A stretch of 64,000 bases of DNA from an uncultured Bryobacteraceae bacterium (GTDB lineage Bacteria; Acidobacteriota; Terriglobia; Bryobacterales; Bryobacteraceae): NCBI GenBank assembly GCA_938003835.1, contig CALKXJ010000020.1, positions 186,001 to 250,000 of the forward strand. The letters run 5' to 3'. The translations under genes were made by a program, and so were the position numbers. Position 1 is the first letter of the stretch; each line of letters starts with the position of its first letter. The notes under the pieces were generated by a model that saw only the letters and a list, made by a program, of their open reading frames with translations, was not told where the DNA came from and searched no databases. This document shows positions 1-64,000 of this stretch, piece by piece.

Positions 1-2097
<2,097 letters not shown>

Positions 2098-2173
2098 GTC
2101 CAGTCCCAGCCAGCTAGGGTCGATTACTTTTAGCTGACCAAAACCGCACGAAAGTGTCAAGTCTGCTACGAGG

Positions 2174-3423
2174 TCAACGACTTCGGCTCCGAACCATGAG
2201 CGCCGGGCCGGGCAGCAGGACTTCGAGGCCGTGATGTTCCGTATCCGAGAAGACTTCCAGGTGGTTTGCTCCCCTTTTGAGCAGGCTCGGTGCGATCTCC
2301 ATGCGCCGGTAGAGGACGTCATGTCTGCCGTCGCCCGCCGCCGGAACAGGATGGCCGTTGAGCGTCACCGGATGTTCCGCGCGGCCACGCCCCCCGTCCC
2401 AGAGCACGATGTGCAGCTCGGCCCGCTCGATCCGGTCAGGCGCAACGGCAAGATCGATCCGCGCCTGCTGCCTCTTGCCGGCGCGCGACCAGAAGGGTGC
2501 GGGCAGATCCCGGGCCGGGTACAACTCGACAACCGCCTCGCCGCGCGGCGCAATGCGCAGCCCGCTCGCCGGGACGGTTCGATACGCCAGATTCTCGAAG
2601 CCGCGGATATGAACCACGGCCGCCACCGCAACGCCCTCCTGTGCCGGCAGCATGCTCAGATCCCAGACGATGCGGAACGGCGCCTTGGCGGCGCCTCCGA
2701 GATAGGCCTCCGGCCGGCGGTGCTTGGTGAAGCCGTGCCAACTGAACGGCTCGATGGCGCCGTTCTCGTTGTAGCCGCGGTAATAGCCCTGAAAATCGAC
2801 GGCCGCGATCCGCTCCGGCGCCGGAGTGCGCAGCTCGATCTCCAGCTGTTCTTCGCCCGCGGAGCGCACCTGCACGGAGGCCTCGAAACCCGACAGCCCC
2901 GCTGCCTCGAGGTCCGGGTGGTCCGGCTTCAGCCGCGCGCGCAGGCAGGCGTTGTCTACGATGAAGTGGCCCCAAAAGGTCGTCCCCTGGTCGCAAGCGA
3001 ACTGAAGGGCGTTGTACCCGTTTACAACGTCGCTCGGCTTGAGCGCGATCACCGGATACTGGTGCGTGCAGTGCTTGGCCGCCGTGCCGACCTCGGCGAT
3101 TGCATAGGTGCTGCGCCCATTGATGGTGACGCGCTTGTTGGCGGTGCCGGGATGGCCGCCCCAGAGCTCCAGATAGAGATCGGCGCCGGCGAGCAGGCGC
3201 GGATCCTCCGGCATGCGGATCTGCATCATCCCGCTCGAGAAGGTTTCGCTGCGCGAGCCGAACACCGGATGCAGCACCGCCTCGGGGGCGTTCACCCGAA
3301 AGCGCGGGTTCGGCATCGGATTGCCGTGCTCGAGGCCGGGCTCGAACCACCACCAGCGCTCGAAGCCCGCCGTCGTCTCAGCGGCCAGCCAGGCCGCGCC
3401 CAGCAGCCAGAGCAGGCACGCCG

Positions 3424-3430
<7 letters not shown>
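2174..3430 (-). CDS. exported protein of unknown function, beta-rich
   Basis: A 418-residue protein starting with a clear signal peptide (hydrophobic residues 1-16, probable cleavage after WLAAE or nearby). I recognise no named family. The sequence is rich in Trp, Tyr and Gly, lacks membrane segments after the signal, and has two stretches that look like jelly-roll or carbohydrate-binding folds: residues about 75-165 ([23 protein letters not shown]) and about 330-415 ([21 protein letters not shown]). The LWGG/LWDG plus TxNG pattern suggests an internal duplication. Its start codon overlaps the ftsH stop by 7 nt, so it is very probably translated with the chaperone/protease operon. A periplasmic role is inferred from the signal peptide only. 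Confidence 0.75.
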
Positions 3431-5310
<1,880 letters not shown>

Positions 5311-5314
5311 CCCT

Positions 5315-5629
5315 TTAGCGATCTGCCTCCCCGCGCCGCAGTCGCTCGAGCTCCTCTTCGAGCGCCCGGATTCGGTCTCTCATCTCCAGTATGACGGCGA
5401 TCCCCGGTAGATTTACGCCCAGGTCGCGCCGCAACCGAATGATCGAACGCAGCCGCTCCACCGCCGAGCGGGCGAACAGCGGTCTGCCGCCGCACTCGGC
5501 CGCGGCCTCGATCAGGCCGTAGGAAACAAATTTCTCGACCAGCTCCGGATGAACCCCGGCCTCGCTGGCCAGATCCTCGAGCGTGAGCGTGCTGTGTTCG
5601 ACGCGCCACAGTACGACGGCCTTCGCCAT
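5315..5629 (-). CDS. cbpM: chaperone modulator CbpM (MerR_2-type helix-turn-helix)
   Basis: A 104-residue protein with an N-terminal MerR-like helix-turn-helix ([27 protein letters not shown], given here in parts: residues about 15-41) followed by a charged coiled coil (about 83-100). In the known family CbpM binds the J-domain of CbpA-type DnaJ proteins and controls their activity; it is not a classical DNA-binding regulator. It lies directly after a CbpA/DnaJ gene, with the dnaJ stop and cbpM start sharing one base (TGATG), which is the usual arrangement for this pair. The downstream ftsH starts 4 nt after its stop. Confidence 0.87.
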
Positions 5630-6639
5630 CAGGCGCCTCCTGGTGCTGCCTCGCGCGGCCGGAAATCGGAGACCGCGGCGAGTTTTTCGAACAGCTCCCT
5701 CTCCTGGTCCGACGGCTTCGGCGGCACCACGATCTTCAGTTTGACGTACTGGTCACCGCGCCCGCCGCCGGGCTTGGCCATTCCTTTGCCGCGCAGGCGC
5801 AACATCTGCCCGCCCTGACTGTTCGGGGGCACCCGCACCTCGACCACGCCGTCGAGAGTCGGCACTTCGATTCGCGCTCCAAGCAGCGCCTCCCAGGGCG
5901 CGACGGGAACCTCCACCTCCACATCGGCGCCGTCGCGAAGCCGGAAAGTCTCATGAGGCAACAGGCGGATGTGCAGATACAGGTCGCCTCGTTCGCCCCC
6001 GCCGAGGCCGGCCCCGCCACGACCCGGCACCCGAATGACCGACCCGTCCCGCGCGCCCGGCGGTATGTTTACGGTGAAGCGCTCGATCCGCATCGACGTC
6101 CCGCTGCCTCCACAGGCCGTGCAGCTGTTCTTCTCGCGTGTCCCCGTTCCGCCACACGCCGGGCACTCCTCTTCGAGCGGCACCGTCACCGTGCGGCTCG
6201 CGCCCCGATGCGCCTCCTCGAGCGTCAGCGTGATCTCGGACTCGACGTCCGCACCGCGAGCGCTGAACCGAAAGCCGGTCCCGCCCCGCGGCCCGCCGCC
6301 AAACAGAATGTGGAAGAAATCGCTGAATCCGCCGACTCGGCCCCCGCCCCCAAAAAGCTCTCCGAGGTCGAAGGCGTAGGTGCCTGGCGGCGGCGTGAAG
6401 TCGGCGCCTGCCTTCCAGTTGGCCCCCAGCGCATCGTACTTCTTGCGCTTCTCCGGGTCCGAGAGAACCTCGTAGGCCTCATTAATCTCTTTGAAGCGTT
6501 CTTCGGCAGACTTGTCGCCCGGATTGACGTCCGGATGGTACTTCCGTGCCAGCCGCCGGTAGGCCTGCTTGATCTCGTCCTCGGTGGCGTCGCGAGGCAC
6601 CCCCAGGGTTTCGTAATAGTCCTTGAACTGGACCGCCAT
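5629..6639 (-). CDS. dnaJ: DnaJ/CbpA-type J-domain co-chaperone with a half-size zinc finger
   Basis: An Hsp40 of 336 residues that stimulates DnaK ATPase and delivers unfolded clients. The J-domain has HPD at residues 35-37. A Gly/Phe-rich linker (about 96-130) follows, then a cysteine region with only two CxxCxGxG units (CPACGGTG from 159, CTACGGSG from 173) instead of the four in classical DnaJ, so at most one zinc can bind. The C-terminal substrate-binding domains follow ([21 protein letters not shown]). The size and the CbpM neighbour place it between DnaJ and CbpA types. It sits between thioredoxin (13 nt upstream) and cbpM (1-nt overlap) in the quality-control operon. Symbol assigned by domain content; cbpA would be equally acceptable. 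Confidence 0.92.
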
Positions 6640-6652
6640 GGAACAACCCGTT

Positions 6653-7096
6653 TCAGGCGACCGAGGCCGCCTCCAGCCACCGCCGCATCTCGGATCGCGG
6701 CGCCAGGCCCGCTCGCTGGAGAACCACTGCGCCGTTGCGCAAGACGACGAAATTCGGTATCGCCTGCACGCGGTAGCGCGCCGCCAGTTCCGGGTGCGCC
6801 TCCGTGTCGACCTTCAGCACGAGTGCGCGCCCGGCCATCTCCTGCGCCAGCGCCGCCACTTCTGGGGCGGCCATGCGGCACGGCCCGCACCAGGCCGCCC
6901 AGAAGTCCACCAGGATAGGAACCTGCGCCTCGCGGACGATCTCTTCGAAAGCGGCCGCATCCACTTCGATCGGTTCGCGGACGGGGCCCAGCGGCGCTTT
7001 GCAGGCGCCGCATCGACCGGTCTCGGCCAGCCGCGCCGCCGGAACCCGGTTCTTGACCCCGCAGGAAGGGCAGACGCGGATCAGGCCGGCTCCCAC
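6653..7096 (-). CDS. trxC: thioredoxin 2-type protein with N-terminal zinc ribbon
   Basis: A 147-residue thioredoxin with an extra N-terminal zinc ribbon, as in TrxC. The ribbon cysteines are C9/C12 (CPSC) and C29/C32 (CGAC). The redox centre WCGPC has C70 and C73, and the cis-proline is in AIPNF. It reduces protein disulfides in the cytoplasm; TrxC-type ribbons are known to release zinc under oxidative stress. I choose the GTG start at 7096 because it is preceded by GAGGTGA, which overlaps the stop of the upstream htrA gene; an ATG start would lose the ribbon. Position between a periplasmic protease and DnaJ suggests a role in a combined heat and oxidative stress response. Confidence 0.92.
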
Positions 7097-7100
7097 GGGC

Positions 7101-8618
7101 TCACCTCGGCTCGATCGCTACGAAGAACACGCTGCCCCCGCGGTTCACCAGAAGCAGCACCGCCTCGGCGCCGGCCTGTCGAATTGCTCGCTCGAACTCG
7201 CCCACACTCGCGACGCCCCGGCCGTTCACTTCCTGAATGACGTCGCCGCGGCGAAGGCCTGCTTCAAACGCCGGTGAGCCCGGATCGACGCCCGTCACCA
7301 GTACGCCGCTCACCCCTGGCGGTATGCCGAGCTGCTCGCGCAGGCGAGGCGAGAGGTTCGCCACCGATACCCCTTCGAGAGCCCGGGCCGCCCCCGGCTC
7401 GGCTCCCGGCCCCATCGCTCGCCGCTCCGCCGGCTGCTCGCCGAGCACCACCGGCACCTCGATTGGGCGGCGCTCCCGGAACACCCGCAGCCGCGCCGTC
7501 GTGCCGGGCGCCAGCATGGCCACGCGCAGGCTGAGCTCCCGCGTCTCGTTCACCGGCTCCCCGTTGATCGCCAGCACGATGTCGCCGCGCCGCAGGCCGG
7601 CCTTCTCCGCCGGGCTGCCGGGCGAGACATCGCTGATGAGAGCCCCCGTGGGCTTATCCAGTCCCATCGTCCGCGCGATCGCCGGCGTCACCGGCTGGAT
7701 CGCCACCCCCAGCCAGCCGCGCACCACGCGACCGTCTTTCAAGATCCGCTCCATCACCTGCCGCGCCATGTTGATGGGCACGGCGAAGCCGATCCCCTGG
7801 TTGCCGCCGCTGCGGGACAGGATCGCCGTGTTGATGCCGATCAGCGCGCCGTTAATGTCCACCAGCGCCCCGCCGGAATTGCCCGGGTTGATCGGCGCAT
7901 CGGTCTGGATGAAATCCTCGTAGTCGACGATCGAGAGATTTCCGCGCCCGGTGGCGCTCACAATCCCCATCGTCACCGTCTGACCCAGCCCGAAGGGATT
8001 GCCCACCGCCAGCACGAACTGGCCCGCCTTCACCTTGTCAGAGTCCGCTATGGCCAGCGTCGGCAGATTCTTCTCATCGACGCGCAGCACGGCGATGTCC
8101 GTGCGCGGATCGGTCCCCACCAGGTGCGCCTTCATCTCCCGCCGGTCCGCGAGCGATACGCGGATCTCCGTGGCGCCCTCGATGACGTGGTTGTTGGTCA
8201 GCAGATAGCCGTCGGCGCTAACGATGACTCCCGAGCCGAGACTCTGCTCGCGCCGCTCGCGCGGCCGGTCCGGCGCGCCCCAGCCGAAGAACTCCCGAAA
8301 GAACGGGTCGAAAAAGAAGGGCGAGGTTGGTCCGGTTTCCGCTGAACGAACGACGCGCGCCGAGTAGATATTCACCACCGCCGGGAGAACCTTCTCGACC
8401 ACGGGCGTCAGGCCGTTTGCAAAGGAGACCTCCTGCGAGCCTGCCGCCTGCGCCGAAGCCAGCAGCAGGTGCACTCCCGGCGGCTGCTTGCGCCCTTGCC
8501 ACCAGGCGCCGGCGGCTGTGCCGATCAGAAACGTCAGAATCAACGCCGGCGCCGCCAGCCAAACCCGTGAGCGGATACCGCGTCGTCGCCGCACATCATC
8601 GACATTGCCGAAAACCAT
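7101..8618 (-). CDS. degP: Do/DegP-family (HtrA) periplasmic serine endoprotease
   Basis: A 505-residue HtrA-type protease and chaperone. One N-terminal membrane segment (about 19-40) after a basic start anchors or exports it. The trypsin-like triad is H144 (NNHVIEG), D174 (RTDIAVL) and S248 (PGNSGGAL). PDZ1 covers about 295-385 and PDZ2 about 410-500 (GSPAFEAGLRRGD), matching the two-PDZ DegP/DegQ/MucD group. The Phe-rich insertion near 100-112 (FFFDPFFREFF) resembles the LA loop region of DegP-like proteins. It starts 30 nt after the VWFA-protein stop and ends 4 nt before the thioredoxin GTG, so it belongs to the same polycistronic run. It probably degrades or refolds damaged envelope proteins. 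Confidence 0.95.
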   Translation of the reverse strand: MVFGNVDDVRRRRGIRSRVWLAAPALILTFLIGTAAGAWWQGRKQPPGVHLLLASAQAAGSQEVSFANGLTPVVEKVLPAVVNIYSARVVRSAETGPTSPFFFDPFFREFFGWGAPDRPRERREQSLGSGVIVSADGYLLTNNHVIEGATEIRVSLADRREMKAHLVGTDPRTDIAVLRVDEKNLPTLAIADSDKVKAGQFVLAVGNPFGLGQTVTMGIVSATGRGNLSIVDYEDFIQTDAPINPGNSGGALVDINGALIGINTAILSRSGGNQGIGFAVPINMARQVMERILKDGRVVRGWLGVAIQPVTPAIARTMGLDKPTGALISDVSPGSPAEKAGLRRGDIVLAINGEPVNETRELSLRVAMLAPGTTARLRVFRERRPIEVPVVLGEQPAERRAMGPGAEPGAARALEGVSVANLSPRLREQLGIPPGVSGVLVTGVDPGSPAFEAGLRRGDVIQEVNGRGVASVGEFERAIRQAGAEAVLLLVNRGGSVFFVAIEPR

Positions 8619-8648
8619 GACACGATCCTCCCTGTCTCAGACCGTCTG

Positions 8649-9548
8649 CTACTGGCGGCGCCAGCCCTCGCGCACCCGGACCGAAAAGTTCCGCCGCTTA
8701 CCCTCCACCTCCTGAAACGCCTCGAGCCGGATCCGGTGAAACTTGCCGTCCCGCCGGAACCGTGGCTCGTAGACGATCCGGTACTGCTGCTCGAGCATCA
8801 GCACCACCGTGCGCATGATGTCGCGGTAGGCCGTCTGGAACCGCGGGAAAAAGGACTGCCCGCCGGTCTTCCTCGCCAGCATGTTCAGGAACGCCTCGGC
8901 CTGCGTCAGCTCCATGCGCGCGCTGTCGGACAGATAGACCTCGTACTGGCCCCGCAGCAGCGAACCGGCGCCAATGCCGAAGATCACCACCTCGGCGCCC
9001 TCCACCTTCCTCTGTACCTCCGGCAGCGAGTGCCGGCTCAGAGTGTTCAGCCCCGAGCCGATCAGGATCACCACCTTCCGTCCGGGCAGCCATTCGAGCT
9101 TGTCGAGCACCTCGACCAGCGCGTCGAAGGTGTTCACCTCTCCCCAGAAAGGCTGCCCGAGGGCGCCGAAGGCCGCTCGGATCTCCCCCTTCTGCCGCGT
9201 GAAGTCGACATGGATCTGTAACTCCTGCGAGAAAGTGGCCAGCGAATACCAATGCCCGTCCGGCGCCGCATCGACAAAGGCGTTGAGCGCCGTCTCGATA
9301 TCCGTCAGATAGTAAAGCGAACCCTGGCTGTACTCCACCAGCAGGGTCACCAGCGCGGGAGATTCCGGCTCCGCCAGGCGAAAATTCACCGGCTGGCCGT
9401 CTTCGAACAGCCGGAAGTTCTCTTCCCGGAGCCCGCCGATCAGCTTGTCACCTTCTTCGACAGTGAAATAAAGCGACAGCGTCGTCTGGCCCCAGGCCAG
9501 CGCGCCCGCCAGCAGGAGCCCTGCGCCGAGCTTCACGGAGCGGGACAT
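8649..9548 (-). CDS. secreted VWFA-related protein of the acidobacterial type
   Basis: A 299-residue protein with signal peptide (cleavage near LAWGQ) and a von Willebrand A-like fold. The N-terminal strand motif LYFTVEEGDKLIGGL, the segment EENFRLFEDGQPV, a VILIGSGLNT strand and a C-terminal YRIVYEP-to-VRVREGWRR region match the VWFA-related Acidobacterial domain family, which is a good lineage marker. The classical MIDAS DxSxS is not intact: the first strand reads LLVEYSQGS. Function is unknown; such proteins are thought to bind partners at the envelope. It overlaps the upstream M48 peptidase gene by 16 nt and lies 30 nt before degP, indicating co-expression. Confidence 0.88.
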   Translation of the reverse strand: MSRSVKLGAGLLLAGALAWGQTTLSLYFTVEEGDKLIGGLREENFRLFEDGQPVNFRLAEPESPALVTLLVEYSQGSLYYLTDIETALNAFVDAAPDGHWYSLATFSQELQIHVDFTRQKGEIRAAFGALGQPFWGEVNTFDALVEVLDKLEWLPGRKVVILIGSGLNTLSRHSLPEVQRKVEGAEVVIFGIGAGSLLRGQYEVYLSDSARMELTQAEAFLNMLARKTGGQSFFPRFQTAYRDIMRTVVLMLEQQYRIVYEPRFRRDGKFHRIRLEAFQEVEGKRRNFSVRVREGWRRQ

Positions 9549-10987
9549 AGCGTTTCGATCGGCTGTCCCGGCTTGTACTCGATCTTCTCCGGCGCCGGAC
9601 AGCCCTGTACCGGAGCGAGCAGGCTCGGGCGGTCCTTTTCCTCTTTCTCTGCCTCTTCGGTCACCTTCTTGAGTTCCGCCTTCATCCGGTCGAACTCCGG
9701 ACTGTTCTCGATGAGGCCCTCCTTGGGCGGCAAGAACAGGATCTCCCGCTGCGTCTCGACCATGCGCTGGTAAAACGGCGGGTGGGTCCGAAACCAGCTC
9801 ACCCCGTTGACATAGCCCTCCGTGGTCGCCATCTTGTCGAAGAACTTGATGAAGCCCGCCGGATCGTAGCCCGCGTTCCAGGCGTACTGCACGCCGAGCT
9901 GGTCGGCCTCGAGTTCGAACTCGCGGCTGACGCCGAGCATGTCCAGGCTCAGCACCAGCCCCAGCCCGTAAAAGCCGTACTGGAGCGCGTAGTATGTCCC
10001 GATGCTGGCGGCGCCCCCGGTCAGGATGATCGCCGCGATCTGCGCCGCCTGATAGATGATCGAGGAGATCGTCGCCTTGCGCATCAGCTTGTGGCCGTGA
10101 CGCCCGGTGACATGCGCGATCTCATGCGCGATCACGCCCGCAAGCTGCGATTCGTTCTCCACCGCCTCGAGCAGGCCCCGCTGGATGAAGAGAAAGCCGC
10201 CGGGCAGCGCAAAGGCGTTGATCTCTTTGCTGTTGAGGACGGTGATGTTGAGCGGCACCCGCAAGTCGGAGTGCTTGGCGATGCGCTGCGCCAGGCTCAC
10301 CACATACTGGCGCACTGCCTGGTTGTCGACCTCCGGCGGCATGAGCCCGGCCAGCTTCATCTGCCGCACCGCCTCCTGACCATCTTTGACATCGTTCTCC
10401 TGGCCCGGCACGAGCTCCCGGAACCCGATGTCTTTCACGTCACCCCATCGCCGCCCGTGGTGGGTGCCCGCGGCAATCTCGGCCTTGATCCGCTGAAGCT
10501 CCCCCGGCCACTTCTCGACCAGCTCGAGCTTCGCTTTCTTGTTCTCGAAGGCTACCGGGATGGCATGTTCGGCCAGCACGCGCGCCTGGCTTGATACCGC
10601 ACGGAGATTCTGGATCTGGCAGTGTCGCTGCTTGCGTTCGGTGTCGTCGATGCGGTTGGTGACTCGCTTGAGCTCCTCCTGGGCCGAGCGCAACTGGCGC
10701 TCGAGTTCCTGAGTCCGATTCCTGTACTGGCGCGTACAGGAGCTCTGAAGATCTTCCAGGATCCGCCGCATCGCAGCAATGTGCGATGGGCTGAACTCCA
10801 GGCGCGCTGCCTCGGCGAACAGCTCCTGATAAGACCTCTGGAGGGTCTCGTTGAATCGCTGACGAATCTCGGGGGGAAGTTCGGCGCGCGCCCGCTGCGC
10901 TGCAATGGGAGGCCTCAGCAGCACCAGCACCGCCAGTAGGGCGGCCAGGCGCTGCCCGCTCCAGTCCGGGATAGGTCGTGATTTCAT
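9533..10987 (-). CDS. M48-family zinc metallopeptidase, exported
   Basis: A 484-residue exported peptidase related to BepA/LoiP-type M48 enzymes. The signal peptide is LAALLAVLVLL followed by AAQ. A coiled-coil region of about 80 residues (RTQELERQLRSAQEELKRV) precedes the catalytic domain, where the zinc motif is HEIAH in GVIAHEIAHVTGRHG, with the third ligand Glu in FELEADQLG. The signature ITVLNSKEINAFALPGG is typical for M48. Hydrophobic stretches after the zinc motif (IIYQAAQIAAIILTGG) could contact the membrane. I use the ATG at 10987 because the signal peptide begins there; an upstream in-frame ATG at 11005 is possible. It heads the quality-control run and probably shares its promoter. 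Confidence 0.9.
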   Translation of the reverse strand: MKSRPIPDWSGQRLAALLAVLVLLRPPIAAQRARAELPPEIRQRFNETLQRSYQELFAEAARLEFSPSHIAAMRRILEDLQSSCTRQYRNRTQELERQLRSAQEELKRVTNRIDDTERKQRHCQIQNLRAVSSQARVLAEHAIPVAFENKKAKLELVEKWPGELQRIKAEIAAGTHHGRRWGDVKDIGFRELVPGQENDVKDGQEAVRQMKLAGLMPPEVDNQAVRQYVVSLAQRIAKHSDLRVPLNITVLNSKEINAFALPGGFLFIQRGLLEAVENESQLAGVIAHEIAHVTGRHGHKLMRKATISSIIYQAAQIAAIILTGGAASIGTYYALQYGFYGLGLVLSLDMLGVSREFELEADQLGVQYAWNAGYDPAGFIKFFDKMATTEGYVNGVSWFRTHPPFYQRMVETQREILFLPPKEGLIENSPEFDRMKAELKKVTEEAEKEEKDRPSLLAPVQGCPAPEKIEYKPGQPIETLCPAP

Positions 10988-11091
10988 TGCATCCGTTAGG
11001 ATCATACACCTGTGTGAGGAGCCTCCGCAGCATGCGACCACTCGGCAGGGGCGAAACCTCCCGGGCGGTCAATGCGTCAATCGCGGGTGGA

Positions 11092-11109
11092 GCCCGCCTC
11101 CAGGCGGGC
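11092..11109. other. GC-rich hairpin upstream of the 11167 gene
   Basis: A perfect 7-bp inverted repeat GCCCGCC / GGCGGGC with a 4-nt loop lies in the 179-bp divergent region, 57 bp before the 11167 start. No T-run follows on either strand. It may be a leader structure of the coiled-coil gene or a dispersed palindromic element; no function can be assigned. Confidence 0.35.
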
Positions 11110-11166
11110 GGCGGGGGTCTCCCCTCCGCCAGGTGGAAATCTGATCTTCAAAAGGAGGTGAAAGAC

Positions 11167-11661
11167 ATGAGGGTTCGCGTGTTGCTGAGTGTCTTCGCGC
11201 TTCTTTTGATCTTCAGCGTTTCCGCCGCGGCGCTCGAGAAGCGCTGCGTGGTGGTGGGTCCGGCCGGCGCAGAGCTCAAAGCGCTGGCTCGCGAGGCTGC
11301 TCTGGCCCAAAAGCTTGCCGACGAGCTCGAAGCCTATCTGCGCACAGCCTCGCCGAACCGGCTAACCATCGCCGGCCAGATGGGCCAGCTCGAGGACCGG
11401 ATCCGGACGCTCCGCGAGGCGCTGCGCCGCTTCGAGAACCGCGAGCCCAGGCTGAACGCGGCGCAAACGCGGGAGCTCGAGCGGCTCCGCACGGCTGTGG
11501 CCACGCTCACCCTGTTTGCCAACCAGCTCAATCGCACCGTTGCGGAGCGTGAACTCGGGTTCGCGCGGGAGCGGCTGATGGCCAGCGCCCGCGCCATGCG
11601 CGAGCGGGCGGCCATCATTCGCCAGTCGGCGCGCTCGCTGCGCACCATCGAGGCGGCGTAG
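11167..11661 (+). CDS. small secreted helical/coiled-coil protein of unknown function
   Basis: A 164-residue protein with a signal peptide (residues about 5-22, ending SAAALE) and an almost entirely helical mature part rich in Arg, Glu, Ala and Leu. It looks like a periplasmic coiled coil. I recognise no family. The start is decided by a very strong ribosome-binding site, AAAGGAGGTG at 11151-11160, six bases before ATG 11167; the frame is open further upstream but without such a site. It is transcribed divergently from the M48 peptidase gene. Strong translation initiation suggests an abundant product, possibly an envelope stress or structural protein, which is only inference. Confidence 0.78.
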   Translation: MRVRVLLSVFALLLIFSVSAAALEKRCVVVGPAGAELKALAREAALAQKLADELEAYLRTASPNRLTIAGQMGQLEDRIRTLREALRRFENREPRLNAAQTRELERLRTAVATLTLFANQLNRTVAERELGFARERLMASARAMRERAAIIRQSARSLRTIEAA

Positions 11662-11670
11662 CCTGGCCCG

Positions 11671-11720
11671 GAGGCTCCACCCGGACATGCCTACCGCGGT
11701 GGAGCCTCTCGTGTTTCTTG
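11671..11720 (+). terminator. intrinsic terminator shared by convergent genes
   Basis: An 11-bp perfect stem, GAGGCTCCACC (11671-11681) and GGTGGAGCCTC (11698-11708), with a 16-nt loop sits between the convergent stops at 11661 and 11721. The plus-strand sequence after it is moderately T-rich (TCGTGTTTCTTG). It probably ends the small-protein transcript and may act on the opposite strand too. Confidence 0.65.
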
Positions 11721-12836
11721 CTAATAGCGCAAGGCTGGTCTCCAGGGCAGTTCCGCTCCGGCAGGCAGCGCGGCGCGAATCATCATCAGTTCCCCAACAT
11801 TCTCTGGCGTGAACAGACCTACCAGCCGTCCCCGGCGGTCCACGACCGGAAGAGCCGGGCACCGGCAGCTCTGCATTATCTCGAACGCGTCCTGGAAGCT
11901 TGCATGCTCGCTGACCACGGGAATGTCACGCCGCATCACCTCGGCCACGGCAAGCCCGGGACCACCCTCTTTGAGTCCCCGAATCATGTCGTCCCGCGTC
12001 AGCACGCCGTAGACCCGCCCGGCCGCGTCTACGACCGGAAACTCATGTTGGCTCGTCCGCAGCAGCGCTTCCACCGCGTCCCCGATCGTCGCCTGGACGT
12101 GTAGCGGCACGATCTCGGTCACCATGGCGTCGGAGACGCTCATCCATCCCGCCACGTCTTTCAAGCCCGCCACTGCCGCCTCCTGCGACGCCCCCAGATA
12201 GAGAAACAGGGCGATGAAGATCAACATCGGGTTGCCGAACAGCCCCGCAAATCCGAACAGGAACGCAAAGCCCTGGCCCACGCCCGCCGCGATGCGCGTC
12301 GCTTGCCCGTAAGTGGTCCGCATCGCCAGCAACGCCCTGAGCACCCGCCCGCCATCCATCGGAAAGGCCGGAATCAGATTGAAGAGCACCAGCATCACGT
12401 TCACCGTGGCCAGCCGGCTCACCAGCTCCTCCGGCCGGCCGGCCAGATTTCCCAGATGCTGCGCGGCGATCGTGGCGCCGGCCCCTACCACCAGCAGGAA
12501 CGCGATGACCAAGTTCACCGCCGGGCCGGCCAGCGCCACTACAATCTCCTGAAGCGGCTTGTCCGGCATCCGCTGAAGTCGTGCCACGCCGCCGATCGGC
12601 AGCAGCGTGATGTCCGGCGTCGGAATGCCATACACGCGCGCCGCCAGGGCGTGTCCCAGCTCGTGCAGCAGCACGCAACCGAAGAGCAGCCCGAGAAACA
12701 GCACGCCGTGGATCGCCGCCGCCGTTCCATACGCCTGATAGTAGGCGAATCCGATCCAGGCGAGGAAAAGAATGAAGGTCACATGAATCCGGATCTCCGT
12801 TCCGGCGATCCGTGCGATGCGAAGCGACCAGCTCAT
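11721..12836 (-). CDS. site-2 protease (M50 family) with C-terminal CBS pair
   Basis: A 371-residue intramembrane metalloprotease of the Rip3/SpoIVFB-like group. Several membrane segments cover about residues 18-220. The zinc motif HELGH is at 58-62 and the distal ligand Asp lies in NLIPAFPMDGGRVLRALL. Two CBS domains occupy roughly 240-300 and 305-360 (EVMRRDIPVVSEHASFQDAF, then CPALPVVDRRGRLVGLF) and probably sense adenine nucleotides or regulate activity. M50 enzymes cleave transmembrane anti-sigma factors or other membrane substrates; the substrate here is not visible. It is convergent with the small secreted protein gene and apparently monocistronic. Confidence 0.92.
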   Translation of the reverse strand: MSWSLRIARIAGTEIRIHVTFILFLAWIGFAYYQAYGTAAAIHGVLFLGLLFGCVLLHELGHALAARVYGIPTPDITLLPIGGVARLQRMPDKPLQEIVVALAGPAVNLVIAFLLVVGAGATIAAQHLGNLAGRPEELVSRLATVNVMLVLFNLIPAFPMDGGRVLRALLAMRTTYGQATRIAAGVGQGFAFLFGFAGLFGNPMLIFIALFLYLGASQEAAVAGLKDVAGWMSVSDAMVTEIVPLHVQATIGDAVEALLRTSQHEFPVVDAAGRVYGVLTRDDMIRGLKEGGPGLAVAEVMRRDIPVVSEHASFQDAFEIMQSCRCPALPVVDRRGRLVGLFTPENVGELMMIRAALPAGAELPWRPALRY

Positions 12837-13010
12837 ACCCTTGTGCTCGCCATCCTAGCACGCGCCTGGGCCGAGCTTTGGCCGGGCGTGACGTGGCGGT
12901 GCCGGGATGGATCGCAACCTCAGTTGCACGAGGACAGCTTGGCTCGCCAGGTCAAAACGCGCCATAATCGAGCAACAGAAGCCGCAAGTTCAGAGTACGC
13001 TGCGTCTACC

Positions 13011-13358
13011 ATGATTAACCGGACCACCGAGCCTCCGTAGGCAGTAACGCCCGAAAAAGTGCAAGAGGCCGTCCGGCGGATCGCCGAGCTCGTCCGACCC
13101 CGCAGAACCATTCTGTTTGGGTCGTACGTGCGGGGCGAAACGAATCGCAACAGTGACGTGGACCTTCTGCTCGTTGTCCGGGGCAGGGTGGACCGTCCAA
13201 GAAAGGCGAGTGTTTAACTGCAAAAGGCCCTCCGGGACATTCTCATGCCCCCGGACATCCTGGTTGTTCCCGAATCGCAAGGGGAGGCGATGAAGGACAC
13301 CCCTCGCCTTATTCTTCAGGAAGCATGGAGGCACGGGCGTGTCTTCTATAAATCCTGA
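13011..13358 (+). pseudogene. MNT-type nucleotidyltransferase (HEPN partner) with two in-frame stops
   Basis: Reading from ATG 13011, the frame carries an MNT nucleotidyltransferase broken by TAG at 13038-13040 and TAA at 13215-13217. The rest of the frame still reads through to TGA at 13356-13358, where a typical member ends. The catalytic signature is intact on the sequence level: FGSYVRGETNRNSDVDLLLV, i.e. GSxxRG...SDxDLLV, and the C-terminal part LMPPDILVVPES is also family-like. A shortened product could start at GTG 13059 but would stop after 52 codons. The downstream HEPN gene starts inside its 3' end (13339), the normal operon overlap. In HEPN/MNT modules the MNT protein is generally the antitoxin, modifying or neutralising the HEPN toxin. 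Sequencing error is less likely because two separate nonsense codons occur without any frameshift. Confidence 0.8.
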
Positions 13359-13755
13359 AGAGTTTCGGCGCGTCCCGGGATCCCCACAGGAATGGCTGGA
13401 CCATGCAGAAAGCGAGCTGCGATCGGCGCAACTGGCTGGCCGCGAGCCGTCGATCCGGCGAGAGCTGGCGTGCTTTCACGCTCAGCAGGCCGCAGAAAAA
13501 GCGATCAAGGCGGTTCCGCTGAGGCATGGAATCAGCTTCCCGCCCACGCACAACATCGAACACCTCCTTCCGCTGGCAGAACGTGGCGGTGTTGCCCTGA
13601 GGGACGAGGCCCGGAATGCCGGATTCCTCACGCCCTACGCAGTTGAGACACGTTACCCCGGGCCATGGCCGGAGGTCAACCCATCCGAGTTGGAAGAGGC
13701 CCTCGAAATGGCAGAACAAACCCTTGTGTGGGCTCGCAGGCTAGTCAGTGAGTGA
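13339..13755 (+). CDS. HEPN-domain protein (toxin-type partner of MNT)
   Basis: A 138-residue protein beginning at a GTG that overlaps the end of the broken MNT gene by 20 nt. The family hallmark CFHAQQAAEKAIKA (about residues 45-58) and the segments FPPTHNIEHLLPL and LTPYAVETRYPG identify it as a HEPN protein. HEPN domains of MNT pairs are commonly RNases or targets of nucleotidylation, and the pair forms a toxin-antitoxin-like module. The ORF is intact, although its partner is not. It may be a silenced or inactive toxin, or be controlled by another MNT encoded elsewhere. The next gene, a sulfatase, starts 68 nt downstream. Confidence 0.85.
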   Translation: MSSINPEEFRRVPGSPQEWLDHAESELRSAQLAGREPSIRRELACFHAQQAAEKAIKAVPLRHGISFPPTHNIEHLLPLAERGGVALRDEARNAGFLTPYAVETRYPGPWPEVNPSELEEALEMAEQTLVWARRLVSE

Positions 13756-13823
13756 GAGCAGGAAGGATCGTAACCACTCCAACTCCTGGAGGCTGGCAAT
13801 TCAAATCGGGGAGGACAGCTACG

Positions 13824-15445
13824 ATGCCGGACTTGCGTATCTTCTCTCGTCGAGCCTTCTTCCAGACTCTGGCGGCCATGCCCGCGCTCGCAGCTTGCGC
13901 CCGGCCCAACATTGTGCTGATCCTGAGTGACGATGTCGGCTACGGGGACCTGAGCTGTTACGGTGCCCGCCGCGTGGCGACACCGAACCTCGACCGCCTG
14001 GCCCGTGGCGGCGTCCGGTTCACCAGCGCCTACTCCCCTTCGGCCACCTGCACCCCCACCCGCTACGCCCTGCTGACCGGCGAGTACGCCTGGAGACGCG
14101 AGGGCACCGGTGTCCTGCCGGACGATACTCCCCTCATCATCGAACCAGGCCGCGAAACGCTACCCGCGCTACTCAAACGTGCGGGACACGTTACCGCCTG
14201 CGTCAGTAAGTGGCATCCCGGCCTGGGCGCCGGTAACCTGGACTGGAACGGCGAGATCAGGCCCGGGTCCCTCGAGGTCGGCTTCGATTACTGCTTCCTG
14301 ATCCCGGCCACGGGAGACCGCGTGCCGTGCGTCTATGTTGAGAACCATCGCGTTGTCGGCCTCGACCCCGCCGATCCTATCCGAGTCAGCTTTCGCGGGC
14401 CCGACGGCGACGAGCCTGCGGGGCGCGACCGGCCGGACCTGCTCAAGCTCAGGCCCAGCACGGCCACGACCAGACCATCGTCAATGGCATCAGCCGCATC
14501 GGCTACATGAGTGGCGGCAAGGCCGCGCACTGGAAGGATGAGGACATGGCCGACACCATCACAGGGAAAGCCGACGCTTTCATCGAAGCCCACCGGCGCC
14601 GGCTCTTCTTCCTGTACTTCTGCACCCACGACATCCACGTTCCCCGCGTGCCTCACGCCCGCTTCATCGGCAAGAGTCGCTGCGGCGTTCGGTGCGACAC
14701 CCTGGTGGAGCTGGACTGGTGCGCCGGCGAACTGGTGCGCACGCTCGAGCGGCTCGGGCTGGCCCGGCAGACACAGGTGATCTTCTCGAGTGACAACGGG
14801 CCCGTGGTCGATGACGGCTACCAGGACGGCGCCGTCGAAACGCTTGGCGACCACAGGCCGGCGGGTCCCTGGCGCGGCGGTAAATACAGCAACTTCGAGG
14901 GGGGCACGCGCGTGCCATTCATCGCCTGGTGGCCCGGCCGCGTCCGGCCGCGCGTCTCCGAGGCCTTGATCAGTCAGGTGGATCTTCTCGCCACGCTCGC
15001 CGCCCTGGCCGGAGAAAAGCCTGGCGAGCAGGCTGGAGCGGATAGTTTCAACCTGCTGTCGGCGCTACTCGGCGATTTCACAACCGGCCGCGACCATCTG
15101 GTAGTGCACCCCGGCTCTCTGTCGCTGCGGCGCGGCCGCTGGAAGCTGATCCTGCCGAGCTCCGGTCCGGCTTTTAGCAAGAACACGCACATCGAACTCG
15201 GCAACGCCCCTGAGCCGCAGCGATATGACCTAGAGTGCGATCCCGGCGAAACCCGGAACCTGGCGGCCTCTCGCCCCGCTCTCGTCCGCGAGCTCGCCGA
15301 ATTTCTCGAAAAGATCTGCACCCAGGGCCGCGGCCGGCCGTTCACCTCCGAAAGCGGCAAACAGCAAGCTCACCACGCACTGCTCCTAGTAATGCCTTCA
15401 GCGCGCCGGCGGCGATCTCCCGGTTGCTCCAGGCCGGAAGCTTAG
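13824..15445 (+). pseudogene. sulfatase (arylsulfatase A-like), frameshifted
   Basis: Two overlapping frames together encode a type I sulfatase. The first (ATG 13824 to 14510) has a twin-arginine-like export signal SRRAFFQTL with a lipobox LAAC (Cys25), metal ligands in LSDDVGYGD, and the formylglycine site CTPTR with Cys76. Near 14457-14459 homology moves to another frame, consistent with loss of one base; restoring it would give the expected HGHDQTIVNGISRIGYM segment. The second frame carries FSSDNGPVVDDGY and GPWRGGKYSNFEGGTRVPF. All visible catalytic residues are present, so the lesion looks recent or could be a sequencing error. The last residues before the stop at 15443-15445 do not look sulfatase-like and abut the IS remnant. 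A frame starting at 13752 exists but 13824 begins the export signal. Confidence 0.82.
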
Positions 15446-15446
15446 C

Positions 15447-15460
15447 AGGTCGCTGAAAAA
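15447..15460 (+). repeat. left terminal inverted repeat of IS5-like remnant
   Basis: AGGTCGCTGAAAAA at 15447-15460 matches the reverse complement of 16628-16641 (AGGCCGCTGAAAAA) at 13 of 14 positions. It starts two bases after the stop of the sulfatase frame. No convincing target duplication is visible, although TAG occurs outside both ends. Confidence 0.65.
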
Positions 15461-15596
15461 ACGCCTCTGCTGAGCCAAGAGTTCCCCTGTCTCTGACTTC
15501 CGCCTCAGGAGAGGCCCCAGAGAGAGGATCTTCCGCGGTACCCTCTCGCCCTCCAGCGGCGATGCAAAGGCCGCCGAAGAGCGGTTCCCGAGCTCT

Positions 15597-16571
15597 TCAA
15601 GCAGTGGCCGCCATCAGGTTCCGCATCCTCACCGGGTTGTAGGCCGCCGCTGCGAGCGTGAACAGCCATCCCACCTTCTTCCGTCCTCTCAACTTCACCT
15701 TCCTCAGCCCCGCCACCCCCTTCGCCCAGCCGAAGAACTCGTCCACCAGCTTCCGCCTCCTCTGGCTCACCCAGGAGCCCTCGTGCTGCGTCGTCCGCCC
15801 ATCCGCCGCGCTGCGCCGACCCCCGCTCACATTCTGCGCCACATGCGGCGTCACCTTCAGCTCTTCCAGCTGCTCGACAAACTCCCGCGCATCGTAGCCC
15901 CGATCGGCCGCCAGCGTCGCCCGCCTGGTCCCTCCCGGGATCTCCCGCGCCACCTCCACCGCCGCCTCCCGCTCCGCTCGCCCGTAAACTTTCCTCACCC
16001 GCACGTTTACGATCGGCCCATGCCGGTTCTCTCCCAGCACGTGCCCCAGATAACTCAGCTTCGCCTCCGCCGTCCGGCTCTTCCGCCACAGCCGCCCCTC
16101 CGGGTCCGTCACCGACTCAGGCGTCCCATTGCGCCGCTGCTGGCCGCGGAAACCCACCTTCCGATTCCGGCCGCCCTCGGTCGGTTCGTCCTCATCCCGC
16201 TTCTTCTGTTTCGGCCGGAAGCTCTTCTGGCTGGCCCACGCCTCCACCATCGTCCCGTCCACCGAAAAATGCTCGCTCGACATCAGACTCCGCTGCTTGG
16301 CCTGCCGCACGATCTCAGCGAAGAAGGCCCGCGCCACCTCTCCCGCCAGCAGCCGGTCCCGGTTCTTCGTGAAACCATCGCCTGCCAGACCTCCTCACTC
16401 ATCCCCAGCCCCACACTAACGGAACAACGGGTTGTAGCGCAGCTGCCCGACCCGCATTCGCTCGCTTCGGATCGTGTACAGCAGCATCAGCAAATCACGC
16501 CCGCAGCAGCCGCTCTGGCGCAATCGACGGCCGCCCCACCTCTCTTGCTGCTGGCGGTCTTCTCCCCTCAT
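15597..16571 (-). pseudogene. IS5-family DDE transposase, multiply frameshifted
   Basis: The C-terminal 246 residues form one open frame (16337 to 15597) with the DDE residues in HFSVDGTMVEAW (D), LAADRGYD (D) and KLVDEFFGWAKG (E). Upstream, homology continues from ATG 16571 (MRGEDRQQQ) but changes frame repeatedly: GRPSIAPERLLRA is in a second frame, DLLMLLYTIRSERM returns in the first and meets a stop after YNPLFR, and MSEEVWQAMV is in yet another frame. A segment expected after QQQ is deleted. These lesions make it non-functional. Confidence 0.85.
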
Positions 16572-16627
16572 GGCGTCCTGAATTCCTAATAACGCACGAA
16601 ATTATCCCGAGGTATCCTGTCCTCGAG

Positions 16628-16641
16628 TTTTTCAGCGGCCT
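16628..16641 (-). repeat. right terminal inverted repeat of IS5-like remnant
   Basis: TTTTTCAGCGGCCT at 16628-16641 is the inverted partner of 15447-15460 with one mismatch. It marks the outer end beyond the transposase start. Confidence 0.65.
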
Positions 16642-16942
16642 AGAGCTGACGCCCGCACGATTTCCGAGCAGGGGCCCAACGGAATCGGATTCTCTCCACC
16701 AAGTCCTCGCGACAGATTTCACATGGCCCCGCCGTCGAGACGCAGGCGCCGCTCGATCTTGGTCCTCATGGCGCCGGGCTGCTAGCGAGTGAGGGTAAGC
16801 GACGGCTCCAGGTGGCGAACCGGATGCCGTATCGCCGCCGACCGGATCCTAACCGGCCGGCGCAAGGACCCAGCGCGGCCTTGACGGCGGTTCAAGAGGC
16901 CCACAGTGGATGCAGCGGAGCCCTTGGCGGAAACACAAATGG
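16642..16942. other. gene-free region between IS remnant and tRNA-Val
   Basis: About 300 bp with no frame showing protein-like composition or recognisable homology, no clear hairpin and no repeat. It may be decayed sequence once linked to the sulfatase locus. Confidence 0.5.
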
Positions 16943-17016
16943 TGGGCGGTGCCTGGTTCGAACAGGCGACCTCCTGCTTGTAAGGCAGGCGCTCTGACCG
17001 GCTGAGCTAACCGCCC
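16943..17016 (-). tRNA. tRNA-Val (anticodon TAC)
   Basis: The minus strand folds as a full cloverleaf. The acceptor stem is GGGCGGT with ACCGCCC and discriminator A, the D arm is GCTC-loop-GAGC, the anticodon stem CCTGC/GCAGG holds loop CTTACAA with anticodon TAC, and the T arm is GCCTG-TTCGAAC-CAGGC. The CCA end is not encoded. It lies 55 bp from the cytochrome gene stop and about 300 bp from the IS element. Confidence 0.95.
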
Positions 17017-17071
17017 CCGGCCTCTTTGATTTTAGCCGAGGGCGGTTGCCCAAAAGTGGCTCGTGCGCCTC

Positions 17072-19297
17072 TCACTGCGCCACGGCGCAGGCTTGCGGGC
17101 TGGATGCACCCTCAAGATCGGTGCCGCCGTCGAAGGCGCCGTTCGCGTTGCAGTCGTTCCAGGCACGCACCACGTAGCAGTACTGCGTGCCCTTCGCGAG
17201 GCCCGTGTCCCGGTATGAGAGCGTCGATGCGCCTACGCCGGCACGGAATTGCAGCTTGCCGGCCTGCACGTAGTAGATGCGGTAGCCCCCGTTTGGCGCC
17301 GGGCTGGCGGCAGTCCAGGCGAGCTTGACAGCGCGGCGGTCGCCGGTCGCCGTCAAACTGGCCGGCGTGCCGGGAGCTGAACAGGTCGGCGCCGGCGGGG
17401 CACCCCACACCGCCGAGGCCATCACATACGGCTCCGCCATGCCGGTGTTGAGCCACGCCTGAAGGAGATTCTCGCCCTCGTTCGCCAGGAAGGCATTCTG
17501 GCGCGTGTTGGCCAGATACAGGAACTGGATGTACTCCCAGCTTGTGGGCTGGTAAAGCAGGCGGATTTCCGCATAGACGGCGCCCGCTGGGGGATTGAGC
17601 GTTACCTCATCCCAGTGGCGGTAGGTGCCGTCGGACTGCGCGTACAGCGTCGCCGGCACGGGCAGAACGTTCCGCTTGCGCGCCTCTTCGTACCTCATCC
17701 CGTAAGGAGGAATCCGGTTGTCCTTAGCCACGTGATTGTTCAGCACGAAGTGGAACGTCTCGGCATACGGCGCGATACCGTTCGCCAACTGGCCGAGCGT
17801 CAGACTCACCTGGCCGGTGATGCGGTCATAGGCGAGCGGAAGCACGGCCGGATAGCCCAGCGCCAGGAGCTGGGCAGCCCACTCCCTCGTCATGGCGTAA
17901 TGCGCTTCGTAGATCCGCGTGTTGGGATCGTGGAGATTCACGATGCTCTTGACGCGGAGCGCGGAGCCGCCGAGCGTGACATTGAGCGTGTCGTACTTGC
18001 CGTCCTCGCGCACCAGGTTCCTCGAGCTGTCATACCAGCGGATGTTAAGCCACATCCGCCGCCCTTCCGGGTAACCGGTGATGAGCTTGTGCCCGGTGAG
18101 ATTGACCACCTTCAGCGTGTTGCCCGAGACGCTGAGCGAAGCGGCCCAGCTCAACTGCTGGCGCGCCCGCGCCTGGCCCGCACGGATCGCCTCGATCTGC
18201 GTCGCTGTCAACCCCCCGCCCAGCCGCAGCAGTCCGCGGGCGTTCTGCCAGAGGATCGCCTCGGGGATCCAGTAGTTGCCACCGGTCATGTCGTGCAGCG
18301 GCAAGTCGGTCCGCACCGGCGCGCCGGCTTTGTTGCAACCCTGGCCGGTGACGGCGCGCATGTGGCAGGTCTGGCAGGTGAAGTAGCGCGCCGTGCCGTC
18401 GGCGTAGTTGCCCCGCGCCGCCTCATAAGCTGCCTGGATGGCGCCTGCCTTGAGCTCCGCCGGCAACGTGCTATAGGCGCTCACCAGGGTGGAGCCGAGC
18501 AGGCCGGACTTGAACTCGCTGAAGGTCCGCTCGACGATCCCGTACTGGTAGGGGAAGTTGTTGAAAGCGGCCTTGGCGGTGAGCGGCCCGCCGAGCGTTC
18601 CATTGGCGATGACCGCATCGGCCGTCGGCTGCTTGCCGTTATTGTGCGCCAGATCGCCGACGGCCGGGTTCGAGACATCGTGGCAGGAGCCGCAGAATTC
18701 CGCCATACGATGGAAGCGGCTGGGCAGGGACTGGTGCCGCGCCGAGGCGTCGAAATAGGGGCCGAGCTTCTCGTTTCCGGCCCACAGCGAAAGCATCCCG
18801 CTGCCGTAGTATCCCGTCGCGGGCGTCTTGCGGTCGTTGGCGATAAAGGGCGTGACCATCACGCCGCGGTGCTCGGAGTTGTCCGGATTGGTCATCTTGT
18901 GGCAGGCGTCGCACTCGACGCCGTCGGCATCCCCGGCGGCGAGCGCCGAGCCATCGGTCGGCGTCGAGCGGCCCCCATACCAGCCTGCGGTGCTGTGACA
19001 CCGGATGCAAAGATCGCCGGCGCCGTCGAAGCCCTGCTCGGCGACGGCGAGGGTCGCCCAGAAGAGCGGATCCCGCGAGGCGTTGGCCATCAGGCTGCCT
19101 CGCCAGTTGAATGCCGGCTCCACGGCGGTGTTATAGCCGCCGTGGCAGTTATCGCACTTATCGGGAGTTTCGAGGTTCCGGACCTCTCTTTGCTGGGTGC
19201 CGGGTTGCTGGATTTCATTGGGAACCACCGTCGCGGCGATGAGGACGGCGGCGGCGGCAAGGAGAGCAGCGGCGAAAAGCGATCGCCGGTACGGCAT
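17072..19297 (-). CDS. exported multiheme c-type cytochrome with C-terminal fibronectin III-like domain
   Basis: A 741-residue protein with a signal peptide (hydrophobic residues 6-23) and five CxxCH heme sites: CDNCH, CIRCH, CDACH, CGSCH and CQTCH. Lone Cys/His pairs may add further ligands. After the cytochrome domain comes a beta-rich part without hemes and then an Fn3-like domain (TPASLTATGDRRAVKLAWTA, about residues 640-735). A periplasmic or cell-surface electron-transfer role is inferred from the hemes; the partner is unknown because no oxidoreductase neighbours it. A strong SD (AAAGGAGG) precedes ATG 19297, and a near-consensus promoter lies at 19401-19429. It seems monocistronic. Confidence 0.88.
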   Translation of the reverse strand: MPYRRSLFAAALLAAAAVLIAATVVPNEIQQPGTQQREVRNLETPDKCDNCHGGYNTAVEPAFNWRGSLMANASRDPLFWATLAVAEQGFDGAGDLCIRCHSTAGWYGGRSTPTDGSALAAGDADGVECDACHKMTNPDNSEHRGVMVTPFIANDRKTPATGYYGSGMLSLWAGNEKLGPYFDASARHQSLPSRFHRMAEFCGSCHDVSNPAVGDLAHNNGKQPTADAVIANGTLGGPLTAKAAFNNFPYQYGIVERTFSEFKSGLLGSTLVSAYSTLPAELKAGAIQAAYEAARGNYADGTARYFTCQTCHMRAVTGQGCNKAGAPVRTDLPLHDMTGGNYWIPEAILWQNARGLLRLGGGLTATQIEAIRAGQARARQQLSWAASLSVSGNTLKVVNLTGHKLITGYPEGRRMWLNIRWYDSSRNLVREDGKYDTLNVTLGGSALRVKSIVNLHDPNTRIYEAHYAMTREWAAQLLALGYPAVLPLAYDRITGQVSLTLGQLANGIAPYAETFHFVLNNHVAKDNRIPPYGMRYEEARKRNVLPVPATLYAQSDGTYRHWDEVTLNPPAGAVYAEIRLLYQPTSWEYIQFLYLANTRQNAFLANEGENLLQAWLNTGMAEPYVMASAVWGAPPAPTCSAPGTPASLTATGDRRAVKLAWTAASPAPNGGYRIYYVQAGKLQFRAGVGASTLSYRDTGLAKGTQYCYVVRAWNDCNANGAFDGGTDLEGASSPQACAVAQ

Positions 19298-19400
19298 GAC
19301 AGCCTCCTTTCCGAACGGCTCGACCCCGGACGGCTGTTGGTCCCCAACCGGCTCTCTGGGCTAGAGGAGCCAAGCGCGCCGGAGCGGCGCCGCAGGGAAA

Positions 19401-19429
19401 ATATTACAAGCTGCGGGAAATCTTGTCAA
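19401..19429 (-). promoter_or_regulatory. sigma70-type promoter of the cytochrome gene
   Basis: On the minus strand the sequence reads TTGACA (19424-19429), a 17-nt spacer, then TAATAT (19401-19406), almost ideal for a sigma70 promoter. It sits in an AT-rich island in otherwise GC-rich DNA and about 100 bp upstream of ATG 19297. Confidence 0.7.
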
Positions 19430-19531
19430 TATAATCATGTATGAATATCCCTAAGTCTCTTATTTCTTGGGGAATATTCCTCCCGCCGCAGGCGCACGGG
19501 CCGGCTTGGCCCGTCGGACAGCGCTCGTCGC

Positions 19532-20023
19532 TCAGCCGAACAGGGGAAGCTGGTTGGCCGTGGCTCGCCGCCTCTGCTCGGAGGCGCGTGCCAGTTGTTC
19601 GCGAGCGAACTGGCGCAGCCGCGCGGCCTGATCGGAGACGGAGACCAGCAGCATGGGGCGCCGCGCCGTCTTCAGCCGCTCGATGACGGCCCGCTCGTCC
19701 CGTTCGAGGTGCGCCGTCCTGCCGTCAGTCAAGAGGTACAGGGCGGACTGCTGATCCAGCAGGGCTTCGGCGAGCTCTTCGAGCGAGCGCCGCGCTGCGC
19801 GCAAAAGGCGGCTCACCACCCGCAGGCTGAGCCCCTTGCGCCGCAGCTCGGCCGCCAGCAAAACCTCGAGCACTTCGGCCGCGCGCCAGACGCGGCGGCG
19901 TCCCTTCCGGCCCACGGCGAGAACGCCGGTTTCGTCCCACCACTGGAGCTGGCGCAGGGTCACCCGGGCGATCCGCGAGACTTCGCCGGTGGAAAACTCC
20001 GCTGACGCAAGCGACGCGTTCAC
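19532..20023 (-). CDS. MerR-like transcriptional regulator
   Basis: A 163-residue protein with a MerR-type winged helix near the N-terminus (STGEVSRIARVTLRQLQWWDETGVL, residues about 11-35, followed by the wing GRKGRRRVW and EVLEVLLAAELRRKGLSL). The remaining part is a helical, charged effector or dimerisation region without metal-binding cysteines, ending in NQLPLFG, a tail often seen in this group of acidobacterial MerR-like proteins. It starts 39 nt after the stop of the LptF-LptG gene on the same strand, so it may be the last gene of that operon. Its target is unknown. Confidence 0.82.
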   Translation of the reverse strand: MNASLASAEFSTGEVSRIARVTLRQLQWWDETGVLAVGRKGRRRVWRAAEVLEVLLAAELRRKGLSLRVVSRLLRAARRSLEELAEALLDQQSALYLLTDGRTAHLERDERAVIERLKTARRPMLLVSVSDQAARLRQFAREQLARASEQRRRATANQLPLFG

Positions 20024-20062
20024 CGGCTCGCCGCCTCCTCTCTTATCCTACGCCGATTCCCG

Positions 20063-22372
20063 TCAGGTCCTTACGCGCGTGAACAGGTAGGTGCCTGAGA
20101 GGGCGAAGATCAGGCCCGGTGACCAGGCCGCCATGGCCGCCGGGAGCTGGCTCAAGTTGCCGATCTGCTCGAAAAGCTGGCTCACGGCCCAGTATGCCAG
20201 GGCGATGATGAAGCTCACGCCCACGCCTGCCATCGCGCCGCGGTGCCCTGTCAGAAAGGCAAAGGGGACGGAGATGACCGCCATGATCAGCGCAAAAAGC
20301 GGTACGGAGAATTTCTTGTGATACTGCACGCGGAGCCGCGACGTATCGAAGCCGCTCTGCTGAAGCTCGCGGATATAAGCGTCCAGTTCCGCGAAATTCA
20401 TCTGCTGGTCCTGCTTGACTTCCTTCAAGAAGTAACCCGGCGGCTCGTCCAGTTCGGGGAAGGTCGCCGCCTGGCCGAGAAAGTCCTGGTAGCGGGTCAC
20501 CCGCACCTTCTCGAGTTCCCAGCTCTGGCCGTCCTGGAAGACCCAGGTGCCGAGCAGCGGCTCCCAGCGGGCGCGTTCGGCCTGAATATGCCGGCGCAGG
20601 CGGAAGGTCCGCGGGTCGAGCTCGTAGACGCTGACGCCGTACATAATGCTCTGCGCCGGATCGAAATACTTGTAGTAGTAAATGCGCGAACCCCGGCCAA
20701 AGATCCACCGGCGGTCCGGCCGGAGGTAAGTCTGCACCGGCCTGCCCTTGATCTCGTTGCGGATGGCATCCTGGATCCGGTTGGCCTCGGGCACATAGTA
20801 ATGATCGAAGGCAAATAGCGCTGCGCTCAAGAAGCCGCAGGCCAGAAACACCGGCGCGGACAAGCGGTAGAGGCTCACGCCGCAGGCCTTCATCGCCGTC
20901 ACCTCGTTGTGCTTGGTCAACACACCGAAGGTGACCAGCACCGCCACCAGCACCGCCATCGGCGCCGAATCGTAAATCAGCTTGGGCGTCAGAAAGAGGT
21001 GATACGTGGCGACACGTCCCATCGAGATCTTGTTCTTGACGATGTCGCTCAACAGCTCGAAGAACGTAAACACGTGCGTGAGGGCGACAAAGCTGGCCAG
21101 CAGCAGGGCGAAATAGAACAGGAAGCTCGACAGGACGTAGGTGTCGATAATCTGCGGCAGAAGCGGCGCCAGCCCGCGTCCGTTTCGGCGAGCTCCGGCC
21201 GCCGGCAGCGACCCGCGCAGCCGGGCCACCAACGCGTGAAGCCGTCCCGCTGCCAGGCCCAGCCAGTCTCGCTCGCCTGGCGCCTCGAGTCTCGCCACGG
21301 CAATGATTCCGGCGACGGCCAGCAGCACGTTCGGGGTCCAGACCGCCGCCACCACCGGAAGCCGCTCCTGCTTGGCCATGCCGATCAGGCTGATCAGACC
21401 CATGTAGTAAACAAAGGCGAGGAAGACCGTGAGCACAAGCGCCGCGGCCCGCCCGGACTTCTGAGTCGAGACGCCCAGCGGCACCCCGAGAACCGCCAGC
21501 AGCAGGCACGCACACGGCAGCGCGAGCCGCTGGTGAAGCTCGATGCCCGCTTCCACAGAGCGCCGGGCCTCGACGATCAGCGGCTGGGTGTCCATCCAGG
21601 TGTACGCCTTGGCCACCTCGCGGTTGGGCTCCTTGGCTTCGAGCACCTGCTCGCCTTGAGGAAATGCCGTGGAGAAGTACTCGCCCGGCTTGGTGCCCGC
21701 CTCATGCGAGCTGCCATCCACCATCGACAGTTGAATCCGGTTGCGCACCGGGTCCGGCACGGCGATCGCTTCCGTCGCAATGGTGATACGCGGCTGGTCG
21801 CTTGCGCCGGCGCCGCGCTGCTCCGGCGGCGTAACGTCCGCCAGAAAGACATGGCGCCAGCGAACCAGGTTGCCCGGAATGACGTCTCCGACATAGACCA
21901 CCTGGTTGGGAAATGACTCCTCGAAGACCCTCGGCTTGATTTCGGCCGTCACCTGCTCGGCGAGCAGCTCGTTCAGCACCCGGTAAGTTTCGCGGATCGA
22001 CCAGGGGGTCAGCCAGGTGGTGGCCAGCAGAGCGGCGACCATGGCGGGCAGGGCGAAGAGCACCACTGGCAGCAGGATCCGGCGTGTGGGGATTCCTGCG
22101 GCGCGCATGCCCAGCACCTCGCCGTCGGCCGACATCCGGCTCAGGCTCAGCAGGACGCCCGCCAGCACGCCGATGGGGATAGCGAAGGCGAGCGTCGGCG
22201 GGATGAGCAGCAGGAAAAGGTAGCCGACCGTCTGGGCTCCGGCCGAGGTGCGCACCAGAATCTCGAACAGCCGGCCCAGCTTCTGGAGAAACAACACGAG
22301 CACGAACAGCGCCGTGCCGAAGCCGCCGCTCGAGGCGATTTCACGAAAGATCGACCGGCTCAGGACTCCCAT
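20063..22372 (-). CDS. fused LptF-LptG LPS-export permease
   Basis: A 769-residue protein made of two YjgP/YjgQ permease modules in tandem, about twice the usual 350-390 residues. Module 1 (about 1-365) begins LSRSIFREIASSGGFG and contains GEVLGMRAAGI; module 2 (about 400-769) begins PQIIDTYVLSSFL and contains TKHNEVTAMKACGVSLYRL, the same conserved site. Each module has membrane helices at both ends around a large periplasmic beta-jellyroll. LptF and LptG form the transmembrane half of the LptB2FG transporter that extracts lipopolysaccharide from the inner membrane; the ATPase LptB is not in the window. The fusion keeps the order LptF-like then LptG-like. Ten nt separate it from the upstream TldE-like gene. 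Confidence 0.9.
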   Translation of the reverse strand: MGVLSRSIFREIASSGGFGTALFVLVLFLQKLGRLFEILVRTSAGAQTVGYLFLLLIPPTLAFAIPIGVLAGVLLSLSRMSADGEVLGMRAAGIPTRRILLPVVLFALPAMVAALLATTWLTPWSIRETYRVLNELLAEQVTAEIKPRVFEESFPNQVVYVGDVIPGNLVRWRHVFLADVTPPEQRGAGASDQPRITIATEAIAVPDPVRNRIQLSMVDGSSHEAGTKPGEYFSTAFPQGEQVLEAKEPNREVAKAYTWMDTQPLIVEARRSVEAGIELHQRLALPCACLLLAVLGVPLGVSTQKSGRAAALVLTVFLAFVYYMGLISLIGMAKQERLPVVAAVWTPNVLLAVAGIIAVARLEAPGERDWLGLAAGRLHALVARLRGSLPAAGARRNGRGLAPLLPQIIDTYVLSSFLFYFALLLASFVALTHVFTFFELLSDIVKNKISMGRVATYHLFLTPKLIYDSAPMAVLVAVLVTFGVLTKHNEVTAMKACGVSLYRLSAPVFLACGFLSAALFAFDHYYVPEANRIQDAIRNEIKGRPVQTYLRPDRRWIFGRGSRIYYYKYFDPAQSIMYGVSVYELDPRTFRLRRHIQAERARWEPLLGTWVFQDGQSWELEKVRVTRYQDFLGQAATFPELDEPPGYFLKEVKQDQQMNFAELDAYIRELQQSGFDTSRLRVQYHKKFSVPLFALIMAVISVPFAFLTGHRGAMAGVGVSFIIALAYWAVSQLFEQIGNLSQLPAAMAAWSPGLIFALSGTYLFTRVRT

Positions 22373-22382
22373 CGCAACGCGT

Positions 22383-24143
22383 TTAACGCCGCGGCGTTAT
22401 GGACGGGGCCGGCACCACCGGCGGCCGGGGATACTGCTCCTGGCTCCGCTCGAGTTCCATCTCCTCGAACAGCAGCGAAGGAGCCACCACGGTGGTCCCG
22501 GCCACATAGCCGCCGGCGCCCGCCAGCGACAGCGGCGCCGTGTTGGCCAGGTATTGGAACAGATGGCTCTCGTCGGAGGCGCCAACGATATCGCGGAGCA
22601 GGCGCGCGGAAACGTTGCGGAACTCCAGGCCGCGAACCAGCTCCTCGCTCCCGTCGGACCGCAGGCGCCACACGAGCAGCGGGCGGCTGACCAGCCGGCC
22701 GGCGGCGCCGCGTTCGCGCGCGCTAAGCGCCATGCGCCGCAGCTCGCGCAGACCGCCCGAGGCGGGAAAGTCCAGCTGCCGCACGATCAGCCCGTAGGGC
22801 TTGCCACGCTCGCGGACCAGCTCAAGCAACCGTTCGCGAAGCGCCCCGGCCGTCAGCGTCCTGGAGGCGCTGACGAACAGGTTGCTGATCCCCGCCGCCT
22901 TGGCCCCGAATGATCCGGGAAGGCGCGCCCGGCCGTTGGAGCCGGACTGGCCTTCGACGGGCTGCCGGGTGAGCAGAAAGCCGCGCAGGACGCCGCGCTC
23001 GACCAGCACCAGCGGCTGGGGGACCACGCCCTCCATGTCCACGCGGTAATGGCCGAGCAGCCGGCGGCCGCGCCACTGTTTCTGCGTCGGGTCATCGACC
23101 ACGTCGATCCACTCGGGGAGCACCCGCGAGCCCAGCCGCCCCTCGAACTCGCTCGGCTCCACCGGCGGCGTGCGCCCGGCTTCGGCGACGGGCCGGCGCA
23201 CCGGGGCGAGGTTCCGGCCGAGCAACTGAGCGAGCAACTGCGGCGCGGCGATGCCCTCGAACAGCACGGGTCCTACATAATCTTCGGCTACAGGCGCCCG
23301 GCGAAGGGCATCGGTGAGGCGCGCGGCTTCTTCCACCACTTCGCGCAGCTCCGCCCAGGCGGGTGCGGCCTCCGGCTCGGGCCAGACGACAGTGGCGGCG
23401 TGGCGAACCGGCATCCCGTCGGGGGCCTGCGCCTGGGCCCGCACGCCGACCCAGTGCACCCAGTCGGTATAGCGAAGGCGGGCGCCCTCGGAATTCACCA
23501 AGTAGCTCACCGTGCGGTTGCTCGTGTAATCCACCTGGGAAAAATCGATCTGCGGGTAACCGCGAAACAGATTGGAAAGTTCCCGGACGCGCTCCGCCCA
23601 TCCGCTGACTTCCGGCTGCCGGGCGCTCACCGGCTCGAGCAGCGTCGCCGGCTCGGCCTTCCAGAAGTCCGGTGTGTCTTTGAAGGCACCGAGATTTTTC
23701 ACCGCGGCCCGCTTGCGCGCGATCGATTGGAGCGCGCCTTTGTAGGCCGCGTCTGTCGCCAGCCAAAAGTAAGCGCGCAAGGCGGCTTCGTCGTCTTCGA
23801 GCGGCACGCCGGCGCCCGCCGGCGCCCGCCGGAACAAGTCCGCCAGGACGTAGTTGGTGTTGTCGAAATCGTAGCTGCCGACGCGCACTTCGACACCCGC
23901 CACGCGGAAGCGGGGCCGGTCCTCGGAAATGAGCGCACCGAGCGTTGCCGCTGCCGTGAAGCTGCTCACGTCCTCAAGCGTGTACTGAATGAAGTAGGGC
24001 GCCTCGAGCTCCCCCAGCCGGATGGTGCGGGAGCGCTCGAGTTCGGCTTCGAGAGCCCGGAGCACCGGATCGGGAGCGGATCCGGGCGCCTGCGCCCCCT
24101 GGGCGGCAAGGCAAAGACCGAGCAACAAACAGGCGGCGCCCAT
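22383..24143 (-). CDS. exported TldE/PmbA-like protein (catalytic motif lost)
   Basis: A 586-residue member of the TldD/PmbA family with a signal peptide (hydrophobic residues 2-15, QGAQ). It shares with its upstream neighbour the opening pattern (ALEAELERS...APYFIQYTLEDV), the VGSYDFDNTNYV strand and the C-terminal TldD fold. Where TldD enzymes have HExxxH this protein reads APQLLAQLLGRN, so the zinc site is missing, as in TldE, the non-catalytic subunit. TldD and TldE normally form a cytoplasmic heterodimer that degrades unfolded or linear peptides; here both subunits carry export signals. Its ATG shares one base with the stop of the TldD-like gene (TGATG), which predicts translational coupling and complex formation. 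Confidence 0.85.
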   Translation of the reverse strand: MGAACLLLGLCLAAQGAQAPGSAPDPVLRALEAELERSRTIRLGELEAPYFIQYTLEDVSSFTAAATLGALISEDRPRFRVAGVEVRVGSYDFDNTNYVLADLFRRAPAGAGVPLEDDEAALRAYFWLATDAAYKGALQSIARKRAAVKNLGAFKDTPDFWKAEPATLLEPVSARQPEVSGWAERVRELSNLFRGYPQIDFSQVDYTSNRTVSYLVNSEGARLRYTDWVHWVGVRAQAQAPDGMPVRHAATVVWPEPEAAPAWAELREVVEEAARLTDALRRAPVAEDYVGPVLFEGIAAPQLLAQLLGRNLAPVRRPVAEAGRTPPVEPSEFEGRLGSRVLPEWIDVVDDPTQKQWRGRRLLGHYRVDMEGVVPQPLVLVERGVLRGFLLTRQPVEGQSGSNGRARLPGSFGAKAAGISNLFVSASRTLTAGALRERLLELVRERGKPYGLIVRQLDFPASGGLRELRRMALSARERGAAGRLVSRPLLVWRLRSDGSEELVRGLEFRNVSARLLRDIVGASDESHLFQYLANTAPLSLAGAGGYVAGTTVVAPSLLFEEMELERSQEQYPRPPVVPAPSITPRR

Positions 24144-25825
24144 CAGCGGCCTCCGGATTCCCAGGGAGCGGGCAGGATGGGCGGGCGTTCTTCAGAGGCG
24201 GGCTGCTTTTGAATCTCGAGTTCGCTCACCAGCAGCGCGGGCGAAACGGCCGAAACCGGTACGCTGCCGGACTCGGCCCCGCAGTAGCCGTTGAAGACGC
24301 CTGGCCGGTCCCCGGTGGCCATGATCCTGGCGAAGCTCGCCAGCGGAGTCCCGACCATGTCGGCGCCACGCACCAACTCGTCCGGACGGCCGTCGGGGTA
24401 GACTCGCCAGACCACCAGCGGGATGACTTTCCAGGCCTGGATCGTGCGTCGCTCGGTAAGGGTGTATCCGCCCGTGGCCCGCTCGAAGTAGTAGCCGTAC
24501 GGTTTGCCCTGCCGGCGAATCTCCTCGATCAGCAGGCGCCGCAGCTCCGCCTCGGGAACCTGCCGGGCCGACTCCACGATCAGATTCGACTGGCGCGCCA
24601 CCACTTCGCGTCCCGGCTGTCGCCGGCCGTGGCCGTTCGACTTCAGAAAGCCAGGGACCGGGGAGCGCGACATCAGGAAGGTCTTCATGACGCCGGCTTC
24701 CACCACGGGCAGGCGGCGCGCTTTCACGCCCTCGTCATCGAACAGATAGAAGCCCATCAGATCGGCCCCGGCGGCGTGTCGCTGGGTGGGGTCGAAAATG
24801 ACGGAGAGGAACTCCGGTAGCACTCTCGTGCCGATGCTCTTGGCGAAGGTCTGGCCCTCGGTGGTGTCCTTCTGGCGGTGCCCCTCGATGCGGTGGCCGA
24901 AGATCTCATGGAAGAAGACGCCGGCGGCCGGACCGGATAGGATCGCCGGGCCCACATACGGCTCGATGACCGGCGCCTTGCGGAGGCGGCTGACCTCGGC
25001 GCCCAGGCGAAGAACGGCCTGACGAATCCGTTCGTCGTCGGGCAGAGGGGAACCGTCCAGCGCTTCGAAGCTCTCCGAGCTTGAAACGTCCATTCCGTCA
25101 TCGGCCTTGGCGCGAGCCGCAAGCTCCAGACGCACCAGTCGCTTTCCGTGCGCCAGCCGCGTGCCCTCGCTCGTAACCAGGTACTTCATTTCGCGCTGCG
25201 CAACGACAGAGATCTGCGAGTCCAGCAGCTCGGGGAATGCAGCGAACTCCCGGGAGGCTGCCCGGAGCCGGCCCGCCCAGCTCTCTGCGGGAAATTCGAG
25301 CGGCGGCGCCTCCTCGGCGAAGCGGACCGGATCCTCCTCGGAGAAATCCGGTGTGGGCCCCTGCTGAGCTACGGTGACCTGCTTGCGCGTCTTGATTTGG
25401 ATCAGGCGCTCTGCGGCCGCACGCCAGGCGCGGTCGATCTCCAGCCAGATCAGCCGGCGGATGGCGTCCGCGGAGTCCTCCACCGGGATCGGCCGGGCCG
25501 AGGTGAACACCGGAGTTTCCCCGTCGACGGGATGGTAGTTGTCCATCTCGGGGCTGCCCACGCGGACCGAGACGTCGAGCAGGCGGGTCCGCCGACCGCC
25601 GCGAGCCCGCAGCGCGCCCCGGCTGGCGGCGATCAATTGATACTCGGTGTCGGTGACTGCGCAGGAGATGAAGTACGGCGCCGGATCGCCCTTGGCTTTG
25701 AGAGTGGCAAAGTTGCGCTCGAGCTCCTCGGCGAGAATCTCGAGCAAAGGCGGTTCCGCGCCGGGCGCGGGCCTGACCGCCAGCAGCAGCGCCAAAAGGA
25801 AGAGGCCGCGAGCCCTCGCTTCCAC
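24143..25825 (-). CDS. exported TldD-like zinc metallopeptidase
   Basis: A 560-residue TldD/PmbA-family protein with signal peptide (residues about 6-23, APGAE). The zinc motif HEIFGH is at residues 306-311 in GVFFHEIFGHRIEGHRQK, matching the HExxxH of active TldD. The C-terminal part has the typical DEGVKARRLPVVEAGVMKTFL and SNGHGRRQPGREV segments. Cytoplasmic TldD lacks an export signal and is about 480 residues, so the longer N-terminal part (about 1-200) is specific for this acidobacterial group. It is the first gene of the pair with the TldE-like gene and lies upstream of lptFG. Envelope peptide or protein processing is inferred from location only. Confidence 0.87.
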   Translation of the reverse strand: MEARARGLFLLALLLAVRPAPGAEPPLLEILAEELERNFATLKAKGDPAPYFISCAVTDTEYQLIAASRGALRARGGRRTRLLDVSVRVGSPEMDNYHPVDGETPVFTSARPIPVEDSADAIRRLIWLEIDRAWRAAAERLIQIKTRKQVTVAQQGPTPDFSEEDPVRFAEEAPPLEFPAESWAGRLRAASREFAAFPELLDSQISVVAQREMKYLVTSEGTRLAHGKRLVRLELAARAKADDGMDVSSSESFEALDGSPLPDDERIRQAVLRLGAEVSRLRKAPVIEPYVGPAILSGPAAGVFFHEIFGHRIEGHRQKDTTEGQTFAKSIGTRVLPEFLSVIFDPTQRHAAGADLMGFYLFDDEGVKARRLPVVEAGVMKTFLMSRSPVPGFLKSNGHGRRQPGREVVARQSNLIVESARQVPEAELRRLLIEEIRRQGKPYGYYFERATGGYTLTERRTIQAWKVIPLVVWRVYPDGRPDELVRGADMVGTPLASFARIMATGDRPGVFNGYCGAESGSVPVSAVSPALLVSELEIQKQPASEERPPILPAPWESGGR

Positions 25826-25874
25826 TAGGATCAGAATAGCATCACGGCTTCGGCCGGTCTTTTGAGAACGGGCG

Positions 25875-26507
25875 CTACATCTTCGGCAACGCCAGATAAC
25901 CCTTCTCTTTCATGCCGCTGATGGCCAGGCCGATGCGGCCGCGCACTCCGGTCTTCTCGAAGATGTGCTTCAGGTGGATCTTGACCGTACCGGGGCGGAT
26001 GCCCAGCTCCCGGGCGATCTCGCGATTCTTCAGGCCCTGCTCGACGAGTTCAAGGACCTGCTGTTCGCGCGCTGTCAGCTCGCTTCGGCCGTAACGCGGG
26101 CGCGCCGAGTGCTCGCGGAAAAGCATCTCCTCCATCCAGGTGGCGCCCTCAGCCACCGAACGGAGGCAGGCGAGGACGCTCTCGAGAGGGGCGCTCTTGC
26201 GGAGAATCCCCTTGACGCCTCTCTGGAGCAGCCTCAGGGCCTCCAGCTCCGAGATGGTGTTTCCCCAGACGACGATCGCCGTCGAGCGGGACACCTGCCG
26301 TGCTTCCTCGATCCAGCTTTGAACCAGTTGCGCGCCGAATCCCTTATCAAGGAGCAGGATGTCGGCCGGTTGCGCCTTGAGCGCCGCCAGCGCATCCGCC
26401 CAGGAGAATACGGCGAAGCGGAACTCGAGCTCCGGGTCCTGGCCGAGCAGGCAGCGCAGGCCTTCGGCCGTTACCGGCTGGGTCTCACAGATCCCAACTC
26501 CCTTCAT
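25875..26507 (-). CDS. LuxR-family response regulator, degenerate receiver
   Basis: A 210-residue regulator with an N-terminal receiver-like domain (about 1-120) and a C-terminal LuxR/NarL helix-turn-helix (LTAREQQVLELVEQGLKNRE, then LGIRPGTVKIHLKHIFEKTGV). The receiver keeps an Asp in ILLLDKGF and the Lys in GILRKSAP, but the N-terminal acidic pair is weakened (CETQ) and the conserved Thr/Ser position reads VVWGN, so phosphorylation may be lost. No histidine kinase is nearby. It is divergent from the CpaE-like gene (212 bp between them) and lies 49 nt upstream of the TldD-like gene on the same strand; either could be its target. Confidence 0.88.
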   Translation of the reverse strand: MKGVGICETQPVTAEGLRCLLGQDPELEFRFAVFSWADALAALKAQPADILLLDKGFGAQLVQSWIEEARQVSRSTAIVVWGNTISELEALRLLQRGVKGILRKSAPLESVLACLRSVAEGATWMEEMLFREHSARPRYGRSELTAREQQVLELVEQGLKNREIARELGIRPGTVKIHLKHIFEKTGVRGRIGLAISGMKEKGYLALPKM

Positions 26508-26719
26508 TTTCTTTGAGTTGCTGCTCCTCTGCTAGATTTCGGTCATCGGCGACCGTGCCTCGACCGTCTCCGCCCGGACACCCTGCCTGCGCCATGACGC
26601 AGACCGGCCGGTTTGAGCGGCGTCCTTAGGGTAGTGACCGTGGCGCAACACAACTCTCATCTTTTCGTGGGCTTCGGCCGATCTAGAGGCGTGGGCTGCG
26701 ACCCGCGGTTTCACCTCTC

Positions 26720-27937
26720 ATGGAAAGGACCGCCAGCCTAGTGCCGACGTCCGCCAAATCGGCCTGGATCGTGTGCCCGCACGCGGGAATGATGGCCGAC
26801 CTGATTCCGATCCTGTCGAGCCGCCTGCCTGAAGTGTCGCTGGTTTCAAGCAAATCCTACCCGGAAATCCCCGCCATTCGGGAGCAACTGGCGGCCGAGA
26901 AGCCCGCCGTCTGCTTTCTCGATGTCGAAACGGACGCCGAGCGCGCTCTGGCGGTGGCGGGCGAGATTCTGGCCCTTCAGCCCAGCCTGCCCATCGTGAT
27001 TCTGCTCGAGCGCAACGATCCGACGCTGGTGCTTCGGTTTCTGCGGCGCGGAGCGGCCGAGTTCCTGCTGCGCCCCTTTCCGCCGGAGGAGTTCCAGGTT
27101 GTGCTGGAGCGGCTGGCCCCGATATCGCCGCTGCCACGCTTCGGCAAGGGGGGCCGCGTCATTGCGGTTGCGCCGGCCAAAGGCGCCTGCGGCGCTAGCA
27201 CGATTGCCGCCAACCTGGCCGCCCACGCGGCGCAAAGCGACGAGGGCAAGCTGCTCGTGGCCGATCTGGATCCGCTCGCGGGCATCATCGCCTTCCTCAT
27301 GAAAGTGAAGTCGCCCTACAGCTTTCTCGACGCGCTGAATCGGGCCACCAGCCTGGATGACGACCTCTGGCGTGGGATCGTCACCTCGCGGGGAGGTCTC
27401 GACATCCTTCCCGCCCCGGACAATCCCACCGACGCGATGGCGGAGCTGCCGGATCCGGCGCCGCTGCTGGAGTTCGCCAGGCAGCGCTACCAGCTGATCG
27501 TCGTCGACAGTCCGCCCGTGTTCAGCCGCTGGGCAACCTCGCTGGCCTCGCTGTGCGACGAGCTGGTTCTGGTGACGACGAACGAGTTGGCGGCGGTCCA
27601 TGCCGCCCAGCGCGCGCTTGCCCACCTGGAGCGCCAGCGGATCGAGCGAGCCAAGGTGCGCCTGGTGCTCAACCGCTTCGAGCGAAGCGCGGGCCTGAGC
27701 CGGGAAGCGATCGCCACGGCCTTGCACGTCGAAGTGGCGCATGTGGTTCCGGCCGATCCGGAGACGATCCACCGGTCGATCGTCGAGGCCAAGCCGGCGC
27801 CGGCAAACTCGGCTGTCGGCCGCAGCCTGCGGGAGCTGGCCTGGCAGATCTCCGGTCGTCCCGCACAGCCTGCCCCTCGTCCCCGAAGCGCCTGGAGCGG
27901 AATCCTCTCCTCGCTGTTCTCCAGAGCGACGCTCTGA
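26720..27937 (+). CDS. cpaE: CpaE-like ATPase (receiver-like domain plus MinD/ParA-type ATPase)
   Basis: A 405-residue protein. The N-terminal 130 residues resemble a receiver domain (VCFLDVETD in the phospho-site strand, VLRFLRRGAAEFLLRPF). The MinD/ParA-type ATPase follows with a deviant Walker A AKGACGASTIAANLA, ADLDPLAG and IVVDSPP. CpaE proteins localise the Tad pilus machinery at the pole in families where they are known. No other tad or cpa gene lies in this window, so the pilus link is by homology only. The second Gly of the KGG signature is replaced by Ala-Cys (KGACG), while the catalytic Lys is kept. It is divergent from the LuxR-type gene and convergent with the ABC exporter gene, ending 8 nt before it. 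Confidence 0.85.
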   Translation: MERTASLVPTSAKSAWIVCPHAGMMADLIPILSSRLPEVSLVSSKSYPEIPAIREQLAAEKPAVCFLDVETDAERALAVAGEILALQPSLPIVILLERNDPTLVLRFLRRGAAEFLLRPFPPEEFQVVLERLAPISPLPRFGKGGRVIAVAPAKGACGASTIAANLAAHAAQSDEGKLLVADLDPLAGIIAFLMKVKSPYSFLDALNRATSLDDDLWRGIVTSRGGLDILPAPDNPTDAMAELPDPAPLLEFARQRYQLIVVDSPPVFSRWATSLASLCDELVLVTTNELAAVHAAQRALAHLERQRIERAKVRLVLNRFERSAGLSREAIATALHVEVAHVVPADPETIHRSIVEAKPAPANSAVGRSLRELAWQISGRPAQPAPRPRSAWSGILSSLFSRATL

Positions 27938-27945
27938 GTGCGCGC

Positions 27946-29688
27946 CTAGATCGCCTCGAGCTCCTCCTCGAGCTGCTGCTTTTGCCAAAGGCCGGCGTAG
28001 AGGCCGCCGCGCGCCAGTAGTTCGGCGTGGCTGCCCTGCTCGGCGATCCGGCCGTCCTCGAGCACGTAAATGCGGTCGGCGTGGCGCACCGTGGAGACCC
28101 GATGCGAGATGAGGATCGTCGTTCGTTCGCGCATGAGCGAGGCGAGCGCGGTGAGAATCCGTTCCTCGGTGAGCGTATCGACGCTCGAGAGCGCATCGTC
28201 GAGAATGAGGATCCGCGGGTCGCGGAGGATGGCCCGGGCGATTGCCACCCGCTGCTTCTGGCCGCCCGAAAGCGTCAGGCCCCGCTCGCCGACCAGCGTC
28301 TCGAAGCCGGCCGGGAACCCGGCGACGTCCTCGGTCAGGCCTGCCACGTCCGCCGCCCAGCGGATCTGCTCCTCGGTCGCGTGGCGGACGCCGAAGGCGA
28401 TATTCTCGGCCAGAGTGGCGCTGAAGAGGAAGGTCTCCTGCGGCACGAAACCGATCTGGCGGCGCAGCTCGCCGAGAGCCAGGCGGCGCACGTCAACGCC
28501 GTCGACGAGGACACTTCCGCGTGTCGGATCGATCAATCGCGGGATCAGTTGAACCAGCGTGCTCTTGCCGCTGCCGGTGTGGCCGACGATCGCCACCGTC
28601 GAACCGGCGGGCACCCGCAGATCGACGCCGTCGAGGGCAGCCGTGCCGCCGAAGCGTACATGTATGCCTGAGAGCTCGATCTCTCCGCGGATGTCCCCAT
28701 TCAGGCGGACCGGCTGCGGAGGATCGGCGATCGCCGGCCGGGCATTTAAGATCTCGTTGATTCGTTTGAGAGAGGCCCCACCCCGCTGCACGAGATTCGC
28801 CACCCAGCCCATGGCGATCATCGGCCAGATGAGCATGCCGAGAAAGACGTTGAACATCAGGAAGCTGCCGAGCGTCAGCTCGCCGGCGAGCAAACGGTAG
28901 CCGCCGTACCAGAGCACGATGAGAAACGACAGGCTGGTCAGCCCCTGAAGCAGCGGTCCGAAGAGCGCCGACAGGCGCGCCAGCGAGAGGTTCTGGGAGA
29001 CGTAGTTCCGGCTGAGCGATTCGAAGAGCTGCTTTTCGGCGTCTTCCTGGACATAGGCGCGCACGATGCGCACGCCGGCGATACTTTCCTGCACCCGGCT
29101 GCTGATGTCGGAGAACAGCTCCTGGATCCGGCGAAACCGCTCGTGGATGTAACGGCCGAAAACGAGCACTGCCAGCGTGACCAGCGGGGCGGGGGCCAGG
29201 GCGGCAAGCGTCAGCCGCCAGTCGACCGAGAACATGATCGCGATGGCGAGCGTGGCCGTCGCCAGCGTGTCGGAGGTGTACATAATGCCCGGCCCGGCCA
29301 TGGCGCGGACGGCGTTCAGGTCGTTGGTAGCTCGCGCCATGATGTCGCCCGTGCGATAGCGCGAGTAGAAATCCGGCGACTGGCGCACCAGACTGGCGAA
29401 CAGATCGTTGCGGAGGTCGTACTCGACGTCGCGGGAGACCCCGATCAGCAGTACGCGCATGGCGTACTGGAAAATACCTTTGAGAGCCGTCAGCCCGATG
29501 AGCGCCGTCGTGGACCACAACGCCAGCCGCAGGCTGAAGTGGTGCGTGAGCGAGTCCACCGTTTCGCGAATGATGAGGGGAACCGCGGCGCCAGCGAGAT
29601 TCCGCGCCAGCAGGGCGCCGGCGCCCAAACCAAGATTGCGCCGGTAGCGCCTCAAATAAGGCCAGAGAGTACGGATTGTCTCCCTCAT
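27946..29688 (-). CDS. MsbA-like ABC exporter (fused permease-ATPase)
   Basis: A 580-residue half-transporter with six predicted membrane helices (about 20-320) and a C-terminal ATPase. The nucleotide-binding site has Walker A VGHTGSGKST, Q-loop FVPQETFLF, signature LSGGQKQRVAIARA, Walker B ILILDDALSSVD and switch His in ILISHRVSTV. The Walker B is followed by Asp (DDAL) instead of the usual catalytic Glu, a known variation in one site of heterodimeric exporters. Such proteins export lipids or drugs. Its placement at the end of the lpxC and CDP-alcohol phosphatidyltransferase run suggests lipid A or lipid export, but a heterodimer partner may be needed and is not visible here. Confidence 0.92.
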   Translation of the reverse strand: MRETIRTLWPYLRRYRRNLGLGAGALLARNLAGAAVPLIIRETVDSLTHHFSLRLALWSTTALIGLTALKGIFQYAMRVLLIGVSRDVEYDLRNDLFASLVRQSPDFYSRYRTGDIMARATNDLNAVRAMAGPGIMYTSDTLATATLAIAIMFSVDWRLTLAALAPAPLVTLAVLVFGRYIHERFRRIQELFSDISSRVQESIAGVRIVRAYVQEDAEKQLFESLSRNYVSQNLSLARLSALFGPLLQGLTSLSFLIVLWYGGYRLLAGELTLGSFLMFNVFLGMLIWPMIAMGWVANLVQRGGASLKRINEILNARPAIADPPQPVRLNGDIRGEIELSGIHVRFGGTAALDGVDLRVPAGSTVAIVGHTGSGKSTLVQLIPRLIDPTRGSVLVDGVDVRRLALGELRRQIGFVPQETFLFSATLAENIAFGVRHATEEQIRWAADVAGLTEDVAGFPAGFETLVGERGLTLSGGQKQRVAIARAILRDPRILILDDALSSVDTLTEERILTALASLMRERTTILISHRVSTVRHADRIYVLEDGRIAEQGSHAELLARGGLYAGLWQKQQLEEELEAI

Positions 29689-29783
29689 TGTTTTGACGCC
29701 GGTGATTCCTGGCCGCTGCCCGGGTCCCGGTGAGCGAGGCTCGTGAACAAGGCTCGCAGGCGCGCTCCGCGCGGCGGCACCGG

Positions 29784-30350
29784 CTATTTTTTCTCCTCGC
29801 CGGAGCTCGCCGAATCGAGATGCCCCACGGTCTTCAACAGATGATAGAGCCTTTCGACTTCGGCCTCGTCCTCTTCGCGCAGCAGGCGGTAACGCGGCGA
29901 AGGCAGGCGGCGGCGCTCGCGGCCCGGCGGGAGCGCCTCTCCCCAGAACTGCTTGTAAGGGATGCCGTCGATGAGCGCCTCCGTGGCATGGCGTCGCAGT
30001 TGCCTCAGGAGGCTGTTGGCCGAATCGAGGTCGCCAGGGTAAATCAGCAAGACGCGGCTATCGTCGGCGAGTGTGAGGTTCACCACCAGCGGCGAGACCC
30101 ACCCCGTGCGGTCCACCCGCCGGATGTCCAGCCAGTGAATGCGCTGCTTGCCGATGCGCATGTACGCCTCTCCGAGCTCGATCGCCGGGCGAGTGGCCAG
30201 CCAGGCCAGCACCGCTCCGCTGAAGAGAAACAGGGCCGCCGGGATGGCGGCCGGCGCCCAATGGGTGGCGTACCAGCCCGAGAACAGGGCCAGGGCGAAG
30301 GCGACGGCAGCGCCCGCCAGGTAGGTGCGCGACGCACAGTAGCGAGTCAT
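29784..30350 (-). CDS. small membrane protein, PH-like, unknown function
   Basis: A 188-residue protein with two close N-terminal membrane helices (about 10-28 and 33-52) and a cytoplasmic beta-strand-rich part (GEAYMRIGKQRIHWLDIRRVD, then NLTLADDSRVLLIYPGDL) that looks like a bacterial PH-type domain. The C-terminus is charged and helical (RLLREEDEAEVERLYHLLK). I recognise no family name. The ATG at 30350 is chosen because GGGAGG precedes it by 3-4 nt and the first helix begins there; the same frame is open further upstream inside the neighbouring gene, which is antisense-free noise. It sits between a phospholipid synthase-like gene and an MsbA-like exporter and may help in lipid or LPS transport, by position only. 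Confidence 0.72.
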   Translation of the reverse strand: MTRYCASRTYLAGAAVAFALALFSGWYATHWAPAAIPAALFLFSGAVLAWLATRPAIELGEAYMRIGKQRIHWLDIRRVDRTGWVSPLVVNLTLADDSRVLLIYPGDLDSANSLLRQLRRHATEALIDGIPYKQFWGEALPPGRERRRLPSPRYRLLREEDEAEVERLYHLLKTVGHLDSASSGEEKK

Positions 30351-30369
30351 CGGCCTCCCACTACTCAGA

Positions 30370-30966
30370 CTACTCCCCGAGGGCGCGCTCGTCAATTCCC
30401 TCTGCCCCGCCCCTCCAGCGCCGCGCCGCCAGCCAGCCGTAGTGGCAACCGCTCCAGAGGGTCGCCGCTCCGGCCACGAACAGCAAGGCGGCGGCAGGCA
30501 GGCGCACCCAGGCCCAGCCTGTCGCTTGCAGGACAAGCAACGTGGTGACGGTGACGACGTGGATCGTGGTTGCGACTTTCCCCCAGACCGAGGGGCGGAA
30601 CTCGCCCGCGCGCCTGGCGGCCGCGAGCAGGCCCGCGCCCAGCAGGATGAGAACGTCACGGGCGATCACCAGGGCCACCAGCCACCAGGGCGCCACGCCG
30701 CGGGCGGCCAGCGCCAGATAAACGGCCACGAGAAAGATCTTGTCCGTGACCGGATCGAGCACGGCGCCGAAGCGCGACACCGCGCCCCAGCGGCGCGCCA
30801 GAAGCCCGTCGATGCCATCGCTTGCGCCGGCCAGCAGAAACACGGCCAGCGCGACACGATCGCGTCCGCCGAGTACGGCGAGCACCACCACCGGCGTCAA
30901 GAGCAGCCGCAAAGCGGTGAGCGCCGTCGGCACGCTACGCCGCAGTCTTCCGGCAAAGTGGAGCAA
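30370..30966 (-). CDS. CDP-alcohol phosphatidyltransferase (PgsA-like)
   Basis: A 198-residue membrane enzyme with about five or six helices. The family signature DGxxAR-x8-GxxxDxxxD is complete: DGLLARRWGAVSRFG followed by AVLDPVTD (residues about 54-76). Members transfer a phosphatidyl group from CDP-diacylglycerol to an alcohol, commonly glycerol-3-phosphate or inositol; the specific acceptor cannot be told from the motif. It lies downstream of lpxC (56 nt) and 19 nt upstream of the small PH-like protein gene, all minus, in a probable envelope-lipid operon. Confidence 0.9.
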   Translation of the reverse strand: MLHFAGRLRRSVPTALTALRLLLTPVVVLAVLGGRDRVALAVFLLAGASDGIDGLLARRWGAVSRFGAVLDPVTDKIFLVAVYLALAARGVAPWWLVALVIARDVLILLGAGLLAAARRAGEFRPSVWGKVATTIHVVTVTTLLVLQATGWAWVRLPAAALLFVAGAATLWSGCHYGWLAARRWRGGAEGIDERALGE

Positions 30967-31022
30967 AGCGCCAGCTTAACAAAGAGGCACGCAGCCGGCG
31001 CGGGCGAGAGCACCGGCTTCGG

Positions 31023-31922
31023 TTAGGGCACACCCGCGGCGATCGGCACGGGCTCGACGGCGTCCCAACTGAGGAGCTCGTACAGCGACGGATCCGAGAT
31101 GAGGCGCGAGACCAGGGCAAAGTGCATGGCATGACCGGCGCGCTCGGCCACGACATGCCCGAGCAGGGGGCGGCCCAGAAGGGCCAGATCGCCGATGAGA
31201 TCGAGCGCCTTGTGGCGGCAACACTCGTCCGGGAACCGCAGCCCCTCAGGGTTCATCACGCCCGAGGCGTCGAAACAGACCGCGTTGGCCAGGTTCGCCC
31301 CGCGAATCAGGCCCATATCGCGCATCTTGTCCAACTCGTGAGCGAAGCCGAAGGTCCGCGCCGGGGCGATCTCGCGCGCATAGGTCTCGGGCGTAACCTC
31401 GAGCTCCAGCCGCTGCCGCCCCACCATGGGATGGTCGAAGAAGACGTCACAGCTCAACAGGAACCGGTCCGCCGGCAGAATGGAAACCCGCTTGCCCGGA
31501 GCCTCCACCGTCACGGGACGCCGCACGCGCAGGTAGCGGCGGCGGCGGCGCAAGCGCCGGATACCGGCCGCCTCGAGCAGCTCGATGAACGGCCGGCCGC
31601 TGCCATCCAGAATCGGCACCTCGAGGTTGTCCAGGCGCACATAGGCGTTGTCGATGCCCATGCTGTAAAGCACGCTGAGAAGATGCTCGGTGGTGGAAAC
31701 GAGCACCCCCTGCCGCATCAGGCTGGTGGCGTAGCTTACCCGCGTGACGTACTTCCAGCTTGCCGGAACCTCGAAATCCTCGAGGTCAGTTCTCACGAAG
31801 ACGATACCCGTGCCGGCGGGCGCCGGAAGGAGCTCCATGCGGACGGCTACGCCGTGATGCAGACCCACTCCGGCTGTCGAGACTGGCCGCTCAATTGTGG
31901 TTTCGAAGTTCAAATCGCTCAC
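31023..31922 (-). CDS. lpxC: UDP-3-O-acyl-N-acetylglucosamine deacetylase LpxC
   Basis: A zinc deacetylase of 299 residues, normal length, catalysing the committed step of lipid A synthesis. Zinc ligands are H80 (STTEHLLS), H237 and D241 (RHKALDLIGD), and the catalytic base/acid region has H264 (AGHAMHF). The duplicated fold is visible from the motifs LDGSGRPF and RTFGFAHEL. The gene begins with GTG (31922). Presence of lpxC and of fused LptFG supports an outer membrane with LPS. It heads the run lpxC, CDP-alcohol phosphatidyltransferase, PH-like protein, ABC exporter. Divergent to polA with a short AT-richer spacer (31923-32096). Confidence 0.96.
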   Translation of the reverse strand: MSDLNFETTIERPVSTAGVGLHHGVAVRMELLPAPAGTGIVFVRTDLEDFEVPASWKYVTRVSYATSLMRQGVLVSTTEHLLSVLYSMGIDNAYVRLDNLEVPILDGSGRPFIELLEAAGIRRLRRRRRYLRVRRPVTVEAPGKRVSILPADRFLLSCDVFFDHPMVGRQRLELEVTPETYAREIAPARTFGFAHELDKMRDMGLIRGANLANAVCFDASGVMNPEGLRFPDECCRHKALDLIGDLALLGRPLLGHVVAERAGHAMHFALVSRLISDPSLYELLSWDAVEPVPIAAGVP

Positions 31923-32096
31923 CGGCTAGTACGGGTTCCGGCAAAGTCCTAGCACGCCGAGGGCCGATTAGTAAGTTATCGAAATATCGCCGTTTATTAT
32001 CGGGCGACCGTGGCGGATCTGCAACAGTGGGCCTTGTGCGTTGTGGCCGAATCGCGCCACCGCTGGCCGCCGACCGCCGGCGCTATGATGAGAGCC

Positions 32097-34676
32097 ATGC
32101 GGCGGCCCACCCTTTTCCTCATAGACACCTTTGGATTTATCTTCCGGGCTTACCACGCCCGCGCCCGCACGGGCGCGCCCCCCATGCGCACCAAGGACGG
32201 CCTGCCCACCGAGGCCGTCTTCATCTTCACCAACATGCTCCGCAAACTGCTGGCGAACTACCAGCCCGACTACATCGCCGCCGTCTATGAGAGCGCCGAA
32301 CCCACCTTTCGCGAGCAACAGTTCGCCGAATATAAGGCCAACCGCCCGGAGCCGCCGCCGGATCTGGCTGAGCAGCTTCCCTGGGTGCGCCGGCTGCTCG
32401 AAGCCATGCGAATTCCGATCCTCGAGTTTCCCGGCTACGAGGCCGACGACGTCATCGGCTCGCTCGCCCGCAAGGCAGAGGCCGAGGGGCTTCAGGTCGT
32501 CATCGTTTCAAGCGATAAAGACATGCTCCAACTGGTGGACGACCACGTCGCGATGCTCAATCCGGCCAAGGACGACGCCTGGTACGACGTGGCCCGGACG
32601 AAAGAGTTCCTGGGCGTCGAGCCGGCTCGGGTTCCAGATCTGCTGGCGCTCAAGGGCGATGCCATCGACAACATCCCCGGCGCCCCGGGCATCGGCGAGA
32701 AAGGCGCCATCAGCCTGATCGAGCAGTTCGGCTCGGTGGAGGCGGCGCTCGAGCGGGCCTCTGAGGTGACGCGCAAGACCTACCGCGAGAGCCTGCTGAA
32801 TTACCGCGACCAGATCCTGATGAGCAAGCAGTTGGCGACGATCGACACCTCGGCGCCGGTGCCGCTGGAGCTCGAGCGGCTCGAGGCGCGGGAGCCGGAC
32901 CGGGCGGCGCTCGAGGAGCTGTTCCGGCGGCTGGAGTTTTATAGCCTCCTGAAAGACCTCGCCCCGACGCAGGAAGCGCAACCGGTGGCCGCGGATTATG
33001 CCCGGCTCGACACGCCCGATGCCGTACGGGCGTTCCTGGACTCGCTGGGCGGCGCGGCCCGCGTCGCCGTCGCCCTCGAGGCGCCGGGAACCGGCGCCTT
33101 GTCGCAGACGGCAGTGGGACTGGCCGCGGAGGCCGGCCGGGCGCGATCTGTCGGCGAGGAGCACCTCGGCCTGCTGCGCGGGCTGCTCGAGGACGACTCC
33201 CGGGCCAAAGCCGCCCTGGACGTCAAGGCGACGCTGCTCGGACTGTGGCGGCTCGGGATCCGCGCGGCCGGTTTCCGCGACGATCCCACGCTTTACGCCT
33301 TCCTGCTCGAGGCCGATCCGGCGAGCGCCGCGCCGGAGGCGCTGGTGGAGCGGCGCCTGGGGCGCAAACCGGAGGGATCGGTCGAGGCCTGGGCCGACTA
33401 CGCGCTCCGGCTCAGCGAGCTGCTGGCGCCCGAGGTCGACGCCCGCGGCCTGCGGCGCATCTATGAAGAAATCGACCTGCCGCTGGCACCCGTGCTCGCC
33501 CGAATGGAGCAGGCCGGCATCCGCATCGAGCCGGAGGCGCTGGCCCGGCTGTCGGAGTATCTGGAGGCCGAAAGCGGGCGGCTGGCGGCGCGGATTCATG
33601 AGCTGGCGGGCAAGCCGTTCAACATCAACTCGCCGCAACAGCTTGCGCAGGTTCTCTTCGAGGAGCTCCAGCTGCCTGCCCCCACCCGCTACGGCAAGAA
33701 AAAGGTTCACTCTACGGCGGCCGACGTGCTCGAGACGCTCGCCGCCGAACACGAGATCGCGCGGCTGGTGCTCGACTACCGCCAACTGGTGAAGCTTAAG
33801 GGCACCTATGTGGATGCGCTGCCGGCACTGATCAACCCGTCCACGGGCCGGCTTCACACCACCTTCAATCAGACCGGCGCCACCACCGGCCGGCTTTCTT
33901 CATCCAACCCCAACCTGCAAAACATCCCCATCCGCACCGAGCTCGGCCGCCAGATCCGCGCCGCGTTCGTGCCCGAGCTCGGCTGGAGGCTCGTCGTGGC
34001 CGATTACTCGCAACTCGAGCTGCGCCTGCTCGCTCACTTCTCGCGCGATCCGGGACTGGTGGATGCCTTCCGGCGCGGCGAGGACATACACGCGCGCACG
34101 GCGGCGGAGGTGTTCGGCGTCCCGCTCATGTTCGTCACCCCGGAGCAGCGGCGGGCGGCCAAGGCGGTCAACTTCGGCATCGTCTACGGGCAGACGCCGT
34201 TCGGTCTGGCGGCCCAGCTCGGAATTTCGCGCGAGGAGGCGGCGCGCTACATCGAGAGCTACTTTGCGCGCTACCCCGGGGTGAAACGGTTTGTCGAGGA
34301 GTCCATCGAGAAGGTCCGCCAGACCGGCATCACGCGCACGCTGTTCGGCCGCGAACGTCCCATTCCCGACATCCACAGCTCGAATCCCAACGCCCGCGCC
34401 TTCGCCGAGCGCACCGCCATCAACACGCCGCTTCAGGGCACCGCCGCCGACCTGATCAAGCTGGCCATGATCCGCATCGACCGGGAGCTCGCCGAACAGC
34501 GGCTGCGCGCGCGGATGCTGCTTCAGGTGCACGATGAGCTGGTCTTCGAGGCGCCGCCCGAGGAGACCGAGCCTCTGGCGCAGATGGTGAAGTCACGGAT
34601 GGAGAGCGTCTACGCGCTCGAGGTGCCGCTGGTGGCCGATATCGGCATCGGGGACAACTGGCGCGACGCCAAGTAA
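32097..34676 (+). CDS. polA: DNA polymerase I, proofreading domain inactive
   Basis: A replication and repair polymerase of 859 residues. The 5'-nuclease domain (about 1-290) has GYEADDVIGSLA and IVSSDKDMLQLV. The next segment (about 300-460) occupies the place of the 3'-5' exonuclease but lacks the metal-binding DxE: it reads VAVALEAPGTGALS where FDTETT-like sequence is expected, so proofreading is probably lost, as in several other bacteria. The polymerase domain has motif A VADYSQLELRLLAH, motif B RRAAKAVNFGIVYG and motif C LQVHDELVFEAP. I use ATG 32097, where MRRPTLFLIDTFGFIFRAY begins at the normal family N-terminus; upstream in-frame ATGs at 32085 and 32088 are possible. It ends 8 nt before the convergent aminotransferase. 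Confidence 0.95.
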   Translation: MRRPTLFLIDTFGFIFRAYHARARTGAPPMRTKDGLPTEAVFIFTNMLRKLLANYQPDYIAAVYESAEPTFREQQFAEYKANRPEPPPDLAEQLPWVRRLLEAMRIPILEFPGYEADDVIGSLARKAEAEGLQVVIVSSDKDMLQLVDDHVAMLNPAKDDAWYDVARTKEFLGVEPARVPDLLALKGDAIDNIPGAPGIGEKGAISLIEQFGSVEAALERASEVTRKTYRESLLNYRDQILMSKQLATIDTSAPVPLELERLEAREPDRAALEELFRRLEFYSLLKDLAPTQEAQPVAADYARLDTPDAVRAFLDSLGGAARVAVALEAPGTGALSQTAVGLAAEAGRARSVGEEHLGLLRGLLEDDSRAKAALDVKATLLGLWRLGIRAAGFRDDPTLYAFLLEADPASAAPEALVERRLGRKPEGSVEAWADYALRLSELLAPEVDARGLRRIYEEIDLPLAPVLARMEQAGIRIEPEALARLSEYLEAESGRLAARIHELAGKPFNINSPQQLAQVLFEELQLPAPTRYGKKKVHSTAADVLETLAAEHEIARLVLDYRQLVKLKGTYVDALPALINPSTGRLHTTFNQTGATTGRLSSSNPNLQNIPIRTELGRQIRAAFVPELGWRLVVADYSQLELRLLAHFSRDPGLVDAFRRGEDIHARTAAEVFGVPLMFVTPEQRRAAKAVNFGIVYGQTPFGLAAQLGISREEAARYIESYFARYPGVKRFVEESIEKVRQTGITRTLFGRERPIPDIHSSNPNARAFAERTAINTPLQGTAADLIKLAMIRIDRELAEQRLRARMLLQVHDELVFEAPPEETEPLAQMVKSRMESVYALEVPLVADIGIGDNWRDAK

Positions 34677-34684
34677 CGCCCACA

Positions 34685-35896
34685 CTAGCGCGCCTGGCCG
34701 GCCAGCGACGGCGCCGTCTTGAGAAACTGCTTGACCGAGCGCATCGCCTGCCGCGTCCGGTGCTCGTTCTCGATCAGGGCAAATCGCACGTAACCTTCGC
34801 CCATCGGCCCGAAGCCGATGCCCGGCGAGACGGCCGTGAGCGCCTTCTCGAGCAGGAGCTTGGAGAACTCGAGCGAGCCCATCTCGCGGAACGGCTCCGG
34901 AATCGGCGCCCAGAGAAACATGGTGGCTTTCGGCGGCTCCACCGGCCAGCCCGCCGCGCACAAGCCGGCCACCAGGACGTCGCGGCGCCGCTGATAGATG
35001 GCGCAGATGCGCCTGGTGTCCTCCTCGCAATCGCGCAGCGCGATGATGGCGGCGATCTGGATCGGCTGGAAGATGCCGTAGTCGAGGTAGCTCTTGATGC
35101 GCGCCAGAGCGGCGATCATCTTCGGATTGCCGAGACAGAAGCCGACGCGCCAGCCCGCCATGTTGTAGCTCTTGGTCATCGAGAAGATCTCGACGCCGAC
35201 CTCCTTGGCGCCTTCCACCTGGAGCAGGCTGGGCGCCCGGTAGCCGTCGAAGCAGATATCGGCGTAGGCGAAATCGTGCACCACCATGGAGCCGTAGTGG
35301 CTCGCCAGCCGCACGATCTCCTTGAAGAAATCGAGATCGACGCAGTGCGTGGTGGGATTGTGCGGGAACGAAATCAGAATCATCCGCGGGGGCACGAGCG
35401 AAGTCCTGTACAGATGCTCGAGGTTGTCGAGGAAGGTGGCCGGATTCGGCATCTCGAGCATCGTGGCGTGCCCCTCGGCCATGATGACCCCGTACTGGTG
35501 GATCGGGTAGGCAGGGTTTGGCGAGACGACCTCGTCGCCGGGGCCGATGACCGCAAACAGCAGGTGGGCGAGAGCGTCCTTGGCGCCGATGGTGACGATC
35601 GCCTCCTTGTCCGGATCGAGATCGACGCCGTAGTTGCGCTTGTAGCGCTTGACGATCTCCAGGCGCAGGTTGGGGATGCCGCGCGAGATCGAATAGCGGT
35701 GGTTGCGCGGGTTCTGCGCCGCCTCGATCAGCTTGTCGACCACCGGCGCCGGCGTCGGCCCGTCCGGATTGCCCATGCCGAAATCGACGACATCGAGCTG
35801 CGCGGCCCGCAGCCGGGCCTTCATTTCGTTGACCACCGCAAACACGTAGGGCGGCAGCTTGCGGATGCGATAAAACTCGCCGGAATCAAGCCCCAT
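34685..35896 (-). CDS. alaC: AlaC-type aspartate/alanine aminotransferase
   Basis: A PLP enzyme of 403 residues, fold-type I, class I aminotransferase. The N-terminus EFYRIRKLPPYVFAVVNEMK and VDFGMGNPDGPTP match AlaC (YfdZ), which makes alanine from pyruvate and glutamate and is also close to LL-diaminopimelate aminotransferase. The PLP lysine lies in FSMTKSYNMAGWRVGF. ATG 35896 begins the family-typical MGLDSGEF; the same frame is open upstream into the next gene but is not homologous. It is the last gene of the six-gene minus-strand run from hom. Alanine or diaminopimelate synthesis would match the aspartate-family enzyme hom in the same run. Confidence 0.92.
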   Translation of the reverse strand: MGLDSGEFYRIRKLPPYVFAVVNEMKARLRAAQLDVVDFGMGNPDGPTPAPVVDKLIEAAQNPRNHRYSISRGIPNLRLEIVKRYKRNYGVDLDPDKEAIVTIGAKDALAHLLFAVIGPGDEVVSPNPAYPIHQYGVIMAEGHATMLEMPNPATFLDNLEHLYRTSLVPPRMILISFPHNPTTHCVDLDFFKEIVRLASHYGSMVVHDFAYADICFDGYRAPSLLQVEGAKEVGVEIFSMTKSYNMAGWRVGFCLGNPKMIAALARIKSYLDYGIFQPIQIAAIIALRDCEEDTRRICAIYQRRRDVLVAGLCAAGWPVEPPKATMFLWAPIPEPFREMGSLEFSKLLLEKALTAVSPGIGFGPMGEGYVRFALIENEHRTRQAMRSVKQFLKTAPSLAGQAR

Positions 35897-35943
35897 GCAA
35901 ACTATTGTATTGCGCCGGTCTTTACGCCCACTGGAGGCGCCTG

Positions 35944-36657
35944 CTAGCTCTTCGGCCGGAGATGATGCGACGGGGTGAAGCGCTTGATCTTGATGTTGCG
36001 GAATTCGGCCGGAACGCCCTCGGACTGGAGGCAGATGTAGCCGACCCGGGGATCGGCATTCGCTCCCAGGCCCACCAGCACCCCGTTGAGCACCGTCGCC
36101 ACGCGTCCTTCCTCGGAGTAGACCTCGTAGGTGTTCCACTCTCCGGGAGGCCGCGCCGCGGCGTGGATCATCTCGCCGCCGTCAAGGGTGGCGCCCTGAA
36201 TGGGGAAGATGCGGCCCATGTGCGCCTGGTAGAGCTGGCACTCCACGCCTTTGGGCCAGACGGCGTCGCGCTGAACATAAATGAGCACGCCGCTGTTGCC
36301 GGCCTGCGCGAAACGCACCTCGACGTGAAAGACGAAATTGTCGTAAACGTCTTCCGTGCGCACGTAGCCGTTGGGCGTTCCGGTGGTCTTGAGCAGGCCC
36401 CCCTCGACGTAAAAGGTGGACTGCTGGCCCGCCTCCGAGGGCTGGTAGCGGCGCACCTTACCCTCCGGCGCGCTCAGGACCGTGATCCAGCCGGTAAAGT
36501 CCTTGCCGTTGAACAGTGGGATCCAGCCCTCCTCGTAGGTGGTGGCGGGATCGCGATAGTCGCCGGAGCGCTGCCCGAGAAGCCCGCCAGCGACGGCGAG
36601 CGCGACGAGAACCGCCGCGAGAACGACTTTTACAGATCGACCTCGAACTCTTTCCAT
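35944..36657 (-). CDS. secreted DUF1080 protein (LamG/3-keto-disaccharide hydrolase-like)
   Basis: A 237-residue protein with a signal anchor (about 10-27) and one DUF1080 jelly-roll: WIPLFNGKDFTGWI, GSGVLIY-like NSGVLIYVQ, EVYSEEGRVATVLNGVLV and GYICLQSEGVPAEFRNIKIK. DUF1080 domains are concanavalin-like; some members were reported as 3-keto-disaccharide hydrolases, others are only presumed to bind or cleave glycans. It overlaps the upstream Gfo/Idh/MocA gene by 28 nt, a tight link that often appears between these two families in Acidobacteria and Planctomycetes and suggests a shared sugar pathway. Confidence 0.9.
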   Translation of the reverse strand: MERVRGRSVKVVLAAVLVALAVAGGLLGQRSGDYRDPATTYEEGWIPLFNGKDFTGWITVLSAPEGKVRRYQPSEAGQQSTFYVEGGLLKTTGTPNGYVRTEDVYDNFVFHVEVRFAQAGNSGVLIYVQRDAVWPKGVECQLYQAHMGRIFPIQGATLDGGEMIHAAARPPGEWNTYEVYSEEGRVATVLNGVLVGLGANADPRVGYICLQSEGVPAEFRNIKIKRFTPSHHLRPKS

Positions 36658-37754
36658 TCGGTCACCCTCTTCTGATAGATCGCTTCCCGGCCCAGGATGG
36701 CCGTCAGCGCCCCGGTGGCCCCGACGACGATGTCGGCCGGAGGCTTCTTTCCGGTGCGGATGCTTTCGTAAAACGCTTTGAGGTGGGCGTCGCGGTCTTC
36801 CTCGATGGCCTCCACCAGGGCCCGCGCGCGATTGCCCACTCCGCGGCGCCGCGGGTAGAACATCGACGTGTTCATGTCGACGCCGCCCTCATCGGTGAAC
36901 ACATAGGTGTACTGGCCTCCACCCGGCATTTCGCGCGGGTGGAAGAACACCTGCGTGTAGGAGAGCTTGACGCCGTTGCGGTAGTCGTAGCTGAGCGTGT
37001 AGCCGTCCATGGTGTCCCGGCCGGGCGGATCGTCTTTCCACAGCAGCACGCCGCCGAAGCCTCCCGCGCGCTCGGGCAGGCTGTTGATCACCCAGTTGCA
37101 CAGATCGAGGTTGTGCACCGACATTTCGACCAGCACGTCACCGGAACGCGCCCGGTTGAAAAACCAGTCGGCCGAAGGGCCGTGATGGTCAAGGTCGTCG
37201 GAGGCATGGCGCTGCGCCTTCACCATGATCACCTTGCCCGCCTCGCCCGCGTGGATCCTGGCGATCGTCTGGCGGATGCGCTCCATCGAGCGCATCTGCT
37301 GGCCCGCCTGAAAGACCGTCTTGGACCGGCGGGCCACCTCGAGCAGTCGCTTGATCGACTCCGGCGTGATGCCGATCGGCTTTTCGCAGTAGACGTGCTT
37401 GCCCGCCTCGAGCGCGGCGATCGACATCTCGACGTGCAGGTCGCACGGGGTGGCGATGAAGACGGCCTCCACGTCGTTGCGCTCGAGCAGGCGCCGGTAG
37501 TCGGCGGTGGTGAAGGGATTGTGCGCTGCCGCCGCCGTGGCCGCCTCGTCCAGCCGGTCCGGCTTGATGTCGCACAAGCCGGTGATCTTGACGCCGGCGA
37601 GCGCGAGCGCGGACTTCAGCAGATACAGGCCGCGGTTGCCCGTACCGATGAAGGCGGTGCGCACCGGCCCCGGCGAGCCCTGGCCCGCCTTGAGCTTTCC
37701 AGCCACCGCCAGCGATCCGAACAGGAAATGTCTGCGGTTGGATTTCTCCGTCAT
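36630..37754 (-). CDS. Gfo/Idh/MocA-family NAD(P)-dependent oxidoreductase with Tat-like signal
   Basis: A 374-residue oxidoreductase. A Rossmann fold begins after a twin-arginine-like N-terminus (NRRHFLFGSLAVAG): AFIGTGNRGLYLL. The family EKP motif is present in HVYCEKPIGITPE. The C-terminal beta-sheet domain contains MSVHNLDLCNWV and typical H residues. Members reduce or oxidise sugar carbons at the C3 or C1 position; the substrate is not known. The exported form is common in Acidobacteria, where it may act on 3-keto sugars with DUF1080 partners. Its ATG overlaps the nitrilase stop (ATGA at 37751-37754), so both are coupled. Confidence 0.9.
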   Translation of the reverse strand: MTEKSNRRHFLFGSLAVAGKLKAGQGSPGPVRTAFIGTGNRGLYLLKSALALAGVKITGLCDIKPDRLDEAATAAAAHNPFTTADYRRLLERNDVEAVFIATPCDLHVEMSIAALEAGKHVYCEKPIGITPESIKRLLEVARRSKTVFQAGQQMRSMERIRQTIARIHAGEAGKVIMVKAQRHASDDLDHHGPSADWFFNRARSGDVLVEMSVHNLDLCNWVINSLPERAGGFGGVLLWKDDPPGRDTMDGYTLSYDYRNGVKLSYTQVFFHPREMPGGGQYTYVFTDEGGVDMNTSMFYPRRRGVGNRARALVEAIEEDRDAHLKAFYESIRTGKKPPADIVVGATGALTAILGREAIYQKRVTEWKEFEVDL

Positions 37755-38722
37755 CGAGTTGCCTTTTCTCGGATTTTCTTCCAGTAAACTTCCGGCTGCT
37801 TGCTGGCGCTGAGCGCCGGGTTGGGCTCGACCAGCTTTCCGTACAGCTCCGGGCGCCGCGCCCGGATATAGGAGCGGCCGGAGGCCACCTCGAGCTTGGC
37901 CGGATCGAGCGTCGCCACCACCACCTCGTCGCCCAGGGCGCGGCATTCGTTGAGGATCTCGCCGAACGGATCCAGGATCATCGATCCACCGGGCTTGATG
38001 GTGCCGCCGTCCAGGCCGATCACGTTGGCGTAGATGGCGTAGACGCCGTTCTCGTAGGCGCGCGCCGGCAGCCATCGCAGGATCCAGCCCCTGCCCTTGG
38101 GCCCGTCGAACTCCTGGCGGCAGCGCACCGGGTCGAGCTCGCGGTTGTCCCAGACGGCGCGGTCCACCGTGCCCCGGCCCGGCATCGGCGAGGGCAGGCA
38201 ACCGGTGACGTGCGGCATCAGGATGATGTCGGCGCCCATCATTGTAGTGACGCGCACATTCTCCGGCAGGTTATTGTCATAGCAGGTGAGGATGCCGAAA
38301 CGGCAGTCCAGGTGATCGAACACGGTGAAGCTGTCGCCGCAGGTGATCTCCGGGTGAATGAACTCATGGAGCTTGCGGTGCCTCGCCACCAGCCCCTCAG
38401 CAGCGGCGACGGCATAGCAGTTGTACAGCCGGTCGCCCTCTCGCTCCACCAGGCCCGCGGCGACTGTCAGGCCGCGCCGCCGGGCGATTTCCACCAGCGC
38501 TTCGGTGGAGGGTCCCGGCACCGGCTCCGCCAGCTCGAAGAGGGCCTCGCGGCTCAGGGTCTCCAGAAAGGTGTAGCCGGTGATCGAGCACTCGTGGAAG
38601 GCCACGAGCTCGGCGCCCTGGGCGCGCGCCGCGCCGGCCAGCTCCTCGATCCGGCCGAGATTGTAACTCTTGTCGCCGTCGCGCGCCTCGAACTGCGCCG
38701 CGCCGACCCGGATGCGTCTCAC
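37751..38722 (-). CDS. carbon-nitrogen hydrolase (nitrilase superfamily)
   Basis: A 323-residue amidohydrolase or nitrilase-type enzyme. The Glu-Lys-Cys triad is visible: Glu in VAFHECSITGY, Lys in RHRKLHEFIH and Cys in ILTCYDNNLPEN. The GTG at 38722 is chosen because AAAGGAGA precedes it by about 8 nt and the family strand RIRVGAAQFEAR begins there; no ATG fits. The substrate cannot be read from the sequence; likely choices are omega-amides, carbamoyl or acylated amino compounds. It starts 26 nt after the methyltransferase stop and overlaps the next gene by 4 nt, in the run between hom and alaC. Confidence 0.9.
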   Translation of the reverse strand: MRRIRVGAAQFEARDGDKSYNLGRIEELAGAARAQGAELVAFHECSITGYTFLETLSREALFELAEPVPGPSTEALVEIARRRGLTVAAGLVEREGDRLYNCYAVAAAEGLVARHRKLHEFIHPEITCGDSFTVFDHLDCRFGILTCYDNNLPENVRVTTMMGADIILMPHVTGCLPSPMPGRGTVDRAVWDNRELDPVRCRQEFDGPKGRGWILRWLPARAYENGVYAIYANVIGLDGGTIKPGGSMILDPFGEILNECRALGDEVVVATLDPAKLEVASGRSYIRARRPELYGKLVEPNPALSASKQPEVYWKKIREKATR

Positions 38723-38748
38723 GGCCAAGGTCTCCTTTCTGCTTGAGA

Positions 38749-39405
38749 CTACCGCTTCCTGAAAACCAGGCGGTACTGGGAGCCCGGAATGTGCTCCTCG
38801 TTGGAGAGCAGGCGGAAACCGTTGGCCTCGATTTCCCGGATCACGTCGCCCTTCTCCAGACGGATGTGGGCGGGGTCGCGAAAGCTCTTCTGGTAGTAGT
38901 CGACGACGACGAACCGGCCGCCGTCGCGCAGCGCGCGCCGGATGCCGGCCAGCATCTGGTCCGGATAGTCGAAGTGGTGATAGGAGTCGACGGCCAGGAT
39001 CAGGTCCGCCGAGGCGGCCTCCAGTCGGGGATCTTTCTCCGTGCCGAGCAGGAATTCGACATTGGTGAGGCCCCTGGCGCGGGCGAGCTCGGCCGCTTTG
39101 TCGAGAAACTCCGGGATGATGTCCTGGGCGATGACGCGGCCCTCGGGTCCCACGGCCTGGCTCAAGAACGGCAGCAGGACCCCGGCCCCGGTGCCGAGAT
39201 CGACCACCGTGGCGCCGCGCCGGAGGTTGAGCGCGGCCACGAGCTTGTCCGCCGCCAGGCGGTCGGCCCGGTCCGGGGCGCCGAGCATCTGGATGAGACG
39301 CCGCCGGCCCTCTTCCGAATGCAGATCTTGATTGGCGTGGCGGGCCACCTGCGTCCACGCCGCCGGGACAGCGAGCAGGACAAGGGCGAAGGCGCGGCGT
39401 CTCAT
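38749..39405 (-). CDS. exported SAM-dependent methyltransferase-like protein
   Basis: A 218-residue Rossmann methyltransferase with the SAM-binding motif VVDLGTGAGVLLPFL (about residues 66-80), the acidic partner in VIAQDIIPEF and a DSYHHFDYPD motif. It begins with a hydrophobic signal (RRAFALVLLAVPAAWTQ), which is odd because SAM is cytoplasmic; the segment may be an anchor that leaves the enzyme inside, or the protein is exported and no longer acts as a methyltransferase. The gene overlaps hom by 4 nt (ATGA at 39402-39405). Small exported methyltransferases with this layout recur in Acidobacteria, but I know of no substrate. Confidence 0.85.
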   Translation of the reverse strand: MRRRAFALVLLAVPAAWTQVARHANQDLHSEEGRRRLIQMLGAPDRADRLAADKLVAALNLRRGATVVDLGTGAGVLLPFLSQAVGPEGRVIAQDIIPEFLDKAAELARARGLTNVEFLLGTEKDPRLEAASADLILAVDSYHHFDYPDQMLAGIRRALRDGGRFVVVDYYQKSFRDPAHIRLEKGDVIREIEANGFRLLSNEEHIPGSQYRLVFRKR

Positions 39406-40706
39406 AGAGCGGTCTCGATGGGCAGCGCCAGCGGGGGCTCCACCAGGAAGTCCAGCCCTTCCATTCGCCTCAGGGCCTCCTGGACGGACTCCTCCACGCT
39501 CGGCTCCAGGGTGATGACGAACGGGAGGTCCTGCTTGGAGTCGCTCGGCAGTTGCAGCACGGCCTCCAGGCTGATGTTCTTCTCGGCCAGGATCCGGCTC
39601 AGGGCGGCGATGATTCCCGGCCGGTCTTTCACGCGGAAGCGCAGGTAGAAGGCGCGGCGCTGGAGCGTCACCGGGATGGGGTTGTACTCGCCGAGGCGCG
39701 GATGGGCGAACGGCGAAACCCGTTCCGGCGAGCCGCTCAGGATCTCACGCGCCACCCTCATCAGGTCGCTCACGACGGCCACGCCCGTGGGCAGCGAGCC
39801 GGCGCCCTGCCCGTAATAGAAACTGTCGCCGCCGTACTGGCCGCGGACCCAGACCGCGTTGTAGGCGCCCCGCACGCTCGCCAGAATCGTGTTCTTGGGA
39901 ATGAGCGCCGGGCGCACCGACAGGAGAAGACCCTGCGGCGTCTGCCGCGCGGCGCAGATCAGCCGGATGGTGTGGTCCAGCCGGTCGGCGTATTGGAAAT
40001 CGATCGGCGAGATCCGGCGGATGCCCTCCGTGAAAATGTCGGTCGGCGTGATCTTTTCGCCGAAGGCCAGCGCCGCCAGAATGGCCAGTTTCGAACGGGC
40101 ATCCTCGCCGTCGACGTCGGCGCTCGGATCCGCTTCGGCGTAACCCAGCCGCTGCGCCTCGGCCAGCACTTCCTCGAAATCGGCGCCGCGGCGCTCGATC
40201 TCGGTGAGGATGTAATTCGAGGTTCCGTTCAGGATGCCATAGAGCGCGGTGATGCGGTCCCCGGAGATCCCCTCGCGCAGCACGGCGTGAATGGGGATGC
40301 CCCCGGCGACGCTCGCCTCCATGGCCAGATTGATGCCGGCAGCGATGGCGCGCTCCCAGATCTCGGCGCCGGCGAGCGCCATCAGCTCCTTGTTGGCGGT
40401 GACAACGGATTTGCGATTCTGGATGGCGGCTTCGATGATCTCGCGGGCGACGGTGGTTCCGCCCACCAGCTCCGCCACGATGTCCACATCGGGATGGGTG
40501 ACCACATCGTGCCAGTCCCGCGTGCGCTCCACGGGGCCCAGGCCCTTCGGGAGAATCTTCGCGTCCGGGTTGCGGCTACAGACGATCTTGACGCGAAGGT
40601 TGAAGCCGAGCTTGAGCCGGATCTGTTCGCCGTTCTCGGCGAGAATGGCCAGCGTACCGCTTCCGACGTTACCGAGCCCGACAATGCCGACGTTCACATC
40701 CGGCAT
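39402..40706 (-). CDS. hom: homoserine dehydrogenase with C-terminal ACT domain
   Basis: A 434-residue enzyme that reduces aspartate semialdehyde to homoserine, the branch point to threonine and methionine. The NAD(P) motif GIVGLGNVGSGTL is at the N-terminus, the catalytic domain has NGTSNYILTEI and GYAEADPSADVDGEDA, and an ACT domain (about 355-430, YLRFRVKDRPGIIAAL) gives probable feedback by threonine or another amino acid. The start has no clear SD sequence, and only 28 bp separate it from the divergent small gene at 40735, so the transcript may be short-leadered or leaderless. It heads the six-gene run down to alaC. Confidence 0.95.
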   Translation of the reverse strand: MPDVNVGIVGLGNVGSGTLAILAENGEQIRLKLGFNLRVKIVCSRNPDAKILPKGLGPVERTRDWHDVVTHPDVDIVAELVGGTTVAREIIEAAIQNRKSVVTANKELMALAGAEIWERAIAAGINLAMEASVAGGIPIHAVLREGISGDRITALYGILNGTSNYILTEIERRGADFEEVLAEAQRLGYAEADPSADVDGEDARSKLAILAALAFGEKITPTDIFTEGIRRISPIDFQYADRLDHTIRLICAARQTPQGLLLSVRPALIPKNTILASVRGAYNAVWVRGQYGGDSFYYGQGAGSLPTGVAVVSDLMRVAREILSGSPERVSPFAHPRLGEYNPIPVTLQRRAFYLRFRVKDRPGIIAALSRILAEKNISLEAVLQLPSDSKQDLPFVITLEPSVEESVQEALRRMEGLDFLVEPPLALPIETAL

Positions 40707-40734
40707 AAATCGCTATGATAACAGTGAGGGGATC

Positions 40735-41031
40735 GTGACGCGGCCGGATTTCCTTACCGCGGTAGCAGCCGGCCTGCTCGGAGCTCAGACCCGGCGCGAA
40801 GAGGAGGGGCCCCGGCGGCTGCCCGACGGCCGTTCCCAGGACGAGGCGATTCTCAAAGCCGACTGGGAGAGGTCGATCGAAGACGCCACGGAGCTCCTGA
40901 AGCTGGCCGAGCAGCTCAAGAGCGAGCTCGAAAAGAACGAGCATCACGTGCTCTCGGTCTCCTCCATCCGCACGGCGGAGCGGATCGAAGAGCTCGCCCG
41001 CCGTATCCGGCGCCGCCTGCGCCGCTTCTGA
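40735..41031 (+). CDS. small unknown protein with helical C-terminus
   Basis: A 98-residue protein. The GTG at 40735 is preceded by GAGGGGA at good spacing; the frame is open upstream on the antisense of hom but without an initiation site. The N-terminus FLTAVAAGLLGAQ could be a short signal, and the rest is helical and rich in Glu, Arg and Leu (ATELLKLAEQLKSELEKNE). No family is recognised. It is divergent from hom with a 28-bp gap and lies 63 nt before pyrR. Confidence 0.62.
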   Translation: MTRPDFLTAVAAGLLGAQTRREEEGPRRLPDGRSQDEAILKADWERSIEDATELLKLAEQLKSELEKNEHHVLSVSSIRTAERIEELARRIRRRLRRF

Positions 41032-41094
41032 ATCCCCTTCGCCGGCTTCCGTCGCCCGCCTTCGTGATACTCTAAAGCGGAGAGCCCTCGGGCG

Positions 41095-41655
41095 ATGACG
41101 GAGCCGGCTCGCCAACCCGCGCAGCTCATGAGCGCCTCCGAGATCAACCGCACGTTGGTCCGGCTCGCCCATGAGGTCCTGGAAAAGGCCGGTGACCCGC
41201 AGAACCTGGTTCTGATCGGCATCCGCCGCCGCGGGGTGCCGCTGGCCCGCCGGCTGGCGGCGAAGCTCGAGTCCATTGAAGGCGTCTCGCCGCCGGTCGG
41301 AAGCCTCGATATCCAGCTCTACCGGGACGACCTCTCGCCCGTCGCCTCGCAACCGATCCTTTCCGCCACCGAGATCCCGTTCGAGGTCACGGGCCGCCAT
41401 GTGCTCCTGGTGGACGACGTGCTCTACACCGGCCGCACCGTTCGCGCTGCGCTGAATGCGCTGTTTGATCACGGCCGGCCCGGCCGGGTCGAGCTGCTCG
41501 TTCTGATCGACCGCGGCCACCGGGAGTTGCCGATCGAGGCCAACTACGTCGGCCGGAAGGTCGAGACCGGCCGCGGCGGGACGGTGGAGGTCAAGCTCCA
41601 GGAGATCGACGGCGAGGAACGCGTGCTGTTTGTCGAGAAGATGCCCGAGGCTTGA
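41095..41655 (+). CDS. pyrR: bifunctional pyrimidine regulator / uracil phosphoribosyltransferase PyrR
   Basis: A 186-residue PRTase-type protein with the PRPP-binding loop VLLVDDVLYTGRTVRAAL (about 102-119) and GIRRRGVPLARRLA. PyrR binds pyr mRNA and also converts uracil to UMP. It is the first gene of pyrR-pyrB-pyrC. ATG 41095 has GGAGAG upstream; a second in-frame ATG at 41128 would also keep the fold. No clear PyrR-binding loop or attenuator is recognisable in the short leader 41032-41094, so RNA-mediated control here is uncertain. Confidence 0.95.
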   Translation: MTEPARQPAQLMSASEINRTLVRLAHEVLEKAGDPQNLVLIGIRRRGVPLARRLAAKLESIEGVSPPVGSLDIQLYRDDLSPVASQPILSATEIPFEVTGRHVLLVDDVLYTGRTVRAALNALFDHGRPGRVELLVLIDRGHRELPIEANYVGRKVETGRGGTVEVKLQEIDGEERVLFVEKMPEA

Positions 41656-41665
41656 AGGAGTTCTC

Positions 41666-42574
41666 ATGAGCCGCGGATTGCTTGGAATCGAAGATCTGCC
41701 GCGCCAGGAGATCGAAGCCATCCTCCAGCGCGCCCGGGACTTTCAGCCGCCCCACCGGCAGCCGTTCCCGCGCCTGGATACCCTGCGCGGCAAGGTGGTC
41801 GTCAACCTGTTTTTCGAGCCGTCCACCCGGACGCGGACGAGCTTCGAGATCGCCGCCAAGCGCCTGGGGGCGGATGCGGTGTCGATCACGGCGGCCGGCT
41901 CGAGCCTCTCGAAAGGCGAGTCGCTGGTGGACACGCTGAACACGCTGGCGGCGATGCGGCCCGACGCCATCGTGATGCGCCACGCCTCCTCCGGCGCCCC
42001 TCACTTCCTTGCCCGTCATTTGGATATTCCGATCATCAACGCCGGAGACGGCACGCACGAGCATCCGACACAGGCGCTGCTCGACGCCCGCACGATCCTG
42101 GACCGCAAGCCGACGCTCGAAGGTCTGCGCGTGGCCATCATCGGCGACATCGTCCACAGTCGTGTGGCCCGCTCTAACATCTACCTTCTGTCGAAATTCG
42201 GCGCCGACATCGTCCTGTGCGGGCCGGCGCCGCTGGTTCCCAAAGAGCTGGCCAGCATTGCCCCCGGCGTGCGAATCGAATACGACATGCGCAGGGCGAT
42301 CGAAGGCGCCGATGTGATCATGATGCTCCGGGTTCAACTGGAGCGGCAGCACGAGACGGCCTTTCCCAAAGGGGAGTACTTCTCCTTCTACGGCCTGACG
42401 CTCGACCACTTCGAGCTGGCCAAGCCGGATGTCTTCGTCATGCATCCCGGCCCGATCAATCGCGGGCGGGAGATCTCCTCCGAGGTGGCCGACTCGCAGC
42501 GCTCGGTCATCCTCAATCAGGTGGAAAACGGTGTCGCCGTGCGCATGGCGGTGCTCGAAAGGATTCTGGGGTAG
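41666..42574 (+). CDS. pyrB: aspartate carbamoyltransferase catalytic subunit
   Basis: A 302-residue enzyme that makes carbamoyl-aspartate in pyrimidine synthesis. The carbamoyl-phosphate motif is PSTRTRTSFEIA, the HPTQA site lies in HEHPTQALLD, and the aspartate-binding HPGPINRG is near the C-terminus. The ATG at 41666 follows GAAGGAG by 6 nt and sits 10 nt after the pyrR stop. No pyrI subunit is seen, and PyrB here is the shorter unregulated type that commonly pairs with pyrC. It stops 2 nt before pyrC. Confidence 0.96.
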   Translation: MSRGLLGIEDLPRQEIEAILQRARDFQPPHRQPFPRLDTLRGKVVVNLFFEPSTRTRTSFEIAAKRLGADAVSITAAGSSLSKGESLVDTLNTLAAMRPDAIVMRHASSGAPHFLARHLDIPIINAGDGTHEHPTQALLDARTILDRKPTLEGLRVAIIGDIVHSRVARSNIYLLSKFGADIVLCGPAPLVPKELASIAPGVRIEYDMRRAIEGADVIMMLRVQLERQHETAFPKGEYFSFYGLTLDHFELAKPDVFVMHPGPINRGREISSEVADSQRSVILNQVENGVAVRMAVLERILG

Positions 42575-42576
42575 TC

Positions 42577-43923
42577 ATGGGAAAGCTGTTGATCAAGAAC
42601 GGACGCGTGATCGATCCGGCCTCGCGGCGCGACGGGCCGGCCGATGTGCTGATCGAAAACGAGACGATCTCGGCCGTGGGCGAGAACCTGGAGGCGGCCG
42701 ATGCGGAGGTGCTCGACGCCTCGGGGATGGTGGTGGCGCCGGGTTTCATCGACATACACGTCCATCTGCGGGAGCCCGGCTTTGAACATGCCGAGACCAT
42801 CGAAACCGGAGCCCGGGCGGCGGCGGCCGGCGGTTTCACCCGGATCTGCGCGATGCCCAACACCAACCCGGTGAACGACTGCGCCACCGTGACCGGATAC
42901 ATCCTCGAGCAGGCGCGTCGTTTCGCCGCCGTTAAGGTGCATCCGATCGGCGCCATCACGCAGGGGAGCGAGGGCAAGGAGCTGGCGCCCATCGGCACGC
43001 TCAAGGCGGCCGGGGCCGTCGCCATCTCCGACGACGGCCAGCCCGTGATGAACGCCCGCGTCATGCGCCGGGCCATGGAGCTGGCGCGCAGCTTCGGGCT
43101 CACCGTGGTCCAGCACTGCGAGGACCTGAATCTGAGCGCCGGCGGCGACATGCACGAGGGGGTCGAATCGGTGCGGCGGGGCCTGGGCGGCATCCCGGCC
43201 TGCGCCGAGGACGTCATGGTGGCGCGCGATCTGCTGCTTGCGGAGCTCACCGGTGCGCGCTACCACGTGGCGCACCTGTCGACGAAGAATTCGATGGCCA
43301 TGGTGGCCTATGCCAAGTTGCGCGGCCTGCCGGTCACCTGCGAGGTCACTCCCCATCACATCAGCCTGAGGGACGTCGACACCGTCCCTTACGACAGCAA
43401 CTACAAGATGAAGCCGCCGCTGCGCAGCGCCGAGGATGTGGCTGCGCTCATCGACGGAATCGCCAAAGGGGTGGTCGACGCCATCGCCACGGACCACGCC
43501 CCGCACACGGGCTACCAGAAGATGCAGGAGTTCGAGCGGTGCCCCTTCGGCATCATCGGCCTGGAGACGGCGCTGGCAATCGCGCTCGACCGGCTGGTCC
43601 ACCCGGGCCATATCACGCTGCTGCGCCTGGTGGAGCTGTTCACCACCGGACCGGCTTCGGTCTTCGGACTCCCCTGCGGCCGCTTGGCGCCGGGCGAGAC
43701 GGCCGACGTCACCATCTTCGACGCCAATCTGGAGTGGACCTACGACGTCAACCAGTCCTACTCGAAGAGCAAGAACACCCCGTTCCACGGCCGGCGCTTC
43801 CGCGGCGCGCCGATGGTGACCATCGTGGACGGCAAGGTCGTCTGGAGCCGGGTCCCCCTGGCCCGGAGCGCGGGAGGTGCGGCCCCGCCGGTGCTGAGCG
43901 GCGCGGCCGGAGCGACTGGTTAA
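42577..43923 (+). CDS. pyrC: dihydroorotase
   Basis: A 448-residue class I dihydroorotase that closes carbamoyl-aspartate to dihydroorotate. Metal ligands are seen in PGFIDIHVHLREPGFEH, in CEVTPHHISL, and in AIATDHAPH. The N-terminal and C-terminal beta-segments form the typical amidohydrolase sandwich. The ATG at 42577 starts 2 nt after the pyrB stop, so translation is coupled. The C-terminal about 20 residues after VWSRVPL are Ala/Gly-rich and not conserved. It converges with the aldo/keto reductase gene. Confidence 0.95.
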   Translation: MGKLLIKNGRVIDPASRRDGPADVLIENETISAVGENLEAADAEVLDASGMVVAPGFIDIHVHLREPGFEHAETIETGARAAAAGGFTRICAMPNTNPVNDCATVTGYILEQARRFAAVKVHPIGAITQGSEGKELAPIGTLKAAGAVAISDDGQPVMNARVMRRAMELARSFGLTVVQHCEDLNLSAGGDMHEGVESVRRGLGGIPACAEDVMVARDLLLAELTGARYHVAHLSTKNSMAMVAYAKLRGLPVTCEVTPHHISLRDVDTVPYDSNYKMKPPLRSAEDVAALIDGIAKGVVDAIATDHAPHTGYQKMQEFERCPFGIIGLETALAIALDRLVHPGHITLLRLVELFTTGPASVFGLPCGRLAPGETADVTIFDANLEWTYDVNQSYSKSKNTPFHGRRFRGAPMVTIVDGKVVWSRVPLARSAGGAAPPVLSGAAGATG

Positions 43924-43977
43924 CGATCAGCCTGCCGCGGGCACAGGACTCGCCGAGCGGCCCGCGCTCCTGAAGCC

Positions 43978-44940
43978 TCACGCCGGCTCGCCGTCGCGGT
44001 GCAGCCGATGCCAGGCGTCGGCCCGCTCGGGCATCTTGTACTGCTCGATCTTCGATCCGTAAGGACCTTTCTTGGTCCGCGCGAGCAGCGCCGCCTGCTC
44101 CTCGGCCGACATCTTCTTGAAGGTTTTGCAGGCCAGCACGTTCTCTTCAAGCTGCCGCACGGTCTCGACGCCGGAAACCAGCGTGTCGACGTCCTGGCTC
44201 CAGGCAAAGCGCAGGCACTCGGCGATGGTGGCCACTTTGTTCTTGGTGATATTACCGATGGCGTTCGACTTCATGGCGATGATGCCCAGCCCCTTGGCGC
44301 GCGCCTTCGGCAGCACGTTCTCGATGAAGCTCAGATAGTGCGGATCGATCAGGTTTACGGGGAACTGGATGGTCTCCCAGCCGTCGAAGGCCTCCAGCAG
44401 CCGCTGGTGGACCGTGGGATCGCGATGCCCGCTGAAGCCGATGTGGCGGACCTTGCCCTGCTCCTTGGCGCGGACGAAGGCTTCGAGCGCCCCGCCCGGC
44501 GCCAGGATCCGGTCGACCTCCTCATGCGTGGAGACCTCGTGGCACTGCCAGAGATCCAGATAGTCGGTCTGCATCCGCTGCAGGGTTTCCTCGAGCTGCT
44601 GCATGGCCGAATAGCGCTCGCGGAACTGCGCCTTCGACATCAGCAGCACTTTCTGGCGCAAGCCGCCCTTGAGCGCCTTCCCGTAGACCGTGTCGCTCGC
44701 GCCGGCGTTGTATTTGTGCGCCGAGTCGAAGAAGTTCACTCCGAGTTCAATCGCCCGGTGGATGATCCGGATACCCTCCTCCTCGCCATTGCGCAGATAG
44801 TGATAACCACCCAGGGTGAACCGGGAGACCTTCATGCCGGTCTTGCCCAGCGTCGCCATCGGCATGGGGGCCTCGGCAAGAAGCCTGGCGTTGGACGCCA
44901 AAGCGGCGGATGTCAGTTGCAGGAAGGTTCTTCGCTGCAT
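43978..44940 (-). CDS. aldo/keto reductase with Tat-type signal
   Basis: A 320-residue AKR TIM barrel. The tetrad is Asp and Tyr in FFDSAHKYN, Lys in LLMSKAQ and His in WQCHEVS. A twin-arginine signal RRTFLQLTSAALA lies at the N-terminus, so the protein is probably exported folded with its cofactor. The C-terminus has a charged extension (KMSAEEQAALLARTKKG). Such exported AKRs are common in Acidobacteria and related bacteria; the sugar or carbonyl substrate is unknown. It is preceded by the cyclophilin gene (27 nt) on the same strand. Confidence 0.9.
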   Translation of the reverse strand: MQRRTFLQLTSAALASNARLLAEAPMPMATLGKTGMKVSRFTLGGYHYLRNGEEEGIRIIHRAIELGVNFFDSAHKYNAGASDTVYGKALKGGLRQKVLLMSKAQFRERYSAMQQLEETLQRMQTDYLDLWQCHEVSTHEEVDRILAPGGALEAFVRAKEQGKVRHIGFSGHRDPTVHQRLLEAFDGWETIQFPVNLIDPHYLSFIENVLPKARAKGLGIIAMKSNAIGNITKNKVATIAECLRFAWSQDVDTLVSGVETVRQLEENVLACKTFKKMSAEEQAALLARTKKGPYGSKIEQYKMPERADAWHRLHRDGEPA

Positions 44941-44967
44941 GGGAGCCTCCTTCGGATGATCTTGCCG

Positions 44968-45612
44968 TCATTGTACTGAATCGCGGACCAGGCGCGCCCG
45001 CACGACGTAGTCCAGGCGCGGGAACTCGCGCTCCAGGTAGGCATTGCCCTCGCGCACGATCCGCGCCGGATCCGGCCCGCGGCCCTTGGGCGGGATCTCG
45101 CCGTAGGCGCTCCAGAGCCGTTCGACCACCTCCATGCCCTCGACCACCCTGCCAAAGGGTGCAAAGCCCTCCTTGTCCAGGCTGGTGTTGTCGGCGAGAT
45201 TGATGAAGACCTGCGTGGTGCGGCTGTTGGGTCCGAGCTTGGCGAAGCTGACGGAGCCTTTGCGATTGGCCTGCTTCACCGGGTCGTCGCGTATACCCGC
45301 CTCGCCCCATAGCCGCTGCACGGCCGGGTCGCCGTGAATGCCGAACTGGACGACGAAGCCTCGCACGACACGGAAGAAGCGCACGCCGTCATAGAAGCGG
45401 TTGTGGACCAGTTCGAAAAAATGGTCCGCGCCGCGCGGCGCCCACTCGCGGTGCACTTCGATGACGAAGTCGCCTTTGCTGGTTTCGAATTTCACCCGGT
45501 AGCGCTCGGGCGGCTTCTCCGGCTGAGGTGGCGCCTTGGGCGCGGGGCGCTCCGGCGTGCACGCGGCAACGAGGAGCGTCACGGCGAGCGATGCGAGCGC
45601 AGAAGCCTTCAT
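44968..45612 (-). CDS. cyclophilin-type peptidyl-prolyl isomerase lipoprotein
   Basis: A 214-residue cyclophilin (about 39-190) with lipoprotein signal LVTLLVAAC-like SLAVTLLVAACTP, Cys near residue 18. The motifs NRFYDGVRFFRVVRGFVVQFG and FGRVVEGMEVVERL match the family; the usual catalytic Arg in FHRV is retained as FFRVV. A Pro-rich linker follows the lipobox. It is likely an envelope-localised foldase. Downstream of the beta-helix gene by 43 nt on the same strand, it may help in its folding. Confidence 0.9.
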   Translation of the reverse strand: MKASALASLAVTLLVAACTPERPAPKAPPQPEKPPERYRVKFETSKGDFVIEVHREWAPRGADHFFELVHNRFYDGVRFFRVVRGFVVQFGIHGDPAVQRLWGEAGIRDDPVKQANRKGSVSFAKLGPNSRTTQVFINLADNTSLDKEGFAPFGRVVEGMEVVERLWSAYGEIPPKGRGPDPARIVREGNAYLEREFPRLDYVVRARLVRDSVQ

Positions 45613-45655
45613 GCGCCCGATTATCGCCGATCGCCGCGCGGCGCGGGGCCGCTGC

Positions 45656-48091
45656 TCAGGGAATCGTCCAGGTGCCGCGGCGCTGCCAGCCGCTTGTGGC
45701 GCCGCTCTTGTCGGTGGCCCGCAGGTAGAGGTTGCGCGTGCCCCGCAAGGCCGACGTGAAGCTCAGCGCAAGCCTCACATTGAGATCCAGCCCGGAGCCA
45801 GAGAGTGCCGACTGCGCCGCGTTGACCGCGCAACGCTGATTACGCAGTGTGGCGGTGGCGCCCATGGTGACCGGACCGAGCCAGCCTGTGCCCGCGTCGT
45901 TGCGCAACCAGATCCGCTTCGAGCCGGGCTCGACCTGCACGTAGCAACCCGTGGCGGGCGTGAGCGTGCTGTGCACGAGCATCTCCGTCATTTTGATGTC
46001 GGTCCAGCCGTTGGGATCGGAGAAGCGGAACTGAAAGCTGGCGGCGGTTCCCTGGCCGGAGGACGGCGTCACCGAAACCGCCTGGGGTGGCGAGTTCGGC
46101 ACCGTCCAGGTTCCTCTTTGTTGCCAGCCGGAGCCGCGCCCGCCGCTGTCTGCGGCGCTCAGGTAGATCCTCTTGGCGCCGGCGAATTTCGGCCGGAAGG
46201 TGAGCCTTAGCGTGAGGTTCAGTGCATTGCCGGCGCCTGCTGCGGCGCTGGCGGCGGCCTCCACTACGCATTGCGAGTTGGTGAGGGAGCCGGCCGCTCC
46301 GGGAGTCACCGGCCCCAGCCAGCCGTTGCCGGCGTCGTTGCGGAGCCAGAGCGCGTTCTGCGAGCGCTGCCAGGCGACGTAGCAGGCTGCCGCCTCCGAC
46401 AGCGTATCGCGAATCAGCGCCGAGGCAGTCGCGATGTCCTGGTGCCCGTCCGCATCGGAGTAAGCGAACTGGAACGTTTGTGTGAAGCCCTGCCCGGAGG
46501 AGGGCGAGACCGAAATGACCACCGGAGACTGGCCCGGGTTCGACGGTGGCGCCGGCGGATCGGTCACGCCTTGCGTGGCCGCCAGCACCGCCGCCACATC
46601 GGCGCCGATATCCTTGCCGTCGGTAGCGGCATTTCGATACGGGCTGAGGTTCGAGAGCCGGTAATCCTTGTTCGCCGCATCGACAAAGCCGACCTGGCTG
46701 ATCGAGGCCGGGAAGAAGTTGTTCGAGGGGTAAGAGGAGGCGTTTCCGCCGACTAACACGTTCTTGACGAAGACATAGCCCGGCGCATAGAAGTCCAGCG
46801 TCGGCGTGCCCGTAGCCTTGCCCGTGCCCTGGACCCCGTACAGGCCGTGCAGGGCGATGTTGTTGAGGAAGGCGAAGCGGACGGCCGGCGCGCCGCCGAA
46901 CATGACCACGTGCTTGGGATTCTGCTGGATGGCGGTGTTGTGATCGATGGTGACGTCTTCGGCGCCTTCGAGGACCTGAAAGACCCGGCCCTCGCCTCCC
47001 CAGACGGTCGGGTCAAGGTCATAGAAAAGGTTGTTGGCGATCAGGATGCGCCGGGCGATTCCCAGCCCGCCGGAACTCGTGTCCTTGCCGAGAATGTTGA
47101 CGCCCGAGCCGGACTTGCGCACGATGTTCGACACGAAGGTGACATCCTCGATCACGGCCCAGGGCGCGGCGCCGGCGTCGGCCCGCACGGTGAAGACAAT
47201 GGCGAAGGACTTCTGGTCGGCGCCGACCCAGTTGTGCTCGAAAACATTCGCCTCGACGAGAACGCGGCGGCCCTTTTTGAGCTCGAAAAGATTCTTGACC
47301 AGCCACGGCGTGCCGGCATAGGACGGATCTCCAGGCTTCCACGACAGGGGCTTGCGAAAGTGGTTCCCCCGAACGGTGATGTCCGAAGGGATCAGGTTCG
47401 GGATCTTCGGCGCCGACCCCCCGAACATCAGGTTCTCGCCGGCGCCCTCGAGGTAGTTGTTCTGAATCAGGAAAGGCCCCGGCCCGTTGAAGCCAGAAAC
47501 AGCCTGGCTGTCCTGGGTGGTGCTCTTGAAGTCGGAAATCCACGAGTTCTTGATCACCGTGGCGATGCTGTTCAACCCCACGCCCCGTTTTCCGCCGACG
47601 GCCGGATCGCCGTGGATGTACATCCGGTCCAACTCGATATCCGAGGCCAGATCGGAGGTGACGGTGGCACTCCCGGACCCGAGCGCGATCAACTCGTAAG
47701 TGTAGACGCCGGCTGCCGGCAGGACCTCCAGGCCCACCAAGCGCCAGTGGTGCGCCCCGGGGTCGGTCGCAATGGCCGGCGAGGCGTTAGGCGCCTTAAT
47801 CTTGGGTAGCGAGGCGGCTGTCGCCGGTGTGATGCGCACCCCTGGAGGAGGCAAGGTCGCCGGGTCGGCGGTGGTAATCGTGATGAAACTCAAGCCGCCT
47901 TTCTTGCGGAGACGGAAGTTCCCGGTGTAGGTGGCGCCCGGCGCGAGCGTGATGGTATCACCGGGCGCAGCCAGGTCGATGGCTTGCTGCAGGTTACCCC
48001 CTGCCGGCACGTGAATCGTGTTTTGCCCGAAGGCGGGCGGGAGCAGGATAGCGACAAACAGGGCGCAGACAAGTCCGTACTGGCGCTGCAT
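45656..48091 (-). CDS. secreted right-handed parallel beta-helix protein with two C-terminal duplicate domains
   Basis: An 811-residue exported protein. A signal peptide is at residues about 5-23 (PPAFGQ). The N-terminal half (about 24-500) is a right-handed beta-helix (GGNLQQAIDLAAPGDTITLAPG and many SNIVRKSG/NNLFYDLD turns), typical of polysaccharide lyases and surface adhesins. Two tandem copies of one domain of about 125 residues follow: each starts (V)ISVSPSSGQG / VTPSSGQG, contains WLRNDAG(N/T)GWLGPV, and ends GWQxRGTWTxP. This unit has no name known to me. I chose ATG 48091 because the signal starts there; an in-frame ATG at 48139 is possible. It lies upstream of the cyclophilin and AKR genes. 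Confidence 0.85.
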   Translation of the reverse strand: MQRQYGLVCALFVAILLPPAFGQNTIHVPAGGNLQQAIDLAAPGDTITLAPGATYTGNFRLRKKGGLSFITITTADPATLPPPGVRITPATAASLPKIKAPNASPAIATDPGAHHWRLVGLEVLPAAGVYTYELIALGSGSATVTSDLASDIELDRMYIHGDPAVGGKRGVGLNSIATVIKNSWISDFKSTTQDSQAVSGFNGPGPFLIQNNYLEGAGENLMFGGSAPKIPNLIPSDITVRGNHFRKPLSWKPGDPSYAGTPWLVKNLFELKKGRRVLVEANVFEHNWVGADQKSFAIVFTVRADAGAAPWAVIEDVTFVSNIVRKSGSGVNILGKDTSSGGLGIARRILIANNLFYDLDPTVWGGEGRVFQVLEGAEDVTIDHNTAIQQNPKHVVMFGGAPAVRFAFLNNIALHGLYGVQGTGKATGTPTLDFYAPGYVFVKNVLVGGNASSYPSNNFFPASISQVGFVDAANKDYRLSNLSPYRNAATDGKDIGADVAAVLAATQGVTDPPAPPSNPGQSPVVISVSPSSGQGFTQTFQFAYSDADGHQDIATASALIRDTLSEAAACYVAWQRSQNALWLRNDAGNGWLGPVTPGAAGSLTNSQCVVEAAASAAAGAGNALNLTLRLTFRPKFAGAKRIYLSAADSGGRGSGWQQRGTWTVPNSPPQAVSVTPSSGQGTAASFQFRFSDPNGWTDIKMTEMLVHSTLTPATGCYVQVEPGSKRIWLRNDAGTGWLGPVTMGATATLRNQRCAVNAAQSALSGSGLDLNVRLALSFTSALRGTRNLYLRATDKSGATSGWQRRGTWTIP

Positions 48092-48360
48092 AGCCCACTG
48101 ATCGGCTGAGGGCAGCCTGGCCGCACTGGGAGCTTCCATGGGCTGCGGAGCGCCACATCTCCCCGCCCCGGGGAAAATGAAGCCTGGGATTTCCGCTCGG
48201 GAACACGGTAACGGCGGGCGTCACTTACCCAAGCCCGGACAAGGGAAACACCCCGGTCAGTGGCTGGCCGCCTCTCTCGGCTCGTGCGGCCTTTGCATGG
48301 GTGGAGGCGGCGGCCGGCCGGTACCAGGCGGCCGCCGCGGGCGCAGGGAACTGCTTTAGA

Positions 48361-51300
48361 TCACCACTCGAGGCGCAGCACGAGCAGGTGATTGGCGTTG
48401 GCGGTGCCGATGTCGGAGAATCCTCCGCGGACTGCCGTGCCGATGCGGCCGAAGTTGGCCAGATCGCGCGTGTTGAAGGTCGAGTTCGGCTGGCCGTAAC
48501 TGGGCCGCTTGAACGGAAAGTTGTTGGAATCCCAGCGCAGGATGAACTTCAGCCGCTCGTAAATGGGAAACTCCTTCGATAGTGACAACTGGGTCCAGTC
48601 GATGCCAGGAGCCTCCACCACGTTGCGGCCCATCGTTCCGGCTGTGAAGGAGTCCGGATAGGCGAAGGCAGACGCATCGAGATACGGCACCTGCGCGCTG
48701 GTGGGGAAGCGGTGCGGGCCGATCTCCCAGTTGGGCGTTCGCGGGTCGCTGCGGAGCAGGTTGGGCCGCAACTGCCCCGGCAGATAGACGTTTGGGCTGC
48801 CGGCGAACGTGACCGTGAACGGCGGTCCCGACTGCCAGGTCTGTGTCCAGGCCAGTTCCCAGCCTCCGAGCAGCGTGTTGCGCCAGCCGCCGACATTCAT
48901 AAAGCGGCGATTCTTGCCAAACGGCAGCTCGTAGGTCAGAACGTGCACGTACCGGTGCCGAATGTCATAGTTGGCCCGGGCCTTCTCAAGCGCCCGGTTG
49001 TAATAGGTGATTCCACTCTGCCCGCCGTCGTTGTCCGCATTGTTGATGGCCTTCGAGAAGGTGTAGAAGGCGTTCATCGTCAGGCCGACCGAGTAGCGCT
49101 TCTCGATGCGTACGGTACCGCCGTGGTAACTGTTGTCGCCGTAGTTGCTGTAGTGTTGGATGGCGCCGAAATGCGGCCAGGGCCGGTAGTTCTGGCTGGC
49201 GCGCCGGATCTGGTCGAGCACGGCGAAGTCTTTGGAGATGTCCAGTGGAATGGCGTTGACGTCCCAGTTGTTGAGCAGACGCACCCCGCGGGAGCCCATG
49301 TATGTGGTCTCAAGCAGCCAGTTGCGCGAGAAGTTCCACTGGAAGCCGGCCGACCAGTTCATGATGTACGGCATGCGGATGTTGGGATCCATCCAGGAGA
49401 CGTTGCGGCCGGCATAGTTGGTCCCGATAAACGGCACGCTGCCGTCCGGCGCCACGTTGAACCGAAAGGCCGGCGGACCCTGCGACAGGTAGAAGGCGAC
49501 GCGCGGATCGCCGGGCGGCTGCTGGATCGAGGCCGTCGCCAGATACTCCTCGAAATTCTGGTTCAGCCCGTTGGTGAACAGATCTTGCGTGATGACGCCA
49601 AAGCTGGAGCGGAAGACCCAACTCGGCCGGAAGTTCCAGGCCAGGCCGAGCCTGGGCTGGAAATTGTTCCAGTCGGAGTTAGCCAGCGGGCCTTTCGGGT
49701 GCAGCAGCGCGCCGCGGCGGCCGGTCAGCGGGTCCGTTGCCGTCGGATCGAACTGAGACTGCTGGCCGTACTTGGTGCGGAACGGCGATTCGTAGCTCCA
49801 GCGCAAGCCCAGATTGAGCGTCAAGCCCCGCATGGGCCGGAAGTCGTCCTGGATGTACCAGGCGTGGGACCACCAGCGGGGAAGCCAGGTGGCCATGTTC
49901 TGCGTGTAGTCGGCGCGCACCACCGAACCGAGCAACAGGGCGGCAAAATCATTCCCCGTGGTGCCGCCGGGGGCAAATGGAAAGTCGGTCCCGCCCATAT
50001 AGTAGGTCCCCGAGGGCAGGGCCTCGATCAGCGAATTGTAGCGGGTGCGCAGCAGCTCGTAGCCGAACTTCAGCGTGTGGCGGCCTGCTACTTTGGTGAG
50101 GTTCTCCTGGAAGGTGAAGTCCTCGCCTACGTCCTGGGACCGGCCCAGGCTGGCGTTGCGGTAAAACTGGCCGCCAGTGGAGGTGAGGAAATGCGGGAAT
50201 GTTGCCGGGCTGACGTTCGGGATCCCGAGCTTGCCCGCCCAGCCCTGATTGAGCGTCTCCGGCACGCGCGTGAAGCGCCGGCGATTGTAGCCGAGCCGCA
50301 TCTCGTTGATGACCGTGGGAGTGAAAGTGTACGTATCCGAGATCACCACGTTGCGCTGGTCGATCGGGATCGGTACAGCCCGCGAGTCAAAGGGACGCCA
50401 CTGAATCTGCGGGTTCCAGCGGTCGGCAAAGGAGCGGTGCCGCACGTGCGAGTAACGGCCGAAGATGCGGTGGTTGGGATTGAACTGATGGTCCACCTTG
50501 CCGTCAAAGCGCGTCCGGTAGGACCGGTAGCGCGTCATGGTGACCAGGTTCTCGAAGACGCCCGTCCGATCGTAATAACCCGGCTGGTTCTGCGGTGTGT
50601 ACGGGTTTAGCGCCAGGAAATTTCTCGCCACCGGGTCAAACCGCGCCTGTGGAACGCGGTTGCCGGGGAAGGGATCCCGCACCCAGCGTCCGGTGGCATC
50701 CTGACGGGTCGAAGCTGGATCGTAAATCGGGTTGCCGCGGCCGCCGAAGCTGAAATCGCCGGCGAGCATCTCTGGGCTCGGAACGCTGTTGGTGAAGGTC
50801 TCCGAGGCCTTCTCGTGATGCCGCTGGAACCCGAAAAGCCAGAACGTCCGGTCTTTGCCGTTGTAAAGCTTGGGCAGGAAGATCGGGCCGCTCAGCACAG
50901 CCGAGAGCTCATGGTAGGTGAAGGGGTTGATCCGGGGCAGCCGTTCCAGCCGGTGCCGGTGGATCAGCGCTTTCTGAATGTAGCGATCCTCGGCCGATCC
51001 ATGGAATTCGTTCGATCCGCTCTTGTAGACGACGCTGAGCAACCCGCCGGCGGAGTGGCCGAACTCGGCCGGCATACCCGTGGTGTGAACCTTCACCTCC
51101 TGAAAGGCGTCAATGGTGGTCGAGACGACCTGATTCGTTGCGCCCACCGGACCCCGAACCGGCTCCTTGCCGCTGACGCCGTCGAGCGTAAAGCCCATGG
51201 CGCGCTCGCGCTGGCCCACGATGTGCTGCCCGTTGATGTTGCTGGTGCCCGGGAAGTAGAGCAGAATGCGGAAGGCATACTTCTGGAGCACGGGGATCTT

Positions 51301-51717
51301 AACGATGGTCTGGCCTTCCAGGATCTGCCCGGTTGTGGCCGTCTCGGTCTCGAGCAGGGGCGCCTGGGCGGTGATGCTAATGGCCTCGGTGACGGCGCCG
51401 ACCTCGAGCGTCACGTCGATGCGCGGCGTCTCATTCGTGCGCAGCACGATGCCGTCGCGCACATAGCGTTTGAACCCGGCCGATTCCACCGTCAGCCGGT
51501 ACGGGCCGGGTATCAGGTAGGGAATGTAGTAGTCGCCTTCCTGATTGGTAACCGTGTTCGAGGTAAACGACGTGGCCGTGTTCACCACGGTGACCTGCGC
51601 GCCGATGACGCGAGCGCCGGACTGGTCCGTGACGGTGCCGACCAGCGTCGCCGTTCCGGTCGTCTGCGCCCAGATCACGCCGGCGCTCATTAGGACCACA
51701 ATGGCTATGCGTCCCAT
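48361..51717 (-). CDS. Oar-like TonB-dependent receptor with carboxypeptidase-regulatory N-terminal domain
   Basis: A 1118-residue outer-membrane protein. Signal peptide residues 1-17 (VIWAQ), then an Ig-like carboxypeptidase-regulatory domain (about 22-105, LVGTVTDQSGARVIGAQVTV; LIPGPYRLTVESAGF), a plug-like domain (about 120-235) and a 22-strand-type beta-barrel ending in LLVLRLEW, a usual terminal aromatic. No clear TonB box is seen. Acidobacteria have dozens of such proteins, presumably for uptake of polymers, but the substrate is unknown here. AAAGGAGG precedes ATG 51717, and a promoter lies at 51762-51791. No SusD-like partner is adjacent. Confidence 0.92.
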   Translation of the reverse strand: MGRIAIVVLMSAGVIWAQTTGTATLVGTVTDQSGARVIGAQVTVVNTATSFTSNTVTNQEGDYYIPYLIPGPYRLTVESAGFKRYVRDGIVLRTNETPRIDVTLEVGAVTEAISITAQAPLLETETATTGQILEGQTIVKIPVLQKYAFRILLYFPGTSNINGQHIVGQRERAMGFTLDGVSGKEPVRGPVGATNQVVSTTIDAFQEVKVHTTGMPAEFGHSAGGLLSVVYKSGSNEFHGSAEDRYIQKALIHRHRLERLPRINPFTYHELSAVLSGPIFLPKLYNGKDRTFWLFGFQRHHEKASETFTNSVPSPEMLAGDFSFGGRGNPIYDPASTRQDATGRWVRDPFPGNRVPQARFDPVARNFLALNPYTPQNQPGYYDRTGVFENLVTMTRYRSYRTRFDGKVDHQFNPNHRIFGRYSHVRHRSFADRWNPQIQWRPFDSRAVPIPIDQRNVVISDTYTFTPTVINEMRLGYNRRRFTRVPETLNQGWAGKLGIPNVSPATFPHFLTSTGGQFYRNASLGRSQDVGEDFTFQENLTKVAGRHTLKFGYELLRTRYNSLIEALPSGTYYMGGTDFPFAPGGTTGNDFAALLLGSVVRADYTQNMATWLPRWWSHAWYIQDDFRPMRGLTLNLGLRWSYESPFRTKYGQQSQFDPTATDPLTGRRGALLHPKGPLANSDWNNFQPRLGLAWNFRPSWVFRSSFGVITQDLFTNGLNQNFEEYLATASIQQPPGDPRVAFYLSQGPPAFRFNVAPDGSVPFIGTNYAGRNVSWMDPNIRMPYIMNWSAGFQWNFSRNWLLETTYMGSRGVRLLNNWDVNAIPLDISKDFAVLDQIRRASQNYRPWPHFGAIQHYSNYGDNSYHGGTVRIEKRYSVGLTMNAFYTFSKAINNADNDGGQSGITYYNRALEKARANYDIRHRYVHVLTYELPFGKNRRFMNVGGWRNTLLGGWELAWTQTWQSGPPFTVTFAGSPNVYLPGQLRPNLLRSDPRTPNWEIGPHRFPTSAQVPYLDASAFAYPDSFTAGTMGRNVVEAPGIDWTQLSLSKEFPIYERLKFILRWDSNNFPFKRPSYGQPNSTFNTRDLANFGRIGTAVRGGFSDIGTANANHLLVLRLEW

Positions 51718-51761
51718 GAAACCTCCTTTCCCTGGGGAATCACCCTTAAAGCTGCGTGATT

Positions 51762-51791
51762 ATTATATTGTAAACGGAGCGGGACGGGCAA
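51762..51791 (-). promoter_or_regulatory. candidate sigma70 promoter of the Oar-like receptor gene
   Basis: The minus strand reads TTGCCC (51786-51791), an 18-nt spacer and TATAAT (51762-51767). The minus-10 is consensus in an AT-rich patch about 45 bp before ATG 51717. Confidence 0.5.
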
Positions 51792-51942
51792 GATTTTCCA
51801 AGCGAAGGGCCGTCCCCGGCGGCCGGCGGTCCCCGACTGGCCTCCGAGCGCCGGGCAACGTGATGCCTGGCGGTGAGGCTGCGCTCGTAACTCGTTGTAT
51901 TGAAATAGAATGCCTGGTCTCGGCGCCGCTTGCGGGACGCCC

Positions 51943-51972
51943 TTGAGCGGGGCGGCCTTTCTGTGTTAGAAT
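51943..51972 (+). promoter_or_regulatory. candidate sigma70 promoter of the sigma-factor gene
   Basis: TTGAGC (51943-51948), an 18-nt spacer and TAGAAT (51967-51972) lie about 220 bp before the chosen ATG 52194. The long leader between holds nothing else I recognise. Confidence 0.45.
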
Positions 51973-52193
51973 TGTGTGAACCAGAAAGAGGCGGAAGTGC
52001 GTCTTAAACTACTGAGGAACGACACGGGAGGCATTGCCGCCGACTTTGGAGCAACAACACGGCTCTTCCGACCGTCTAAACTGTATGGGAGCGCGAGAGC
52101 CCGGCCGTGAGGCTCCCGCCGTCCCGTCAGACTTCCCAGGGTTTCGTCACGAGATCCGCTAGGAAAGATAACGCAGAGGTGAAACCGAGAGGT

Positions 52194-53785
<1,592 letters not shown>

Positions 53786-53789
<4 letters not shown>

Positions 53790-55063
53790 TGGTTCGCCCG
53801 GGGGGCGCCGGATCCCGTCGGCGCCTCCGACATCTCCACGGAAGCTAGCGTTACGGAGCCTCGTAGGGGCGTTGAACCGACTGGCCGGTCATAGCGCAGC
53901 GTCAGCTTGATCAATCCCACGCCCGGGGGAGCGCAAAAGGCGACTGCCCCGTTGCCTTCACCCCCAAGCGGGCCTGCGGCGAGTCGACGGCGCGAGCCGA
54001 CCTCGGAAATCACCCACCGCAGGCCCGACACCTCGCTGACTTCGTCCGTCTGCGAGCGGGAGTGAAGCACGTAGCAGGCCCCTGGACGAACGGGGACGTA
54101 CTGCGCTAGGAGCTCGCCATGCTCGGGCTGGCGCCCGGAGAAGCGTAGTCGCAGCCCTCGCCCTTCGGGCAGCACCTCCGCCGTGACGCCCTCGACAGGG
54201 AGGATTCTCCAATCGAAGCCCGCCCCGCGAGGCTCGCGCCGAAAGTCGGCATTCGTCAACAGCCGGCCACGGTCAGGCTCAAGTGCCTGGTACGGAAGCA
54301 AGCACGCTTTCGACATCGCGTTCCAGAGCTCGAGAGCCCGGCCGGCGCTGCCTTCCATGAGAAGTTGCTCCGCGAGGTTCACCAGGAGGCCGACGTGAGT
54401 CTCGGCGCCCCTGGCGATCAGCCGGTGCGCCACCCGCGTGGCAGCCTGGATCCGCCTCTCGGCGATGAGGAAGAGCAGGTACCGGGCAAGATGGTCCGGT
54501 TCGTCCGGGATCGCCCGGGCAAGGATCAACTCCTCGTCTGGTTCGAACATCCAGCAGAGGCGGTAGAGGGCCGTGGCATCGCTTGGCGCCACGAGCAGGC
54601 TCAGGCGTATCCACTTCCAGAATTCCTCAGGCTGTCGGCGCCGGAAGTAATAGTTGGATAGGGTCCAGCGGGGAAGGAAGCCTTTGTCCACTTGGGCAGC
54701 CTGTTTGAGGCAGCGCTCGGCGCGCGCCAGATCCCCACGCGCCTCCGCGATGAGTCCGAGCTCGATCCAGGCCTCCGAGGAGTAGGGGTTAAGGCTTACG
54801 GCGCGCTCGAGGTCGGCCTCGCGTTCCGGCGAACCCCAGTCGGAGCGGGCCATCCAGTAGGAAGTAGAGCCCGGGGCGAGCCTGGCGGCGCGCTCGATAG
54901 AGGCGGGGGTGCCGCGGCGAAACTCGAAGTCGGCCCAGGCCAGGCGGAGGATCCAGACGGCGGCGAGGAGGAAAGCGAGTGCGGAGGCGGCCGCGAGCAG
55001 GCGTGCGAAGACGCGGCGGGCGGCAGGCCCCCCGGAGGACGGGATCGGAATCTTCCTATCCAC
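53786..55063 (-). CDS. membrane-anchored TPR protein with C-terminal carbohydrate-binding-like domain
   Basis: A 425-residue protein with an N-terminal membrane segment (about 21-44) and TPR-like helical repeats (about 70-260; [22 protein letters not shown]). The C-terminal 150 residues (about 275-415) are beta-rich and resemble a carbohydrate-binding module ([27 protein letters not shown]). No name is known to me. Its stop overlaps the sigma-factor stop on the other strand. It is divergent from the FecR-like gene, with 100 bp between them. Confidence 0.75.
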
Positions 55064-55163
55064 CGGGCGCCTCCCCGTTTGCCCCCTTCATGCCGATCTG
55101 TAGTTGGGGTGAAGTGATTCGCGGCATCCCGCTCAAGACTTTAGTTGCGGAGGTCGATGGGTA

Positions 55164-56051
55164 TTGCAAATGAAGTTACGCATTGCGCTTGTGTTTTTCG
55201 CTCTCGCGGTCCTCTCCGTGTGCTGGGCCGCCTCTCCGGCGATCGGAGTCGCCATCACTCAAGGGAGCCTTCGCGTTGACGAGGCCCGGGTAATTGGCAA
55301 CGGCACCCTCTTTGAAGGCACCACGGTGGAGACCGGCGAAAGCTCGAGCCAGCTTCGGTTGACCAACGGCGTCGAGATGCGCCTGGCGTCCAGCTCCCGG
55401 GGTCGGGTTTTCCGCGACCGGCTGATCCTGGAGCGCGGCGCCAGCCAGCTCGAGGGCGGCGACCGCTTCGTCATCGAAGCCAAGGGCCTGCAAATCCTCG
55501 CCGAGGGGCCGGACGCGGCCGGCCGCGTGGCGGTGACGGATGACTATACCATTCAGGTGGCGGCCTTGCGGGGCCATTTCCGCGTCCTGACGGCCGACGG
55601 GGTGACGGTGGCGGCCATGCCGGCTGGCAAAGCGCTCGCCTTCGACGCCGCCCAGGCTGGAGCGGCGGCTCCCTGGTCGATGACCGGCTGCTTGATCGAG
55701 CAGAACGGCCGCTACTTGCTGCGCGATGAAACCACTGGCGTTACGGTGGAGGTTCGTGGCGCCGGCCTGGCGACTTCGGTCGGCCACCAGGTGGCCATCA
55801 CCGGTGTCGTGGTGCCCGGCGTACAGCCGGCCGAGGGCGCTGGGCAGACCATCCAGGTGAGCACGGTCCGTCAGACAGGCGAGGGCTGCTCGAATCCGCC
55901 GGGTGGCGCGCGGCCGTCCCAGCGCGGAGCCCGCCCCGCGGCGACTGGCAAGAAAAAGGCCGTGATCGCCGGTGTCGTCGTGGCCGCGGCGGGCGCCGGG
56001 GCGGGCATCGGTCTGACACGGCCAAAAGAAGCGCCGACGATCAGCCGTTAA
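55164..56051 (+). CDS. FecR-like secreted protein with C-terminal membrane segment
   Basis: A 295-residue protein. A signal peptide is at residues about 4-23 (VCWAAS). The following beta-rich part (about 30-160) resembles the FecR signal-sensing domain: GTLFEGTTVETGESSSQLRLTNG and RLASSSRGRVF, in which a gel-like repeated strand pattern is seen. A conserved CLIEQNGRYLLRDETTGVTVEVRG segment follows, then a Pro/Arg linker and a C-terminal hydrophobic helix (KKKAVIAGVVVAAAGAGAGIG). I list TTG 55164 because GGAGGT lies 9 nt upstream; ATG 55170 two codons later is equally possible. A terminator follows directly. Confidence 0.78.
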   Translation: MQMKLRIALVFFALAVLSVCWAASPAIGVAITQGSLRVDEARVIGNGTLFEGTTVETGESSSQLRLTNGVEMRLASSSRGRVFRDRLILERGASQLEGGDRFVIEAKGLQILAEGPDAAGRVAVTDDYTIQVAALRGHFRVLTADGVTVAAMPAGKALAFDAAQAGAAAPWSMTGCLIEQNGRYLLRDETTGVTVEVRGAGLATSVGHQVAITGVVVPGVQPAEGAGQTIQVSTVRQTGEGCSNPPGGARPSQRGARPAATGKKKAVIAGVVVAAAGAGAGIGLTRPKEAPTISR

Positions 56052-56079
56052 ACTCGCCAATCCCGGTTTTGTCCCTGAT

Positions 56080-56113
56080 AAAGCCCCGGCCGCTATCCGG
56101 GGCTTTCTTTTTG
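56080..56113 (+). terminator. rho-independent terminator of the FecR-like gene
   Basis: A perfect 10-bp stem AAAGCCCCGG / CCGGGGCTTT with a 7-nt loop, followed by CTTTTTG, starts 28 nt after the stop at 56051. It separates the gene from the DUF1080 gene that starts at 56155. Confidence 0.85.
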
Positions 56114-56154
56114 TTTCGGCGTGTCTCGCATACAATAGCGTCGAGGTTGCTGAC

Positions 56155-56847
56155 ATGTCGAAAACAACGGTCCCGCTGCCCTTGATCTTCGGTTTCCTGC
56201 TCGGCGTTTGCCCCTGCGTGGCGGCCGATTGGCTGGAGCTGTTCAATGGAAAGAACCTGGACGGCTGGAGCATCCACAGCGGCACGGCCACCTACACCGT
56301 CGAGAACGGTGTCATCGTAGGCACGGCGGTGCTCGGCAGCCCGAACACCTTTCTGTGCACGAATAAGGAGTACGGCGATTTCATTCTCGAGTTCGAAGTC
56401 AAAGTGGACACGGAGCTCAACTCCGGCGTGCAAATTCGCAGCCAGATCGCGCCCGAGGATATGGTGCTCAGGTTCGTGCATGAAGGCAAGCCGATGGAAC
56501 GCAAGATCCCCAAGGATCGCGTCTATGGCTATCAGGTAGAGATCGCGGCCAATACGGGGAACGCGGGCAACATCTACGACGAGGCGCGCCGGGCGGTCTT
56601 CCTGGACGACTTTACGAACAAGCCCGCGGCCCAGAAGGCCTTCCGGGACGGCGAGTGGAACCGGTATCGTGTGGAGGCCCGCGGGGACTCCATCAAAACC
56701 TGGGTGAACGGCATCCCCTGCGCCGACATCCGGGACTCGATGACGCTCAAGGGCATCATTGGTCTTCAGGTGCACTCGGTGCCGAAGGAGAAGTTCAAGC
56801 CCTATCAGGTGCGCTGGCGGAACCTGCGGATCCGGGAGCTTCGCTAG
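56155..56847 (+). CDS. secreted DUF1080 protein
   Basis: A 230-residue protein with a signal peptide (about 5-24, CVAADW) and a DUF1080 jelly-roll: WLELFNGKNLDGWSIHSG, FILEFEVKVDTELNSGVQIRS, GEWNRYRVEARGDSIKTWVNG, and the C-terminal strand GIIGLQVHSV. Shorter than usual in linker regions but complete. A TACAAT element at 56131-56136 is a possible minus-10. The substrate is unknown; glycan binding or 3-keto-sugar hydrolysis is possible for this family. It is followed by tRNA-Lys. Confidence 0.9.
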   Translation: MSKTTVPLPLIFGFLLGVCPCVAADWLELFNGKNLDGWSIHSGTATYTVENGVIVGTAVLGSPNTFLCTNKEYGDFILEFEVKVDTELNSGVQIRSQIAPEDMVLRFVHEGKPMERKIPKDRVYGYQVEIAANTGNAGNIYDEARRAVFLDDFTNKPAAQKAFRDGEWNRYRVEARGDSIKTWVNGIPCADIRDSMTLKGIIGLQVHSVPKEKFKPYQVRWRNLRIRELR

Positions 56848-56905
56848 ATCGCGCGCCAGCGCCGCCCGGGGCGCCGTTCCCCTACAATGGGGAAAGGCGG
56901 CCCAT

Positions 56906-56981
56906 GAGCCGGTAGCTCAGGAGGTAGAGCATCTGCCTTTTAAGCAGAGGGTCCTGGGTTCGAGTCCCAGCCGGCTCACCA
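56906..56981 (+). tRNA. tRNA-Lys (anticodon TTT)
   Basis: A complete cloverleaf: acceptor GAGCCGG/CCGGCTC, D arm GCTC-loop-GAGC, anticodon loop CTTTTAA between CTGC and GCAG, T arm with GGTTCGAGTCC. Discriminator A is followed by an encoded CCA. A TACAAT element at 56883-56888 is a plausible minus-10. Confidence 0.95.
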
Positions 56982-57257
56982 TAGTCCTGCCATGAGCTGG
57001 AGGAGCCAGCCGGATCGTAACGCAGGCGGCAAAAGACTCGCCGACGGCCGGCTCACGCAGCCTGGGTCAAAGGGATATCGGCGCGGGACGGGCTCGCGCT
57101 TCCGAGAGCTGCCGGGACTGGCGCCCCGCGAGGTCGTTGTTAGGGCTTCAGCCTGAAACTCGCACGCCCTGGCGAGCTCCAGGCTGGCGACCGCATCCGG
57201 GGGGACTTTCCCCTCCGAGCTCCCGAAGGCGGGCCGAATCTAAATCCGGCGGCGCAG

Positions 57258-60200
57258 CTAGCGGATCTCGGTCGAAAGCGTGTTCGAGCGGCCGAGCTCG
57301 TTCGTCACCGTCACGCTGACCGATTGGATCCGCCGCACCTGATCCTCGCGGGCGTCGAGGCCCAGCGAGATGGGAATGGCCACGGTGAACAGACCGCCGT
57401 AGGCATACGAGGTCTCGCTCTGGAACCAGATCAGCGCGCTCGACTCCAGATTCACCGTGAAGCGCGTCGCTGAGAGCTTCTCGCCCGGCCGCGGCGTAAG
57501 CTCGAGCTCGAGCTGCCGCAACGACCGGGTTGTCGTATAACCGCTGATTGCCAGTGTGAAGCCAGTCGCGGTGCGCGAAAAGACACCGAGGTCGAGCAGC
57601 TTCGGCGCGCCACTCGGGATGGTGAGCACAAGCTCCGGCGGATTGTTCGGAGTCAGATCCAATCCACCTTCGGTCACAAACCGCGGCCTGAGGACAATTC
57701 TTCCCGCCACCGTGCCGGTCTGTAGGCGGATGCGGGTAGCGCCATTATCAAAACGGGCTTCGGTGGCCCCCGCGGCAATCCGGAAGCGCGCAGTGCGGCC
57801 TCCGGTGGAGAATTGCACTGCCGGGTTCGGGCTGAAGTACTCGGAGATGAACTCCAGCGTCAGCTCGCCTTCGAGGGGGAGCGTGTAGGCCTGCGCCAGC
57901 GCCAAACCCACCTCCGGCTGCTGCAACGGCTCCTGCGTGCCGGCGGCGCCCGTGAAACGGTAGGGCGCGAGCGCCACCGGCCTCAGACCCATGCCCGCCA
58001 GGCCGATCGTGCTGGTATTGATCAGCAGCGTCGCCGTCGTGAGCCCGACATTGTTCGGAGCGAAGATAATGCGGAACCGGAGGCTCTCCCCCGGCTCGAG
58101 GCTGAAGGGTAAGGAGGGCAAGCCCTCGAGCAGAAACACTTGCGAGACCGGAACCACGGCGATCGAAGCCAGCGAAACGGGCACCGTCCCCGTGTTCTCG
58201 ATAAGGAATTCGCCGCGGGCGCGCTCGCCCACCGGCGTCGAGCTAAGCGTGATGACGCTGCCCTCTTCCACCGGGCCCGTGGCGGCCGCATCCGAGTAGG
58301 TGAACTGTAGGCGGCGGCCCAGCGCCAGGCCGCGGAGTTCGAAATGATCCGCGCCGATGCGCAGCCGGCCCGTGATCAGGCCGGGCTCGGTGGGCGCAAA
58401 TCGAAGCCTCAGCCGGCCCGCCTCCCCGACAGGAATCGTCGCGGGCAGAATGGGCAGATCCGTCACCTGAAACGCCCCACCGAGCAGCGTGACGGAGCCC
58501 AACTGGCCCTCGGCGTTGCCCTCGTTGCGGACGCGAAGCACCAGCTCGGCGATCCGCCGGACCTCGGTATCGGGAAATTCGATGACGCCGCCCGGGGTCA
58601 CGGCGCGAGCCGTCTCGTCGGTCAGGATCTCGTAGACAAATGTCGCGCCCGTGCCCAAGCCGGCGAGATCGATCCGGAAGCTCGCGCCCGTCAGCTCGAC
58701 CCGCAGCATCGCGGCATGGGCGCGCCGCTCGCGCGGGCGGAAACGGAGCGCGATCTGGAACTGATTGTTGGCGGGTATGGCCAGCGGCAGCACCGGCAGG
58801 TCGATCAGCTCGAAGACGTTCGAATCTGCGCCCTCGACGGCCATGGCGTCGAGGAAGCCTGTGCCGGGGCCGCGATTGGCGATAACCAGCGTGACCAGGC
58901 CGTCGGTGTCGACCGGCGTATCGGGGAAGGGGAGCCGCCCGCCATGGGCGAGCAACACGCGGCTGGTGGTGCGCGGATCGACGTAGCTGAGCTGGAACTC
59001 GGCGGCCGAGGTCGAGCCCTCCACCGCGACACGCACGCTGCGCTCGGTGAACGAGATGACCAGCTCGCCGGTGAACGTGCCGGTGCTGCGCGGCGAGAAC
59101 CGCACCTCGAAGCCGAGCGTCGAACCGGGGGCGATCGTAGCAGGGAAGGCAGGCAGGCCCGCGAGCTCGAAGCGCTCGCCCGAAAGCGTCACAGAGCGCA
59201 GAGTCGCCTCACCGCTGCCCTTGTTCTGGATGCGCACCTGAGCTGTCGCCGTCGTGTTCGCTGCCGTGGGCAGAAAGACCAGGCGCCCGCCGTCGCCGAA
59301 CGAACGCGCGTTACCATCGGCCAACGTGTAAGACAAGACCAGATCGGCTATGGTGCCGCGAGCCTCAAGATGAATCCGCACGGGCTCGCCTTCGATGGTC
59401 AGGATGAGCGTACCGACGACGACACCCGGCGCGATCGGCCGGAAGGTCACTTTGAAGCGAGCGTCCTCGCCCGTGTTGAGGCGCACGGGCAGAGCCGGCA
59501 GGTTCTCCAAAGTCAGGCCCGTGCCACCCAGCACAACCGAGCTCAGCGTGCCGGCGCCCGGTCCGCGGTTGGTCACGATCACGACGATCGACTCCGTCTT
59601 GCCGACCACGGTATCCGGGAAGGCGATCGTGCCGCCGGCCGAAACCGAGCGCAAGACGCCGTCGGGCGCGACGTAGTAACCGAAGACAAATTGGGTGCCG
59701 AGCGTGCCGCGGCCCTGCAAGTTCAGCGTCACCGTCCGGCCGTCGATTTCAAGCGTCAGCACGCCGACGGCCTGCCCGGCTAGCGACGGCCGGAAGCGTA
59801 TGACGTAGCGCACGTGCTCGCCCGGGCCGATCGTCGCCGGGAGCAACGGCGATTCCTCGATGGTGAAAGCGGTGCCTGCGGGCACGAACAGGCTCAGCAC
59901 CGCCGAGCCGCGGCCGCGGTTGGCGATCTGAAGGGCGACCGCACGCGTCTCGCCCACGACGGTGTCAGGGAACGAGATCGTACCGCCTTCGCTCACCCTG
60001 ACCGGGCTGCCATCCGGCAGGGTGAAGTAGGTGTACTCGATTTGCGAGCCGACGATGCCGCGTCCCTCGAGTTGGATGAGGTTGTCGGCGTCGTCCAGCT
60101 TGATGGTCAGCGTGCCGAGGCTCGGCGCCGCCGCCGGCGGCTCGAAGAGGATCAGGAAGCGCGCCTCCTCGCCGGGGGCGAGCGTCTTGGGCAAAGCCGG

Positions 60201-61529
60201 CACGTTAAAGAGCTGGAAGGCGCCGCCCACCAGCGTGATCAGGTTGATGCGGCCGGCGCCGGTGCCGCGGTTGGTGACAAGGAACTCGACGCGGGCCCTT
60301 TCTCCCAGCGGGGTGTCCGGAAAGCCGATGGTGCCGCCCGACGAGATGGTGCGGCGCGGGCCGTCCGGCAGCAGGAAGTAACTCATCTCGAGGCGCGCTC
60401 CGCTGGTGCCGTTGCCCTGCAACCGGATCAGATTCGCTTCGCCGTTCAGCGTGACGGTGAGCGTTCCCAGAAAGGGCCCGGTCGCGGTGGGGACGAAGGT
60501 CAGCGTGAAGCGCACCTCCTGGCCCGCGGCGATCGTGGCCGGCAGCGCGGGCAGGCCCGAAAGCGAATAGCCCGCGCCGGCCACCGCGACCGCGTTCAGG
60601 GTGCCGCTACCGCTTCCGCGGTTGGCGATCACCATCGTTGCCGATTTCGTCTGACCGGCGACGGTGTCCGGGAAGCCGATCGTGCCTCCGCCGCTCACTG
60701 TCTGGAGCGCGCCGTCCGGCGGGAAGAAATAGGAGATCTGAAGCTGCGCTGAAGGCGCCGTGCCGCGCCCTTCGAGCGTGATCAGCACCGTCTCGCCCGT
60801 CAGACCGAGCGAAAGCGTCGCCAGGCGCGGCCCGGCCGCCGACGGCGCGAAGGTGATCCGGAAACGGGCGTCACGCCCAGGAGGGATCGAAAGGGGAAAG
60901 GACGGCACGCTCGAGAGGGAAAAATCGCTCGCCGGCACGGAAGCCGCCGTGAAGGCCGCCGGGGCGCTACCGCGGTTGAATACCACGAACTGGACCGTCT
61001 TGGAATTGCCGACCGGCGTGTCCGGAAAGCCGATCCGGCCGCCCGGCGTCACCGGCGTCGAGGCGCCGTCGGGTTCGAGGAAGTAGGAGAGCGCCACGTC
61101 CGGCGCCGTGCCCGAGACGCTGAACTGGAACAGGCGCGCCGTGGAGTTTTCCGTGTAGTCGATCTTGACCTGCGCGGTCACCGGATTGGCCGATGTAGGC
61201 AGGTAGCGGATGTTGAAGGTCGCAGTGGCGTTGGGCGCAAGCGCGGCGGGCAGTGCCGGCAGGTTCTGGAGCGTGAAGGCCGAAGCGCCGGTGAGGGTAA
61301 TGGCCGTGACGCTGATGTTGAGCGAACCCGTGTTCTTGAGCGTGACCGTGCCGGTGCGCTCGCGGTTGAGCGCCTCGGCTTCGAAGGCCACCGTGCCGCC
61401 GCTCGAAACCGTGACGAGGGTCGAGTTGATCTGAACCTTGACCTCGAGCGACTGCGCCCGCACGGCGGACCCTGCAAAGATCGCCAACAGAAAAGGAAGA
61501 CAGGCGGTGCGCAACGGCGTCGTCCTCAT
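57258..61529 (-). CDS. giant exported choice-of-anchor-D (HYDIN-like Ig) repeat protein
   Basis: A 1423-residue protein with a signal peptide (about 1-26, VRAQ). Ten tandem Ig-like units of about 115-120 residues follow. Most units carry the signature PDG..R.VS.GGTI.FPDT.VG, then NRG.G.G.L and LP.LP..I.PG...RF...F.P. The GG(T/R)I.FPDT core varies in unit 1, 7 and 10. About 260 C-terminal residues form a different beta-rich domain. The unit type matches choice-of-anchor D / ASPM-SPD-2-HYDIN Ig repeats, which are thought to be surface or adhesive. It is the last gene of a three-gene run; its start overlaps the propeller gene stop by 4 nt (ATGA). Confidence 0.9.
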   Translation of the reverse strand: MRTTPLRTACLPFLLAIFAGSAVRAQSLEVKVQINSTLVTVSSGGTVAFEAEALNRERTGTVTLKNTGSLNISVTAITLTGASAFTLQNLPALPAALAPNATATFNIRYLPTSANPVTAQVKIDYTENSTARLFQFSVSGTAPDVALSYFLEPDGASTPVTPGGRIGFPDTPVGNSKTVQFVVFNRGSAPAAFTAASVPASDFSLSSVPSFPLSIPPGRDARFRITFAPSAAGPRLATLSLGLTGETVLITLEGRGTAPSAQLQISYFFPPDGALQTVSGGGTIGFPDTVAGQTKSATMVIANRGSGSGTLNAVAVAGAGYSLSGLPALPATIAAGQEVRFTLTFVPTATGPFLGTLTVTLNGEANLIRLQGNGTSGARLEMSYFLLPDGPRRTISSGGTIGFPDTPLGERARVEFLVTNRGTGAGRINLITLVGGAFQLFNVPALPKTLAPGEEARFLILFEPPAAAPSLGTLTIKLDDADNLIQLEGRGIVGSQIEYTYFTLPDGSPVRVSEGGTISFPDTVVGETRAVALQIANRGRGSAVLSLFVPAGTAFTIEESPLLPATIGPGEHVRYVIRFRPSLAGQAVGVLTLEIDGRTVTLNLQGRGTLGTQFVFGYYVAPDGVLRSVSAGGTIAFPDTVVGKTESIVVIVTNRGPGAGTLSSVVLGGTGLTLENLPALPVRLNTGEDARFKVTFRPIAPGVVVGTLILTIEGEPVRIHLEARGTIADLVLSYTLADGNARSFGDGGRLVFLPTAANTTATAQVRIQNKGSGEATLRSVTLSGERFELAGLPAFPATIAPGSTLGFEVRFSPRSTGTFTGELVISFTERSVRVAVEGSTSAAEFQLSYVDPRTTSRVLLAHGGRLPFPDTPVDTDGLVTLVIANRGPGTGFLDAMAVEGADSNVFELIDLPVLPLAIPANNQFQIALRFRPRERRAHAAMLRVELTGASFRIDLAGLGTGATFVYEILTDETARAVTPGGVIEFPDTEVRRIAELVLRVRNEGNAEGQLGSVTLLGGAFQVTDLPILPATIPVGEAGRLRLRFAPTEPGLITGRLRIGADHFELRGLALGRRLQFTYSDAAATGPVEEGSVITLSSTPVGERARGEFLIENTGTVPVSLASIAVVPVSQVFLLEGLPSLPFSLEPGESLRFRIIFAPNNVGLTTATLLINTSTIGLAGMGLRPVALAPYRFTGAAGTQEPLQQPEVGLALAQAYTLPLEGELTLEFISEYFSPNPAVQFSTGGRTARFRIAAGATEARFDNGATRIRLQTGTVAGRIVLRPRFVTEGGLDLTPNNPPELVLTIPSGAPKLLDLGVFSRTATGFTLAISGYTTTRSLRQLELELTPRPGEKLSATRFTVNLESSALIWFQSETSYAYGGLFTVAIPISLGLDAREDQVRRIQSVSVTVTNELGRSNTLSTEIR

Positions 61530-62440
61530 TGCTCAGCAGCGTTCAGCTCGGGCAGGAAGAAGAGGGCGCGGCGGCGCGCGTCGATGAGCGAGTAGCGCCT
61601 CGTTCCCGCGGCGCCGCGGAGCAGGAACAGGTCCTCGCGAACGAGCTCGAGGCTCGCCGCGGCCGCATCGAGGGCGATCTCGCTGGCCACGTTGCCCGAC
61701 CGGGTGTCGAACAGCCGGACGAGCTCGCCGTCGAGCACGAACAGAAGCTCGTCGTCGGAGGAGAGCGCGAGTCCGGCCGGGCCGCCGGATGGAAACTCGA
61801 GCCAGCGCGAGCCGTCCCGGAACGAGACCACTCGTCCGGAGGCTTTGTCGGCGACGTAGAGCGTCCGGCCGTCGCGGCTGAAGACTGCGGCGACGGGGGC
61901 CTTGAGGTCGGCTGGCCGGGTAAGAGCCCCGGTTTCCGAAACGATGGCGAGCTCGCCCGGCCCGCCGGTGACGATCTGGCGCCCGTCAGGACTGACAGCG
62001 AGGACGGTGAGCCGGCTCTCGAGCGGCGGCAAAGGCTCCATACTGCTTTCGGAAAGCGCCACGCGCTGGATCATGCCTCGATCTGAGCTTTCAAGCACGG
62101 CCCAGCGCGCGTCGTGGCTCCAGGCGACGCGGTCCACCGCTGCGATCAGCGCCGGGTCGCAGTGTTCGGAGGACTCGCCGCTGGGCATGATCCGAACGAA
62201 GCAGGACGCCTCGCCACGGGCGGCGAACAGCCAGGCGCCGCCGGGCGCGGAGGAGGCAAAGTGGGCTGGGGCGCCGGCGGGACGCCCGAGCAGCGCCGCG
62301 CCGGCGAAACCGATCACGGGGCGGAGCGACCGGGAGTGCTCGTCGAAGATGTAGCCTGCCGCCGGGCCGCTAAGGCGAACCGGCTGGGCAAACGCGACGG
62401 CCGCAAACGCGACAAACCAGGCTGGCGCAATCCACCGCAT
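61526..62440 (-). CDS. secreted beta-propeller-like protein
   Basis: A 304-residue protein with signal peptide (WFVAFAAVAFAQ) and WD40/NHL-type blades: VAWSHDARWAVLES, VLAVSPDGRQIVTGG, AVFSRDGRTLYVADKASGRVVS and LALSSDDELLFVLDGELVRLFD. I use ATG 62440 because the signal starts there; the frame is open further without similarity. It lies 5 nt after the stop of the upstream gene and overlaps the giant repeat gene by 4 nt, so the three probably work together at the cell surface. Confidence 0.85.
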   Translation of the reverse strand: MRWIAPAWFVAFAAVAFAQPVRLSGPAAGYIFDEHSRSLRPVIGFAGAALLGRPAGAPAHFASSAPGGAWLFAARGEASCFVRIMPSGESSEHCDPALIAAVDRVAWSHDARWAVLESSDRGMIQRVALSESSMEPLPPLESRLTVLAVSPDGRQIVTGGPGELAIVSETGALTRPADLKAPVAAVFSRDGRTLYVADKASGRVVSFRDGSRWLEFPSGGPAGLALSSDDELLFVLDGELVRLFDTRSGNVASEIALDAAAASLELVREDLFLLRGAAGTRRYSLIDARRRALFFLPELNAAEQ

Positions 62441-62445
62441 AGCTG

Positions 62446-63012
62446 TCAACGAGGGGGCCCGAAGATCGGCGGGCCGATCGTTACGGGCACGGGTTGGACC
62501 GGCTCGCGCACGGCGAAGTAAATGCCCGCGGCCGCGCCCGCCGAGCCCATGATGATGAGGGGCCAGAGCCACCGGCGGCGCTTGCGCCGCGCCTCCTCGG
62601 CGGTGAGATACCCGTTGGCCTGGCGTATGCGCTCCACGGCGGTGCGGCCCTGGTATTCGGCGCGAACGAGGATTTCGAACTCGCCGGGGCGGTCGTTGGG
62701 CACGAAGCCGCGCGTGGAGACCTGCCCCTGGCGGTTGGTGACGCCGGTCTGGGCGAGCTGGCCGCCGGGGAAGATGCCGCCGGGGCCGCTTGCGGGCAGC
62801 TCGAAGGTGACGGTGACGCCCTCGAGCGGATTGTCGTTTTCGTCGCGCACTTCGATGACCGGCTGGACGGCGGTTCGGGAAGGCAGGAGGTTCACCGCGC
62901 CCTGGCCTTCGAGCACGATGATCTTCAGGCGCGCGGGCGCGCCGGGCTGCTGGGCGGCAACGGGCGGCGGAGCGAGCACCGACAGAGCCGTGAGTAACAC
63001 GAGCGCGCGCAT
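62446..63012 (-). CDS. secreted Big_1-like Ig-domain protein with C-terminal membrane segment
   Basis: A 188-residue protein with a signal peptide (ALVLLTALSVLAPPPVAAQ), a bacterial Ig-like (Big_1/invasin type) domain (about 25-125; VRDENDNPLEGVTVTFELP, TNRQGQVSTRGFVPND) and a C-terminal membrane helix (LWPLIIMGSAGAAAGIYF). It is first in the operon with the propeller and the giant repeat protein. The ATG at 63012 has no evident SD; the candidate promoter would leave only a few leader bases, so leaderless translation is possible. Confidence 0.82.
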   Translation of the reverse strand: MRALVLLTALSVLAPPPVAAQQPGAPARLKIIVLEGQGAVNLLPSRTAVQPVIEVRDENDNPLEGVTVTFELPASGPGGIFPGGQLAQTGVTNRQGQVSTRGFVPNDRPGEFEILVRAEYQGRTAVERIRQANGYLTAEEARRKRRRWLWPLIIMGSAGAAAGIYFAVREPVQPVPVTIGPPIFGPPR

Positions 63013-63024
63013 TGTGCCGGAACG

Positions 63025-63054
63025 ATTATCGCGGAGATTCCGCGAGCTTGTCAA
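63025..63054 (-). promoter_or_regulatory. candidate promoter of the surface-repeat operon
   Basis: The minus strand reads TTGACA (63049-63054), an 18-nt spacer, then GATAAT (63025-63030). The start codon at 63012 lies about 12 bp after the minus-10, giving a very short leader. Confidence 0.55.
63029..63045. promoter_or_regulatory. palindrome inside the promoter spacer, operator candidate
   Basis: TCGCGGA-GAT-TCCGCGA, a perfect 7-bp inverted repeat with a 3-nt centre, occupies most of the spacer between the minus-35 and minus-10 of the 63012 operon. A dimeric repressor bound here would block RNA polymerase. Confidence 0.4.
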
Positions 63055-63213
63055 TCAGAATCAGAGCGAAACAGTACTATGCTATGCGAGTCGCGAACGG
63101 CCGCGGAGCCTGGAGAGGGCTTGCAAAGGCGAGACGAGCGCGTACACGAGGAGCAGGGAGGCGAGCGCGGCCCAGTCGTTCCGCCGCGCGTCGCTTTGGC
63201 TGGTGGAGGTCAT

Positions 63214-63237
63214 CTTCTGCCGTTGATTCGGCAGAAG
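63214..63237. other. 9-bp hairpin in intergenic region
   Basis: CTTCTGCCG / CGGCAGAAG with a 6-nt loop in the 63055-63276 spacer. No T-run on either side, so not a clear terminator. The rest of this spacer holds nothing recognisable. Confidence 0.4.
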
Positions 63238-63269
63238 GGCGAAGGATCTTTAGGCGTGCGGGGCCTCAG

Positions 63270-63305
63270 AAAGCGAAAAGCGGAGTGCCCTGCACGCTCC
63301 GCTTT
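63270..63305 (-). terminator. intrinsic terminator of the PEP-CTERM gene
   Basis: A 9-bp stem AAAGCGGAG / CTCCGCTTT with an 11-nt loop, followed on the minus strand by TTTTCGCTTTCT, lies 28 bp after the PEP-CTERM stop. Confidence 0.65.
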
Positions 63306-63333
63306 GGCGGAAACAGAAGCTGTGGCTGGAAGC

Positions 63334-64000
63334 TCAGGCCATGCGGCGCCGGCGCGCGGCCAAGAGCAGCCCGGCGAGGCCCAGACCGAGCAGGCCATAG
63401 AAGCCAGGCTCGGGGACGAGGATGAACGATTCGCTCCCGCCGGTCGCTCCGATACCTTCAACATGGATGCCGATGCGCAAGGCTTGACCCGCGGGCCATA
63501 AGCTCGGGTTGGGCCACAAACCCGGATTCAGCCCGTAGTGGATGGCGGCGATAACGTCGTTGTAGATCTTAACCGTTCTGCAACTGGAACACAATCCGCA
63601 CCCATTCGGAGGAAGCATTGACCCCGTTTGCGACGGTAGGATTATCCGAGTCTGCTGAGAAGTTATTCGTGGTCTGGAATGGCGGTACCAAGCTCCCGCC
63701 GCCCGGTAGATTCGCAGGCGTTGCCGGAGTACTGAAGCTTACGCCGCTGCTTTGTTGGATCAAGGAGTTGCCAAACAACGCGCCGTCTTGAAAATAGACA
63801 TCCGTGATTGAGGAAGCCACCGCGGCTGTGTTGCGGAATTTGAAGCCGACCAGGCCTGATCCCAGGTCTTCTACCTCAACGGTATACTGCGGTGCTGTTG
63901 CGCACTGTGCCGCAACGTTCCAAGTAATACATTTGAACCCGTACACCACTTGCGCCTGCGCCGGAGGGTTCGCCGCCAAGAGCGCCGCCGGCGCCGAGCC
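63334..64000 (-). pseudogene. PEP-CTERM sorting-domain protein, frameshifted and 5'-truncated by window end
   Basis: The gene enters from beyond 64000 with the end of a signal peptide (ALLAANPPAQAQ) and continues as a beta-rich protein (SITDVYFQDGALFG, WVRIVFQLQNG) until a stop at 63569-63571. The next frame takes over with KIYNDVIAAIHYG and ends in the PEP-CTERM anchor: VPEP, a hydrophobic helix LLGLGLAGLLLAA and RRRRMA. One extra T near 63570 explains the shift (QNG-KIYND would join in frame without it). It may be a real lesion, or a sequencing error. PEP-CTERM proteins are processed by exosortase and used in envelope or extracellular matrix. Confidence 0.8.

Follow-up and report, generated by a model that had tools for sequence, protein, structure and literature searches.

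A predicted exported pair of Tld-type proteins, of a separate lineage, encoded beside lptFG in Bryobacteraceae

The window, a 64,000-nt stretch of DNA from an uncultured Bryobacteraceae bacterium, encodes two Tld-type proteins, here termed D' and E', next to the LPS-export permease gene lptFG. The reading we favour, albeit with clear reserve, is that D' and E' make up a periplasmic two-chain zinc peptidase which represents a separate lineage and is made beside LPS export in Bryobacteraceae. According to this model, both proteins would be exported and assemble into a hollow periplasmic heterodimer of Tld (M103) fold. D' would bind one metal via His306, His311 and Cys515, with Glu307 acting as catalytic base, and E', itself without metal, would complete the chamber. 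By analogy with TldD/E of E. coli, unfolded peptides or unfolded N-termini may be fed into the chamber and cleaved largely irrespective of sequence. The exported pair would be distinct from the cytoplasmic TldD/TldE lineage, having undergone a duplication of its own and, in E', a separate loss of the zinc site. Since the genes share a close-packed block with lptFG in Bryobacteraceae, such clean-up or trimming of envelope peptides would probably be made together with LPS export. The sequence, fold models, conserved site, clade and gene order are direct results of the analysis; export, formation of a D'E' complex, activity and co-transcription are predictions.

The D' gene (24143..25825, minus strand) has a GTG start and codes for 560 amino acids, with the motif HEIFGH at residues 306–311. 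One base is common to its stop codon and the ATG of the E' gene (22383..24143, minus strand; 586 amino acids) in a TGATG overlap. The E' stop codon is followed after 10 nt by lptFG (20063..22372, minus strand), whose 769-residue product passed the cut-offs of both the LptF model TIGR04407 (318.5 bits, cut-off 230) and the LptG model TIGR04408 (320 bits, cut-off 240). The coordinates thus confirm the first-pass annotation, which had described a pair joined by TGATG with a fused LptFG 10 nt further on. Its statement that HEIFGH is retained in one protein and lost in the other likewise holds, and extends to the relatives: HExxxH occurs in 121/121 full-length D' proteins, as compared to 0/110 full-length E' proteins. 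A LuxR-type regulator gene (25875..26507, minus strand; PF00196, 61.5 bits; its receiver domain did not reach the cut-off) is located 49 nt upstream of D', and a homologue is the next same-strand gene upstream in eight of the 25 linked relatives with a visible upstream gene. The MerR-type gene that follows lptFG after 39 nt on the same strand (19532..20023, minus strand; PF13411, 44.8 bits) is no recurrent neighbour and probably lies outside the D'-E'-lptFG unit.

Both proteins pass the cut-off of the Tld C-terminal domain PF19289 (87.5 bits for D', 50.7 bits for E', cut-off 22), while for the central domain PF19290 (cut-off 20.9) E' scores above (29.9 bits) and D' below (18.5 bits). The N-terminal domain PF01523 gave no match at E values up to 0.1 in the pairs of the window, L122 and L161; despite this, the structural models of D' and E' (pLDDT 87.6 and 88.3) align with TldD starting at residue 22. 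Comparison with TldD yielded Z scores of 30.2 for D' (rmsd 3.5, 450 residues aligned) and 31.1 for E' (rmsd 3.5, 435 aligned), and the best VIA-align matches to non-Tld structures reached 6.6 and 4.6, respectively. The models suggest that both proteins have complete Tld folds over the whole mature chain. They thereby resemble E. coli TldD/TldE (PmbA; M103; PDB 5NJ5 and related entries), which shares with D'/E' the whole-chain fold, the pairing of genes for an active and an inactive subunit, and a metal site of HExxxH plus a remote cysteine in one subunit only. D'/E' differ from that system in having signal-like N-termini, a length greater by about 100 residues and an inactive subunit of probably separate origin, and they fall far below the equivalog cut-offs: D' and E' scored 30 and 19.4 bits with the TldD model NF008006 (cut-off 513), with which the cytoplasmic relative L205 reached 590.7 bits, and E' scored 11.7 bits with the TldE/PmbA model NF008268 (cut-off 438). 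Cytoplasmic TldE proteins of the same bacteria, at 420.9 and 358.2 bits, are likewise below the latter cut-off.

The zinc-site residues of D', i.e., HExxxH and the cysteine as third ligand, are invariant in 32/32 aligned rows, and the E. coli metal ligands His262, His267 and Cys454 as well as Glu263 align with invariant D' residues. The clamp tethers Lys456 and Asp272 of the E. coli protein are replaced by alanine and histidine in D' (13/13 rows); because both are absent, the active site of D' may differ from that of E. coli TldD. This concerted change could also be taken to indicate that the pair is no peptidase but an amidase, such as an N-deacetylase, which is exported and has envelope sugars or lipids as substrates. 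N-deacetylases are placed in the TldD/TldE family by the title of a review (Vobruba et al. 2022) cited in PMC10885120. A literature search for deacetylases was without result, and we regard this activity as very improbable.

D' begins with a signal-like stretch of approximately 22 residues, in which a basic n-region precedes a hydrophobic core (3.0 on the Kyte-Doolittle scale, averaged over 11 residues). The first-pass annotation had assigned signal peptides to both proteins, which agrees with D'; E', however, has a core (mean 2.64) with no lysine or arginine before it. Because this basic n-region is missing, the predicted export of E' leans on its relatives: as judged by hydrophobicity only, signal-like cores are present in 114/118 E' and 120/124 D' proteins, but in just 2/19 cytoplasmic controls (tested over the first 45 residues in the controls, and over no more than 45 residues ahead of the mature N-terminus in the exported proteins). 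The controls come from two further classes of Tld pairs (L201–L212), which are cytoplasmic and occur in the same bacteria. These share the Pfam C-terminal domain with D'/E' and also consist of a zinc and a zinc-less subunit, the genes being paired where both could be read. In contrast to D'/E', they are about 440–500 amino acids long, contain PF01523, show no credible signal segment by this crude test, and fall into separate clades. A lone relative with 35% identity that lacks a signal segment (L119, from genome G033) is probably no member of the exported group.

The sister of the inactive subunit appears to be D' rather than TldE. In the tree, D' and E' form one clade apart from the cytoplasmic Tld clades, and a topology placing E' with TldE was rejected by the AU test (p = 1.4e-6; the group was named after the tree had been seen). 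Trees of the N-terminal and of the C-terminal half each hold D' and E' together, ruling out domain exchange as cause of the grouping. In the N-terminal half tree, the cytoplasmic TldD proteins do not form one group. A one-residue deletion in the zinc helix is found in 11/11 TldE proteins but in 0/13 E' proteins. The clade, the AU rejection and the deletion pattern together suggest that the active/inactive pairing probably arose twice, and the earlier idea that TldD and TldE had simply moved to the envelope is not supported. One might still suspect that E' descends from TldE and groups with D' by long-branch attraction, given the long stem of the exported group (1.68 changes per column), six rows of unusual composition, a support of 81/96 for E' alone, and the choice of the AU group after inspection of the tree. 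However, such an artefact is unlikely in view of the half trees, the AU p value and the deletion, and also of the structural comparison, in which E' fits TldD better than TldE-type structures (Z at most 26.7). Identification of E' as TldE was rejected on the tree, the AU test, the half trees and the deletion pattern. Nor is the exported pair a stand-in for a lost cytoplasmic one: of the 33 genomes in the family that carry D' or E', only G000, G163, G173 and G175 have just two PF19289 matches, and most of the others have at least three.

E' directly follows D' in 73/80 named loci, and the two are fused in L108, L187 and L167, none of which has a second signal segment; pairing and fusions lend indirect support to the predicted D'E' heterodimer. 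L149 has D' without E', in L164 and L194 no E' was seen, and G051 and G183 carry D' and E' on different contigs, which in a draft genome does not prove distance.

The order D'-E'-lptFG (E'-lptFG at one contig end) is present in 28/33 pair-bearing Bryobacteraceae genomes, although the flanks are scrambled, the gene after lptFG being common to 3/253 genome pairs and that before D' to 28/300. The pair is not linked to lptFG in four genomes of the family (G151, G171, G180, G183), and G156 and G162 have lptFG without the pair; in G162, another exported-looking protein is encoded between the regulator and lptFG. Outside the Bryobacterales clade (41 named loci, set by identity and tree rather than by the varying record titles, with 40/41 rows in the tree), 0/31 decidable named loci are linked, LptFG having been sought with the window protein (E 1e-15; E 1e-8), so that distant ones may be missed. 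In a second family of the order, pair and lptFG are apart in 11/11 genomes, and the pair occurs without adjoining lptFG in other classes and other phyla. No neighbour recurred across phyla in 59 loci outside Bryobacteraceae. The assignment of locus L198 to Alphaproteobacteria is not trusted, since its phylum sample shares genomes with that of the planctomycete L165. As the genome survey and the named-locus survey overlap, their counts are not additive; L138 was assigned to the linked loci manually, as its frame starts upstream, L131 (split frame) was left out of the clade tree, and L109 (masked letters) out of set A1. The unlinked loci rule out a general link. What stands of the first-pass annotation is a signal-bearing Tld-type pair with one zinc and one zinc-less subunit, found next to lptFG in many genera of a single family; the adjacency it had proposed to survey is conserved within Bryobacteraceae, but not outside.

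The persistence of the block in the family could be due to a shared promoter alone: lptFG would be transcribed from upstream of D', without interaction of the products, and breaks would rarely be tolerated because lptFG, presumably growth-essential, would depend on that promoter. Close packing (an overlap and a 10-nt gap in the window), the different exported-looking protein in G162 and terminator-like sites not above chance in a sequence scan (5 seen, 5.3 expected) are consistent with this explanation; the two promoter-like hits of the scan both lie downstream of lptFG. However, the same two genes are kept in most genera, where replacements as in G162 should be common, and we consider the explanation possible, though distinctly less probable than the periplasmic peptidase made beside LPS export. 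Conservation of the link in most family genomes despite the scrambled flanks, and the single LptFG gene of G000, might even indicate that the pair serves LPS export directly, trimming or clearing either a jamming peptide or some component of the Lpt bridge that lies in the periplasm, with the three genes forming one machine. This appears rather doubtful: the unlinked pairs and pair-less lptFG genes of the family, the separation in the other family of the order and outside the clade, and the lack of any visible lipid- or Lpt-binding feature speak against it. Equally doubtful is the proposal of an exported, independently evolved Tld complex as LPS-exporter accessory in Bryobacteraceae, a periplasmic chamber peptidase processing or clearing an Lpt-bridge protein or peptide, with its output tied to that of the only LptFG of the cell. 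Control of LPS transport by the pair, as envisaged in the first annotation, is unsupported, since the pair occurs unlinked elsewhere and lptFG occurs without it in G156 and G162.

According to PMC5810440, TldD/E is a peptidase of wide distribution that is known through microcin precursors and the CcdA41 fragment. Among titles and abstracts of the open literature, a scope which did not include the family review, neither a description of an exported Tld pair nor a tie of a Tld pair to LptFG was found. The putative exported lineage, which is present in several phyla carrying LptF/LptG and has a probably separately evolved inactive subunit, would provide a second natural experiment on the need for an inactive half of the chamber and, if the tie to lptFG is functional, a protease added to LPS export. 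The permease encoded in the window matches the equivalog models of both LptF and LptG, with both halves in one chain. Such a fusion seems to be ordinary in the phylum, since most open frames among the matches listed for the phylum sample exceed 740 codons.

The three-gene layout described in the first-pass annotation holds. On the minus strand, the gene of the TldD-like zinc subunit, here D′ (25825..24143, 560 aa, with the motif HEIFGH), is followed by that of its zinc-less partner E′ (24143..22383, 586 aa), whose start overlaps the D′ stop as TGATG, and after a 10-nt gap by lptFG (22372..20063, 769 aa), a fused LptF/LptG permease gene of LPS export matching both NCBIfam families. A LuxR-type regulator gene on the same strand ends 49 nt upstream of D′. 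Both D′ and E′ contain the Tld C-terminal domain (Pfam), and the alignment bore out that HEIFGH is kept in one subunit and lost in the other, the corresponding helix of E′ reading AQLLGR. The genome (5.0 Mb; completeness 100, the tool's figure) yielded two matches to PF19289, both from this pair, and two to PF03739, with one LptFG gene. Cytoplasmic TldD/TldE, present in most relatives, is absent from this genome, where the pair supplies the sole PF19289 proteins.

AlphaFold2 modelling from window and named-locus sequences reached pLDDT 87.6 with pTM 0.85 for D′, based on 32 rows, and pLDDT 88.3 with pTM 0.88 for E′, based on 31. E. coli TldD matched both across the mature chain, with Z 30.2 and rmsd 3.5 (450 aligned) for D′ and Z 31.1 and rmsd 3.5 (435 aligned) for E′; TldE/PmbA-type structures gave Z 23.2–26.6 and 23.3–26.7, respectively. 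According to the E. coli study, the metal ligands of TldD are His262, His267 and Cys454, adjoined by Glu263, TldE has no metal ligand, activity occurs only when both subunits are present, and the hollow TldD/E sphere is thought to take in threaded unfolded N-termini (PMC5810440). The four site residues align with their E. coli counterparts and are unchanged in all 32 D′ rows, including that of the window. HExxxH occurs in 121/121 full-length D′ as against 0/110 full-length E′, and CGAE(S/A)G surrounds the third ligand in 118 of the 121 D′; L187 and L192 keep the cysteine and change the following residue, while L093, whose genome's match stops at residue 501, did not show the motif. At two clamp-tether positions D′ departs from cytoplasmic TldD: Lys456 is replaced by Ala and Asp272 by His in 13/13 D′, and 12/12 cytoplasmic TldD in the same comparison have Lys and Asp there.

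E. coli TldD/E is cytoplasmic. A hydrophobic core, defined heuristically as a stretch of 11 residues with a mean Kyte-Doolittle value of at least 1.6 located ahead of the mature start, was present in 120/124 D′ and 114/118 E′; core plus basic residue, with duplicates still included, was found in 115/128 and 113/122. Of 19 cytoplasmic Tld controls, two passed the core test; L209 did so through an internal segment, and the start of L211 may have been placed too far upstream. By this heuristic, most D′ and E′ have signal-like N-termini, in line with the signal peptides initially assigned to both window proteins, with the reservation that the window E′ has no basic residue ahead of its core.

In 73 of the 80 named loci, D′ is directly followed by E′. 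The remaining seven comprise the fusions L167 and L187, loci L145 and L159 at contig ends, and L149, L164 and L194, which have D′ but in which E′ was not found. Single open frames joining D′ and E′ through a linker occur in L108 (7132-10962, 1276 codons), L187 (4384-7842, 1152 codons) and L167 (1-3399, 1132 codons, open at the 5′ end). The E′ parts of all three showed no signal-like segment of their own, as would be expected for two halves of one exported machine. In G226, D′ and E′ matches lie within one frame of 1579 codons; G051 and G183 carry them on separate contigs.

E′ does not appear to be a relocated TldE. In an unrooted tree of 49 rows (E. coli TldD and TldE, two cytoplasmic pair classes from relatives, 13 D′ and 13 E′), D′ and E′ formed one group with support 100/100; cytoplasmic TldD received 95/82, cytoplasmic TldE 91/87 and E′ alone 81/96. 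Forcing all inactive subunits together, a group named after the tree was seen, cost 66.5 log units (p-AU 1.4e-6). When the C-terminal and N-terminal parts were treated separately, D′ and E′ grouped again; both trees split the E-type proteins, and the N-terminal one also split cytoplasmic TldD. In the alignment, 11/11 cytoplasmic TldE lack one residue at the second zinc histidine, a gap present in 0/13 E′. The exported lineage thus seems to have produced its own inactive half, the site being lost a second time; with no root inferred and a long stem (1.68) leading to the exported group, the case is strong and not final. Alongside the exported pair, Bryobacteraceae and relatives (L201–L212) have as many as two additional classes of cytoplasmic Tld proteins, one at TldD equivalog level and one far below the cut-off.

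A scan of 84,980 species, with one genome each, gave at least 559 confirmed relatives, the best 80 of which bear titles from several Acidobacteria groups, Aminicenantes, Planctomycetota, Verrucomicrobia, Gemmatimonadota, Kapabacteria, WOR-3 and one cyanobacterial MAG. In the sample of the window's phylum, 23/149 genomes matched D′ with an E-value no higher than 1e-80, 22 of them also with E′, the exception (G033) being a lone outlier. Two samples, overlapping one another, were drawn from the phylum to which L165 and L198 belong; strong D′ matches (E 1e-138 or better) occurred in 5/119 and 11/246 of their genomes, and in 6/64 from the phylum of L188. Relaxing the limit to 1e-40 gave 9 and 22 genomes in the former two, including some lone matches of about 30–36% identity. 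L198 is titled Alphaproteobacteria, which looks wrong, as its phylum sample shares genomes with that of the planctomycete L165. LptF/LptG was present in each of the 17 outside genomes tested.

Among 37 genomes of the window's family, each of a different genus, 33 contain D′ or E′. The proposed conserved adjacency stands within this family, lptFG following E′ on the same strand in 28/33 (window included; in G165 only E′ and lptFG are visible on a short contig). The distance, measured in 27 of the 28, lay between −4 and 30 nt in 22; the other five gave larger negative values because the frame had been called from a start further upstream. The link is absent in G151, G171, G180 and G183 and hidden by contig ends in G154. 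As a control for mere relatedness, flanks were compared between linked genomes: the gene after lptFG was common to 3/253 genome pairs and that before D′ to 28/300. The D′-E′-lptFG block is retained amid scrambled surroundings. Adjacency does not extend beyond the Bryobacterales clade, whose 41 named loci comprise 36 linked, three unlinked and two cut: none of the 31 decidable loci outside it (39 in total, 8 cut) has the link. Pair and lptFG are separate in 11/11 genomes with both subunits from another family of the order, and in 20 of the other 21 such genomes of the phylum sample (18 on different contigs, two at about 0.7 and 1.5 Mb; G101 undecided). The named-D′ tree (69 labelled rows) requires four link changes, a number that fits a single gain followed by a few losses.

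The best-supported account is a predicted exported two-chain zinc peptidase of Tld fold for unfolded peptides, in which D′ would be the active chain, E′ would close the complex and the two together would act on unfolded peptides. The exported pair resembles E. coli TldD/E in fold and, as read, in working mode, and belongs to neither the TldD nor the TldE/PmbA equivalog family. In Bryobacteraceae, the pair and LptFG share one block, which may reflect a machine, shared regulation or a shared promoter, readings that sequence does not separate. Four family genomes lack the pair (G153, G156, G158, G162), two of which, G156 and G162, keep lptFG, indicating that the pair is not strictly needed for LPS export; in G162, a different exported-looking protein lies between regulator and lptFG. 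No title or abstract opening among the papers listed by the literature searches announces an exported Tld pair.

No gene accompanying the pair across phyla was found among 59 loci. Near the pairs of Acidobacteria "gp2", a secreted, presumably FecR-like protein, a presumably SpoIIE-like phosphatase and a putative cation exporter recur. Adjoining the regulator upstream of D′ is a ParA/MinD-type ATPase gene (26720-27937, plus strand) with an N-terminal receiver-like part, presumably CpaE-like; several relatives have a homologue of this gene close to the block. A signal-bearing protein of 741 aa (17072-19297, minus strand) has five CxxCH motifs in translation and is presumably an exported multihaem cytochrome. 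Two overlapping plus-strand frames (13752-15445; 252 and 312 aa), which we assume to be sulfatase-like, look like a single gene broken by a frame change; a transposase-like frame occupies 15597-16337 (minus strand). An MsbA-type ABC exporter (27946-29688) and a presumably LpxC-like gene (31023-31922), both on the minus strand, share this stretch with lptFG, so that in this genome the region abounds in LPS genes.
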